Of a stretch of DNA of 64,000 nucleotides, positions 1 to 64,000 are shown piece by piece. This stretch comes from Anaeramoeba flamelloides (taxonomy: Eukaryota; Metamonada; Anaeramoebidae). Each line of letters starts with the position of its first letter. Position 1 is the first letter of the stretch. The notes under the pieces were generated by a model. It saw only the letters and a list, made by a program, of their open reading frames with translations. It was not told the DNA's origin and searched no databases. The DNA lies in NCBI GenBank assembly GCA_027625915.1, contig JANTQA010000065.1:1-64000 (forward strand). The letters are read 5' to 3'. Position numbers and translations under genes: made by a program.

Positions 1-480
1 CTGATATTTAAAAATCAAAACACACAATAAACAACAAATTCATAAACACAAATACAATTCAACAATTAAATCCAACACAAACATTCATAAACACAACAAC
101 AAATATTATATAATACTATCAACAATAACAACTCTAACAACAAACACAATCAAACAACACATACACACAATATAAACAATATTAAACTCAAAACCAAACA
201 ACACCATCACAATTAATCAACATTGAAAAACATATCTCAACCAATATCTAAAACAAACGAAAAAAACAATTAATATAATACCACAAACAATACAATAAAA
301 ACAAATCCTCACACCAATCTTAATACAAATAAAATATTTAACAAAACCATAAAATAATATACATAAAACCCTCGATTATAAAAATCTAAATACCAATGAA
401 AATAAATAAAACAAATAATATCACAATAAAACTTCTTTCTCTCAATAAAATTATATGTTAGATTTGAAACCGGTGTACAC
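1..480 (+). other. G-depleted A/C-rich tract (window edge)
   Basis: Plus strand almost without G: I count 3 G in bases 1-360, while C is frequent. The composition matches the tracts that follow the double hairpins elsewhere. Its own hairpin pair, if it has one, would lie before the window. No open frame or conserved motif is seen. From about 440 onward G returns to background. Confidence 0.7.
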
Positions 481-965
481 AAATAAAATCATATAAAACA
501 ATATCAAACCTATAAAACCACACTTATAAATAATACAGACAATACCAACAAAGATACATATCAACAATAAAATAACTTCAAATTAATTTCTTCAATTTAA
601 CATAAAAAGATTTACTAAAATGCTTCAAGAAATTATCATTAAATTCGGGATTTTCTCAGTTTATATAAAATATGTCAGATAAGAGATCCTTCAAATTAGA
701 AAATGACTATAATATTCAAATCAAAATAAAATATAAAAAAACTCATTCAAAAAAGGGTTCAGGGGTGTAGATAATAATGAATATAGGTAAGGTTTAGGTT
801 TGGTACATAAATATATATTTTTAATTTTTTTTTTTTTCAAAAAAAAAAAGCTTTGAGTTGAGTAAGCTAAAGAATTCAGACATAATTTCATAACAAGATT
901 AAAACACACACACAAACATACACGCAGACACACATGGTTATATATATATATATATATATATATAT
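481..965 (+). repeat. Leader part of the hairpin-unit repeat, degenerate, with (AT)n
   Basis: Bases 757-900 align by eye with 47670-47840: a G-rich piece (ggggtgtag), a T-run, then GCTTTGAGTTG and an AGAATTCAGACAT block followed by aacaagatta. Here the G-rich part has lost its clear hairpins. A dinucleotide AT run occupies about 938-965. Bases 481-756 hold only AT-rich sequence with no recognised feature. Confidence 0.5.
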
Positions 966-1558
966 TTGAACTAAATTTAAGTCACTTGAAAGAATAACAA
1001 TACTGCCTTTTGCATCCAATTTGTAAATAATTTTGATTTTATAAAAATATGAAATTCTATATTATTGTATATTTGTTATTGTTTTCATTTTCCTTTTTTT
1101 ACATTAAAGTAATCTGTTTTATTAGATCTGGAATTTTTTTTTTTAATTCAGATTTAACTATAGAAGATTAATGTATTAAATTCCTTGAATAGAAAAATCA
1201 ACAAACAATCAGTTGGTGGTTTCTGTAATTTGATCGATCAACAACATTTTTGGGAGAAATTTCAACAAATTTACTAATTTACTGTTTTGTTCAGCTTCTT
1301 CATTTCATCATTTCATATTTTTGGAAACACAAATATTTATTTTTTTGGAAAAAATAGAGTTTTTTCAGATGTATTACTTTTTCGGGATTATCAACACTAA
1401 TCATGAAGTTTATTTTTTTAGATCCTTTCTAAATTTTTAACAGTTAGTACATTAATTCAAAAAAAAAATTTTTATTTTTAGGATCTGTCTAACATTAGGG
1501 GAGAGAGAGAGTATAAATTTTTATTCTTTGATTTTAGAAACAAACATATATAATAATC
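966..1558 (+). repeat. 5' flank of hairpin unit 1
   Basis: Shared with 6580-7190, 44590-45187, 47880-48471 and 54330-54650 plus 56025-56259. Landmarks in order are an atttgtaaataatttt block, a GATCGATCAAC block, ATTTCAACAAATTTAC, a GAGAGAGA run and a TATAAATTTT-like sequence about 45 bp before the hairpins. Not coding. Confidence 0.6.
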
Positions 1559-1604
1559 TCATTTCTACTTTAGTAGAAATGAAAGGCCATCTTTAGATGG
1601 CCTT
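1559..1604 (+). other. Double hairpin, copy 1
   Basis: Two perfect hairpins with no spacer. The first has an 11 bp stem (arm TCATTTCTACT, centre TT) at 1559-1582. The second has a 10 bp stem (arm AAGGCCATCT, centre TT) at 1583-1604. Both have the same apparent CTTTAG loop. The sharp change to a G-free tract begins right after it. Likely a structured RNA or a protein-binding site; transcription is not shown. Confidence 0.8.
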
Positions 1605-1960
1605 CAAAACATTTCACAAAAACTCAAACACAGATAACATCAACAATAAACAATTTAATATTAACACTTATAAAACAAAATAACATAACATAAACTTACA
1701 AACTCAACAATACAAAATCTACACAAAATAATTACTTACACACATATAAAATATCACAACAAAACGAACAATGTCAAACTAAACACGAATAAACTAAATA
1801 ATCAACACACCATAATAAATCTAATACAAATATTAATAACAATAATTATTAATTCAACAAAAACATCAAATTTATCTTCAACATAACAAAACAAACAAAT
1901 AAATTTATCAAACATAAACCCTTTAATAAATGAAATCAAGAATAATAAAAACAGAATAAC
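1605..1960 (+). other. G-depleted A/C-rich tract after hairpin copy 1
   Basis: I count 4 G in 1621-1920 against about 20 percent C. The primary sequence does not match the other tracts; only the composition is shared. The right edge is abrupt, with G back near 10 percent in 1921-2040. Confidence 0.75.
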
Positions 1961-2340
1961 AACGTTTTAGAAATACGAACTTATAAACCAAATTACCACA
2001 CTGGATAATGATCCAATCACTATCAAAAACATGAAGTGATCCCTATATCAGATAAATTAAAATCTAGATAAAAATTTCATTTTATAAAAAATAATAAACT
2101 AAAAAAATTTGAGATAACTAAACTCTATATCCATTATTAAGCAACGAAAAATTGAAAAAGAACAATAATCACGTTTTAAGATCTTGAAAAAATGAAGATC
2201 CTTACAAACATTTTTGATAAATGTACATAACTGTAGAAGATCGAATGTATATGAGTTTTGATCATCAAGTTGCTTGAAATTTCTTATTTATTTCCATACA
2301 AATCAGAACAATTCGTTCCAAGGAATTGGGACTTTCTCCT
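1961..2340 (+). repeat. 3' flank of hairpin unit 1
   Basis: Contains a block (around 2165-2210) with AATAATCACG and AAAATGAAGATC, and a second block (2235-2330) with GAGTTTTGATCATCAAGTTG and CAGAACAATTC. Both recur at 7747-7920, 45785-45930 and 49098-49260, so this is part of the dispersed unit and not a gene. Confidence 0.6.
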
Positions 2341-2370
2341 ACTCTTTGTTTTTTTTTTTTTTGGTTTTGG

Positions 2371-2414
2371 TTAGGTTAGGTTAGGTTAGGATAAGTTGTT
2401 TTTGTTGTTGTTGC

Positions 2415-2443
<29 letters not shown>
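2371..2443 (+). repeat. (TTAGG)4 followed by (GTT)n
   Basis: Four perfect TTAGG units at 2371-2390 run into a GTT triplet tract. The same order occurs at 38881-38960, where there are five TTAGG units. Confidence 0.8.
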
Positions 2444-2445
<2 letters not shown>

Positions 2446-2525
2446 ATTGATGGTTGATTGTTCCTTTGCTTGCTAATGTTGCTAACCATTCACTGTTGAT
2501 ACAAGTACCTTCATTTTCATGCTGT

Positions 2526-2584
2526 GCAAGAAACCACCGTGGTGGCACAGAAGTGACAACTTTGGCACAGAAGTGAGTGGGTAA
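2526..2584 (+). repeat. TGGCACAGAAGTG box, copy 1
   Basis: 13-mers at 2543 and 2563, offset 20 bp, preceded by GCAAGAAACCACCGTGG and followed by AGTGGGTAA. Left flank type a (GTT tract, cttgctaatgttgct), right flank type i (ttcaagtgga, attgacac). Confidence 0.85.
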
Positions 2585-2669
2585 TTATTGGATTTTTCAA
2601 GTGGATTATATATTGACACTCTATATATATAGAGTACAATTATGAAATTATATAGATCTTGAATATTTA

Positions 2670-2750
2670 ATGTTTAATAATTAATGTTAATGTTAATGTT
2701 AATGTTAATGTTAATTTTAATGTTAATGTTAATGTTAATGTTAATTGTTA
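2670..2750 (+). repeat. (TTAATG)n hexamer array
   Basis: About 11 TTAATG units with one variant, lying 90 bp after box 1. Bases 2750-2850 are degenerate derivatives of the same words. Confidence 0.85.
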
Positions 2751-2850
2751 ATGATTATTGTTTACTATTTAATTATAATGATGTTTCGTATTTCTTGTTT
2801 ATGATTATTTTGATTAATGATTATTGTTAATGATGAATGATGACTGATGA

Positions 2851-3702
2851 ATAAAACTGTTCCAACCCAACTATGAAATCTCTGGAAAGCATAGAAAATA
2901 CTTTTTTCTTATTCATACTTGACTTTTCATGTTTTAGGAAAAGGTTTTTTATTTTTATGTGACAGCCTATAACAAAGGGTGAAATTTTATTCTAGAACAA
3001 AAATTTCCCTTTTTTTTTTTTTTTAGAATTTAGAATTTAACCTTTCTCGATGCTAAATAAATTTTTGGAAAAATATTATTTTTTGATGGTTTTTGGTGAA
3101 ACTTAAAATATAAAGTCAAAACCATTTCAAATTTTATTAGATCATTAAATTGGATCTTGGAATGGTATATGCTTTGTTTTGAATTTTTGAATTTGTTTAC
3201 AAAAACATACTGGTATTTGAATAATAAATGGGATTTTTTTATTTTTAACTCTTTAAGACAGAACTTTAAAACTTTTTATAAATAGAAAAGAAATATTTTC
3301 CATTAAAAAATACCTTATTTAAACCATAAAATTTTATAAAAATCGTTGTGAAACCATAAAATGTATATTTTTGATATATTTGAAGTTTTTTGGTTTTTTT
3401 TTTTTTTTTTTTTTTTTTTTATTTTTTTTTCTTGGGTTTTTTTAAACTTTTTTGGATTTAATAAAAAAGTCAATTTATATGTCTGCCAATTTTCACTAAG
3501 GTTTGAAACAAGTATATTATTATTTTGATAATTATTATGATTTTTGAAGATGATTATCAATTCTAATATTATTTGTTAGTGAAATTTAAGTTTTTCCAAA
3601 ATTATTTTAAAATTTGAAAATTTCCAAAATGTTTATTGTAATTTGAAAATTGATTGATTGCAATTAAAATGAAAATTGATTGATTATTGATTGATTTGAT
3701 AA

Positions 3703-3745
<43 letters not shown>

Positions 3746-4080
3746 AATTGATTGATCCAGATTAAAAATTGATTGAGATTAGAAGAATGTAGATTGAATA
3801 ATTTGAAGTTAATGAATGTATGTTTGAATGAATTGTATTGAATTAAATGAATTAGTGTATCTACAAAATGAATTGAATTGAATTGAATGAATTAATGAAT
3901 GAATGACTGAATTAAAATTGAATATATTAAATTGAATAAATTGTCATTGTTTTAGTATGGATCTTGTGAATGTGATTCTGATCCTACATATATATGAATT
4001 TAATTTAAATTGAATTAGTATGAATTGATTTTGTTTTTGTGTTTTTTTTTTTTTATTTTTTGTGGTTTTGTTTTTGTGTT
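2851..4080. other. Non-coding AT-rich stretch with T-run and (GATT)n
   Basis: Starts with CTGTTCCAACCC, which resembles the end of the 32640-33299 transposon; no matching right end was found. A long T-run lies at about 3398-3420 and a GATT/TGAT microsatellite at 3640-3745. The 81-residue frame on the minus strand at 3315-3560 is a lysine run made by the T-run. No gene seen. Confidence 0.5.
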
Positions 4081-4158
4081 TTTTTGGATTAGATTAGATT
4101 AGATTAGGAAAATATGTTTTTGTGGATTAGTTGATTTGTTGTTGTTTTTGTGGATAGG

Positions 4159-4199
<41 letters not shown>

Positions 4200-4302
4200 G
4201 ATTGTTGATGGTTGTTGTTGTTCGTTGTTCTAAATATGTTACTTGGCTTGCTAATGTTGCTAAATTCCACTGTTGATACAAGTCCCTTCATTTTCATGCT
4301 GT

Positions 4303-4361
4303 GCAAGAAACCACCGTGGTGGCACAGAAGTGACAACTTTGGCACAGAAGTGAGTGGGTAA
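4303..4361 (+). repeat. TGGCACAGAAGTG box, copy 2
   Basis: 13-mers at 4320 and 4340 (offset 20). Same flanks as copy 1: type a left (GTT tract 4158-4200), type i right. A TTAATG array follows at 4456-4515. Confidence 0.85.
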
Positions 4362-4549
4362 ATTTCTTGGATTTTTCAAGTGGAATATATATTGACACTA
4401 TTTATAGAGTACAATTATGAAATTATATAGATCTAGAATGATACATGATCAATGATTAATGTTAATGTTAATGTTAATGTTAATGTTAATGTTAATGTTA
4501 ATTTTAATGTTAATGTAAATTGTTAATGATAGATCTTGAAGTTTAGGTT

Positions 4550-5440
4550 AGTGGTTAAGTAATTCTGGATTGAATTTCTCTGTTTTTATATCATATTTTT
4601 ATTATTATTAAGATTTATTTCATATTAAATAATTCCAATCCTTTGATTTGATTTGATTTAGGTTAAGTTTTTTTTTTTTGATATTTTATGAAAAGAAGAA
4701 AAAAAACTCTTCAAATCGAAAGGTATACCCTTATTAGAAATAATGACTTGTCGAGTAGGTACATGAAGTAAGTTCTGATTAGAACTCTTCTAAATCTGGA
4801 TTTTTACCTAAAATCATTTTTTTTTTAATTTTTTTTTCTTTCTCTATTATTCAAATGAATAAACATTCTTTGATACTCTATATTTGATTTTATATAAATA
4901 ATTTTTTGAATTAATATTTTTATAAGAAAATTTTGAACTATTTTGAAAGTCATTCTGATACTGACAAATTGAGACTATGTAAAACAAGAACAAAATTTTA
5001 TGAAATCTATCATTTTGAGAGTTTTTTAATGATAGTATTATTATAAAAATTTTGAATTTGGTTGAAAAAAATTGTAAAAAAAGGTTTGGACCATATGTAT
5101 AAAAACACTTTTTTGAAAATTTTTGAAATTTCATGATTTGAGATTAGGAAGAAAAATATGATATCAATGTATTGTATCTTTGAAATAAACAATGTTTTAT
5201 AGAATTGAATATTTGAGTATACTCAGTATCTTCAGATTTTCTGTTTTATTATTTTTGAAAATTTTTTGAAAAATTTGAAAACATGCTTTGACCATAGATA
5301 TAAACACATTTTTGAAATTTTGAAAATTTTGAAAATTTTGATTTGTGATTTGGAAGAAAAATATAATAATAATGTATTGGGTATTTGAAATAAACAATTT
5401 TTTATTATATAAGTATTTGAATAGGTATTATTTTAATATT
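4550..5440 (+). repeat. GGTAC-motif segment and ~205 bp monomers, copy 1
   Basis: Begins with the segment holding GAGTAGGTAC and AGTTCTGATTAGAACT (4750-4795), then monomers marked by aataaacaat at 5184 and 5389. Repeated near identically at 40930-42040. A 95-residue minus-strand frame (4847-5134) has relatives at 23084 and 39678, but the fourth copy at 41.3 kb is frame-shifted, so I treat it as repeat DNA. Confidence 0.7.
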
Positions 5441-5755
5441 TTGTTTTGAATAAAATTTGGAAAAAATGGAAAAATTTATCTTACAATAATTTTTTCAGAT
5501 AAATATCATTATTCTACTTTTAATTATTAAAATAATTTAATCTCATTTCTATGTTAAATTGAGTTCCACTTTTAATATACTTACTTTCAACATATTTTTC
5601 AGGTACAATTAAAAATATAAATTTGAAATACACTAAATTCAAAAATTAATTAAAATAATTTAGGGTTTTTTAAAAAATTTCCAAAAAAAATGTTATAAAT
5701 TTCATTTTTTTAATTGTTAATTAAATTCCTTTGAAAGGATATGTATAAATTATTC
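5441..5755. other. AT-rich filler within the 4.4-6.0 kb duplicated block
   Basis: Closely matched at 42045-42360. No open frame or structured motif seen. Confidence 0.5.
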
Positions 5756-5767
5756 TTGTTAAGGAAT

Positions 5768-5935
5768 GTTGTCGGAATTCTCCTACGTACCCAACTGAAA
5801 ATTTTCTTTTCTTTTCTAAAACAAAAAAAAAAAAAAAAAAAAAAAAAAAAGCAGAATATATATTTACGCACCTAACATATTAGGTGCTATATTACCTACA
5901 CCCCCAAACCCCCTGAAGGGGGCCTTCCTACCTAA
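5768..5935 (-). ncRNA. Two-hairpin structured motif, copy a (minus strand)
   Basis: Read on the minus strand: hairpin P1 with five C, four loop bases and five G (plus 5909-5922); a TTTGGGGGTGTAGG linker; hairpin P2 with an 8 bp stem GCACCTAA and 4-base loop (5868-5887); a T-run; then GTTGGGTACGTA (around 5785-5796). P2 changes by paired substitutions between copies. Candidate structured RNA or RNA-encoded element; function unknown. Confidence 0.55.
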
Positions 5936-5939
5936 CCTA

Positions 5940-7190
5940 AATGTAATAATTAGTTGAATAAATTAGTTAAAAATCCTCTGTTTGATGAAATTATATTATT
6001 ATACTATTGCCAGTTCAATTTTTAATATAAACTATCATTCAAAATCATTGGCCCATCAAAAATCAAAATTTAAAGAAAAATATTTTTAATACTTGTAGTT
6101 ATCTATTATAATATCAAAATTTTTATTTTAGTATTTGGTTCACTACTCCAAGGGGTATTTGTTTTTCTTCAAAAAATAAAATAAAAAAAGTTAAAAAAAA
6201 ATTTTTAAAAAAATTGTGACCATTTATTTTGAATGAAGCATTACATGAAAAAAAATTTTTTTAAAAATTAATAAAACCCATTTATCGATTCTCCTTCCGT
6301 TTGAATAACTAAATCTAATCTCTTTGTCATATTTGAAACCAATTTTTCCATTAATTCATCTGTTACTTCTTTCAAATTTTTTCATTTTCATTTTCCATTT
6401 TAACAAAACACTTTTGAAAAAATAAAAAAGAGAAAAAATGATTTATTTGCAAACTTTTCATTGTGAGAGGAAAAACTTCAAAACGATACAAAAGCAATTC
6501 AAAATTCAAATGTATCTGGCCATTTATTATGAAATTTAGTTTATATGAATAAAATAGAAACAATTTAGACACAATATAAAACCCTTGAAAGAATAAAAAT
6601 CTTTAATTTTACATGCAATTTGGAAATAATTTTGGATTTTTTTCACAAAATATGAAAATTCATTATTCTGTCTAAATTGTTTTTTTGTTTTTGTTTTCAT
6701 TTCTCCTTTTTTTACCATTTCGATAATCCTCTTTTATTAAATTTCGATCTCAAATTTTATTTTGATTTAACGATAGAAAGATTAATTGTTGAGTTTGTTG
6801 AATAGAAAAAATCCACATGCAATCATTTGATGCTATCTTTACATTTGATCGATCAACAATTCTTTGTTGGAGGAATTTGAACAAATTTACCAATATAGTT
6901 TTTTTGTTCAAACCTGTTCATTTCATCATTTTAGAAATAATAAAATTTTTAATTTTTTGAAAATTTTAGGTTGTTTCAAAAATTTCCTTTTTTCTGGATT
7001 ATCTAATCTAATCTAATCCTAAAGTTTAATTTTTTTTGAGATCATTTCAAAATTAATCATAAGTCAGTAGTGGATTAAAAAACAAAAAAAAAATTTCATT
7101 TTTATTTTTAGGGATCTTCTTTTAACATTTGGGAGAGAGAATGTAAATTTTTTATTCTTTGATTTTAATTGTAAGACATTCATAATAATC
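5940..7190 (+). repeat. 5' flank of hairpin unit 2
   Basis: From about 6540 it carries the same landmarks as 966-1558 (GATCGATCAAC around 6848, ATTTGAACAAATTTACC around 6873, GAGAGAGAATG before the hairpins). Bases 5940-6540 show no feature beyond AT-rich sequence. Confidence 0.55.
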
Positions 7191-7236
7191 TCATTTCTAC
7201 TTTAGTAGAAATGAAAGGCCATCTTTAGATGGCCTT
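7191..7236 (+). other. Double hairpin, copy 2
   Basis: Identical to copy 1 over both stems and loops: 11 bp then 10 bp stems with TT centres. Confidence 0.8.
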
Positions 7237-7550
7237 CAAAACAGTATATATAAAACCACCATATCAATAAATAATCACACAACAATCAACAAACAACAAT
7301 AAAACCACAAACAACAACAATAATCACTTACTTTTTAAATTAATACAAAACACAATATATTACAATCACAAATAAGTTACAAATCTCTACACTTAATTTA
7401 AACTAACAACATAACATAAAACAAAACATAAACATAAAATAATATTCATAAAAAAAAACAACAAACAAACAAATAAACAAAACAAAAACTTATATTCATA
7501 AATACACACCTCAAATACAAATAAAGATAATAAATCCAAAACTGACATTT
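7237..7550 (+). other. G-depleted A/C-rich tract after hairpin copy 2
   Basis: I count 3 G in 7261-7560. Sequence unrelated to the tract after copy 1. Confidence 0.75.
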
Positions 7551-8290
7551 TTCAAATATATTCTAAGGATATAACTTATAAAACAATAAAAATTCTTCAA
7601 GCAACGTTAATGTTGATAATATTTGACAATTTGGATGAAAATTCCATAATTCTTTCATATATAAAATGGAAAATGATCAAAACAAAACTGAAATCCGTAA
7701 ACTTGAACAAACCTAATCAAGAAACCTAAAAAAGAAAAAGAAAAATAAATCACAATCTCTGAGATTGAAAAATGAAGATCATTTTAAACATTAGTGATGG
7801 ATGACCCTAACTTATGAAGATCGAGTGTATATGAGTATTGATCAACGAGTTGCTAAAATTTACAATTTGTAACACAAATCAGAACAATTCCTACAAAGGT
7901 ATTGTGACTTTCTCTTATTTTTTTTTTAGTTTTTGACTTATTTGGTTATTTTTGGTTCCTTGGGTTCTTTTGGTTTTACCTTGAAGTGAAGTTCACATTT
8001 TAGGATTTTTGGTGGATATTATTTACTTTTTTTTAGTTCATTTGAAAGAATCTTCCATGACAAACATATCGAAACACTTTTGATTTTTTTGGGTTCATTT
8101 TTATGAGATTTATTAGATAATATTTTTTGTTTTGTCTCTCTCGAAAAACTGAATTGTTCATGTTCAATACCAATTGGATTGGAGTAGCAATGGTCAAAGT
8201 TTAGTGGTATTTTACATTCATTGTTTTCATCTAAAAAAAATTTTGCAAAAGTGTAGTCAGTTTTTTTATTCCTTAAAAACAACGATTTAA
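7551..8290 (+). repeat. 3' flank of hairpin unit 2
   Basis: Carries AAAATGAAGATC (about 7769) and the CAGAACAATTCC block (about 7880). An 87-residue minus-strand frame (8019-8282) has a partial relative at 49389-49610 with a shared DHxYxxP-like stretch, but the relative is differently framed and the DNA is part of the dispersed unit, so I do not call a gene. Confidence 0.5.
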
Positions 8291-8590
8291 TTATTTCTTC
8301 ATACTGATAAATTCTAAAAATTTCAAAAAAATTTTAGTTCAATTTCCATTTTTATAAATCTTCGAACTGTTTTTTATCAAACAGTCCAATACAATGAGTA
8401 TTTTGAAGAGCAATTTATTTTCGAGAGTTTCTTAACACTTGACTTCATAAAATGTTTTATTCAAAGCTTGAGTATAAAAAGTTCAAAAAAGGAAAATCAA
8501 ATAAAAATTTCCAAACTTAAATTGCATTTTATCAGTATCTTACGTGAAGACTCTCTTACATCCTTCACACACACACACAGACACCAATAG
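8291..8590. other. AT-rich stretch, no gene seen
   Basis: Ends with a segment (8540-8600: ttacgtgaagactctc, cacacacac, caatagacacggg) that also precedes box 4 at 11015-11074. This is left flank type c. Confidence 0.5.
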
Positions 8591-8598
8591 ACACGGGA

Positions 8599-8657
8599 GC
8601 AAGAAACCCCGTGCTGGCACAGAAGTATAAAGTTAAGCAAGGAAGTGGGCTAGGGTA
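8599..8657 (+). repeat. TGGCACAGAAGTG box, copy 3 (degenerate)
   Basis: First 13-mer at 8615 has one mismatch. The second at 8635 is eroded but keeps the 20 bp offset. A TTAATG array follows at 8785-8850. Confidence 0.7.
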
Positions 8658-8859
8658 AAATCATTTTGCATCTTTAAGAAATCCAATTGTGACAATGTAT
8701 ATCTGTTAGAACCGAGATCATGAAACAACAATAACAAAAACAATAACAATCACAAAGGAAAAGAGAATTAATGATAAATGATTAATGTTAATGTTGAAGT
8801 TAATGTTAATGTTAATTTTAATGTTAATTTTAATGTTAATATTAATGTTAATAATTGTT

Positions 8860-9200
8860 TAATTGTTAAATGTTAATTGGTTAATTGTAAATTATTTATT
8901 ATTCATTCTTAATGTTTAATTGTATAATTGATAATTGTTTAATTGTTAACATTTGTGTTAATTGTTAAATTGATAATGTTGAATGGTTAATGGTTAATTT
9001 TTGGGAATAGATTCAGATAGCCTTTTATGATAATTGTTAATTTACAATTTTATGATTATAAGAAAGTTAATTTTAAGTGTTAAATGTTAATTCTTTCATA
9101 GTTTAATTGGTAATTTTGATTATTTAATATTACTTTGGGGATTTAAAATTAATGTGAATTGTTAATTGTTAATATAATGTAAATGTTAATGTTAAAGTTA
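8860..9200 (+). repeat. Degenerate TTAATT-rich segment
   Basis: The block around 9000-9170 (tagattcagata, cttttatgataattg, ggggatttaaaattaatgtg) recurs at 16858-17015 and partly at 13262-13360 and 20980-21070. It always lies between a hexamer array and a TA-type transposon. Confidence 0.65.
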
Positions 9201-9207
9201 AAATGAT

Positions 9208-9644
9208 AAAAAAGTTCCAATGGTTCTGGTGAATTAATATATATAATCTATGAAGAAAGGAATTTGTTTTTCAGAAATTATGAAAATTTGAAAAAGTTGA
9301 ATTAAAGATCTGAGAGTTTAATATTCAAAAAATGTTTTTTTGAATAAGTTGGTATCCAAGAAATTTTTATGAAATATCTGAACAACACTGATCCTTAGGT
9401 TTTTTAAAAATGAGTGTGGAATTAAAGCTTAGATTCGGGGTATTTCTAATTCAAAAATCTAATTTGTAAATTGAAAAATAGTTTTCTTTTTTACTGAAAA
9501 AAAAAATTAAAAAACAAGTTCATTTAGAAAAAGAATATTTTTTGAATCTCTGATCTTTCATATCTTTAATTCAACTTTTTAAATTTTCATATCAGAAACA
9601 AAATTTGATTCAATTAAAAATTCACGCTAGCCTTGGAACGACTG
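9208..9644. mobile_element. Tc1/mariner-like MITE, left end eroded
   Basis: Right end reads GCTAGCCTTGGAACGACTG followed by TA. The left end (around 9208-9235) has a recognisable GTTCCAATGG. Internal arms share GAAACAAAATTTGATTC and its complement. No transposase frame. Same family as 13362, 17063, 21082 and 37446. Confidence 0.7.
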
Positions 9645-9817
9645 TATCTAGAAAGAGTGAATAAATCATGATCCCAAGAATTTGAACCCGGAAGTAATTT
9701 GGTTGGATAAATTCATGATTGAATTTTTACAATTATGAGTGAATACTTTGAGACACACTAATTGAACACTCTAATAGTTTTAAGAAATTTTCGATGGTTT
9801 TTATGTTTTTATAAGAG

Positions 9818-9945
9818 GTAGGTAAGTAAGGAAGGTAGGTAGGTAGGAAGGTAAGTAAGGTAGGTAGGTAAGTAAGGAAGGTAGGTAAGTAAGTAAGGTA
9901 GGTAAGTAAGGGTGGTTAGGTAGGCAGATAGAACGGTAGGTTGTT
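9818..9945 (+). repeat. (GGTA/AAGTA) tetranucleotide microsatellite
   Basis: Mixed GGTA, AGTA and AGGA units. A similar tract is at 38026-38142. Bases 9950-10570 show no feature, although 10145-10300 is purine-rich. Confidence 0.8.
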
Positions 9946-10573
9946 GGTTGTTTCTATTTGGGTGTATTTTTTTTCAAGGAGTCAATAGATGTGTGTGTGT
10001 CAAATACCAAGAGTAGTTTTTAAAATGGGAACATTTTTATGGATGTTAAGAAACAGAACAATCATTATTAAAATAATCAAATGAGAGTTTAATAATTTGA
10101 AATATTCATAAACATTTTTTGAAACGAGACTGGATCTATTAATCGTCACTAACAAGAAAAAGAAAATTAGAAAATAAGAAAATAAGAAAAATAAGAAAAT
10201 AAGAAAGAAATAAAAAAGTTAAGGGATTTACAGATAATGAGATATAAAGAGATTTAGTGAGATTTAAAGAGAGAAGTAATGAACGAGAGAAAAGATCAAT
10301 TGGATATTGTAATGAATGTAATAATAAGGATCTTGATACATAAAATGATCTTGGAATTCCTTTATTGAAAATAAATATCCAAAGATACAAATTATTTGTT
10401 CGTTAATATTGTCTGTATTTAATGTTTTACTTTACATTTTGACAAAGAGGATGGAAATTTTGGATTGAAACAATTCAAATCAATCTTATTTAAAATGACA
10501 AAATTGAACCTTATCATTTTTACAAATTATTGATGATAAATCAAATGTTATTATTTACATTTTGAATTAACTA

Positions 10574-10576
<3 letters not shown>

Positions 10577-10604
<28 letters not shown>

Positions 10605-10637
10605 TGTATGTATGTATGTATGTGTGTGTGTGTGTCT
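10577..10637 (+). repeat. (TATG)n then (TG)n
   Basis: About 11 TATG units followed by TG units. The region 10680-10930 beyond it is pyrimidine-rich low complexity; its apparent open frames are compositional. Confidence 0.85.
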
Positions 10638-10926
10638 TTAATAACATGAGCTTTGATCTATGTAACCAGTTGATCAAACGATCCATATACAAATGAATTT
10701 GTTCTTGTTAGACCAGTCACCATTCGTTTCGTTTCGTTTCGTTTCTTTTCTTTTCTTTCATTTGTTTCTTTTTCTCTACCAGTACCGTTATGCTTGTTGC
10801 TATGTTTCTGTCTTTATTTCTGTAGTTACAGTTATTGTTAACCAACCTGCTGCTGTTACTATTGCTCCTGCTCCTGCTCCTACTACTGTTTCTTTTTTTT
10901 TTGTTTGTTTTTGTTTTTGTTTTTGA

Positions 10927-10984
<58 letters not shown>

Positions 10985-11074
10985 ATTGTTGGTGATGATG
11001 ATGATGAGGCGTATCTTACGTGAAGACTCTCTTACATCCTTCACACACACAGACAGACACCAATAGACACGGGA

Positions 11075-11132
11075 GCAAGAAACCCCGTGCTGGCACAGAA
11101 GTGTAAAACTTGGCACAGAAGTGGGCGGGTAA
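11075..11132 (+). repeat. TGGCACAGAAGTG box, copy 4
   Basis: 13-mers at 11091 and 11111 (offset 20). Left flank: a GTT tract (10925-10985) and the type c segment. Right flank type ii (taataaattttg, T-run, cacctcgaatttagatcacc). TTAATG array at 11260-11330. Confidence 0.85.
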
Positions 11133-11655
11133 TAAATTTTGTTTTTGGTTTTTTTTTTTTTTTTCTCATTATCTTTCTTAATAAACACACCTCGAATTTA
11201 GATCACCAAACAACAACGAAAGAGAATTCTTAGAAAAAGGATCAATGATTAATGATTAATGATTAATGTTAATGTTAATGTTAATGTTAATGTTAATGTT
11301 AATGTTAATGTTAATGTTAATTTTAATTTTAATTGTTAATGATTAATAGGTTATTGTTTAATGGTTCATTGTTTAATTGGTAATGTTTATGAGAATTGTT
11401 TATGTGTTAAATTGATAAATTGGTATATTTAATTATTGGTAATTGGTTAACTGTTTATATTAGGAATAATTATGATAATTTTGACTGGTGGATAATATGA
11501 AGGTTTTAATGGCCTGATTTATAATTGTAAATAGATAATATGAGAGTGTCGTATTTTTTAAAGATGAATGTTAATATTTATTTTTGAATCATGAATTTCA
11601 AATTTTACAGAATAATTTGATTTTGATTGTAGATCTTATCAAATTTATGATCTCG

Positions 11656-11691
<36 letters not shown>

Positions 11692-11695
<4 letters not shown>

Positions 11696-12643
11696 TCCAA
11701 GGCTAGTGTGAATTGTTAATGGAAACAAATTTTGTTTTTAAGAAGATATATAACTTTTAAAAAGTTGAATCAAAGATCTAAGAGATCAGAGATTCAAAAT
11801 ATCTTTTTTTGAATAAGAAGAATAAAATCTTCGTTTTTTAAAAATGACTGTTAAAATTTTAAGTTTTTTAATAGTCATTTCAGTTGATGAATTGAAAAAT
11901 ACATATCTTTACCGATTGGAAAAAAATTTTTGAAATTGAATTTATTTAGAAATAGATATTTTCTAAAATACATATCAGATATAAAATGTTGTGAAATTCA
12001 ATAAAGTTTTGAAAAATGAAAAAAAAAAAAATGAAGTTGAATAAAAAACCACATAGATAAATTTTATTATATGTAAAAGAAGTTGAATTTGAATGTTGTT
12101 TTAAAAAATACAAACTTGATAACTCAAAAATATTAGTATATGTAAATGAAGTTATATTTTTCAGTTTATAATGTGTGAGAAAACTTTCGAACTTTTTAGA
12201 TCGATGAACTGAACAAGGTGAATCAATGTTCATGGAACACACATTGGTATTTGAATATATTTAAAGGTTTAAAGGAAGTTTAAATTGGAATCTGAATTTA
12301 TGAAATTGTTATAAATGAAAGGAAAAAACCTCAAAAATTCCTAGAAATAAAATAAAATAATAATTTGAATGTTATTGAAGTTACACAAAAACCGAGAATT
12401 CTTCAGAGTCATAAAATTTTTATGCCAGAAATCAAATTTCATTTCGAAAAAAAAAACTTTGATTGAATTCTCAACATTTTGTTATTGAATTTATCTGAGA
12501 TTCCTTTTCTGTAATTTAACTTTTTTGAAATTTTACAGATCATAATCATCATTATTATTAGTTTATCATTATCATCATTAGAAAGAAATAAAAAACATTT
12601 TCTTTCTGTTATCCAAATTGACTCTGGAGACTTGGAACCACTG
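11692..12643. mobile_element. Tc1/mariner-like element, ~950 bp, degraded
   Basis: Left end TTCCAAGGCTAGTGTGAATT after an AT run; right end GACTTGGAACCACTG followed by TA. No recognisable transposase. The right interior (12570-12640) matches the left interior of the 18326 element in reverse orientation. A 98-residue minus frame (11946-12242) inside has no recognisable motif. Confidence 0.5.
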
Positions 12644-12732
12644 TATCCTTTGTTACTATGTTTGATTATTGTAGATGATTTTTGAACCAATTATTTGGCA
12701 CAACTCAATTGTGTTTGAGTTTCCAATTGGGT

Positions 12733-12737
<5 letters not shown>

Positions 12738-12776
<39 letters not shown>

Positions 12777-12800
12777 CTTGTTGTTGTTCTTGTTGTTTTG
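12738..12800 (+). repeat. (GTT)n tract
   Basis: Triplet tract just before box 5; it gives poly-valine or poly-leucine frames on one strand and poly-Asn/Gln/Thr on the other. Confidence 0.8.
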
Positions 12801-12906
12801 ATTGTTCCGGTTGTTGATTATTGCTTTTTTTTTGTTGATTGTTGCTGTTGCTGTTGGTAAACCAGAGTTTACTTGCCTGTTAACTTAACCCAACCTACCA
12901 CGCCCT

Positions 12907-12966
12907 GCAAGAACCCCCTCGTGCTGGCACAGAAGTGTAATTGCTGGCACAGAAGTGGGCGGGTAA
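12907..12966 (+). repeat. TGGCACAGAAGTG box, copy 5
   Basis: 13-mers at 12925 and 12945. The left flank (cccaacctaccacgccct) is unlike the others; the right flank is type ii. Short TTAATG array near 13103-13130, then a degenerate TTAATT-rich zone to 13350. Confidence 0.85.
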
Positions 12967-13361
12967 TAAATTTTGTTTTTGGGTTTTTTTTTTTTTTTCT
13001 CTCAGTATCTTTCTTAATAAACACACCTCGAATTTAGATCACCAAACAACAACGAAAGAGAATTCTTAGAAAAAGGATTTAATTTTAATGATTTAATGAT
13101 TAATGTGAATGTTAATGTTAATGTTAATGTTAATTGTTTAATTGTTAATTGTTAATTGGTTAATTGGTTAATTGGTTAATTGGTTAATTGTCAATTTGTG
13201 TTAATTGTTGATCTTGATTGTTAATTGTTAAATTGATAATTATTAAGGTAATTGTTAATTTTTGGGAAAAGATTCAGATACCCTTTTATGATAATTGTTA
13301 ATTTACAATTTTATAAATATGAGAAAGTTAATTTTAAGTGTTAAATGTTAATTGTTTAATA

Positions 13362-13899
13362 CAGTTGTTCCAAGGCTAGCGTGAATTTTTAATTGAATCA
13401 AATTTTGTTTCTGATATGTAAATTTTATAAGGTTAAATTAAAGATACGAAAGCTCATGTTCATAAATTATTTTGCTGAATGAACGAATATTGACAATTTT
13501 TTTTCAATATAAAAGAAAACTTATTTTTCAATTCACAAGAAGGCTTTTAAAATCCCAAATACCCAGAATCTAAGCTAAATTTTACACTTTTAAAAAATGA
13601 AGGATTTGTTGTTCATATTTAAAAAAAATTTCTTGAATATCGACTAATTCATAAAAAAAGATATTTTTGAATATGAGCTCTTTATTCTTTTAATTTAACA
13701 TTTTAAATTTTCATATCAGAAACAAAATTTGATTCTTAAAAAAATTCACGCTAACTTTTAAATAATTCAAAAAAAAAAAAAAAGATATTTTGAATATATG
13801 AGCTCTATTATTCTTTAATTAAAATTTTTTTAAATTTTTCATATCAGAAACAAAATTTGATTCATATTAAAAAAATTCACGCTAAACTTGGAACGACTG
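13362..13899. mobile_element. Tc1/mariner-like MITE with internal duplication, TA-flanked
   Basis: Starts TA-CAGTTGTTCCAAGGCTAGCG and ends AACTTGGAACGACTG-TA. The right arm is present twice: the segment ending TTCACGCTAAC at about 13752 is followed by a second ~120 bp copy ending at 13899. No coding capacity. Confidence 0.8.
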
Positions 13900-13904
13900 T
13901 ACTT

Positions 13905-15780
13905 ATTTCTGGTAATTAAAATTAACGAGCAATTAAATTTATTGGGAAATATATATTACTTATTTGGAAAGCTTTTTTTTTTTTATGATTACGATCAATT
14001 CAAATAAAAAACAAAACAACTAAAATTAAAGAATCAATTAACTAGGGTTATTGTTCCACACTTTATAAATAAATAACTAACATAAAATTGAATCAAACTT
14101 AATCTCTTTACTAATACAAAAAAATTCTTGTTTATTCGATCTCGAAATAAACAACGATTGGAAGCAAACAAAGAAATCTCAAGAATTATTCATGATTAAT
14201 TTCTTGAGAGAAAATTATCATTTTTGAATCCAACACAAAATAACATTTTCTTTACAAACCAACATAAAATGAAAAATTACAATTACAAAAGATGATTTTT
14301 AGAGATTGATCTGTAACAAAGCAAAATAAATTAACGAAAAAGAATACATTGTAATTTGCCACATAAAATAATATTCATTAATATTTTAAATCTTGTCTCT
14401 TCTTAATCTAAAAAAAAAAAAATTATCAACAATGACAAAATATTACAAATATTTTTCATTGAAGAGGAAAATGATAAAATATTTGACATTTCATGAGGTT
14501 TCACACAATATATATATATATATATATTTAGAATTGCCAACATATCAAAAATCTTCTTTTTTTATCTTTATAATCAAAAAAAGGATTGAAATTCCTTTGT
14601 TAAAAAAAAAAAAAAAAAAAAAAAAGAAAGGTTTTAAGCAAAAATCGACAAGTAAAAAACAATGAATAGTAATCTTGTTAAATAGAGAGGATATTTTTCA
14701 ATTAAAAGACAATGAAAAATAAATTTTTTTTTCAAATGATAATAAAAGGAAATATGGAATATACGACTCAGATTGAGAAATATTTAACAATATTTGGAAA
14801 TAAGTATATATATATATATATATATATTATTTTCAAAATAAATTTAACTGCTTGTAAATTTTTAATAATGAGAAATAAGTTTCTAATTTTGGAATTTGGA
14901 ATATCATTCTTAATTTGATAGATATTTCGTAATTTGATTTCAAATATGTACAAAAGTTCTAATGCTTGATTCATCTAATCATGGTTAATTGTGATCGTTG
15001 GTGTTAGTGTTAACGTTAATTGTTTGTAAGTATGATTTCTCCGATAATCAATGATTAATATCTAACAATACTTGAATGCAAATTAGATTAATTTTATTAT
15101 TAAATATTGATATTGTTTGCATTGTAATCTAATAGGTTTGGTTATTGTTTATGATGAATGGTTACAATGACTTTCCTTTCAAAACAGTTGATCCCATAGA
15201 GAGACATTATTGAAAAATCAGGATGCAAACTTGAAAATAAAAACTTTCATTTAAATGATATTAACACAAACAACCTTGATGACTATATTTGAAACATTAT
15301 TTTTTTGAACATGTAATAAACCAGGTTGATTATTCACAAGAACACTTACATCAATGGTTTAAGATTATGATCATACAAAGTCTCTAAAGTCATTCTAAGG
15401 TTACTGTGAATTTTTAAAATGGCAAAAAGAATCAAATAGTATTATTGTTGTTGTTGTTGTTGACAATGATGATGGTGGTGGTGGTGGTGATGATGATGAT
15501 AGTGAGGTGATAAATTAAGAATTCTTAAAATAAAACATTAATTTTTCACTAACTTTTTCAAAGCTTTCAATCCTTGCCAAAGCTTTTAAACCTTTTAAAG
15601 TGTTGGAATGTGTTGGAATGTGCTGTAAAGGGTGAAAGCTTTGTAAAAGTCAAGAGATAATTTGTAGTGAAGTTGTCAATTAATATTTATTATTTTTTGG
15701 ATTTTGTCTTTTTTTTTTCTTCAATTTGAGATTTGTTCCTTTTTAAAGATGATTTTTTACAAAAATAATATTTATTATGT
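13905..15780. other. AT-rich stretch without recognised genes
   Basis: Contains an A-run (14602-14625), two (AT)n runs (14508-14526, 14806-14826), a GTT/GGT patch (15445-15500) and otherwise plain AT-rich sequence. Frames at 14393-14665 and 14712-14918 look compositional. Confidence 0.5.
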
Positions 15781-16237
15781 CAGTGTGTGTTTGTATGTTT
15801 GTGTGGAATAAAAGTTATCCCAAAATTGTAGATCAAACTGTTTAAAGCAAACTTTAATAATCAAACTAAATAAACCATTGTTAGTGAAACACTTGTTCTT
15901 CACTTTTATTAAACTTATTCCCCAACAACAAAAATAACAACTACTACTATTCTTTAATAAACCAGAATTATCAGAGAAAATCTTACACAATTTCTCAAAC
16001 TTAAACCACACACACACACACACACACTTACAAACTCAAATTTTTGGTGTTTACCAAGTTGATTGTTGATTAATCTACATTTATGAATTCATGAATCTTT
16101 ATGATCATGATCCTTGTTCCATTGTTCCATTGTTCCTTGTTCCATTGTCCATTCTTCATTGATATTGTACATGTCCATTGAACTTGAACTTGAACTTGAA
16201 CTTGTACTCGTCCTTGTTGCCAATGGTGTTCTTGCTT

Positions 16238-16278
<41 letters not shown>

Positions 16279-16450
16279 AATGTTGCAGCATTTATTGTCA
16301 TTCATATTGCGATTGTTGCTACAGTTCATTTCATGTGTATGTGTGTGTATGTGTACGTGTGTTGTAAACAAACAGTCCTACCATGCACTCGCTTACAGCA
16401 CTTCTATTCTTGAAAGCCTCGCGTAGCAAGGAGTAAGGAGCAAGGAGCAA
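15780..16450 (+). repeat. Left-flank type d block, copy 1
   Basis: A ~650 bp block repeated at 20030-20540, 21940-22480 and 27260-27745. Landmarks: a CA run, ttggtttttaccaagttg (in this copy a variant), attccattgttcc repeats, cttgaacttgaac or cttgtacttgtac repeats, GCTGTTGCTGTTGC, GCAGCATTTATTGTCATTC, a TG run, and cttgaaagcctcg. Open in several frames on both strands, but the frame is not kept between copies, so probably not coding. Confidence 0.7.
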
Positions 16451-16456
16451 GGACCA

Positions 16457-16519
16457 AGGACCAGAACCCCCTCGTGCTGGCACAGAAGTTTAAAGTTAAG
16501 CACAGAAGTGGGCGGGTAA
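16457..16519 (+). repeat. TGGCACAGAAGTG box, copy 6
   Basis: First 13-mer at 16478 (last base changed), second at 16498 (start changed), offset still 20. Right flank type ii-like. TTAATG array at 16684-16735. Confidence 0.8.
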
Positions 16520-17062
16520 TAAATTTTGTTTTTGGGTTTTTTTTTTTTTTTTCCTCATTATCTCTCTAGAGAGATCTGTTTCTCTAGACCATGAAATAAC
16601 AACAAAAAAAAGAAGAAGAAGAAGAAGAGGAAAAGAGAATTTTCCGGTCTTTTGAAATCAATGATTCATGATTAATTTTAATTTTAATGTTAATGTTAAT
16701 GTTAATGTTAATGTTAATGTTAATGTTAATGTTAATTGTTAATTGTTAATTTTCAATTTTTGAATGGTCAAATTGGGTTAATTGGTTAATTGGTTATTGG
16801 TTATTGTTATATGTTAATTGTTAAATTGATAATGTTGAATTGTTAATAGTTAATTTTTGAGAATAGATTCAGATACCCTTTTATGATAATTGTTAATTTA
16901 CAATTTTATGATTATGAGAAAGTTAATTTTAAGTCCTAAATGTTAATTCTTTAATAGTTTAATTGGTAATTTTGATTATTTAATATTACTTTGGGGATTT
17001 AAAATTAATGTGAATTGTTAATAATATGTAAAAAATTAACAGTTTATTAATGTTGAAATGTT

Positions 17063-17547
17063 TAAAAAGTTCCAATGGCTCTGGGGTGAAATTGTTAATG
17101 GAAAGAAATTTTGTTTTTTTCTGATTGTATTTTAAAATGTTGAATAGTAGTAATGAAAGCTTGAGGCATTCCAAAAAAATCTTTCTTTGAATGTGTTGAT
17201 ATTCAATATGTATTTTGTTAAATATCTGAACAAAACTGATCCTTAGGTTGTTTAAAAATGTGTCAAGTCATGATTAGATTATATTCAGGGTATTTCTGAT
17301 TATAAAATCCTTTTACTGTAAACTTTAAAAAAGAATAAATCTTTTCTACGATTGGGAAAAAATTCAAATTTTTGAAATTTCACTCTTTCATAAAAAGTAA
17401 TATTCACTTTTTAATGTTTCATATATCAGAAACATTCTTCAACTTTTTAACTTGGCAAAAAATATCAGAAACAAAATTTGATTCTTTCATATATATGTAT
17501 ATATATATATATATATATATTAATTCACGCTAGTCATGGAACGACTG
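17063..17547. mobile_element. Tc1/mariner-like MITE
   Basis: Left end eroded (GTTCCAATGGCTCTGG, as in the 9208 element). Right end GCTAGTCATGGAACGACTG followed by TA. An (AT)n run (17494-17520) has expanded inside the right arm. Confidence 0.65.
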
Positions 17548-17549
17548 TA

Positions 17550-18320
17550 ATTGATTAATGTTAAGTGTATATTGCTAATGTTACAGACGAATGCCGAATG
17601 AAAATTGAGAATGATTAAAGATAATGTTTAATTGTTTATTGTTTATTAACTCTGATCGTTGTTCATAGTTATGAAATGTTAACTGGTTAATTGTTAATGA
17701 TATTGTTGACTGTTTCTTGATAATTGTAATTTGTGAATTGTCTATTGTCAATCGTTTATTTGTCAATTAAATGAATCACGTGTGGACTATGATCAGAATG
17801 ATACATAGTTAGAATGATTAATGATCAATCTATGAATTGAAATTCCAATTAAGACCTATTACACAAAAAAAACAAAACAATTTTTTGAAAATATTCAAAA
17901 AAAAAAAGTAGAGAGGGAGAGAGAGAAAGAAAGAGAGAAAGAGAAATAGAAATAGAGTCATCGAGAGAAAGATAGATTGAGAAAGAAGCTTTTGTATTCA
18001 ATTTAATATGTTTAAGAATGCGACAAGGAACGAAAAATAAATGTTATTGTTAATAATACTATTCAACATTGGTGAAATAAGATCATTCAATTTGACAATT
18101 TTTGTATTATTATCTGGAGAAAATTAATTCTTTAAGTCAATTTGGAAGGGTATAATATTTTCCAATGAGAGTAAAAATTATTGGTAATTTGAATTAGAAA
18201 AAAAAACTCCGGATTCAAATTTTTTAATAGAGAAATTGGAAGGGAATATGTATGTACTTCAAGATAGACCCTGCGGTATTTATAATATTTAGGGTTATAA
18301 CCAATACAGAAGAAAATAAA
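17550..18320. other. AT-rich stretch, no gene seen
   Basis: TTAATT-like words to 17800 and a GAGA-rich patch at 17909-17965. Nothing else recognised. Confidence 0.5.
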
Positions 18321-18325
18321 GGATA

Positions 18326-18388
18326 CAGTCGTTCCATATCTACAGATTCAATTTGGATATCAGAAAGAAAGGAAATTTTGTTTCTTAC

Positions 18389-18429
<41 letters not shown>

Positions 18430-18663
18430 GTGAAGATCTGTATAATTCCAAAAGTTTAATTATGTTGATAAAAGTTCTAAATTTTAAAAACATTTTATTT
18501 CTTTCTGAACTAATATTCAAAAAATTTTTTTTTTCAATTGTATAGAAGATTACTTATTTTCAATTCACAGTCAAAAGGATTTTACAATCCGAAATACCCT
18601 GAATCTAACCTAACATAAATTTTCAAAAAAATTTAAAAAAGTAAGGATTTTTTGTTATTATTA

Positions 18664-18719
<56 letters not shown>

Positions 18720-18941
18720 ATTATTATTATTATTATTGTTGTTGTTTTTGTTGTTGTTTATTTATTTAAAACAATTTCTCGAATATCAGATCATTCAAAG
18801 AACGAGATTTTTCGAAACTGAACACTTTCCTATCTTTAATTTCAAAATTTGATATTTTTAACAGATCATCATTACTTTTGAACAAAATTTGTTTCTCATA
18901 GGTTAAAAATTCAACTCGTGTGGGTAGACTTGTAAAGACTG
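18326..18941. mobile_element. Tc1/mariner-like element, TA-flanked, microsatellite-bearing
   Basis: Left TA-CAGTCGTTCCATATCTAC, right end the complement of CAGTCTTTACAAGTCTAC, then TA: 14 of 18 terminal bases agree. Inside are (GAT)n (18390-18428) and a long (ATT)n tract with GTT (18655-18760). A second copy of its right end is at 25770-25944. Confidence 0.6.
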
Positions 18942-18985
18942 TATTAAAAATGAAATGGATAATGCTACAAAAGTAATAATAATAA

Positions 18986-19016
<31 letters not shown>

Positions 19017-20030
19017 AAGAAGAATAAGATTAAGAATAAGAATACTAATTATTTTTAAGATACCCTATCAAACAAGAAATATTAATAATTTCAGTATCTG
19101 CTCTATTTTTTATTCCATTTCATTGTAAACAATCTTTAAACTGTAAAATGTTAGGACATCAAAAAAGTTTTTTATTATTTTATTATGAAATGAAATTTGA
19201 CTTGATCATCTTTCAATAAAGTATAAATAAAAAAGAGTTTTTTTTGTTGAACATGAAGTATTTTTTAAAATCTTCTCACTCTCTATCTCTCTCTGTCTTA
19301 ATGGAGAACTTTCATAAGTAATCAAAATAATATTTAGATCGGAACTGTTTGGGTTTTTTTTCCTTTCATTCAAAAGGTGTTCATAAATTTGAGTTCTAAT
19401 TCCAATTCAAACTTTTCAAAGTCCTGAAAAAAAAAAAAACTATTTCAAAAATAAACATGTGTACCCTGTATGTTTTCCTTTAATTTATTGTGAACTCATG
19501 GATCTTTAAAATTGCTTCAAGGGATTTTTGAGAAATACAAGAAAGCATTCTACTTGGTTTTCCAATTCAAATCAAATTTTTTGAAATCTTAATAAATTTC
19601 TCAAGAAAAAGCAATATTTCAAATTTAATGAACAACTTTGTTAGAAAAAACAAACAATACCTAGAGATAATAATTTCTAGTGGTTTAATTTGAAAAATAG
19701 TTTCTCAAAATTATTTGTTAATATACTGGTAATTTGAATATTAAATAGGATAAAATTTTCATCTCATTTTTCTATTTATGATTCCAGTTCTTCTTTTTTA
19801 GAATTGTAAATTTCTATAATAATCCCAATGAAACCATTAAAATCGATTAAAATCAAATAGACCGAGTTTACAAATGCCCAAAAGATTACTTTGAAATTTG
19901 GGTTCTCAAATATATATATGTTGATGAAAATGAAGTGAAAATTTCTTCCCATTTGAAATTCAAATACCAGTAAATAAAGTGAAAATAATTCTCTGCATTT
20001 GAAATTCAAATACTAGTTAGTAATAAACCT
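18765..20030 (+). repeat. Segmental duplication, copy A
   Basis: Matches 25770-27260 nearly base for base, including the 77-residue minus-strand frame at 19776-20009 (27 kb copy: 26994-27227), which differs at only a few residues. The copy at 25.8 kb has about 226 extra bases. I see no domain in the 77-residue frame. Confidence 0.75.
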
Positions 20031-20539
20031 TGGGGTTTTTGTGAAAATCATGTACAATTTCTCAGTGTCAAACAACACACACACACAGATATATATATAT
20101 ATAACTCATAATTTTGGTTTTTACCAAGTTGATTGTTGATCAATCCATGTATGAATTCATGAATTGTTATGATCATGATCCATTGTTCCATTTTTCCATT
20201 GTTCCATTGTTCCATTGTTACTCTGTTCCGTGTTCCTTGTTGCTTGTGTATTGTCCATTGATATCGTACTTGTACTTGTACTTGTACTCGTCCTTGTTGC
20301 CAATGCCATTGCTGATGCTATTGTTACTGTTACTGTTACTGTTGATCTGTTGCTGTTGCTGTTGCTAATGTTGCAGCATTTATTGTCATTCTTATTGCGA
20401 TTGTTGCTGCAGTTCATTTCGTGTGTGTGTGTGTGTGCGTGTGTGTGGTAACCAAACCCCAACCCAACACGCACTCACTTGCAGTCCTTACATTCTTGAA
20501 AGCTTCGCCGAGCAAGGAGCAAGGAGCAAGGAGCAAGGA
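20030..20539 (+). repeat. Left-flank type d block, copy 2
   Basis: Same landmarks in the same order as 15780-16450; closest to the 21940 and 27260 copies. GAGCAAGGAGCAAGGAGC repeats lead directly into the box. Confidence 0.75.
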
Positions 20540-20598
20540 GCAAGGACCCCTCGTGCTGGCACAGAAGTGTAATTGCTGGCACAGAAGTGGGCGGGTAA
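20540..20598 (+). repeat. TGGCACAGAAGTG box, copy 7
   Basis: 13-mers at 20557 and 20577. Right flank type ii. TTAATG arrays at 20755-20860 with a TTTAATGA variant tract before them. Confidence 0.85.
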
Positions 20599-21081
20599 TA
20601 AATTTTGTTTTTGGGTTTTTTTTTTTTTTTCTCTCATTATCTTTCTTAATAAACACACCTCGAATTTAGATCACCAAACGACAACGAAAGAGAATTCTTA
20701 GAAAAAGGATTTAATTTTAATGATTTAATGATTTAATGATTTAATGATCAATGATTAATGTTAATGTTAATGTTTAATGATTTAATGATTAATGATTAAT
20801 GTTAATGTTAATGTTAATGTTAATGTTAATGTTAATGTTAATGTTAATTTTAATATTAATGTTAATTGTTAATTGTTAATTGGTTAATTGGTTAATTGGT
20901 TAATTGTCAATTTGTGTTTAATTGTTGATCTTGATTGTTAATTGTTAAATTGATAATTATTAATGTAATTGTTAATTTTTGGGAATAGATTCATATACCC
21001 TTTTATGATAATTGTTAATTTACAATTTTATAAATATGAGAAAGTTAATTTTAAGTGTTAAATGTTAATTGTTTAATAAAG

Positions 21082-21485
21082 CAGTTCCAAGGCTAGCATG
21101 AATTTTTTTAAGAATCAAATTTTGTTTCTGATATAAAAATTTAAAAAGTTGAATTAAAGATATGAAAGTTTCTAATATTCAAAAATTATTCTTCTCTGAA
21201 TGAACTGTTATTCAAGAAATATTTTTCAGTTTAAAAGAAAACTATTTTTCAATTCACAAGAAGGCTTTTAAAATCCGAAATACCCAGAATCTAAACTAAA
21301 TTTCACACTTTTAAAAAATGAACGATTTATTGTTCTTATTTAAAAAAATTTCTTGAATATTAACTAATTTAAAAAAAGATATATTGAATATGAGCTCTAA
21401 ATTCTTTAATTCGACTTTTTCAAATTTTCAAACCAGAAACAAAATTTGATTCTTAAAAAAATTCATGCTAGCCTTGGAACTGCTG
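21082..21485. mobile_element. Tc1/mariner-like MITE, ~404 bp
   Basis: CAGTTCCAAGGCTAGCATGA on the left and its near complement GCTAGCCTTGGAACTGCTG on the right, then TA. Long internal arms share GAAACAAAATTTGATTC. No coding capacity. Confidence 0.8.
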
Positions 21486-21940
21486 TATATATATATTTAC
21501 GTGTGTGTGTGTGTGTGTGTGTGTGGAAGAAGAGTTATCCAAATTGTAGATCAAACTGTTTAAAGCAAACTGTTTAAAACAAAATTTGTAAACCATTGTT
21601 AGTGAAACATTTGTTCATCACTTTTTTTTTTAAATAAAAAAACCAACAATCACAAGTAATTATTCATATTTGAATATTAAATAGGATTTAATTTTTAATC
21701 TGATTTTGTGAATTATAATTCTCTGTTCTTCTTTTGAGAATTGAAAATTTCATTACAAATCACCTTATTGGAAACATTTAAAGAGACAAACTTAAATATA
21801 CCTAGAGATAACAAATTCTAGTGGTTTAATTTGAAAAATAGTTTCTCAAAATTATTTGTTAATATAAATAAAGTGAAAATAATTCTCTTCATTTGAAATT
21901 CAAATACTAGTCTTTAATAAACCAAAGTTTTTTGTGAAAA
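21486..21940. repeat. TG run and partial copy of the segmental duplication
   Basis: A TG microsatellite (21500-21524), then a shortened relative of 19650-20030 with the same CTAGAGATAA and GTTTCTCAAAATTATTTG landmarks. No gene. Confidence 0.55.
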
Positions 21941-22477
21941 TCATATACAATTTCTCAGTGACAAACAACACACACACATACACATATATATATATAACTC
22001 ATAATTTTGGTTTTTACCAAGTTGATTGTTGATCAATCCATGTATGAATTCATGAATTGTTATGATCATGATCCATTGTTCATTGTTCCATTGTTACTCT
22101 GTTCCATTGTTCCATTGTTCCATTGTTCCATTGTTCATTGTTCCCTTGTTCCATTGTTACTCTGTTCCATTGTTCCATTGTGTATTATGCATTGTCCATT
22201 GTCTATTGTCCATTGATATAGTACTTCTACTTGTACTTGTACTCGTACTTTTTACTGTTGCCAATGCCATTGCTGATGCTATTGTTTACGTTACTGTTGC
22301 TGTTGATTTGTGTTGTTGCTAATGTTGCAGCATTTATTGTCATTCTTATTGCAATCGTTGCTGCAGTTCATTTCGTGTGTGTGTGCGTGTGTGTGTGCGT
22401 GTGTGTTAACCAAACCCCAACCCAGCACGCACTCGCTTGCAGCCCCCATCATTCTTGAAAGCTTCACCGAGCAAGGA
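21940..22477 (+). repeat. Left-flank type d block, copy 3
   Basis: As 20030-20539, with more ccattgttc units. Confidence 0.75.
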
Positions 22478-22537
22478 GCAAGAACCCCCCCGTGCTGGCA
22501 CAGAAGTGTAAAACTTGGCACAGAAGTGGGCGGGTAA
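22478..22537 (+). repeat. TGGCACAGAAGTG box, copy 8
   Basis: 13-mers at 22496 and 22516. Right flank type ii. TTAATG array 22690-22815 with variants. Confidence 0.85.
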
Positions 22538-22829
22538 TAAATTTTGTTTTTGGGTTTTTTTTTTTTTTTCTCTCAGTATCTTTCTTAATAAACACACCTC
22601 GAATTTAGATCACCAAACAACAACGAAAGAGAATTCTTAGAAAAAGGATTTAATTTTAATGATTTAATGATTTAATGATTTAATGATCAATGATTAATGT
22701 TAATGTTAATGTTAATTGTTAATGTTAATGTTAATGTTAATGTTAATGTTAATGTTAATGTTAATGTTAATGTTTATGGTTAATGTTAATGTTAATGTTA
22801 ATTGTTAATGTTAATTGTTATTGTTAATG

Positions 22830-24000
22830 ATAGATCTTGAAGTTTATGTTAATTGTTTAAGTAATTCTGGATTGAATTTCTCTGTTTTTTATATCAATAT
22901 TTTATTTTATTATTATGATTTATTTCATATTAAATACTTCCAATCCTTAGATTTGATTTGATAATTTTTTTTTATAATTTTATATAAAGAAGAAAAAAAC
23001 TCTTCAAATCGAAAGATATTCCCTTATTAGAAATAATGAACTTGTCGAGTAGGTACGTGAAATAAGTTCCGATTAGAACTCTTCTAAATCTGAATTTTCA
23101 CATAAAACCATTTTTTTTTTAATTTTTTTTTCTTTCTCTTAGATCCAAATGAATTGACATTCTTTGATACTCTATATTTGACTTTATTTAAATAATTTTT
23201 TAAATTATTATTTTGATAAGAAAATTTTGAACTATTTTGAAAATCATTATGATAATGACAAATTGATACTATGTAAAAAAAGAACAATATTTTATAAAAT
23301 CTATTATTTGAGAGTATTAATGATAATATTATTTTCAAATTCTTGAATTTGGTTGAAAAAATTTGAAAACATGTTAGGACCATATATATATATAAAAACA
23401 CTTTTTGAATTTTTGAAAATTCATTATTTGAGACTAGGGAGAAAAATATGATGTTAGTGTTTTGATTCTTTAAAATAAACAATGTTTTATAATATTGTAT
23501 TTGAGTATACTCAGTATCTTTAGAATTTTCATTTTTACATTTTTTGAAATTTTTGAAAAATTTGAAAACATGATTTGTCTATATGTATTAAAACACTTTT
23601 TGAATTTTGAAATACTTGAAAATTTATGAAAATTCATTATTTGGAACTAGGGAGAAAATTATAATGTTATTAGTGTGTTGAGTGTTTGAAATAAACAATA
23701 TTTTATAAAATCTATCATTTTGAGTAGGCTCAGTATCTTTAAAATTTTCATTTTCAAATTTTTGAATTTGGTTGAAAAAAATTGAAAATATTTTTTGTCT
23801 ATATATAAATAAAAACACTTTTTGAATTTTGATTTTTTAAATTTTTGAAATATCATTATTTGAGACTAGTAAGAAAATAATAATGTTAGTGTGTTGAGTC
23901 TTTGAAATAAACAATGTTTTATAATATAGTATTTGACTAGGCTCAGTATCTTAAGAATTTTCATTTTAACATTTTTGAAATTTTTGATTTTAGAAATTTT
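22830..24000 (+). repeat. GGTAC-motif segment and 216 bp monomers, copy 2
   Basis: After GAGTAGGTACG (23049) come monomers whose AATAAAC marker falls at 23474, 23690 and 23906, an exact 216 bp period. Each monomer has ctcagtatctt, gaaatttttgaaa and aaaaacactttttgaat. Minus-strand frames (23084-23482, 23624-23818) share a NDRFYKI motif because of the repeat. Confidence 0.8.
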
Positions 24001-24117
24001 CATTATTTGAGATTAGGAAAATATATTTTTGTGGATTAGTAGATTTATTGTTGTTTTTGTGGATAGGTTTTTGTGGATAGGTTGTTATTGTTGATTGTTG
24101 TTTTTTGTGGATATGTT

Positions 24118-24119
24118 GC

Positions 24120-24174
<55 letters not shown>

Positions 24175-24176
24175 CG
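24118..24176 (+). repeat. (GTT)n tract
   Basis: Long triplet tract in the left flank of box 9; poly-Asn on the minus strand. Confidence 0.85.
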
Positions 24177-24281
24177 TTGTTTTTTTTTGTGGATATGTTA
24201 TTGTTGCTGTTATTGTTGCTTGGTCATAAGCAATCATGTGTACCATCATCGTCGCTAGTTTACAATGCATTTCCTTGCTGT

Positions 24282-24340
24282 GCAAGTAATCCTCGTCCTG
24301 GCACAGAAGTGAAATGTTTGGCACAGAAGTGGGCGGGTAA
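24282..24340 (+). repeat. TGGCACAGAAGTG box, copy 9
   Basis: 13-mers at 24299 and 24319. Left flank type b (ggtcataagcaatcatg, tacaatgcatttccttg), right flank type iii (ttttttgacatgagg, ccataatcgct). TTAATG array 24470-24655. Confidence 0.85.
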
Positions 24341-24659
24341 ATTATTTGGTTTTTTGACATGAGGAAAATGCCCGATCCATAATCGCTATATATATATATA
24401 TATATATATATACAATAAACATGAAATATATTGATCAAAGCCAAAATTTGAAAATGTTAATGTTATAAATGTTCATGTTAATGTTAATGTTAATGTTAAT
24501 GTTAATGTTAATGTTAATGTTAATGTTAATGTTAATGTTAATGTTAATTTTTGTTAATGTTAATGTTAATGTTAATGTTAATGTTAAGGTTAATGTTAAA
24601 TGTTAATGTTAATTGTTAATGTTAATTGTTAATGTTAATTGAATGTTACTCTTCTTTTG

Positions 24660-25630
24660 ATTAGATCTTGAAGTTAATGTAAATGTTAAAGTATCTATTA
24701 TTTTGCAATTCAAAAAAATAAAAAATTTTTCTTGATGAAATTCTCCACCGAATTTTTATATTGAATTATTAATTGAAAACAATTAAAATATTAGGGTAAA
24801 CTTTTAGAAATGATTTTTATAGACAATAAAAATAAATATGAATGAATAAAAATTTTTTAATTTTAGAAAAGATGATAACAGATAGAGATCTGCATTTTAC
24901 AGATATTATTTTTTTTGATTTTTAAGATTTGAAAATTAAAATTTTATTATTATGATTACGTTCATAATCATGATGAGGATGATGATGATGATGATGATGA
25001 TTCAAATAGGGTAGGGTTGTTTGGGTTTTATTTGAAAATTGAATAGATTTGATTGAAAATTGATCGAAGATTTGATTGAATGATTGTAGTGAATTGATTA
25101 ATTGATTTAATTTGTTTGATATTTTTGATATGTTGAACTATGGGATTAAATTTGTTAGTTGGTTACTTGAATTGAATGGACGAATAAATGATTGATTTGA
25201 TTATTTGAATAATTGATTATTTGATTGTTTGAATTTGTTTGAAGATCCTTGAATGTGTATGATATATGTTTGATTGAAATTGTGATTGTATGAAGATGAT
25301 TAAATGAATAGAATAAATGATTGATCTGAATATAGATGAATTGAATGAATTAATTGTCATTTGGTGAATAATGGATCTTGTGGATTTGAATAAATTTCAT
25401 TTAATTGACTAGTTTTGTTGATTGAATTTTATTTGATATGTTTGATTTTATTTCAACTATGTGAATGAAATTTGTAATTGTTTGATTTTATTTGAATGGA
25501 TTAATTAATGATTTATTTGGTTTGTGTATATATATACTGATTTTTTTCTTATGTATAGCTTGTTTTTGTGTGTTTTTTTTTGTTTTTGTGTTTTTTTAGA
25601 TTAGATTAGATTAGTATATTTTGTTGTTTT
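24660..25630. other. AT-rich stretch, no gene seen
   Basis: (GAT)n at 24970-25000 and many ATTGATTGA-like words. Nothing coding recognised. Confidence 0.5.
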
Positions 25631-25631
25631 T

Positions 25632-27259
<1,628 letters not shown>

Positions 27260-27260
<1 letters not shown>

Positions 27261-27318
27261 GAAAATCATATACAATTTCTCAGTTTCAAACAACACACAC
27301 ACACACATATATATATAT

Positions 27319-27349
<31 letters not shown>

Positions 27350-27742
27350 ACTCATAATTTTGGTTTTTACCAAGTTGATTGTTGATCAATCCATGTATGA
27401 ATTCATGAATTGTTATGATCATGATCCATTGTTCATTGTTCCATTGTTACTCTGTTCCATTGTTCCATTGTTCCATTGTCCATTGTCCATTGTCCATTGA
27501 TATCGTACTTGTACTTGTACTTGTACTCGTCATTGTTGCCAATGTCATTGCTGATGCTATTGTTACTGTTGCTGTTGCTAATGTTGCAGCATTTATTGTC
27601 ATTGTTATTGCGATTGTTGCTGCAGTTCATTTCATGTGTGTGTGTGTGTGTGTGTGCGTGCGTGTGTGTGTTAACCAAACCCCAACCCAGCACGCACTCG
27701 CTTGCAGCCCCCATCATTCTTGAAAGCTTCGCCGAGCAAGGA
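27260..27742 (+). repeat. Left-flank type d block, copy 4
   Basis: Same block as at 20030. CA and AT runs at 27294-27348. Confidence 0.75.
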
Positions 27743-27803
27743 ACAAGAAACCCCCTCGTGCTGGCACAGAAGTGTAAAACTTGGCACAGAAGTGGGCGGG
27801 TAA
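27743..27803 (+). repeat. TGGCACAGAAGTG box, copy 10
   Basis: 13-mers at 27762 and 27782. The right flank starts as type ii and then diverges. TTAATG array 27960-28005. Confidence 0.85.
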
Positions 27804-27862
27804 TAACTTTTGTTTTTGGGTTTTTTTTTTTTTTTTTTTACTCTCTATGTATACTTCTTTCT

Positions 27863-27898
<36 letters not shown>

Positions 27899-28009
27899 AG
27901 ATCACCAAACAACCACAAAACTATTCTCTATTGAAATCTAAAATATTTATAATGATTAATGATTAATGTTAATGTTAATGTTAATGTTAATGTTAATGTT
28001 AATTGTTAA

Positions 28010-28539
28010 TGATAATGATAATGCTAATGTTAATTGTTCATTCTTACTTGTTATTGTCTGATTGAATAATGTCTTGAAATGAATTTATAGGTCCATAAGG
28101 AAAGTACGTATAAAAATTTTTCTGAATAATATTCTGAAAATTTTGTGAAAAAATTTCCCTCAGTTTTATCGATATTTGTATCAACTACAACTTGAAATTT
28201 TATCAAAAAATTTTTTGAATGTATGTTGATAATTGAAAATTTCACAGAAATCGTGAAATACTCTTCGATCAATGAATGAAGGAATGAATAAATAAATAAT
28301 AGTGAATTAATGTATTGAAAGAAATTTAATGATTGACATTACTATTTGTACAGAATTTTCATTAACTAAGTTTAGAAAATTTTAGAAATACTTCTCAGTT
28401 TTATCCATATATATATATCGAACTTTCTTTCTTTCTTTTATCTTGAATTATCTATCTATAAATCTAGATTTTTGAAAACAATTTTTTATGTTGAATGGGT
28501 TTTTCAAATAGAAAATCATTATTGGGTTACCACCATACA

Positions 28540-28540
<1 letters not shown>
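28010..28540. other. AT-rich stretch following hexamer array
   Basis: Contains AAGGAAAGTACGTA near 28098, a variant of the GGTACGT motif. A 73-residue minus-strand frame (28051-28272) has mixed composition but no recognised motif. Confidence 0.4.

Positions 28541-28542
<2 letters not shown>

Positions 28543-28582
<40 letters not shown>
28543..28582 (+). repeat. T-run of about 40
   Basis: Homopolymer; its length may be unreliable in the assembly. Confidence 0.8.
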
Positions 28583-28583
<1 letters not shown>

Positions 28584-28634
28584 TGAGTGAAAAGATACAT
28601 TCTTGAATATATAAACAATCATTTATTTCTTAGA

Positions 28635-28686
28635 AACTCTGGGTTGAATCTAATGTAAAAATTCTCGCCAACTTCAACCCAGAGTT
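28635..28686. other. Perfect 14 bp inverted repeat
   Basis: Arm AACTCTGGGTTGAA at 28635-28648 and its exact complement at 28673-28686, with a 24-base loop. GC-richer than its surroundings. Could be an RNA hairpin or a binding site. Confidence 0.65.
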
Positions 28687-28689
28687 ACT

Positions 28690-30030
28690 CGGGGTCACTA
28701 CACATCTCTCTTTTACCTTTTGGGAAAACAAAAATCAAGAAATACTAAACCCTTTACAAATATTACTCCACAAAAAAAAGTATCGTTGAAAAATTTTTCA
28801 ACAAGATCGAATATTCTGTGAAAATTACTTTTTAAACAAAAAGAAAAGGGTTATAATGTAATTTTAATGAACATCAACAACAACAACAACAAAAACAACA
28901 ATAGAGTTTCTAACCGGGAATCATTTTATCTTGATGTAAATAAACGAGAAACCCAAAAAAAGAAAGAAACATTTTAATCTCCTAATTTTTTTGTATGTTT
29001 AATCATTCTTGTTTATTTCTAACTTGGGAAAAAAAAAAAAAAAAAAAAAAAGAGTCACTGTAATTTCTCATTTTCAAATCGGAAAAACTTTTTTTGTTTG
29101 TGCTGGAAAAGGGAAATGAAGAAAAATGAAAAGAAATGTTTTTTTTTTTTTTTTTTCTTTTTATTGTTGTTCTTGACTTTCGAGAGAAAAAAAATACAAA
29201 AACCAAAAACAAAAATTTAGAACCACAAAAAGATCTATTTTCAAAAATTCAAAATTCTCTCTGAGAGAAAAAATGTTGAAATTAAAAAAAAAAAAAAAAA
29301 AAAAAAAAGATTATTCTTTGTTTTTCTTTTTTCTTGTGATTGAGAAAAGAAACAAAAACCTAAAAATAATAAAAAGAAGAAGTTAGGCAATAAAGTCAAT
29401 CAAGCATTTTTTCATAAAATTAGCCAGAAGAAGAAAAATATCAAAAGTGAGATTCTGAGTAATAAATTTTTTAAACGTTAATTTTGGAATAAATTGACAA
29501 TTGAAAATGGAACAAAATATTCAAAGAAGAAAAAAAGAAAGATCCATACCATATCCCCAAACAAATTTCCATTTATTATTACATTTTTAATTCAAAGAAA
29601 CAAAGATTCTTTTCTTCTCTTCTTCTCCGTTGAATCTGGAACTTCTTTTAAAATATAAAATAAGAAGATTTCTATCTCTCTCTCTCCATCTCTTAGCTTT
29701 TTGGTTTTGATTTTGAACAAACAAAATTCCAAAACAAGATCACTTAAAAAAAAAAAGTATTATATCTCGGTTATTGGTTAGCTTAGAATATCATCGTTAT
29801 TCTAATTCCGTATATAAAGTTTTTCCTTTTTTGAAATGTCTCAAACAGACATACCATAGATTTTAAAAATTAAAAAAACTGAAAATTTGGATTTTCTGTC
29901 TAAAACATTCACAGTTTTTATTTATTTTTTATTTACTTGAATGTATGCTCTTCCAAACTAAATTTTAGGGATTTCATTAATTACCCTTAATCTTTCTCCA
30001 ATAAAAAACTCTCAACCTAACAATAATAGC
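28690..30030. other. Low-complexity AT-rich stretch before the zinc-finger ORF
   Basis: A-runs at 29030-29051 and 29285-29308, T-run at 29140-29156, purine-rich patches. Could hold a promoter or 5' exons of the ORF at 30038, but I see no coding block. Confidence 0.4.
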
Positions 30031-30037
30031 TACCAAA

Positions 30038-30271
30038 ATGCCCAGTACAAATCAACCAAAAAATTCAACAAAAAAAAAATCAAAAAACAAGAAGAAAAAC
30101 CAAAAAAAAAAAACAGAACAAGATGATTAAGAAGAAGAAGAAGAAAAAAACATAACAATTATATGTGACTGTTGCCTTGAAGAATATCAATCGAAAGGGT
30201 TGCAGCTGTATTATATTTCCAAGACTGTGAAGAGAATCTCTATATGTGAAGAATGTGTGAGATTGATTTGA
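30038..30271 (+). CDS. Candidate small CxxC-x23-CxxC zinc-finger protein, one in-frame TAA
   Basis: ATG at 30038 in AAAATG context opens 30 codons (MPSTNQPKN, then Lys-rich, ending TEQDD), meets TAA at 30128, and the same frame then runs to TGA at 30269: five Glu, KNITII, CDCC, 23 residues, CEEC, VRLI. The cysteine spacing CxxC-x23-CxxC fits a small zinc-binding fold, and the last 46 codons have mixed, non-repetitive composition with many G/C third positions, unlike the compositional frames around it. The whole frame would be 77 residues if TAA were read as an amino acid. Alternatives: a pseudogene, an unrecognised intron, a sequencing error in the AAG/GAA purine run, or a fortuitous frame. 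Family not recognised. Confidence 0.35.
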
Positions 30272-30505
30272 ATTCATAAAAAAACACGAAGATTTAAGAA
30301 CCTACCAGAACCATGTTCGAGAGATTATTACACAGATCTCTTGAAGAAAAGTTTGTTTCTCTTTTTTCTCTTTTTTTTCTTTTGTTGGTTTTTTAAAGAA
30401 ATTTTTTTTATACTATCTTTTCTTTATTACACAACAAAACCTTTAAAAAAAATCTCTCTATTTTTTTGTGTTTTTTTTGAATTTGTTTGATTATGAGTTT
30501 TTTCT

Positions 30506-30539
<34 letters not shown>

Positions 30540-31600
30540 AACTCTCTTGAACTCTCACTCTCAATTCAAAAAATCCTTCTTCTAAAATCTGATCTTCAAA
30601 TAGATTTTATTGAATGTTTTTTTATTGTTGTTGTGGCTCGTTTGAATCTGCGAATCAATCTGAATTGAAATTGTATGATTTGTTGTTATGTAAATTGATA
30701 TGAATTGAAGAATATCTGAATTAATGGTCCTGTGGATTATTGTGAGTTTATAAATAATTGTTTATGTGAATTAATGTTGTCAATTATGTGAATTGTATAT
30801 TGTGTGAATTGTCATTAAGTGAATTGAATATGTGAATTATAAAGTGAATTGGAGATGTCAGTGAAATGTTTTGAATTGAGTGATTATCTAAACTAAAATT
30901 CACAATTTTCGACACAGCTAAAACGTTACAAACAATCACTAAAATACAATTTTATTGAAATTGGAGATAATTTTGATTTTTGTAAAATATGATAATCATT
31001 TTTTCATCTTTTAATGTTTTTTTTCCTTTCATTGTTTGAATTACGTAATTTGCTTTCTTCGATCAAAAATTTTTTTCAACCATTGATATTAGGTTAAAGC
31101 CAAGTTGTTCCAAATAGAAGAACTCAAATAAAATTAGTTGGTAGTATCTAACCATTTGATCGATCAATATTCCGAATAGAATTTCAACAAATTTACTAAT
31201 GTATTTTTTTGTTTTGCTCTCTCCAAAATTTTTAACACACCCATGATTTATTAGTATTGATAATTATTTATTTATTGTTTTCTGAGTATTGTAATTTATA
31301 AAAAAGTGTTAACATTTCAATTAGTGAATGGTTCTAATTTGGTATTTCTTCTGGAATTGATTAAATAAGTTTTTTTTTTCACAAATCAAATTTTAGTGTG
31401 TTAAAAATTTTGAATTGGGGTTTATGTGAATTATTGTTGTGAATGAATAATTGTTGTGAATTAATGTTTTTGTGAATTGATTGGCTTTGTGGATAATACT
31501 GAGTGAGGAATGATGATTGTACAAAATATGTAAATAATCTTAATTGTTTGTTAATATTAATATATATTTTGTTAATTCATTATTTATTATTAACTAATTC
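30272..31600. other. AT-rich stretch with (CT)n and partial hairpin-unit 5' flank
   Basis: (CT)n at 30508-30538. Bases 30940-31220 resemble the 5' flank of the hairpin unit (gataattttgatttt, TTTGATCGATCAA, ATTTCAACAAATTTAC), but no double hairpin follows, so this is a truncated copy. Confidence 0.5.
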
Positions 31601-31627
31601 TTCTTCCTCATTATCATCATAATCTCA

Positions 31628-31628
31628 A

Positions 31629-31686
<58 letters not shown>

Positions 31687-31689
31687 TAC

Positions 31690-31727
<38 letters not shown>

Positions 31728-31733
31728 TTATTC
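31628..31733 (+). repeat. (ATT)n microsatellite
   Basis: Long ATT tract with two ACT interruptions; poly-Ile on the minus strand. Confidence 0.9.
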
Positions 31734-32031
31734 TGTGTTTCTCTTCATCCATATAGTTTGTGATTGTTACAGATAGATCCATGTTTCAAATTTGAATTCA
31801 TCATTGTTCAAATTGTGTATAATTTTATGTTGTTGGTTCGGAATTCATTGATAGTTTGTTTTGTTTGCTTGTTTGTTTGTTTGTCAGTTTGTTTGTTTGT
31901 TACTACATAACCTCTTGGATGACGAGCATCTATGTAGAAAGATTCCAGTTCATCATAGTAGGCCACATAGTTGATTATTGAAATAATGCTTGCTAAAATA
32001 GTGTGCGAAAACACCTTCATTTAGATACAGT

Positions 32032-32090
32032 GCAAGTAATCCTCGTCCTGGCACAGAAGTGAAATGTTTGGCACAGAAGTGGGCGGGTAA
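32032..32090 (+). repeat. TGGCACAGAAGTG box, copy 11
   Basis: 13-mers at 32049 and 32069. Left flank distinct (GTTT tract at 31857-31900, gtaggccacatag), right flank type iii. TTAATG array 32226-32310. Confidence 0.85.
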
Positions 32091-32145
32091 ATTGTTTTAG
32101 TTTTTTGACATATGAGGAAAATAATAGATCCATAATCGCTAAATG

Positions 32146-32177
<32 letters not shown>

Positions 32178-32639
32178 TCAATACAAAATGAAATATAGAG
32201 ATCAAAGGGAATGTTAATTGTTAATGTTATAAATGTTAATGTTAATGTTAATGTTAATGTTAATGTTAATGTTAATTGTTAATATTAATGTTAATGTTAA
32301 TGTTTCTGAAATGATGAATAATAATGTTTTGAAATCAATTATGGGAACTTGTATAGTAATTCTGTTATGAATTTACATTGAAAATCATTTTGAAAACTTC
32401 AATGTAATCTATCCTCTATAATTTATAAACAACTTTTTGAAAATTCTTGAATAAAAAATTATTGAATCAAAAAAAATTATGATCTTATAGGTAAAGTACA
32501 GTGTTAGAGTGAATGAATAAATATTTGAAAGAAATTATGTTACATCTATGGTAGTAAGTTTGCTTGTACAGAATAACTCTTAAAATGAATTAGAAAATTT
32601 TTGAAAAGAATCAATGTTTTGTCCAATATTATATATATA

Positions 32640-33296
32640 CAGCTGTTCCAACCCTACCGTAAAAAATTATAAGATATACAGATCCTTTATATATTACAGT
32701 CAGTTTCACTTTTAAGGCACAAACTTTCAACGAAATTTAAGGCACAATAAAAATCTCAAATTAAGGCACAAAATTTTGTATTCTAGTAAAATAAATTGCA
32801 AAAATTAAAAATTCCAAATTTTGTGCCTTAATTTGAGATTTTTTTGTGCCTTAAATTTCGTTGAAAGTTTGTGCCTTAAAAGTGAAACTGACTGTATAAA
32901 ATTTCCATTTATGAAATAGAAAATTCAATTTCTATCATATCATATGAGAAAATTTTCTTTTAATCTTAAAGAAAGAAAAAAATTGGAATTTCATAAGAAA
33001 AGAAATCACAGAAACATGAAAGTATTTTTCGATCCTTGCTTTTAAATTGTTTAAAACCGAAATACTCCCAATTTTAGAAATTCAAGATCCTTATTAATAT
33101 ACTTTTTTTTACAATTTATTTGCCATTTTCAAAAACCAAAAATTGGATAATATAAATTTTTTTCTCTTCTAATAAAAATTTTTATGGTTGATAATAAACT
33201 TTCATATCCATTTTACGGTTTGTTATACATGACAAAATTTAATAATAGAAAATCAATTTCTGTGTCTTATAAATTTTCACGGTAGGGTTGGAACAG

Positions 33297-33299
<3 letters not shown>
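32640..33299. mobile_element. TA-flanked Tc1/mariner-like element, 660 bp, with nested MITE
   Basis: Termini begin CAGCTGTTCCAACCCTACC in inverted orientation and agree for 21 bases; both ends are flanked by TA. It contains the 198 bp palindromic MITE at 32697, so its own length is about 460 bp. No transposase. The intact ends suggest a relatively young insertion. Confidence 0.85.
32697..32894. mobile_element. 198 bp palindromic MITE, copy 1 (nested)
   Basis: TA-flanked, ends CAGTCAGTTTCACTTTTAAG in inverted repeat. Each arm carries three TTAAGGCACAA words, possibly transposase-binding sites. Nearly the whole element can fold on itself. Confidence 0.9.
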
Positions 33300-33330
<31 letters not shown>

Positions 33331-33940
33331 ATATATAATATCTAAACAATTCTCTATTTTCAAAGAAGAAAAAATTTTATGAATGGATTTTATGAATTGA
33401 CAAGATATTGTGAAATTTATATATCAAGTAAAGTACTCAATCATCGATGAAATGAGTGAATGAACCATTAATGTTTTGAAATAAATTGTGAGTAACTATG
33501 TAAGGAAAGTCTGGATGGACGGAAATTCTCTAAAAAATGTATGTTATCAAAAATTTTTTTAAAAAAAAACAACAATGTTTTGTCTCTATCTATATCCATA
33601 TATCAATAAACAATTTTTCAAATTCGAAGGAAAAAAAATTTATATTATGAATTTTTGTAGATTTTTGAATTTATAATTTTGAGATAATTTTATATAAAAT
33701 GAAGAAACTTGTTGTGTGAATGATTGATTATAGTTTTAAAAAAAAATGTGGATAATGTATGTGTGAAAAGTATGGACAGAATTTCTCTCCTACAAGATTA
33801 GTTTTGTAAAATTTTTTAAAAAGCATCAATGTTTTATCCTATATATATATATATATACATATATATAAATATACAAAAACAACAACTCGAAATTCAAAGT
33901 GAAAAGTTAAACTGACTGTATTTTATCTTGTTCATCACAA
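33300..33940. other. AT-rich stretch with degenerate GGTACGT-like motifs
   Basis: AT run 33300-33328. Motif relatives at 33497 (gtaaggaaagtctgg) and 33755. At 33896-33920 lies a solitary MITE end (AAACTGACTGTA), probably a remnant. No gene. Confidence 0.5.
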
Positions 33941-33942
33941 TA

Positions 33943-34140
33943 CAGTCAGTTTCACTTTTAAGGCACAAACTTTCAACGAAATTTAAGGCACAAAAAAAAT
34001 CTCAAATTAAGGCACAAAATTCAAATTCTAGTAAAAATAAATTGTAAAAATTAAAATTCCAAAAAATGTGCCTTAATTTGAGATTTTTTTTGTGCCTTAA
34101 ATTTCGTTGAAAGTTTGTGCCTTAAAAGTGAAACTGACTG
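33943..34140. mobile_element. 198 bp palindromic MITE, copy 2
   Basis: Same length as copy 1 and nearly the same sequence, TA on both sides. The 74-residue frame starting at 34107 begins inside the right arm and is probably fortuitous. Confidence 0.9.
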
Positions 34141-34311
34141 TACTCAAAATTAGTTTTGAAATATTGAGCAATGTCCGAATGAGAGAGATGAAGATCATTA
34201 TCATATGTGTTATAATATTGACTACAAAACTCTCAAAAGTTGAAAAATTCAAATTGAAAATAAACTATACTAAACACTTAGAAAAATTTAAAATTAAACC
34301 TATTAACCACT

Positions 34312-34390
34312 TCGCAAAGTGGAAATATTAAACCCTCAATCTTACTAGCCTAGGTTCGATTCCACCGAAACTCATTTTTTTTTTTTTTAT
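34312..34390 (+). ncRNA. Pol III-like A box and B box with T-run
   Basis: TCGCAAAGTGG (34312-34322) matches the tRNA A-box consensus TRGCNNAGTGG at 10 of 11 positions. GGTTCGATTCC (34353-34363) is an exact B box. Start-to-start spacing is 41, close to tRNA spacing. A T-run from 34375 could terminate Pol III. No acceptor stem and only two T-stem pairs form, so this is not a working tRNA; a tRNA-derived SINE head, a pseudogene or another Pol III gene is possible. Confidence 0.45.
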
Positions 34391-34620
34391 TAAACTTTTT
34401 ATTTTTTTTTTCATTTTTTTTTTAACCAAAATACTACACTTCCCCAAACACACTTACACCTTCCCTAATTACTCCACACACAACATCAAACAATTATATC
34501 AAATTCGGCCTTTTTCAAGCTAAAATTCACAAAACCACAACCTAAACATTAATATTAAAAATCAAATTAAAATTAAACAATAACTAACAATAATAAGTAT
34601 ATTTTATAAAAATCAAAAAA
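34391..34620 (+). other. T-runs then G-poor A/C-rich tract
   Basis: After several T-runs, 34430-34620 is strongly G-poor on the plus strand, like the tracts behind the double hairpins, but without hairpins. Confidence 0.55.
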
Positions 34621-34626
34621 ATACAT

Positions 34627-34985
34627 GAACATTAACATTAACATTAACATTAACATTAACATGATCTATTAAAATCAACCAAATTTTAAGATCAACATCA
34701 ACATTAACATTTTGAATATAAAATTATTATTAACGATATTAATCTAATAGATAAAAAAAAATTTCAATTAAAGAGAGAAAATCACACCCTTATTTTTGAA
34801 TCATTACAACTTTGGAGTAAACAAAAAAAAAAAAAAAAAAAAAAAAAAACATTAATCATTAAATCGAATACCAATTTGGTGGGTTTGAAACTATTCACCA
34901 ATATTAATTATTGTCTAATTATTAATAACATTCAAATTATACATTATATTATTTATTGATATCATCTAAAAAAAACAAACCATAA
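34627..34985 (-). repeat. First reversed hexamer array and A-run
   Basis: ACATTA units (complement of TTAATG) at 34627-34663; A-run at 34828-34849. From here to 37446 the array polarity is opposite to the rest of the window. Confidence 0.75.
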
Positions 34986-34995
34986 AAATTAAAAA

Positions 34996-35230
34996 ACCCA
35001 GAAAATATCAACTTGTTTGAGCGAAGCGAGATTTCTGGCCCCACATTCCCCTTTCGCCTTGCATTACACAAACATTCACTTGCGCCTTACATTTGATCAC
35101 ATGACTTTGTGCCTTTTCATTTGATCAACATCCACCCCAAATGCTAACACCCAAATGGACTCAGCCTAATAACACCCCCGTTAGGCGATAGCCCTCCTTA
35201 CTCCGCGCGAGAAGCGCCAATAACAACATC
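34996..35230 (-). repeat. GC-richer unit R, copy 1
   Basis: Runs from CCAGAAAATATC to GAGAAGCGCC. Holds GAGCGAAGCGAG (GCGAAGC core at 35021), three internal ~28 bp subrepeats (TTGCGCCTT + CATTTGATCA-like), GGCGATAGCC, and GCGC-GAGAA-GCGC. The CCAGAAA...TTTCTGG arms could enclose the GCGAAGC core in a hairpin. Followed by (ATC)n and a CATTAA array. Confidence 0.85.
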
Positions 35231-35285
35231 AGCATTATCATCATCATCATCATTACAACATCATCATCATCATCATCATCATTCT

Positions 35286-35660
35286 CATTAACATTAACAT
35301 TAATATTAACATTAACATTAACATTAACATTAACATTAACATTAAGATTAAAATTATTTTTAAATCCTTAAGTAATAAAAAATTATCAAATTAAAACCAA
35401 AATAACAACAAAAATTAAAATTTACATATAACATTTAAAATAAGATCTCAAATCTTAACATTAACAAAGAACAATTAACAATTAAAAATTAAAAACGAAC
35501 ATATAAAATTAACATTAACATTAACATTAACATTAACATTACTTTTTATTACTTAACTAATATTAAATTATCAAAATTAAAATCAAAATAACAACATAAA
35601 TTAAAATTAAAATTACCAATAATCTTTAAAATAAGATCTTCTCAAACATTAACATTAACA
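35286..35660 (-). repeat. CATTAA arrays and linker, R copies 1-2
   Basis: Array 35286-35345, AT-rich linker with ATCAAAATTAAAATC words, array 35507-35541. The linker recurs between the other R copies. Confidence 0.8.
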
Positions 35661-35669
35661 TTAAAAAAA

Positions 35670-35900
35670 CCAGAAAATATCAACTTGTTTGAGCGAAGCG
35701 AGATTTCTGGCCCCACATTCCCCTTGCGCCTTGCATTTCACAAACATTCCCTTGCGCCTTACATTTGATCACATGACTTTGTGCCTTTTCATTTGATCAA
35801 CATCCACCCCAAATGCTAACACCCAAATGGGGTCAGCCTAATAACACCCCCGTTAGGCGATAGCCCTCCTTACTCCGCGCGAGAAGCGCCAATAACAACA
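35670..35900 (-). repeat. GC-richer unit R, copy 2
   Basis: GCGAAGC core at 35693, 672 bp after copy 1. Same subrepeats and hairpin cores, with a ggggtc variant where the other copies have ggactc. Confidence 0.85.
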
Positions 35901-36180
35901 TCAACATTATCATCATCATAATCATTAAAACAACAACATCATCATCATCATTAACATTAACATTAACATTAACATTAACATTAACATTAACAATTAAAAA
36001 TTAAAAACGAACATATAACATTAACATTAAAATTAACATTAACATTAGCATTACTTTTAAATCATTAACTAATATTAAATTATCAAAATTAAAATCAAAA
36101 TAACAACATAAATTAAAATTAAAATTAACAATAATATTTAAAATAAGATCTTCTCAAACATTAACATTAACATTAAAAAA

Positions 36181-36410
36181 ACCAGAAAATATCAACTTGT
36201 TTGAGCGAAGCGAGATTTCTGGCCCCACATTCCCCTTTCGCCTTGCATTACACAAACATTCACTTGCGCCTTACATTTGATCACATGACTTTGTGCCTTT
36301 TCATTTGATCAACATCCACCCCAAATGCTAACACCCAAATGGACTCAGCGTAATAACACCCCCGTTAGGCGATAGCCCTCCTTACTCCGCGCGAGAAGCG
36401 CCAATAACAA
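36181..36410 (-). repeat. GC-richer unit R, copy 3
   Basis: GCGAAGC core at 36205, 512 bp after copy 2. Preceded by arrays at 35948-36060. Confidence 0.85.
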
Positions 36411-36683
36411 CATCAACATTATCATCATCATTATCATTACAACAACAACATCATAATCATCATTAACACAAACATTAACACAAACATTAACATTAACATT
36501 AACATTAACATTAACATTAACATTAACATTAAAATTAACATATAACATTAACATTACTTTTAAATCATTAACTAATATTAAATTATCAAAATTAAAATCA
36601 AAATAACAACATAAATTAAAATTAAAATTACCAATAATCTTTAAAATAAGATCTTCTCAAACATTAACATTAACATTAAAAAA

Positions 36684-36910
36684 ACCAGAAAATATCAACT
36701 TGTTTGAGCGAAGCGAGATTTCTGGCTCCACATCCCCTTGCGCCTTGCATTACACAAACATCCCCTTGCGCCTTACATTTGATCACATGACTTTGTGCCT
36801 TTTCATTTGATCAACATCCACCCCAAATGCTAACACCCAAATGGACTCAGCGTAATAACACCCCCGTTAGGCGATAGCCCTCCTTACTCCGCGCGAGAAG
36901 CGCCAATAAC
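36684..36910 (-). repeat. GC-richer unit R, copy 4
   Basis: GCGAAGC core at 36708, 503 bp after copy 3. Slightly shorter in the subrepeat zone. Minus-strand frames through copies 3 and 4 end with ARSKEGYRLTGVLLR; this follows from the repeat itself. Confidence 0.85.
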
Positions 36911-36934
36911 AACATCAACATTATCATCATCATC

Positions 36935-37443
36935 ATCATTAACATTAACATTAACATTAATATTAACATTAACATTAACATTAACATTAACATTAACATT
37001 AACATTAACATTAACATTAACATTAACATTAACATTAAAATTATTTTTAAATCCTTAAGTAATAAAAAATTATCAAATTAAAACCAAAATAACAACAAAA
37101 ATTAAAATCAAAATTTAACTATAACATTTAAAATAAGATCTCAAATCTTAAAATTAACATTAACAAATAACAATTAAAAATTAAAAATAAACATATAAAA
37201 TTAACATTAACATTAACATTAACATATAACATTAACATTACTTTTAAATCATTAACTAATATTAAATTATCAAAATTAAAATCAAAATAACAACATAAAT
37301 TAAAATTAAAATTAACAATAATATTTAAAATAAGATCTTCTCAAACATTAACATTACCATTAATTAATAAAAATTAACAATTATCAATCATCATATAACA
37401 TTAGCATTAACATTAACATTAACATTAACATTAACATTAACAT
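36935..37443 (-). repeat. Long CATTAA array and derivatives
   Basis: Near-continuous CATTAA units 36935-37036, linker, then further arrays at 37200-37236 and 37395-37443, ending directly at a transposon. Confidence 0.85.
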
Positions 37444-37445
37444 TA

Positions 37446-37850
37446 CAGTCATTCTAAATCTAGGGTGAATTTTTATTTGAATAAAAATTTGTTTCTGATC
37501 TGAAATTTTAAATAGTTGAATTACGGATATGAAAGCTCTTATTCACAAAAATTTTTCTGAATAAAATTATATTCAAAAATTTTTTTCCATATAAAAGAAA
37601 ACTATTTTTCAATTTAGAAAAAAAATTGAAAAATCCAAAATACCCCGAATCTAAGCTAAATTTCACACTTTTAAAAAACAAAGGATTTGTTGTTCATATT
37701 TAAAAAAAATTATTCAATATAAACTCATCAAAAAAAAAGAGATAATTTGAATCACAGATCTTTTTTATCTTTAATTCAACTTTTTAAATTTGCATATCAG
37801 AAACAAAAATTGTTTCTTATAAAAATTCACAACAAAATCTGAACAGTTGT
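37446..37850. mobile_element. Tc1/mariner-like MITE, TA-flanked, 405 bp
   Basis: TA-CAGTCATTCTAAATCTAGGG on the left, AAATCTGAACAGTTG-TA on the right. Interior matches the 13362 and 21082 elements. It interrupts or abuts the reversed hexamer array, marking the switch back in polarity. Confidence 0.8.
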
Positions 37851-38025
37851 ATAATTAATTCTCTTTTCAAATTTCTAAATTGAAATATTCTTTTAAACCC
37901 CCATTAAAGTAAACTTTTTATTTTTTAAACTGAACATATCAAACAATAATGATTAAAGTCATATTAAAATTTAAAAATTCAAATTTGATTGATAAAAAAT
38001 ATAAAAACTGAAATATTTCGAAAGT

Positions 38026-38142
38026 AGGGTAGGTAAGTAGGGTAGGTAAGTATGTAGGTAGATAAGTAAGTAGGGTAGGTAAGTAGGTAAGTAGGTAGGT
38101 AGGTAAGTAAGTAAGGAAGGTAGGTAAGTAAGGAAGGTAGGT
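38026..38142 (+). repeat. (GGTA/AGTA) microsatellite
   Basis: Same kind of tract as 9818-9945. It joins directly to a right-flank type i piece (38155-38220) and a short TTAATG array without any TGGCACAG box, so this is a truncated module. Confidence 0.8.
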
Positions 38143-38289
38143 AAATTTATTGATTATTCAAGTGGAATATATATATTGATATATATATAGAGTACAATTA
38201 TGAAATTATATAGATCTAGAATGGTTAATGTTAATGTGTAATGTTAATGATTAATGTTAATGTTAATTGTTAATTGTTAATTATTAAAA

Positions 38290-38880
38290 TAACGCTTAAT
38301 GTAATTCTACTTTTTTTTCAAAACCTGATCTCTTATAATCTAAAGTATGTTTAAAAATTACCATTTCCAAGAATTAATAGTAAACTTTACCAAAACTTTT
38401 GGATTTTTATTAAAAATAATATTGATCAACTTTATTTTATCATTCCATTCAAATGAGTATTCTACACAAATCATCTATTAATGAACTTGTGACACACATT
38501 TTAAACCTGGATTTATTATAAAATTCACCTTATTTAGTAATAGTGATTTGGATTTTCAATTTTACTAATATTCCTTCAATTCAAAATTGTTTTGAAAATC
38601 ATTTTTCTCTCAACAGTTAATTATTGAAAATTAATCAATTTCTTAATCATTATTATATAAGATCAGATAAAAACACATTTTAAGAAATTATCAAAAATTA
38701 GAATTAAATAATTCATTTAAAATCATCTTTTTATCAATATGAGTGTTGTTATTCTGAGTATTTTTTTTTTGTAAAAATTCAATAATTATAGTTAAACATC
38801 AAATTGTTTAAATTATTGGTAATTGATCTATTTGATCTAATTTATGATGAATTGTTTTTGTGTTTGTTTTTGTTTTTGTG
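38290..38880. other. AT-rich stretch, no gene seen
   Basis: Plain AT-rich sequence between modules. Confidence 0.5.
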
Positions 38881-38929
38881 TTAGGTTAGGTTAGGTTAGG
38901 TTAGGATAAGTTGTTTTTGTTGTTGTTGC

Positions 38930-38960
<31 letters not shown>
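38881..38960 (+). repeat. (TTAGG)5 followed by (GTT)n
   Basis: Five perfect TTAGG units at 38881-38905, then GTT triplets, as at 2371. Confidence 0.85.
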
Positions 38961-39039
38961 ATTGATGGTTGATTGTTCCTTTGCTTGCTAATGTTGCTAA
39001 ATTCCACTGTTGATACAAGTCCCTTCATTTTCATGCTGT

Positions 39040-39097
39040 GCAAGAAACCACCGTGGTGGCACAGAAGTGACATCTTTGGCACAGAAGTGAGTGGGTA
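39040..39097 (+). repeat. TGGCACAGAAGTG box, copy 12
   Basis: 13-mers at 39057 and 39077. Flanks a and i, as copies 1 and 2. A long TTAATG array follows (39190-39350). Confidence 0.85.
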
Positions 39098-39359
39098 AAT
39101 TTATTGATTTTTCAAGTGGAATATATAGTGACATTATTTATAGAGTACATATATGAAATTATATAGATCTAGAATGATACATGATCAATGATTAATGTTA
39201 ATGTTAATGTTAATGTTAATGTTAATGTTAATGTTAATGTTAATGTTAATGTTAATGTTAATGTTAATGTTAATGTTAATGTTAATGTTAATGTTAATGT
39301 TAATGTTTATGGTTAATGTTAATGTTAATGTTAATGTTAATGTTAAAGTTACTATTAAT

Positions 39360-40400
39360 GATTGATCTTGAAGGTTAGGTTAGTGTTTAAGTAATTCTGG
39401 ATTGAATTTCTCTGTTTTTATATCATATTTTTTTTTTATTATTATAATGATTTATTTCATATTAAATACTTCCAATCTTTAGCTTTGATTTGATTTGATT
39501 TTGGTTATTTTTTTTATAATTTTATAAACAAGAAAAAAAACTCTTCAAATCTAAAGGTATACCCTTATTAGAAATAATGACTTGTCGAGTAGGTTCGTGG
39601 AATAAGTTCCGATTAGAACTCTTCTAAATCTGAATTTTTACATTGAATCATTTTTTTTTTAATTCTTTTTTCAATCTCTATAATCCAAATGAATTGACAA
39701 TCTTTGATACTCTATATTTGACTTTATATAAATAATTTTTTGAATTAATATTTTTATAAGAAAATTTTGAACTATTTTGAAAGTCATTATGATAATGACA
39801 AATTGATACTATGTAAAACAAGAGCAATATTTTATAAAATCTATCATTTGAGTTTTTTGATAAGAGTATTATTTTCAAATTTTTGAATTTGGTTGAAAAA
39901 AATTGAAAATATGTTTTGTCTATCAATTAAAAAACATTTTTGAATTTTTAACATTTTTGAAATTTTAATTATTTAAGACTAGGGACAAAATTATAATATC
40001 AATATATTGAATCTTTGAAATAAACAATGTTTTATGATATAGTATTTGACTGGGTTCAGTATCTTTTAAATTTTTATTTTAACATTGGTTGAAAAATTTT
40101 TGAAATTTTTGAAAATTTTGAAAACATGTTTTGTCTATATATAGGCAAACACTTTTTTGATTTTTGAAATTTTTGATATTTTCATTATTTGAGACTCGGA
40201 ACAAAATAATGATATTAGTGTGTTGAGTGTTTGAAATAAACAATGTTTTATAATATAGTATTTGAGTAGACTCAGTATGTTAAGAATTTATATTTTAACA
40301 ATTTTGTTAATTTTGAAAAATTTGAAAACATGTTTTGACCATATATGGGCAAAAACACTTTTTGAAATTTTAAAATTTTTGAAATTTTCATTATTTGAGA
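39360..40400 (+). repeat. GGTAC-motif segment and 216 bp monomers, copy 3
   Basis: Parallels 22830-24000. AATAAAC markers at 40019 and 40235, again exactly 216 bp apart. Confidence 0.8.
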
Positions 40401-40499
40401 TTAGGAAAATATGTTTTTGTGGATTAGTAGATTTATTGTTGTTTTTGTGGATAGGTTTTTGTGGATAGGTTGTTATTGATGATTGTTGTTTTTTGTGGA

Positions 40500-40507
40500 T
40501 ATGTTGC

Positions 40508-40580
<73 letters not shown>

Positions 40581-40583
40581 GAT
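40500..40583 (+). repeat. (GTT)n tract
   Basis: Long triplet tract in left flank type b, expanded relative to 24118. Confidence 0.85.
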
Positions 40584-40719
40584 TGTTGTTTTTTTGTGGA
40601 TATGTTTTTGTTGTTAGTTTTTTTTTGTGGATATGTTATTGTTGCTGTTATTGTTGCTTGGTCATAAGCAATCATGTGTACCATCATCGTCGCTAGTTTA
40701 CAATGCATTTCCTTGCTGT

Positions 40720-40777
40720 GCAAGAAACCACCGTCCTGGCACAGAAGTGACATCTTTGGCACAGAAGTGAGTGGGTA
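40720..40777 (+). repeat. TGGCACAGAAGTG box, copy 13 (chimeric flanks)
   Basis: 13-mers at 40737 and 40757. The left flank is type b (as copy 9), while everything after the start of the box is type i (as copies 1, 2, 12). The switch lies inside the box, at GTGCAAGAAACCACCGTCC. TTAATG array 40875-40912. Confidence 0.85.
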
Positions 40778-40919
40778 ATTATTGGATTTTTCAAGTGGAA
40801 CATATATTGACACTCTATATATATAGAGTACAATTATGAAATTATATAGATCTAGAATGATACATGATCAATGATTAATGTTAATGTTAATGTTAATGTT
40901 AATTTTAATGTTAATGTAA

Positions 40920-42360
40920 ATTGTTAATAATAGATCTTGAAGTTTAGGTTAGTGGTTAAGTAATTCTGGATTGAATTTCTCTGTTTTTATATATTTTTTT
41001 ATTATTATTAAGATTTATTTCATATTAAATAATTCCAATCCTTAGATTTGATTTGATTTAGGTTAGGTTATTTTTTTTTTTGATATTTTATGAAAAGAAG
41101 AAAAAAATCTCTTCAAAGGGAAAGGTATTCCCTTATTATTAGAAATAATGACTTGTCGAGTAGGTACGTGAAGTAAGTTCTGATTAGAACTCTTCTAAAT
41201 CTGGATTTTTACATAAAATCATTTTTTTTTTAATTTTTTTTTCAATCTCTATTATTCAAATGAATAAACATTCTTTGATACTCTATATTTGATTTTATAT
41301 AAATAATTTTTTGAATTAATATTTTTATAAGAAAATTTTGAACTATTTTGAAAGTCATTCTGATACTGACAAATTGAGACTATGGAAAACAAGAACAATA
41401 TTTATAAAATCTATCATTTTGAGAGTATTAATTTCAAATTTTTGAATTTTTGAAAAAATTTGAAAATATTTTTTTTTTATTATATATATAAAAACACTTT
41501 TTGAATTTTGAAAATTTTGAAAATTTTGAAATTTATGTAATTTCATGATTTGAGACTAGGAACAAAATAATGATATCAATATGTTGAGTCTTTAAAATAA
41601 ACAATATTTTATAATAATATATTTGGGTAGGTTCAGTATCTTTTAAATTTTCATTTTAACATTTTTGAAATTTTTGAAAAAATTTGAAAAAAGGTTTGGA
41701 CCATAGGTAGAAAAACACGTTTTTGAAATTTTTGAAATTTCATGATTTGAGATTAGGAAGAAAAATATGATATCAATGTATTGTATCTTTGAAATAAACA
41801 ATGTTTTATAGAATTGAATATTTGAGTAATTTCAGTATCTTCAGAATTTCTGTTTTATTATTTTTGAAAATTTTTTGAAAAATTTGAAAACATGTTTTGA
41901 CCATATATATAAACACATTTTTTTAATTTTTGAAAATTTTGAAAATTTTGATTTGTGATTTGGAAGAAAAATATAATAATAATGTATTGGGTATTTGAAA
42001 TAAACAATTTTTTATTATATAAGTATTTGAATAGGTATTATTTTAATATTTTGTTTTGAATAAAATTGGGAAAAAATGGAAAAATTTACCTTACAATAAT
42101 TTTTTCAGATAAATATCATTATTCTACTTTTAATTATTAAAATAATTTAATCTCATTTCTATGTTAAATTGAGTTCCACTTTTAATATACTTACTTTCAA
42201 CATATTTTTCAGGTACAATTAAAAATATAAATTTTAAATACACTAAATTCAAAAATTAATTAAAATAATTTAGGGTTTTTTAAAAATTTCCAAAAAAATG
42301 TTATAAATTTCATTTTTTTAATTGTCAATTAAATTCCTTTGAAAGGATATGTATAAATTA
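40920..42360 (+). repeat. GGTAC-motif segment and ~200 bp monomers, copy 4
   Basis: Near-identical to 4515-5755 but with extra monomers (markers at 41596, 41793, 41999). Includes AGTTCTGATTAGAACT at about 41174. Confidence 0.8.
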
Positions 42361-42367
42361 TTCTTGT

Positions 42368-42535
42368 TAAGGAATGTTGTCAGAATTCTCATACGTACCC
42401 AACTGAAAATTTTCTTTTTCTTTTCAAAAAAAAAAAAAAAAAAAAAAAAAGCAGAATATATATTTACGCACCTAACATATTAGGTGCTATATTACCTACA
42501 CCCCCAAACCCCCTGAAGGGGGCTTTCCTACCTAA
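42368..42535 (-). ncRNA. Two-hairpin structured motif, copy b (minus strand)
   Basis: Duplicate of 5768-5935, shifted by 36600 over the P1-P2 core. P2 stem at 42468-42487, P1 at 42509-42522. Confidence 0.55.
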
Positions 42536-42639
42536 TCTATATGTAATAATTAGTTGAATAAATTAGTTAAAAATCCTCTGTTTGATGAATTATATTATTA
42601 TACTTCTGCCAGTTCAATTTTTAATTTATATAAACTCTG

Positions 42640-43316
42640 TTTCAGTCAAAGGGGGAAAACGTTTTTTTCAAATATCAATTATTTTATATAATTGACCTTT
42701 GAAGAACAAATAAGAAATAAACAGAATAATACACCTCAAAGAAATGTTGATACATGTCTGAAAGAATATTAATAAATCAATAAATTTTCTTAAAAATTGA
42801 AAAACTCAAATTCTTAGGGCCCTATTGAGAAAAACAACGATGTTTGTTTTGAACTTCTACTGGTATTTGAATAATAAATATCAAACATTTTTCACTTCAT
42901 TTTCCATACTTTTCTTTTAGAAATTAAGCCCTCAAACAAAGTTTGTTGGTATTTGTGGTCTCTATTTGAAAAAGGAAATGAAAATGAAGTGAAAAATTTT
43001 TCACATTTATTAAACAAATATCAAGATCAAAGATCAAATTGAATTCCAATAGAAATCAATATGATTTCTCAACAATCTTTACATGGTTTCAATGACATTA
43101 GAATAACAAGTTTTTACCCAGTGACTATTGATCTTGCAATAAAAAAATTTTTGCAAATGAATGAGGTTTTAAAAAAAAAAATCGAAAAAAAAAAACAAAA
43201 ATGTGAAAAAATGATTTCAATTTTAAAAATTTCCAAAATAAAATTTTTCTTCTAATATCTATGCAAACCCTTTAAACACGTGTATTATACCATTACAACT
43301 GGGCCCCTTTGACTGA

Positions 43317-43318
<2 letters not shown>
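42640..43318. mobile_element. Candidate DNA element with 15 bp terminal inverted repeats
   Basis: TTTCAGTCAAAGGGG at 42640-42654 and its exact complement at 43304-43318. The related duplicate at 6.0 kb lacks this segment, consistent with an insertion. An inner 17 bp inverted repeat (TTTTTCACTTCATTTTC) spans 42888-42996. No TA duplication is evident. Confidence 0.6.
43061..43255 (+). CDS. Hypothetical 64-residue ORF inside the 42640 element
   Basis: Starts MISQQSLHGFNDIR, has a mixed-composition first half (TSFYPVTIDLAIKKFLQMNE) and then a Lys/Glu-rich helix-like stretch with one Cys. Composition is less biased than in other short frames here. It lies within the terminal inverted repeats, so it could be a remnant or passenger protein of that element. 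No family recognised; may be chance. Confidence 0.25.
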   Translation: MISQQSLHGFNDIRITSFYPVTIDLAIKKFLQMNEVLKKKIEKKKQKCEKMISILKISKIKFFF

Positions 43319-43360
<42 letters not shown>

Positions 43361-43734
43361 GTGTGTGTGTTAACAAAATATAATCAATTGGGATACAATT
43401 TAAAATAGTTGAAAGAATAGCAATATTAGATTTTAAATTTCAATTTGGGAATAATTTTCATTTTACAAAAATATGAAAATTCATTTTTTTGTCTATAAAA
43501 TGTTTTTTTATTTTCATTTTTCTAATTTACCATTTGAGTAATCTTTTTCATTTAGATCTCAGAATTTTTTTTATTTTTTTAATCCAATTATAGTTTAAAG
43601 AAGATTAATGTATAGTTTGTTGAATGGAAAAAATTAAATATTATTAGTTGATGGTATCCACACATTTGATAGATCGACAACAAATGGAGGAGAAATTTCA
43701 ACAAATTAACCAAACACAATTTATTTTCCTAACT

Positions 43735-43735
<1 letters not shown>
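43319..43735 (+). repeat. 5' flank of a hairpin-less unit
   Basis: Follows an AT/GT run (43323-43371). Same landmarks as 966-1558 (AATTTGGGAATAATTTT, ATTTGATAGATCGACAAC, ATTTCAACAAATTAACC), but then breaks into a T-run with no hairpins. Confidence 0.55.
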
Positions 43736-43737
<2 letters not shown>

Positions 43738-43801
<64 letters not shown>

Positions 43802-43822
43802 TAATATTTTTTTTTTTTTTTT
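43738..43822 (+). repeat. Long T-run
   Basis: About 62 T, a short break, then more T. It takes the place where the double hairpin sits in other units. Confidence 0.8.
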
Positions 43823-43829
43823 AAAAAAA

Positions 43830-44180
43830 TAATAATTTCCCCAAACAAAATCACAATTTAACAACAATATCAAATACAAATAAACATAAATTCAACAAAT
43901 AAAAATACAATATAACATAACAATCAAATACATATAACTAAATATAACATAACAATATTAATAACAAACACAAAAATACACCACCAACAATATATACTTA
44001 CCATAACTTAATACTCATAAAAATCACAAAATAAAATTTAAAATTACAATATTGATCCATACATAAAATATCAACTACAATCAACAATACTTTTAAATAA
44101 TAACTCATTAAAATAACACAAACATCAGTAATTTATAATATACATAACAACATAATAAATATCAACAAATCAAAAAACCA
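43830..44180 (+). other. G-depleted A/C-rich tract after a T-run
   Basis: I count 2 G in 43861-44160. No hairpin pair precedes it. Confidence 0.7.
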
Positions 44181-45187
44181 TAATTTGGCCACCAAATACA
44201 GACAATTCGACTCTCACAACAATTATTGTCAATTAAATTATCAATTTATAAAAAAATTCGAATAAAATTATAACCTTAAAAAACGTAATAAAATGATCAT
44301 TAAAATCTAAATTTCAATTCTTCATATAATTATATTGAAAATCCATTAAAAAATGTGGAACTGACTATAAATGTTCAATAAAAGTTGGTATAAATATCCC
44401 CACTTAAGGATTTTTGTGGTTCTAGTGTCATCAAGCACTCTGGGTTGGTTTAGGTCAAGTGTTTAAATATATAATTTAGTATTTTTTTTTTTTTTTTGGA
44501 AAGAAAGTCATCTAGTGACGTACTAAAAAGAATTTTCAACATCAATACATAACAAGATTAAAATAGATACACATTTACTATATGAACTAAATATTAACAA
44601 TTTGAACACAATTAAAAATAGCTGAAAAAATACCAATTCTGCATTTTACATTCAATCTGGTAAATAATTTTTATTTTACAAAAATATTAAATTAATTTTT
44701 TATCTATGTTGTTTTTTTTTATTTTCCTTTTTACAAATTTAAATCCTTTGTTTCATTAGATATCTTGAAATTTTTTTTTTTTTAATAGAATGATAGAAGG
44801 TTACTATTGAGTTTTTTAAATTGAAAAAATCACATATAATTATTGGTTGATTGTTTTCCTACACTAGATCGATTTAACAACAACAAAAATTCTCAGAGGA
44901 ATTTCAAAAAATTTACTAATTAAATGTTTAGTTCCAACTCGTTCATTTCATCATTTTTGACACTCCCAATTTTTAATTATATAGAAAATTGCTAGTTTTT
45001 TCAGGTATATTTCTTTTTTGAGAATTATCAACTCTAATCCTAAAGTTTATTTTTTGAGATCATTTCTAAATTATCACAAGCCAATGGATTAATTCAAAAA
45101 AATTTTTATTTTTATAGGATCTTTTACATTTAAGAGAGAGTGTAAATTTATATTCTTTGATTTAAATTGTAAACATCGATAATAAAC
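44181..45187 (+). repeat. Trailer, leader and 5' flank of hairpin unit 3
   Basis: 44180-44590 closely matches 53905-54310 (CACCAAATACAGACAA, TGTGGAACTGA, AGTGTCATCAAGCACTC, GGGTTGGT, ACATAACAAGATTAAAATAG). Then come the usual 5' flank landmarks up to the hairpins. Confidence 0.65.
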
Positions 45188-45233
45188 TCATTTCTACTTT
45201 AGTAGAAATGAAAGGCCATCTTTAGATGGCCTT
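45188..45233 (+). other. Double hairpin, copy 3
   Basis: Identical stems and loops to copy 1. Confidence 0.8.
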
Positions 45234-45640
45234 CAAAACACAAATACAAATACAAATCATTTCACAAACAAACATATATATCAATTCAAAATTCCAAATT
45301 TAATGATCAACAAAACACAATCACACATAAAACAATAAACAAATATTAAAAATATAATCTCTAATTACTTAAACTACAAATACACAGCCAAACACAACAA
45401 CAACAACTCAATAAAAAAACATACAAAAACAATAAATAACAATAAAACATCAAAACTTACCAATTAACACAATCAAATACAAATCATAACACTATAATAA
45501 ATACACAAAAAAGTTACAAAACAAAAACACATAAAATAAATAAAACCAACAATATAACTCATAATGTTAATAAATCAGAAATAATTCGACATTTTACAAA
45601 ATTTAAAAAAAACTTCTACAAATTACCCAACAAATAATAC
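45234..45640 (+). other. G-depleted A/C-rich tract after hairpin copy 3
   Basis: I count 3 G in 45241-45540. Confidence 0.75.
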
Positions 45641-46300
45641 AGTGACGTTCATAAAGATAATTCAATAATCAAAAAAAAAATTACATTTCTACTTAACATT
45701 CAATTGATACATAATGAAAAAAAAAATAGCAGATATCTAAACTCAAACATACTAATTTCGAAAGGAAAAATGAAAAAAAGAAATAATCACAATTTTTGAG
45801 CTTAAAAAATGAAGATCCTAAAAAAAAACTTGAAAAACAACTCTAACTTTTGAAGATGGTGTATATATGAGTTTTGATGCACAAGTTGCTTGAATTTACC
45901 ATTTTTAAGCACAACTGAGAATAAACCCGACAAACAATTGAGAGATATTTTTTGTTTTTTTTTGGTTTTGGTTCTTTTGGTTTCTTCTGTTTTTATAGAG
46001 AAGAGAAGTCCTCATAAGGATCTTGGGTGAATATTATTAACTCTGTTTTATATATTTTGAAAGAATCTTCCATTGCCAAACACTATTTATGATTTTTGGT
46101 GCTTTTTTTGATAATATATTTACCGTTTGGATTGTTTCTTCTTAAAACTCAATTTGTTGTGTAAGAAACAAAATGGATTAAGGGATAGTGGGAAATCTTT
46201 GTGGAATTTTACAATCATTAGTTTAATGATGAATAACTTTTACAAAATTTAGTCAGTTTTTTCTATTAAAAAAAAAAGATTTTACTGTTCACAGTTGATT
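45641..46300 (+). repeat. 3' flank of hairpin unit 3
   Basis: AAAAATGAAGATCC near 45806, the GAGTTTTGATGCACAAGTTG block near 45870, and a decayed form of the segment that is also at 8019-8280 and 49389-49610. Confidence 0.55.
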
Positions 46301-47640
46301 AATAAAAAATGATATTTTTGTTTTTAGCAAATGAGGATTTGTGTTGGATTCAATACAACACCATATACTTTTAACATGTATTTAATTCATTTTAGAATTT
46401 GTTTGGAAATAACCAAGAAATTGTCAACGATAATTATAAATTTTTATTAATTTTCGAGATTTTAGAACTTTAAGGTGAAAACTGAAAAACAATTTTCATC
46501 TTAACTCACACATTTAAAAAAAAACTGTGGGTAATTCCCAACAAGTTCAAATGGTTTTCAATTTTCACTTAAAAAAAAATTTTTCATCAAAATTCGATTA
46601 ATTTAATACTTCTTTTAACTTTTGAGTTAAAAAGGAGACATTACAAAAATCACAGAAATCATAAGATAAGTGAAGAGATGAATTCTGAGATTTTCTTAGA
46701 AAAAAATATTCATTTTTTCCTAATTAGATCTCACTGAATAAATAATTGTGAGATTTACCAAACACCAAACCCTCTTTTTAACACATCAAACATCAAATTT
46801 TGAATTACCAACACAGTCATTAAAATTTAGTTAAACAAAATTCCGAATTAGATTTTTTTTTTTTTTTTTTTTACTCAGAAATCATTTTCATGTTTCACAT
46901 TTTGATTCTTTTTTGAAAATAAACTGAAAAAATTCTTTTTTTTGATTCTATGGAATCAAATGATTCTTTTTTCTTCCAAGGATAAGTCTCAATCCATTGA
47001 TTATTTACATTCGTTTTTACAAGGAATCACATCTTTCTCAAAATTTAAAATTTAATTATTTTTTTTTTTATTTTCAAAAAAAATTTGTTATTTCTTAAAA
47101 AAAATAAATATTGAAGGTTTTTCTTCTCGGGATTTTAGTTTCCATCGCCTTTTCATCAACCCTGAAGTTTTTAAGTTTATTCCTGATAAGAAAATTATTT
47201 TTCTTTGAAATGGAATCAAAAGATTTTTTTTTTTTTTTATAATAGAGTTTTGGTACCAAAAAAAAATTCTTATTTTTGATTCCAGGGAATCAGAATAAAA
47301 TAATTTTTAATGTTTTTGAAAAATTATACTACAAAGGTACTTTAACAAGTGAAAAATATTTGCTAAAAATTGATTTAATTGGAATCATTTTAATATTATG
47401 ATTCCAAATTTTAATTTGTGAGATTCTAAAATTCCAAAAATGGAATCATTTTGGGAATTCTGATTCAGTTTATTATAAATCCAAAATTTATATTCCAGAT
47501 TTGAAATTTATTTTGTATGATTGAATTTTCGTTCAAAGTTTGTCATCTAAAAAGTTGAAGTCGAATGGATTTATATATTTGAAAAAATTTTTTTAATAAC
47601 CAAATACTAATTTTGAATTTATTAATTTAAATCATCTAAT
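46301..47640. other. AT-rich stretch with clustered GGAATC/GATTCC words
   Basis: T-run 46853-46872. Between 46940 and 47450 the words GGAATC or GATTCC occur about eight times on both strands, some forming small palindromes (47278-47291). No gene recognised. Confidence 0.4.
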
Positions 47641-47667
47641 ATCATAAAGTAATATGTAGGAGAAAAA

Positions 47668-47830
47668 AACCCCTTCATGGGGTTTGGGGGTGTAGGTAAT
47701 ATAGCATCTATTAGGTTAGGTACCTAAATATATATTTTGGTATTTTTTTTTTTTTTTCAAAAAGAAAAAAAAGCTTTGAGTTGGGTACGTTAAAGAATTC
47801 AGACATTATTACTTAACAAGATTAAAATAC
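47668..47830 (+). ncRNA. Two-hairpin structured motif, copy c, leading hairpin unit 4
   Basis: P1 is AACCCC-loop-GGGGTT (47668-47683), then TGGGGGTGTAGGTAATATAGC. P2 is rearranged (TTAGGT...ACCTAA), then a T-run and GAGTTGGGTACGTTA. Directly followed by hairpin-unit 5' flank sequence, linking the two families. Confidence 0.45.
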
Positions 47831-48471
47831 TACTTACCTACATATATATACATATATATATACCTATATGAACAAAATATAAACAATTTGGACACAATTT
47901 AAAATAGTTCAAATAATAAAAATCTTCTGTATTTTACCTGCAATTTGAAAATAATTTTTTTTTTTACAAAAATATGAAAATTCATTTATTTTATATTTTG
48001 GTTTTATTTTCGTTTCTTATTTACCGTAAAAGTAATCTGTTTCCTTAGATCTAGGAAATTCTTTTTCGATTTAGGTGAGAAGATTAAAGGTTAATTAGTC
48101 GAATAGAAAAATCACCCACAATCAGTAGTTGATGGTATCTTTACATTTCGTTGATCATCAACAAATGGAGGGGGAATTTCAACAAATTTACCAATTCAAT
48201 GTTTTGTTCTAACTATTTCGATATTTATTCTATTATTTTGGACTACAATTTTTATTTTTTTGAAAATTTATAGTTTTTTCAGATTCATTACTTTTTCTGA
48301 ATTATCAACTCTAATCAACAAGTTTATTTTTTGAGAACATTTCGAAATTAAAATTACCAGTCGGTACCGTAATTCAAAAAATTTTCATTTTAATTGGATC
48401 TTTTAACATTTGAGAGAGAGAGAATATAAAATATTACTCTTTCATTTTAATTGTAAGCATATATAATAAAC
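47831..48471 (+). repeat. 5' flank of hairpin unit 4
   Basis: AACAAGATTAAAATAC, ATTTCAACAAATTTACCA and GAGAGAGAGAATATAAAA landmarks in the usual order. Confidence 0.6.
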
Positions 48472-48517
48472 TCATTTCTACTTTAGTAGAAATGAAAGGC
48501 CATCTTTAGATGGCCTT
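48472..48517 (+). other. Double hairpin, copy 4
   Basis: Identical stems and loops to copy 1. Confidence 0.8.
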
Positions 48518-48900
48518 CAAAACACAACTAAAAAAACTCGAATAATATAAAATTTTTAAAACACTAAAATTTTAAAACACAAAACTACACAAACACACTC
48601 AAAACAACTAAATATAAATCAACAATAAACAAATTAACAACCAAATAAATTCAACACAAACTCAATCAGACCTCACATTAACATTCAATGCACTAAAAAA
48701 ATTCTATCAAAAAACACAAATAACTAAAACACAAATCATTCATCAAAACAACAAATAACAACTAACTGATTAAATTCAATTAATAACCGCACAATATAAA
48801 CAACTACATTAACTCAACAAAAATAATATCTAATACATCAAACAAAAAAATAAACAATTATAAAGCCAACTCAAAAAAAAACGAAAATCGACAATACACA
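48518..48900 (+). other. G-depleted A/C-rich tract after hairpin copy 4
   Basis: I count 4 G in 48541-48840. Confidence 0.75.
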
Positions 48901-50220
48901 AAATTGTTGCAAATAATTTATGATTTAATCTCATAAAAATTCTGAAAGGACATTACTTGTTTCTAATGAGATATACTCAAATTTAGATCAAAATTTTTCA
49001 TTCTTTTTTTTTTTTTAACTGGAAAATGAACAACCAAATTCGAGTCGAATAAACTCGAACAATCTTCTTCAGAAACCTAAAAATGAAATCAAAAAATAAT
49101 CACGATTTCTGAGCTTGAAAAATGAAGATCATTTCAAACATTCTAGATCAACAACTCTAACTTTTGAAGGTTGTGTGTTTTTGAGTTTTGAACATCAAAT
49201 TGCTTGAATTTTCAATTTATAACCCACAAATCAGAACAATTCCTTCAAAGAAATTCTGATTTTCTCTTTGATTTTTTTTATTGGTTCGGTTATTTTGTTT
49301 TTTTTGGTTATTTTGGTTCGTTTTGGTACTTTTTCAAATTGAATTGAAGTTCTCACTCAGATCTTTGCTAGATATTATTTACTCTGTTTTATCTTTTGAA
49401 AGAATCTACAATGCCAAACATACTCGAAATACTTTTGTTCATTTTTATGTTTTTTTTGAGATGTTTTGTTTTTTTTGTGTTTTGTTTTGTTTGGTTTCTC
49501 TCGAAAAAGTGAATTGTTAGTCTCAATCCAAATTGGATTGGGGTATAGCCATGGTCAAGGTTTTGGAATTTTACCTTCATTGATTCAGAATAAAAAAAAA
49601 ATTTTTGCAAAAATTTACTAAGTTTTTGTTAATCTTGAAAAAAAAAATTTATTTGTTCATCACAGTTGATTTAGAAAAAATGATCAATTTGTATTTAAAA
49701 AATAAGCAGTTGTGTTGTCTTCAAGACAATACCATATACTTTACCTGTCTTTTTCCAACTTTGACTTTGTTAGGAAATAACAAAGCAACCTGTCTATACC
49801 AATTCCAAATTTTTGCAAATTTTTGATGATTTTGAACTTTTAGATGAAAATTGAGACCCATTACATCTCAACTAACATCTGAAATTTCATATGAGTTACT
49901 GTAGGTTATTTCCCATCTGTAGCAAATGGTTTTCAATTCTCTCCTATTTGTACATTTTCTCCAAAATTCGATTTTTCCTTTTTCCTATACTTCTTTTACA
50001 TTTTGAGAAACCAAAAGATAAAATCACAGAAATTACAGAAATTACAGAAATCACAGAAATCACAGAAAGGAGGAGTTACGATCAATTCTGACATTTTCTT
50101 CTAAAAAAACTCATTTGCTCCAAAATTGATCTTAATGAATAAATATTTATGAGATTTACCAAACATGAAATCCTCTTTTAAACAAACCAAAAATCAAATT
50201 TTGACTTGACCAACCTAGTC
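48901..50220 (+). repeat. 3' flank of hairpin unit 4
   Basis: AATAATCACGATTTCTGAGC and AAAATGAAGATC near 49096-49130, CAGAACAATTCCTTCAAAG near 49232. Frames at 49281, 49389 (minus) and 49605 are Phe-rich or repeat-derived. A short acagaaatt tandem repeat lies at 50027-50070. Confidence 0.5.
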
Positions 50221-51198
50221 GTTAACTTTTCTAATTTTTTTTTTTAAAAATTTTAAAACTTACTTTATTAATTCAAAATTTTGATTTTCACGAGATCTTT
50301 AAATATTACATTTCTCTTAAGAGCTTTTATAAAACACAACAACTCAATTTATCTTGGTACTTTAACAATTTTTTTTTGCTGAGAAATAATACAAACACCT
50401 TCAAAAATTTTATCAAAAAAAAAACACTAAAAGAAACCTTTGGTTTAGGTTAATATTTGGTAATGAAGATTCTATTCTATTCAAAATCCAAAAGAGATAA
50501 TATATGAACCTCAATAGAGATCTTGAGAACTTGAATCCAATCTAAAAAAAAAAGAAAAACACAAAAAAAAAACAAAGTAACCAAAGTGACCAAACGAAAC
50601 AACAGAACCAAAGGAAAAAAATAAAAAACACAAAGTAACAAAGAGAAAATTGCCTATCGTCTCCAAAAATAACCAAAAGGAAAAAAAAGAAAATTACAAT
50701 TCTTCTCTTGGAGAACCAAAATGATTTATGTGACAATAGAACAATAAATGTTACTCAATGTTCAAAAACCAAAGACAAGTGATCTTTGAAATTTGGAATT
50801 GTTTTTTCAGGAATGTTTGAAAATGATCATCATTTTTTTTATATAGGGAAGAAAATCTCTGATATTTTAACCTTATTAAATTTTTTAATAACAAGTTTTC
50901 AGGGTTTAGAGAGTTATCTCAAAATTTCTTTTTCTTTTGATTACCATTAAAAAAACAACTTATAAAACAAATACTAAAAATTTTTTGATCCCAAATTGGA
51001 AACCCTTTGCTATTTAATATGACTTTAAAATTTAAATCTGATTGGAGATTAAAATATGAGGACGATTTGGAAAATATCAAACATTATACTTCAAGATTTT
51101 TTTTTTATTTTATTTAATTTATTAAAATTTAGGAATTATTGAAAGTAAATACTTTGAAATAAAATTTTCTCTTTTAATAATATACCCTTTGAGTTGGA
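50221..51198. other. AT-rich stretch, no gene seen
   Basis: A-rich patch 50530-50700 gives Phe-rich minus-strand frames. Nothing recognised. Confidence 0.4.
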
Positions 51199-51459
51199 TT
51201 ACAACTTTGGTAATTGTTTTTGAGAATTTTTAAGACATATTTTAAATAAAAAAAAGTTGTTATATATAAAATTTATAGAAATATTTTCTATTTTAATATC
51301 TTGGTCGGAATTATTTGGTTGATTGATTTGATCTAAAAAATATTCTGATGTTTTGATATCTTTGATTCGAGTATTGTATATTTTAGAAATTGTTTTGGTA
51401 GTACTGATAAATTCCAATAAATATCTGTAAATTTTTACTTCATTTTCCATTTTTAACAA
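51199..51459 (-). CDS. Hypothetical 86-residue ORF
   Basis: Minus-strand frame beginning MLKMENEVKIYRYLLEF and ending KNSQKQLPKL, with TAA stop. It may instead start at the second Met, in a TTAAAAATGG context. Composition is mixed (Lys, Ile, Asn, Glu, Ser, Asp) without homopolymers, and it is not inside a recognised repeat. No signal peptide; one hydrophobic patch near the end (FIYNNFFLFKICL). No family recognised; could be chance in AT-rich DNA. Confidence 0.25.
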   Translation of the reverse strand: MLKMENEVKIYRYLLEFISTTKTISKIYNTRIKDIKTSEYFLDQINQPNNSDQDIKIENISINFIYNNFFLFKICLKNSQKQLPKL

Positions 51460-51698
51460 TTGTTTTACACAAGCTTTGTAGAAAGCATTCTATTGATTTA
51501 TAGGTTAAAAAACTTTGTAAAATTGGTTTGGATTTAAAAAGTTCTTTCTCTTGAGTTGTTTTAAAAGTTGAGATATGTGATTACAAAATGGGAAATTGAA
51601 GTAAAAATTTTATTGAATTTATTTGAATTTATCAGTATTGTTTTTTTGTTATATTTTATTTTTTTTCTGACTATTTTAATTAAAAAAATAATTTAAAT
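51460..51698. other. AT-rich leader before hairpin copy 5
   Basis: Lacks the GAGAGA and TATAAA landmarks that precede copies 1-4 and 7, so the hairpin module can stand without that flank. Confidence 0.5.
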
Positions 51699-51743
51699 TC
51701 ATTTCTACTTTAGTAGAAATGATAGGCCATCTTCAGATGGCCT
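51699..51743 (+). other. Double hairpin, copy 5 (loop variant)
   Basis: First stem unchanged. In the second hairpin the apparent loop is CTTCAG instead of CTTTAG, and the first stem base pair is lost (9 bp stem AGGCCATCT). The changes fall in the loop and stem base, as expected if structure is kept. Confidence 0.8.
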
Positions 51744-51744
51744 C

Positions 51745-52805
51745 GTGAGAATCACAACTTAACATATTAAATACACACAAATACAAAACCACAAAATCAA
51801 ATAAATATCAAAATTTACATATAATAACCACACAATTATTTCATACATAAATTTAACAAAATAAACACAAAATAACAAACTATTATAGACAAAACCAAAT
51901 CAATTAATCTACACACACAAAATGACAACAAATAACAAATTATCAAAATACAGTGAATTCCACAAAACACTAATATTTATATCAACAACCAAATACAAAA
52001 TAAAAAATGTTACAGCCAGTTTCGCTTTCAAGACACAAACTTTCAACAAAATTTAAACCACAAAAAAAATCTCAAATTAAAAGCACAAAATTCAAATACT
52101 AGTAAAAATAAATTGTAAAAAAAAAAATTCCAAATTTTGTACCTTAATTTGAGATTTTTATTGTGCCTTAAATTTCGTTGAAACTTTGTGCCTTAAAAGT
52201 GAAACCGACTATACAACATAAAATATTACTATCAAAATAACTATATAGGTTAATTTTAATGAAATATCATCTAAAATTAAATATTAATCATATTCAAAGC
52301 CATTATCAATTCATCTTATTAATTTTTTATATTTAAAAAACTCAACAAAAATAAAATACTACAATCATCTAAAAAAAAACATATCAAACTCAACTGATCA
52401 ACTTACTGGAAAAACAAAAAACAATAAACATAACAAAAACAATAATAAACAAACCAGTCTATAAATCAAAATTATTAATAAATCTAATACAAGTATAGTA
52501 TTATCATAAAAATTTTCAAAAATTAAAAAAATATTAAAATTGATGGAATTTCATCTTGATTAAACTACAAATATTTTAAAATTGTATGAAATATATAAAA
52601 CAATAATAAATTGATTCCAATTATATAAAAAAAACTACAATATAATCAATTTAGATTTAACAATATTCTGATAATCATACATCTAATATTTAATAATCTT
52701 TTAATTCTCACAATTTTAAAAGAACAAAATTACTATTGAATTTTAATCACAAAGTTATTTATAAAATTAAGGAAAAAAATACAGTATTCAATTAAATCCA
52801 ATAAT
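51745..52805 (+). other. A/C-rich tract after hairpin copy 5, interrupted by a MITE
   Basis: 4 G in 51781-51960. Beyond the MITE (52013-52211) the A-rich bias continues but weakens, with more T and some G. Confidence 0.65.
52013..52211. mobile_element. Palindromic MITE, copy 3, altered within the A/C tract
   Basis: About 199 bp, the same element as at 32697 and 33943. Relative to those two copies almost every change removes G or T and adds A or C. Target TA still visible at both ends. Confidence 0.85.
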
Positions 52806-53266
52806 AAATTCTTTCCAAGTCTTCCATAAAATTTAACATAGAACACACTTGATGTGTCTATTCTTATTTTATATTTTCAAAAGATTCTGAAATAAGAGCT
52901 ATTATTCCAAAAAAAAAAATTTTTTCAATAAATGAGCTATTATTCAAATATTTGAAACATTAAATAAAAAAAAATCAAGATTCCATGAAAATTATGAATT
53001 ATTGGTCCGAAATAGCTCAAAAAAAATATCAATAAATACCGTTCTTTAAAAATTTACCTTTTTTGAAGAACATTTTTAAATTCTTAAAGAATCTTTAAAA
53101 TTTTTTTTTATTTAATATTTCAAATATTTGAACATAGCTCATTTATTATTATTTTTTTTTTTTTTGAATAATAGCTCTTATTTCAGAATCTTTTGAAAAT
53201 ATAAAATAAGAATAGAAAAATCAATTTTGTTTGTTTTAAAATTTTATGGTACCCTTGGAAAGGCTG
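52806..53266. mobile_element. Foldback/Tc1-like element, ~460 bp
   Basis: Right end CCCTTGGAAAGGCTG then TA; left end TCTTTCCAAG with the outermost bases worn. Long internal arms pair (ATTCTTATTTTATATTTTC at about 52860 with its complement near 53195). No coding capacity. Confidence 0.7.
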
Positions 53267-53363
53267 TAAAAATAAATACTAAAAGATCGACTCTAATTTG
53301 AGATTAATCATTCAACAAAATTATGATGAAAATTTGTGTCAATAAAGTGGAACTGATTAAATT
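53267..53363 (+). repeat. Trailer between tandem hairpin modules
   Basis: Contains AAAGTGGAACTGA, the trailer word that also follows the tracts at 44350 and 54067, and runs directly into hairpin copy 6. Confidence 0.55.
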
Positions 53364-53408
53364 TCATTTCTACTTTAGTAGAAATGATAGGCCATCTTTA
53401 GATGGCCT
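53364..53408 (+). other. Double hairpin, copy 6
   Basis: First stem unchanged. Second is 9 bp (AGGCCATCT) with the same CTTTAG loop and the GATAGG spacer variant shared with copy 5. Confidence 0.8.
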
Positions 53409-53960
53409 GATATAGATTACTAACAACACAAAAACAACATCACCAACACATAACAAAACTAAAACATAAATACACAAAATACACATCACAAATAAACAAA
53501 CAAACATAACTACACATTAAACGAATATAACAACAACACAACTAACATACTAACATCAATTTAAAAACTATAACTTAATATCATCAATAAACAATACAAA
53601 CAACAATAAATAACATCATTTTCAAACAATTTTATTTAAATTATCAAATACATATCAACAACCACAAAATCATTATTTCAATCTCAAACACAACAATACA
53701 CAATCAACAAAACATCAAACCTTCAAATTAATATCTAAAAAAATTATCAAAAACAAATAAAAAACTTTCAATAAAAATCAATATATAACAACCAAACTAC
53801 ATTCAAATAACCTTATCAAAAATACCACATACAAATAACACAAACAACAAAAATAATTATAATAAAAAACAACATACTAAATAACACCGAATTAAAAAAC
53901 CAACCATAGCACACCAAATACAGACAACTAAACTATCAAGACACCTATTGCACATTAAAT
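53409..53960 (+). other. G-depleted A/C-rich tract after hairpin copy 6
   Basis: The most extreme tract: I count 1 G in 53461-53820 (360 bases). Confidence 0.8.
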
Positions 53961-54624
53961 TGTAAAAATTTCTTCAAATAATATTTTCTCTTTAAATATA
54001 TAAAAAAATCATCAGTAAAATCTCAATTTCAATTCTTCATCTAATTTTATTGAAAAACCATTAAAAAATGTGGAACTGAACATAAATGGACAATAAATCT
54101 AGGTATAAATAATTTCCCTTCAGAAGATTTGGAGTTCTAGTGTCATCAAGCACTCAGGGTTGGTATAGTTCAAGTGTGTAAATATATATTTTAGTATTAA
54201 TTTTATTTTTTTAGAAAAGAAAGAAATTCCTATAGTTATTAACTAAATAGAATTTTCAAAATCAATACATAACAAGATTAAAATAGATATACATTTACTA
54301 TGTGAACTACAATAAATCATACGGATACAATTAAAAATAGCTGAAAAAATACCAATACTGCATTTTACATTCAATCTGGTAAATAATTTTTAATTTACAA
54401 AATAATGAAAATTAATTTTTTATCTTTTTTTTTTCTTTTTTTTTTTTCACATTTAAGTCATTTGTTTCATTACATCTTGCAAAATTATCTGATAGAAGGT
54501 TACTGTTGAGTTTTTTAAATTGAAAAATCCTCATATAATTGGTTAATTTTATTTTTACATTTGATCGATTTAACAACAAAAATTGTCAGAGAAATTTTAA
54601 AAAATTTACCAATTCAGTGTTTTG
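53961..54624 (+). repeat. Trailer, leader and 5' flank of hairpin unit 7 (left part)
   Basis: Matches 44215-44960. Interrupted at 54655 by the insert described next; the flank resumes at 56025. Confidence 0.65.
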
Positions 54625-54679
54625 TTCATACTAATTCTTTTCATTATTTCATCAGAAGTTTGAGGGGGGGGGGGGGGGG

Positions 54680-54940
54680 CCCTTGTCGGACAACTCTACG
54701 GTAACTCTGTCGAGTTACAATTGCAAAGTTAGCCCTGCTGGGTACCCTTGTCGGGCAACTCTACGGCAACTCTTTCGAGTTATCAGTGCAAAGTTAGCCC
54801 TGTTGAGTACCCTTGTCGGACAACTCTACGGCAACTCTCTCGAGTTTTCAATGCAAAGTTAGCCTTGTTGAGTACCCTATAGGGTAACTTCGGCGTGACT
54901 CTGTCGAGTCATATGTGTGAAATTTAAATCTATACTATAG
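54680..54940 (+). repeat. Four 65 bp tandem repeats with paired stem changes
   Basis: Units start at 54680, 54745, 54810 and 54875, exactly 65 bp apart. Each has CCCTTGTCGG (diverged in unit 4), CTACGGNAACTC and a small hairpin: AACTC-NNNN-GAGTT in units 1-3, GACTC-TGTC-GAGTC in unit 4, a compensated pair. Loops vary (TGTC, TTTC, TCTC, TGTC). Confidence 0.85.
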
Positions 54941-55718
54941 CATATACACGTAGCATAAATGTGCAAAACCCCAATGGGTCCATCAACCATTGTGTTATAT
55001 ACTATGTAACATGGGGTGGGTGACCTATACATGTCAAGGGGTGAGCCATAGCCATAAAACTATGATTCGAGACCTGAGGTTTAAACCATATCAAACTTCA
55101 TGACATGGTGTCCTCATGGTATAACATCAAAAGTACTTTTCGCACCACATTCCAGGATATCCAAATAAGCTAACAAAAGTTTTCATTTTTTCTAAAAAAA
55201 AATTATTTTTTTTACAAAAAATGAAATGTCTTAAGAAATAGAGTTCGGAAAAAAAATTTGTTATTTTTTGGACTCTTTGTCATTTTTTAAAAAAATTAAT
55301 TCCTTTGTTATTTTTTTTTTCGAGCATGGGGATTTTTACAAGGTGCTTTGTTATTTTTGAAAAAAATGACAAAGAAAATTTAATTCCTTTGTCATTTTTT
55401 CTTTGTGTTTAAAAAAAATTTTTCTGATCGTGATTTTTGATCAATTATTTGATTTCATACACTCAGTATTATTTGATCTGTGTTAAAATCGTCTGAAAAA
55501 TCGATTTTTCAAACTCCGGAGTCTCAAAAACGTGTACTTTTCGAGTTCTGACGAGGACATTAAAATTACTTGTATTTAGGAACGATTTTAATATATTTCA
55601 AAAACAAAACAAGTTTTTTTACAGTAAATTAAACAAAATTTTTTTGTTTTAAAAAAATCGAATTTTTTTTTAAAAAATTTTGGGAAAAAAAAAAAATTGG
55701 CTTATTTTGAGAAAGAAA

Positions 55719-55796
55719 TTTTGTGCTTTATTTTGAGATTTTTTTGTGCCTTAAATTACTACAAAAAGTTTGTGCCTTAAAAGTGAACATTGACTG
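55719..55796. mobile_element. Half of the palindromic MITE, copy 4
   Basis: Right arm only (TTTGTGCCTTAAA words, ending TGACTG before TA), carried within the 1.34 kb insert. Confidence 0.7.
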
Positions 55797-55854
55797 TAGT
55801 TTTTTTTTTTTTTTTAAAAAAAAAATTTTTTTTTTTTTTTTTTTTTTTAAACAA

Positions 55855-55996
<142 letters not shown>

Positions 55997-56024
55997 CATA
56001 CTAATTCTTTTCATTATTTCATCA

Positions 56025-56259
56025 TTTTGAACACTCTTCTATTTTTATTTTTTAGAAAATTTATAATTTTTTTCAGATATTTCTTTTTTGAGAATTATCA
56101 ACATCTAATCAAGAAATTTATTTTTTTAAGATCATTTCTAAATTTATACAAACCAATGGATTAATTCAAAAACATTTTCATTTTTAGAATCTCTTTAACA
56201 ATATTAAGAGAGTGTAAATTTATTTAATTTGATTTAAATTATAAGCATCGATAATAATC
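56025..56259 (+). repeat. 5' flank of hairpin unit 7 (right part)
   Basis: Continues the unit interrupted at 54655; ends with AGAGAGTGTAAATTTA-like sequence (here AAGAGAGTG) before the hairpins. Confidence 0.6.
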
Positions 56260-56305
56260 TCATTTCTACTTTAGTAGAAATGAAAGGCCATCTTTAGATG
56301 GCCTT
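56260..56305 (+). other. Double hairpin, copy 7
   Basis: Identical stems and loops to copy 1. Confidence 0.8.
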
Positions 56306-56660
56306 CAAAACACCACATTAAAAAAACAACAACACACTCAATAATAAACTTACACAACAACAAAACAATTAGAGTAATAACAATTCTCTCAACAAACATA
56401 AAATCAACTCACAAATTCAATTAAATCAATAAATAGAAAACAATCAAATCACCAAATAATTTTAACATTTCCAAATCAAATACTCAATTAATTTATACAG
56501 CTTATCCACCCCTACGAATTTCTAACAAAAATTCAATTAATAACAGAAAAAAACATCCTCAAATAAACTGCAATTTGAGAATCAAAATTACCTCGGAATA
56601 AAAACAAAAACACAATAAAATACACAAAAAACCATCTACTCTCAGACATCACATTTTTTT
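56306..56660 (+). other. G-poor A/C-rich tract after hairpin copy 7
   Basis: 5 G in 56341-56520, rising afterwards; less extreme than the others. Confidence 0.65.
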
Positions 56661-57170
56661 CAATTCTTTAATCCATACCTATACGATCTCTTCAACTCAA
56701 TTATTTTAGAGAAGAAGATTTACTTAAAAAAATGAGCAAGTTAAGTCACTAACTAATTACTGAGATACTCGGACGTGACTCTACAAAAAACTTGAAAATA
56801 AAAAAGAAAAAAACAAAAGCAAACAAGATTCATGGTTATTAAAAATACTAGATCCAAACAATCAAAGAAAACACAACAACAACCACCACCACCTCCTACT
56901 CTCAAAAGAGTATTCACTATCAATCATCAACACAAAATTTAAAATTAACCACAAGTATCGGGGTTGTGATTCTGGGTGTTCCTAATAAAACCACATAGCA
57001 TTGGGAGATTTTTTTTTTCATGACTTTTTACCAATTGCTTATTAACAATCCCTCACAATAAACTTTGAAATCTTTTTTTTTTTTTTTTTTTTCTATTTTT
57101 TTTATTTTTAACCACAGACCACTAACATTACTATCACTTCTTTACCTCTGCCCAAATCACACTTTTCATT
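56661..57170. other. AT-rich stretch with T-run
   Basis: T-run 57070-57092, after which 57098-57170 is again A/C-rich. No gene recognised. Confidence 0.4.
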
Positions 57171-57177
57171 AGTGTAC

Positions 57178-57370
57178 ATAAACCCCCTACAGGGGGTTTG
57201 GGGGTGGTAGGCCTAAAGCACCTTAAAAAGGTGCGTCTCAACCTTATCTATTTGAACAAAATGACACAAGATACCCCCATCATACCCTTTTACTAATATT
57301 ACCATTATTTCGAAATAATATTCAACTTTTTTCAAAAAATTTGCCAAATATTCGGTAGGGTACGTATGGA
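57178..57370 (+). ncRNA. Two-hairpin structured motif, copy d
   Basis: P1 stem AAACCCCCT with its complement (57180-57199), then TGGGGGTGGTAGGC, P2 stem GCACCTT, loop AAA, complement (57218-57234), then CGT. About 120 bases on comes AGGGTACGTATGG (57357). Versus copy e, P2 differs by a compensated C-G to A-T pair. Confidence 0.55.
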
Positions 57371-57660
57371 AAATAAGCCAGATTCAAATCAAAATGAATT
57401 TTTAAAAAAAAAAAAATAAAATAAACTATCCCTATTAACCTAATTAATGACATTCATTTTAAATAAACTTTTTTGAAAAAAATCACTATAATTTATGAAA
57501 ATATCAAATAAAAATTTACCCAAATAAGGTAAACAACTTATTAAAATTATCATCTTATTCCATATAAATATCATTTTAAAAATAAAAACAAAACAATTAT
57601 AAAGATATAAATTGTTCCACACCTTAATTAAATTGATAAAAATTAATATTAAAATCAAAC
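57371..57660. other. AT-rich stretch, no gene seen
   Basis: Nothing recognised. Confidence 0.4.
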
Positions 57661-57667
57661 TAAATCT

Positions 57668-58080
57668 TAACATTAACATTAAAATTAACATTAACATTAA
57701 CATTAACATTAAAATTAACATTAACACTAACATTAACATTAACATTAACATTAAAATTACTTTTAAATCATTATTTTTAAATTCTTAAGTAATATTAAAT
57801 TATAAAAATTAAAATCAAAATAACAACAAAAATTAAAATTAAAATTTACAAATAATATTTAAAATCAAATATTATTAAATTTTAACATTAACATAAACAT
57901 TAAAAATTATCAATCAACATATAAAATTAATATTAACATTAACACTAACCTTAACAAATAACAATTAACAAATAACAATTAAAAATTATCAATCAACATA
58001 TAAAATTAATATTAACATTAACATAAAATTAACATTAACATTAACATTAACATTAACATTAACATTAACATTAACATTAC
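57668..58080 (-). repeat. CATTAA arrays (reverse orientation)
   Basis: Arrays at 57668-57755, 57885-57960 (degenerate) and 58012-58078 with the same AT-rich linker words as at 35350-35640. Confidence 0.8.
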
Positions 58081-58100
58081 TTTTAAATCCTTAAGTAATA

Positions 58101-58180
58101 TTAGGGTTAGGGTAGGGTAGGGTTAGGTAGGTTAGGTTAGATTAGGGTTAGGGTAGGGTAGTTTAGATTAGCGTTAGGTA
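58101..58180 (+). repeat. Degenerate telomere-like TTAGGG/TAGGG/TTAGG run
   Basis: About 70 bp of TTAGGG, TAGGG, TTAGG and GATTAGGG units running straight into TTAGGTACGTAAG. An interstitial telomere-like block, or just a G/T microsatellite. Confidence 0.7.
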
Positions 58181-59180
58181 CGTAAGTTAAGTTCTGATTG
58201 AATTTCAAACATTGGATTTATATCATCATATTTTGAATTTCTACTTTCACATATCATTGAAACCTCCGGTTCAAACCCCTATTATACTTTAAAAAAACAT
58301 ATCATAGGATCTTATGTCCCATTAGGTACGTAAAGAAAGTTCAGATTGAATTTCTCTAACTTTATAATTATATAACCTAATATTATATATTTATATATTT
58401 TCAAACATTTTTCAACCTACTATTTGATTCTTTTCACTAAAGACCTGAATTCACTATAAAGTAATGTCTTTTAGATATTTTGTCCAAATTAGGTACATAA
58501 AGAAAGTTCTGATTGAATTTCTCTATATTATTAAATTCTTAACATATCAGAACTTTTTGAATTAGAATCTACTTTTACATTCTAACATTTCAATTTTTCA
58601 CACTATTTGAGTTTCTTTTCTTTTTATTTTTTTTAATTTCAATCTATATTGGAAAAAATTTGAAAATTCCATCTCTAAGATTTTGGATCAAATTTATGAA
58701 ATCAATGTTTTATTCCTTTGAATTAAACAATATTTTATAATATCCAATTCAAGTAATGTTTAGAATTTTAAAAACAACTTTTTTTGATTTTTTCTTGAAA
58801 AAATTGAAAACATGATTTGTCTATATGTATAAAAACACTTTCTAATCTTTGAAATTTTTTGATTTGAGATTTGGATCAAAAGTATACTATTAATGTGTTG
58901 TATTGAGTCTTTCAAATAAAAAATGTTTTATAATATATCATTTGACTAGTCTTAGTAACTTTGGAATTTTCATTTTAACTTTTTGAAAAAAATGAACATT
59001 TTAAAAACATGATTTATCTATATGTATAAAATCTTTTTAAATTTTTTGAAAATTTTTGATTTGAACTTTATTTGAGATTTCCATCTAAATTATCATATTT
59101 AATAGAATGTACCCTTTCAAATAAACAATTTTTTAAAACTAATTACCCAAGTGGTGTCAGTATTTTTAACATTTTTATTA
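58172..59180 (+). repeat. GGTACGT motif triplet and decayed ~200 bp monomers, copy 5
   Basis: TAGGTACGTAAGTTAAGTTC (58176), TTAGGTACGTAAAGAAAGTT (58324) and TTAGGTACATAAAGAAAGTT (58490) are spaced about 150-165 bp apart. Then come monomers with AAACAATATTTTATAATAT (about 58727), 58917 and 59120. Confidence 0.65.
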
Positions 59181-59392
59181 ACCTCATTTTCAAACAATTT
59201 CTATTTGTTGTTTAAGAATGAAATGATCCTTTGAAAGTTATTTTAAGATCAAATTTAATTAATTTATGAAAATGTTTTAGGAAATTAGATTATTTAAAGT
59301 GTTGTTCGTTGTATATTCGTCAATGAATGTTTTTTTTTTATTGAAGATTATCCAAAAATAATCTTTGGTTTACCTTACTTTTGTTTTAATTT

Positions 59393-59593
59393 ATGTTTAA
59401 AGATTTTTTCAAGGTAAAGGTGAGAAAAGAGATCAAAAGAATGAAAATGGTTGGTTTAGTTATTGTTTCGTCTATATTTTTTTCATTTTTATTCTTTTTT
59501 ATTTTTTTTCAAAAAATTATCTCATCAAAAACAATAAGAACAAGTCAAACAAAAAAAATGAAAGAGAACAACAACCAAACTAAACAAAAATAA
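59393..59593 (+). CDS. Hypothetical 66-residue ORF with one hydrophobic segment
   Basis: Starts MFKDFFKVKVRKEIKRMK, then a hydrophobic stretch (VGLVIVSSIFFSFLFFFIFF) that could span a membrane, then a polar tail. The same frame is open again after two TAA codons from about 59600 to 59865 (Asn/Gln/Ser/Thr/Pro-rich), and the opposite strand is open too. Both fit the G-poor composition of 59520-60110, so this may be chance. Confidence 0.15.
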   Translation: MFKDFFKVKVRKEIKRMKMVGLVIVSSIFFSFLFFFIFFQKIISSKTIRTSQTKKMKENNNQTKQK

Positions 59594-59599
59594 AATTAA

Positions 59600-60420
59600 C
59601 CACCAAAATCAACAAAGAATAACCAAAAAATAACACAAACCAACAAGAAACAACAGATCCAACTCCAACTTTTAACATCTTATTCAAGAATTCCATACGT
59701 TGATCCAGTCTCAAAATTGAAAAATAGAAACACACCAAGCCTCCATAGATCCAATTCCCCAACTTCAAACTCATTTTCAAACAAACAATCCCAATTTCTA
59801 CTTTTCTCCTCAGCTTCTACTCAAATCAAAGCTCAGACAATCCAGCTCCAACCCTCAAACCTAACATAACACATCGATTATATTCAGCCCCCAAGCTTTT
59901 GATACAGCAATAACAATGGTATTAGAAGCAGCTACATTAGAATTAACAGCAACACATACACAAGCTCTAACACAACCAATACCAATACCACTACCAACAC
60001 AAAAGCAACATTAAGATTAAAGAACAAAAATAAACCAAAAATAATAACTATAGCAATACATATAACCCTCATTCAAACGATCCACTTCCAACTTCAAATA
60101 ACAAAAACAATGCCAGTAATACAAGTATATAGAAAAAGAAATTGAATAACAATTTTCATTCAACTTGGTCACTTTTACTTGAAAAAAAAAATAAGATTAA
60201 AGGACTACTTTTAGGATTTATAAAATTGTCCCAAAGTATTTTAGTCCTTGTCTCCTTTCAAGTCTGAAGAAATGTACCATCGAAATCTTTCTCCCATTTA
60301 GAGAAAAAATCATTTTATGTAATTTTTTTTTATGAAAAATACACAAGAACTTTTGAGATACCTAAACTAAAACAACCTTATTAAGAAATGAGAAAGGAGA
60401 CAATGAAAATGAAAAATTAA
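59600..60420 (+). other. G-poor A/C-rich region without hairpins
   Basis: 59520-60110 is C-rich and G-poor on the plus strand but less extreme than the hairpin tracts. It lacks the hairpin pair. No confident gene. Confidence 0.4.
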
Positions 60421-60735
60421 TACAATTTTTTCTCGAATGTTGAAAAAAAATAAAGAGCTTTTTGAAAATTATCTCATTAAACAACTTTTTAATTTTCAAA
60501 GATCTTCATATTCTCTATGTTTTGAAAATTTGAGTTCCTTGATTTGTTCCATTGTGTTTTCCCAACTCAGCACAATTCTTATAAATGAATTGCTGTTTTT
60601 GTTTTTAGTTTTTCGTTCTTTTAGTTCTTGGTCTTGGTTTTGTTTTTTTTTTTTTGGTTTTAGTTGTTTCAACCCAAGTGCGAATTTAGAGTTATTAATT
60701 AAATGATTAAGAATCATTTGAATACAAAAAAAAAA

Positions 60736-60768
<33 letters not shown>

Positions 60769-60995
60769 TTTTTTCAGGATTGATCTTACTGCCATAAATC
60801 AATAGCAAGTATTTTCTTGAGTTGGTTTTGGAATAATATTGGAATATACAAATCTAGAATATTATTAGGTATTTGGTACTTTGGTTAGAAAGTTTTTTTT
60901 AATTGTTTTTTTTTAACTATCTCAAACCCAATTCTTATTGTCAAAGGAAAATTGGGTTGAATTACTTTGGAAAAGATTTTGATTTTTCATACATC
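60421..60995. other. AT-rich stretch with A-run and T-run
   Basis: A-run about 60729-60763 followed by TTTTTTTTTT (palindromic A-T). Frames at 60437 (plus) and 60496 (minus) are mirror images of low complexity. Confidence 0.4.
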
Positions 60996-60999
60996 TTAA

Positions 61000-61461
61000 G
61001 GGAGTAGCGTCACCATAGATTTCTCTCTAATCAAAGTATGTTATAATTGAAGGTAAATTATATTGGTGAGCTATAGTCCATTTGGCTCTAAAAAATCCTT
61101 TAAAATTTGCAATAAAAATTGATGATCAAGCTATGAAAAAAGTCACTTGTAGTTATATAAAAATCGGATTTTTTACATAACTAATCTGTATTTTGCGACA
61201 AATTTAAGAAACATATTTTTGGTCCAATAAGTCTGAATATTGATAATTCATCTTTTAAATTTGTCGCAAAATGCAGATTAGTTTTTGAAAAATTTTGTTT
61301 TTTTACTAATAAAAGTACCTTTTTTCATTACCGATCATCAACTTTTATTGCAAATTTTAAAGGATTTTTTAGAGCCAAATGGACTATAGCGCACCAATAT
61401 ACTTTACCTTCAATTACGACATACTTTAATTTCAGACTTCTTCCTGGTAGATGCTACTCCC
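61000..61461. mobile_element. 462 bp palindromic element flanked by TTAA
   Basis: TTAA (60996-60999) then GGGAGTAGCG; GCTACTCCC then TTAA (61462-61465). The two halves are complementary over most of their length (for example GGCTCTAAAAAATCC and its complement). TTAA targets are typical of piggyBac-type transposons. No coding capacity, so a non-autonomous foldback MITE. Confidence 0.85.
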
Positions 61462-61469
61462 TTAAGTAA

Positions 61470-62230
61470 ATAACAATTGTAAAAACTAATATTTTTTTTT
61501 TATTTATTTCGAAAAAAATGTTTATAATGTTAGTCATTTTGAGAAAAAAGGATATTTCTTTTTTTTGAGAATAGAATTTTTGTAGATTTAACACACCTTT
61601 AATTAATTTTTCAAACTTTATTTTGTTATCTTTGTTTTTAAATTTGAAAGGATTATTGATCATATATTGTCAATTTTCATCCGATTTTTGGTCTCTTATG
61701 TTCGAATTGAAAGCCAATTCAACTTATCTCAAACAATAAAAAAGAATATATATATATATACTTTTCATTAATAACAAACAGTTTGTGGTTCATGGTTAAT
61801 GTTACATGGTTTTCAATTTTCAACCTGAATAGAAATTTTCTCAAAAAGCCGTTTTTTCACAACCTTCTTTTTCATTTTTTAGATCCAAGTGCTGTAAAAT
61901 CTGAAAAAAATTCAAATAAGTTCATTCTTCAATCTTTTCAAATAAATATTTGTAAGAATTACCAAACATGAAACTCTGGATTAATTCATACTGTAAATAT
62001 TGAAAATTTCAATACCCAATTTACTCTATAACAAAATATCAAATCAAAATTATAATTCTTGAATACTTTCAAAATCGCTTTTATATTTTGAATTTTCCTA
62101 AAGTTTTTTGAAAGTTGGGAACTTTAATTGTTGTATATTTGAAATCTTTTGAATTTTTTTTTTTTTTTTTTTTTGAATCAAAGTGTTTTAAGAAAAGATC
62201 TCAAGAGTAATTATTTTTTGTTTTTCACAG
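61470..62230. other. AT-rich stretch, no gene seen
   Basis: T-run 62156-62174. Short frames at 61454 (minus) and 61783 (plus) show no motif. Confidence 0.4.
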
Positions 62231-62245
62231 TAACAGTATAGAAAT

Positions 62246-62365
62246 ACTCCCCCTTGAGGGGGTTGGGGGTGTGGGACTACAGCAACTTGAAAAGTTGCGT
62301 AAAATATTCTTGAATAATTTTTTTCAAAAGAAAAGTCAAAGTAATAGTAGGGTATGTGAGAGAAT
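62246..62365 (+). ncRNA. Two-hairpin structured motif, copy e
   Basis: P1 CCCCC-TTGA-GGGGG (62249-62262), then TTGGGGGTGTGGGACTAC, P2 GCAACTT-GAA-AAGTTGC (62282-62298), then CGT, a T-run and GGGTATGTGAGAGAAT (62351). Confidence 0.55.
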
Positions 62366-63655
62366 ACAACAAAATTTGGCTAAATATGAATATTTTTTTC
62401 AAAAAAAGAGAGAAATAAGGTACATAAAGAAACCCATCTAAAATCTAACTCATAAGAATAATTTTCATTGAAAACAATTAAAATTTTATATAAATAGAAT
62501 ATTATTATATATTCCAACAAACTTTATTAAATTCCTAAAAAAATCAAAAACATGATAATAAAATAAATAACTTGCAAAATTCAAATAAATATATAAAAAA
62601 AATATTCATAATTTGAAACAATAAAACGTTAATCTTTTTTATTTATTTTTTTTTTTAATCCAAGATTTTTAATCTGATATTAAATTCGAGAAAATTATCA
62701 AATATTCTTTGTACTTTATTAGTTTTTCAGAAATACATTCTTAATAATAAAAAAAATAATAAATAATAAATAAAAATATACTTTAAACTTGATATTACAA
62801 TATGAATATCTAAATAAAAATATAAAAAATGTATTAGTATTAATATACAAACCTTGAAAAAAAATAAAAGACATAGAACCATAATTACTACAATTCCATA
62901 GATATATAAAGCTGTTCTAAACATATCATGAAATTTATAATAAACTGAAAATTCTTTTTTTGTCTCATAATTTTTTTTTTTTTTTTTTTATTTAATATGA
63001 TTTTATAGTTGTGATAGATTATTACAAACCATGTAATTTTATAATTAACTGATAATTTCTCGATGAGAGAAATAATTTGAATTTGAATTTTTTTGGCTAA
63101 ATGATAATTAAATAATCAATATTTATGACAATTTTTCAAACATTTTTATAGACCTTCGGTTTATAAACAACTAAAAATCATAAAGTTAAAACACGTTTAA
63201 AGTATATAGTAAATTGGATCTTCTTTAACTATAATTTTGGTTTTAAATGTTTTAAATTTGTTTAATAAAGAATATTTTTTAGTTATTTATTGATCAATAG
63301 ACGAATATTTTTTGAGATTGCACACTTCAAACGAGAAAATTTTGTAATATATTTATATAGAAAGATTTAAATTTTAATATTGAAAAGTGATAGTAAAATA
63401 AATTTCAAAGTCTTATATTAGGTTAGTGGTGGATTTGGAACAGCTGATTATGTAGATATGAATAAAAACCATTACAAAATCATCAAAGGAAATAAAATAT
63501 TAGCTAAGAAAAAAAAATTCTAATTATTTGTATTTGTTTCAATGTTTATTATTAAATCTTATTAGGTTGGAAAATATTATTATTTTTCTCACTATTAATT
63601 TTTATCCAAATAAAAGAAAAAATAATGAAATGAGTTAAGCAAATAATAATATTTA
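62366..63655. other. AT-rich stretch, no gene seen
   Basis: GTACATAAAGAAACCC near 62420 is a weak relative of the GGTACGT motif. T-run 62971-62989. Near 63422 GTTAGTGGTGGATTTGGAACAGCTG resembles a transposon end (CAGCTGTTCC), with no partner found. Confidence 0.4.
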
Positions 63656-63661
63656 TAAAAT

Positions 63662-63862
63662 ATGTTTCAAATTTCATCTAACAATTTTTTAATTAATCCA
63701 AATAGTTTGATATTATCAACGGGTTTTCAGTATTTTTTTTACGATTTTGGAGATAAGTTTAAATCAACTTCATATCTACAATTCAAAGAAAAAATTTCAA
63801 ATCCAAGGAAAGCGATTTATATCACTTCGAAAGGAGAAATGGAAAGGAAACATAAAAGATAA
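63662..63862 (+). CDS. Hypothetical 66-residue ORF
   Basis: ATG in ATAAAATATG context. Starts MFQISSNNFLINPNSL, continues GFQYFFYDFGDKFKSTSYLQ, and ends GEMERKHKR before TAA. Mixed composition with Asp, Gly, Pro, Arg and Tyr, more gene-like than most frames here. No repeat overlap. No domain recognised; could be a small gene, an exon, or chance. Confidence 0.3.
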   Translation: MFQISSNNFLINPNSLILSTGFQYFFYDFGDKFKSTSYLQFKEKISNPRKAIYITSKGEMERKHKR

Positions 63863-64000
63863 AAATAGTAAATAAATTCCTAATTATTTCCTAATTTAAA
63901 ACGAATTTAGTATTTTCATTCATTAACCTGTTTTAAAGGCTGAGTCCAATTTTTTTTGAAATAAATTTAGAAAAAATTATCTATTTAAAACTCATAATTT
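63863..64000. other. AT-rich window end
   Basis: No feature seen. Confidence 0.4.

Follow-up and report, generated by a model that had tools for sequence, protein, structure and literature searches.

What becomes of a transposable element that lands in DNA almost devoid of G? The question is raised by a MITE copy that interrupts a G-poor tract in the window (the whole stretch of DNA analysed here, i.e., the opening 64 kb of a contig of 87.5 kb in a eukaryotic assembly of 254 Mb and 76 contigs), and that had been predicted to be pulled towards the A and C composition of its surroundings by strand-specific deamination. A proteasome beta-2 fragment from this assembly shares 93% identity with two Anaeramoeba flamelloides records, and the organism, an anaerobic amoeba, is accordingly an Anaeramoeba or closely related. 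The extent assigned to this copy in the original prediction is exact (Table 1). Its TA target duplications occupy positions 52011-52012 and 52212-52213, and the window copies and the family alignment share CAG/CTG ends flanked by TA, so that terminal inverted repeats and the TA target duplication are both present; with its TA target, the MITE is presumably Tc1/mariner-like.

Changes in the MITE copy and in its relatives

Compared to the majority base of 64 non-tract copies, the MITE copy carries 13 substitutions in scored columns (5 G>A, 2 G>C, 3 T>C, 2 T>A, and 1 A>G) and has lost no C; one further G>A at the last base (52211) was clipped from later counts. The share of changes from G or T to A or C is 12 of 13, or 13 of 14 if position 52211 is counted; the original figures of about 16 substitutions, about 15 of them in this direction, thus hold for the direction and are slightly too high for the number, since they were based on a comparison with two copies only. 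Four of the G>A changes (family positions 23, 38, 71, and 130) are present in 9-44% of the background copies and therefore provide no evidence of tract rewriting; an old subfamily sharing the same changes could account for these four and fails to account for the remaining nine, which are rare (<8% of background copies) and consist of eight G/T>A/C changes and one A/C>G/T change (binomial p 0.015). The 64 background copies show 127:148 changes (G/T>A/C : A/C>G/T), or 139:136 when oriented by local skew. Five of the nine rare changes (2 T>C, 1 G>A, and 2 T>A) recur jointly in C5:26324 alone, which represents the same insertion in a paralogous unit (L005/L043; the surrounding 2.5 kb align at 97%); another four occur in the window copy alone, and six in the C5 copy alone, so that the shift began before the split of the two copies and continued after it. 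The unique events of this insertion amount to 10 G/T>A/C, 3 A/C>G/T, and 2 A>C; the shift of the MITE towards A and C is confirmed.

By flank skew, 76 full MITE copies were divided into 7 tract and 64 background copies, with five copies of intermediate skew (L029, L039, L007, L013, and L070:1448) in neither class; 18 copies with a skew of 0.2-0.45, which overlap the background, gave 29:40 when oriented by skew. Four insertions that follow an intact hairpin pair (see below) at a distance of at most ~650 bp were pooled as reporters of tract rewriting: the window/C5 insertion (counted once), L033:4622, L072:1324, and L054:848. Excluded from this pool were L035:1402 (6:10), L035:1988 (11:7), L053 (2:1), L068:267 (2:1), L072:1616 (9:5 if oriented by the tract, at a distance of 731 bp), and two copies ~+730 behind a damaged hairpin, L068:2050 (4:2) and L060:566 (5:2); the change counts of the MITE copies vary slightly with the alignment used. 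The pooled reporters show 43:19 changes from G/T to A/C against 127:148 in the background (Fisher p 0.001), and a G loss:gain of 19:4 against 69:71 (p 0.003). Much of this weight is contributed by one old copy (L072 on C47, +439 behind an intact pair, 23:8), without which the p values are 0.06 for direction and 0.05 for G loss:gain; the L033 copy (+440) has 10:7, or 11:8 under another alignment, and is not significant alone, and the L054 copy has 0:1. Some neighboring T>A calls in the L072 copy sit in a T-run and may reflect the alignment.

The pooled counts support the predicted pull of inserted DNA towards tract composition, more weakly without L072. A pull exerted by any G-poor stretch is not what the other copies indicate: L035:1402, ~130 bp behind a damaged hairpin, has 6:10, and two copies in G-poor DNA not assigned to a hairpin, L053:2350 and L068:267, have 2:1 each (2:2 and 2:1 under another alignment). 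All seven tract-called copies (L033, L035, L053, L054, L068:267, the window copy, and L043) have identical orientation relative to the G-poor strand, which may be due to chance, to an insertion preference, or to an effect of rewriting on the orientation call.

Hairpin pairs and the tracts behind them

Seven G-poor tracts in the window are each preceded by the same hairpin element on the plus strand (Table 1); the element is matched seven times at ≤3 mismatches, and not once in 100 shuffles. It consists of two perfect hairpins with 10-bp and 8-bp stems and 4-nt loops, separated by a single base, and has a folding energy of about -15 kcal/mol (z about -8) on both strands; the tract begins ~13 nt past hairpin 2, and in a tract sample no fold was found on either strand. 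Across the genome, 219 places match 32 bases of the core at ≤2 mismatches, and none match the reversed pattern. Both stems are fully paired in 17 of 26 units read from contiguous stretches; thirty loci were chosen by exact match of the 32-base core, which inflates the apparent conservation of the hairpins. The stems are conserved as sequence, and no covariation was found that would support a fold over a palindromic protein site. Approximately 500 bp upstream of the hairpins are recognizable across 15 units of one class. Rfam gave zero matches in the window at gathering scores, and searches of IMG/VR and the GTDB genomes for the exact hairpin core yielded nothing. To our eyes, hairpin 1 (TTTCTAC-TTTA-GTAGAAA) recalls the stem of the Cas12a crRNA repeat, a likeness that was taken as coincidence.

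Table 1. Positions of the MITE copy, of the hairpin pairs and of associated features in the window.
Feature	Position	Strand	Basis or remarks
Hairpin 1, 10-bp stem, TTTA loop	51699..51722	+	fold, pattern, stem analysis
Hairpin 2, 8-bp stem, TTCA loop	51724..51743	+	fold, stem analysis
G-poor tract interrupted by MITE	51757..52541	+	G-depleted segments 51750-52008 and 52262-52541
MITE copy under study, self-complementary, partly rewritten towards A/C	52013..52211	+	~311 bp downstream of hairpin core
Stretch paralogous (perhaps allelic) to C5:24322-26849	50021..52536	+	97% identity, same MITE insertion
Hairpin pair, unit 1562	1559..1603	+	tract ~1617-1931
Hairpin pair, unit 7194	7191..7235	+	tract ~7249-7525; belongs to polarised quintet
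Hairpin pair, unit 45191	45188..45232	+	tract ~45246-45641
Hairpin pair, unit 48475	48472..48516	+	tract ~48530-48864
Hairpin pair, unit 53367	53364..53408	+	tract ~53422-54051; 34/304 tract sites differ from C5 paralog
Hairpin pair, unit 56263	56260..56304	+	tract ~56318-56569; 32/304 vs C5 paralog, flank 7/825

Over 48 units, the G content falls from 6-14% upstream to 0.7-2.2% at +50 to +350; the tracts contain 54-56% A, 19-21% C, and 23-25% T, and background composition is regained by about +750. A coding tract was rejected for both strands, as the best frame over 300 nt in 57 units has 4.5 stops on the A/C strand (5.2 when shuffled) and 5.7 on the other strand (5.6 when shuffled). A hairpin origin was also rejected as a rule for every G-poor tract: two such regions of the window (34368-37447 and 57397-58094) appear by eye to be satellites of the (AACATT) type without hairpins, the former alternating with ~0.5-kb repeated blocks that contain GC-rich stretches, the latter followed from 58104 by a degenerate TTAGGG array. 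At 43500-44190, the upstream region resembles by eye that of the hairpin class, a long T-run replaces the hairpins, and the tract is still G-poor; if confirmed, this would be a natural deletion of the hairpins. A long inverted repeat seen by eye between two adjacent units (~52860-53210) is probably another transposon-like element; at locus L070 (5139-8000), open frames for leucine-rich and asparagine-rich protein resemble other Anaeramoeba-type proteins of the loci examined.

Exact 27-mers of the hairpin core identify 136 genomic places. On five contigs longer than 3 Mb, the copies located ≤200 kb from a contig end lie on the minus strand at left ends (16 of 17) and on the plus strand at right ends (20 of 20), so that 36 of 37 point outward; six more copies on the same contigs are interior. 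This count is limited to six ends of five contigs with known length, and copies that share one end are not independent, so that a binomial p overstates the outward bias; counted by ends, the orientation is outward in six of six. Since no telomere array was seen by eye in the 200-900 terminal bases of eight contig ends, these are putative chromosome ends, near which many of the hairpin units are probably located. Long stretches are common to different contigs, for example to the window contig and C5. A term search of the main text of a 2024 Anaeramoeba paper (PMC11550330) returned zero matches for telomer, subtelomer, and hypermutation.

Substitutions in the tracts and the state of the hairpins

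Twelve recent paralog pairs, some of which are perhaps alleles, were aligned; they had been picked by tract similarity, which works against high tract divergence, and stretches with >28% mismatch were masked in the divergence profile. Divergence is 1.3-3.0% per bin upstream (1.3-1.5% in the last 50 bp), 1 in 528 sites within the hairpins, and 1 in 96 sites at +42 to +50; it rises to 13% at +55 to +60, continues at ~10% to +175, 6-8% to +375, and 3-6% to +525, and is near background (0.5-3.8%) beyond +525 to ~550 bp. The fast zone peaks in the first 100-150 bp, is gone by ~550 bp, and occurs on the downstream side only; G depletion tracks the same distance curve and, bin by bin, is anticorrelated with divergence (Spearman -0.73). 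Of the twelve pairs, eleven have at least one intact member (all but L060/L068; in one nominally undamaged pair, a single base pair is broken in the C5 member); together they differ at 281 of 3193 tract sites (46-350) against 320 of 14801 flank sites, a 4.1-fold excess that is individually significant in nine pairs, in two of these at only p 0.04. The two exceptions are the MITE-bearing pair (9/304 against 29/1425, 1.5-fold, p 0.29) and L039/L062 (28/303 against 8/100, 1.2-fold, p 0.84), for which masking left a flank of just 100 sites. The tract/flank ratio is strongly heterogeneous between pairs, which may reflect bursts. Pairs with the second loop TTCA instead of TTTA (window 51702/C5:26013 and L040/L072) have low ratios of 1.5 and 2.0 and are too few for comparison. 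Gap frequency is alike inside and outside the tracts, i.e., indels are not raised; neighboring double differences are twice as frequent as expected (55 vs. 27.8), away from gaps as well.

The differences within the tracts of the twelve pairs (A-C 106, A-T 98, C-T 81, A-G 16, G-T 6, C-G 6) are distributed differently from those in the flanks (A-T 94, C-T 79, A-G 66, G-T 46, A-C 39, C-G 19), and G is involved in 28 of 313 against 131 of 343; once base content is corrected for, each of the six types is approximately four- to sevenfold more frequent in the tracts. One quintet and one trio of units allowed polarization of 57 tract changes (T>A 16, A>T 12, A>C 10, C>T 7, C>A 3, A>G 3, G>A 2, and one each of T>C, G>C, T>G, and C>G); A>T, T>A, and A>C together account for 38 of these, and A and T for 652 of the 806 sites. 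New G arises in 5 of 57 polarized tract changes and 5 of 35 outside, and is not clearly rarer; per site, G was gained at 5 of 786 non-G tract sites against 5 of 1426 outside, and lost at 3 of 20 tract sites against 6 of 177 outside. The polarized and base-corrected spectra indicate that the old base matters little; the process looks like a replacement mostly by A, T, or C regardless of the base that was there before. The shortage of G may result from a polymerase that avoids G, or from later loss or purging of G, two possibilities that the spectrum does not separate.

Damaged hairpins provide a natural comparison. In L060/L068, where the second stem is broken in both members, 3 of 304 tract sites differ against 23 of 2036 in the flanks; C48:20812850 (both stems broken) differs from C54:42810 at ~2 of 351 tract and ~8 of 491 upstream sites, as estimated from bit scores; and C66:86619 (one broken pair per stem) differs from C5:60949 at 0 of 351 tract sites, with 66 bits lost over 1361 upstream bases, or roughly 0.5-1%. 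The hairpins of the partners C54:42810 and C5:60949 were not read, and no exact core is listed there. The three tract/flank ratios are below all eleven others (exact p 0.003), one of them resting on zero tract differences; since this ratio varies strongly between pairs, it is a loose yardstick for the damaged ones. A further paralog of C48:20812850 (C48:20782770) is 95% identical over 200 tract bases and 89% upstream; C5:29263, with one broken base pair, diverges much from its counterpart at window 53367. Two damaged units were left out: C5:22712, unusable without a close tract paralog (best other tract match 68%, upstream ≤81%), and C8:38581, with a damaged hairpin 1, whose flank was not measured and whose tract paralogs (94% and 90%) have hairpins that match the exact core. 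Damaged units are still G-poor (median 1.6% vs. 0.8% in 15 and 42 units, p 0.24), which calls for recent damage or another cause. Judged from these sequence comparisons, the tracts are very probably products of one-sided hypermutation that depends on the hairpins.

Candidate mechanism, rival readings, and known systems

Taken as a whole, the best explanation is that each tract would be a local hypermutating patch, directed by the two hairpins and produced by gap refilling, a reading to which we would give an even chance; gap filling itself, as the route of hypermutation, is proposed tentatively and falls somewhat short of that mark. A gap of a few hundred bases would open at the hairpin; starting from the 3′ end there, an error-prone polymerase would refill it, with A as its most frequent insertion on the tract strand, T and C frequent, and G rare. 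The sharp start at a structure, the one-sided decay, the lack of indels, the clustering of changes, and the fixed strand fit gap filling from a 3′ end at the hairpin. By a simple route, a replication fork heading to the chromosome end would stall at the folded hairpins, restart beyond them, and leave a gap that would then be filled by translesion synthesis; on an outward fork, the minus strand would serve as the leading template, and the tract strand would be made from it. The same trace would be expected if a nick at the hairpin were resected. The MITE would have landed ~311 bp from the hairpins and would have been partly rewritten since. At non-instructive sites, A is preferentially inserted. 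REV1 inserts C only and acts at abasic, non-instructive sites, according to a review of hypermutation (PMC6423074). Both preferences combined would be a source of the A, T, and C output.

The deamination originally proposed for the MITE, in which C to U changes (and A to inosine) on an exposed opposite strand appear as G>A and T>C, with an AID/APOBEC-like enzyme acting on transcribed DNA as a possible agent, is very improbable: it would be consistent with the near absence of G from the tract strand, the faster loss of G in the tracts, and the changes of the MITE itself (5 of 13 G>A and 3 of 13 T>C), yet A-C and A-T differences between paralogs both exceed C-T differences, and G>A or T>C make up just 3 of 57 polarized changes. 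The original prediction therefore stands for the shift and for the pull towards tract composition, and fails for the cause, which the spectrum does not fit. A search for APOBEC_N (PF08210) gave no match in this genome, and none in 14 control genomes, so that little can be concluded from it. Transcription-coupled hypermutation, in which mutation trails the polymerase from a transcript start marked by the hairpins, as it does in immunoglobulin genes, would explain a fixed start with one-sided decay and a promoter-like upstream region recognizable in 15 units of one class; this reading is quite unlikely given the absence of an ORF signal in the tract, an onset ≤15 nt from the hairpin, and a spectrum that is not centered on C/G.

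Break-coupled synthesis retains hypermutation directed by the hairpins and proposes a different route, in which the hairpins are cut, strand invasion by the resected end targets a sister or another chromosome end and starts outward copying, and an error-prone polymerase makes the first few hundred bases. The outward orientation of the units and the long stretches shared between contigs would follow from it, and inverted repeats in yeast raise mutation via breaks and Pol zeta (PMC3681665); the yeast effect is two-sided with a reach of 8 kb, that of the tracts is one-sided, spans ~0.5 kb, and does not raise indels, and the break-coupled route is accordingly considered unlikely. Without any raised mutation, the tracts could be selected for a G-free, unfolded strand or simply drift while constraint or gene conversion slows the flanks; the sampled tract does indeed not fold, and G gain is raised less than other changes, as purging would do. 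This is improbable, as up to 1.5 kb of flank on either side, in which no long ORF was seen, is equally slow, the fast zone starts within bases of the hairpin, and pairs with damaged hairpins have slow tracts; the upstream regions of different units have diverged, which argues against general homogenization. Mutagenic retrohoming, known from bacterial diversity-generating retroelements, would also produce a sharply bounded variable stretch beside a hairpin, with substitutions and without indels, but its errors occur at template adenines (PMC12875486), whereas A, C, and T all change here and related tracts differ by ordinary descent; it is extremely improbable.

By its sequence features, the tract around the MITE is a member of a family of hairpin-led, fast-changing, G-poor patches. 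If the hypermutation reading is correct, a short DNA signal that starts a one-sided, half-kilobase replacement of bases would be another route of targeted substitution, in a distant protist lineage, and the tracts would record what a mutagenic polymerase inserts; some 200 copies, intact and damaged, and transposons of known original sequence inside the patches provide natural test material. A more speculative view, possible and rather doubtful, is that of a cis-encoded diversification system in a protist, with ~200 cassettes, many of them near chromosome ends, whose two hairpins would call for mutagenic refilling of the half kilobase that follows; every cassette would thereby carry a G-free, ever-changing sequence of its own, and the cell would use the diversity or the unfolded product; examples of such use may be a repertoire of non-coding RNAs, or keeping chromosome ends distinguishable. 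No earlier account of such hairpin-led patches was recognized in the open-access literature, a body that excludes most subscription papers and all preprints, and we know of no described system with the combined features of these tracts.

Few routes that aim substitutions are known to us, namely immunoglobulin hypermutation, diversity-generating retroelements, and repeat-induced point mutation. In repeat-induced point mutation, duplicated DNA acquires C>T transitions on either strand, unlike the tracts, where transversions dominate and one strand loses G. Immunoglobulin hypermutation decays with distance from the promoter, and the tracts share with it substitutions aimed at a chosen stretch and a zone with a fixed start and decay. 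According to PMC6423074, somatic hypermutation is initiated in a chosen stretch by a cytosine deaminase, leaves a C/G signature, and involves gap filling and translesion synthesis; in contrast to this C/G-centered process, A and T of the tracts change as readily. Diversity-generating retroelements (PMC12875486) are likewise dedicated local diversifiers; they copy a template with specificity for adenine, neither of which was seen in the tracts, and tract differences are among A, C, and T. According to Saini et al. (2013; PMC3681665), a translesion polymerase raises substitution near inverted repeats and fragile motifs in yeast; the tracts resemble them in the combination of a structure-forming repeat with raised substitution in its neighborhood and, by natural comparisons, in the dependence on an intact repeat. 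They differ in that the yeast repeats are long, prone to breakage, and act on both sides to 8 kb, whereas two short hairpins in ~200 units here affect one side over ~0.5 kb and leave a base composition behind. PrimPol, finally, reprimes beyond leading-strand structures, there G-quadruplexes, with an outcome reported as epigenetic (PMC4712188); its restart downstream of a structure would leave the gap assumed here, and hairpins with a substitution patch take the place of G-quadruplexes with an epigenetic outcome. The tracts lack a tested defining feature of each of the systems compared; the enzymes at work may still be ordinary.
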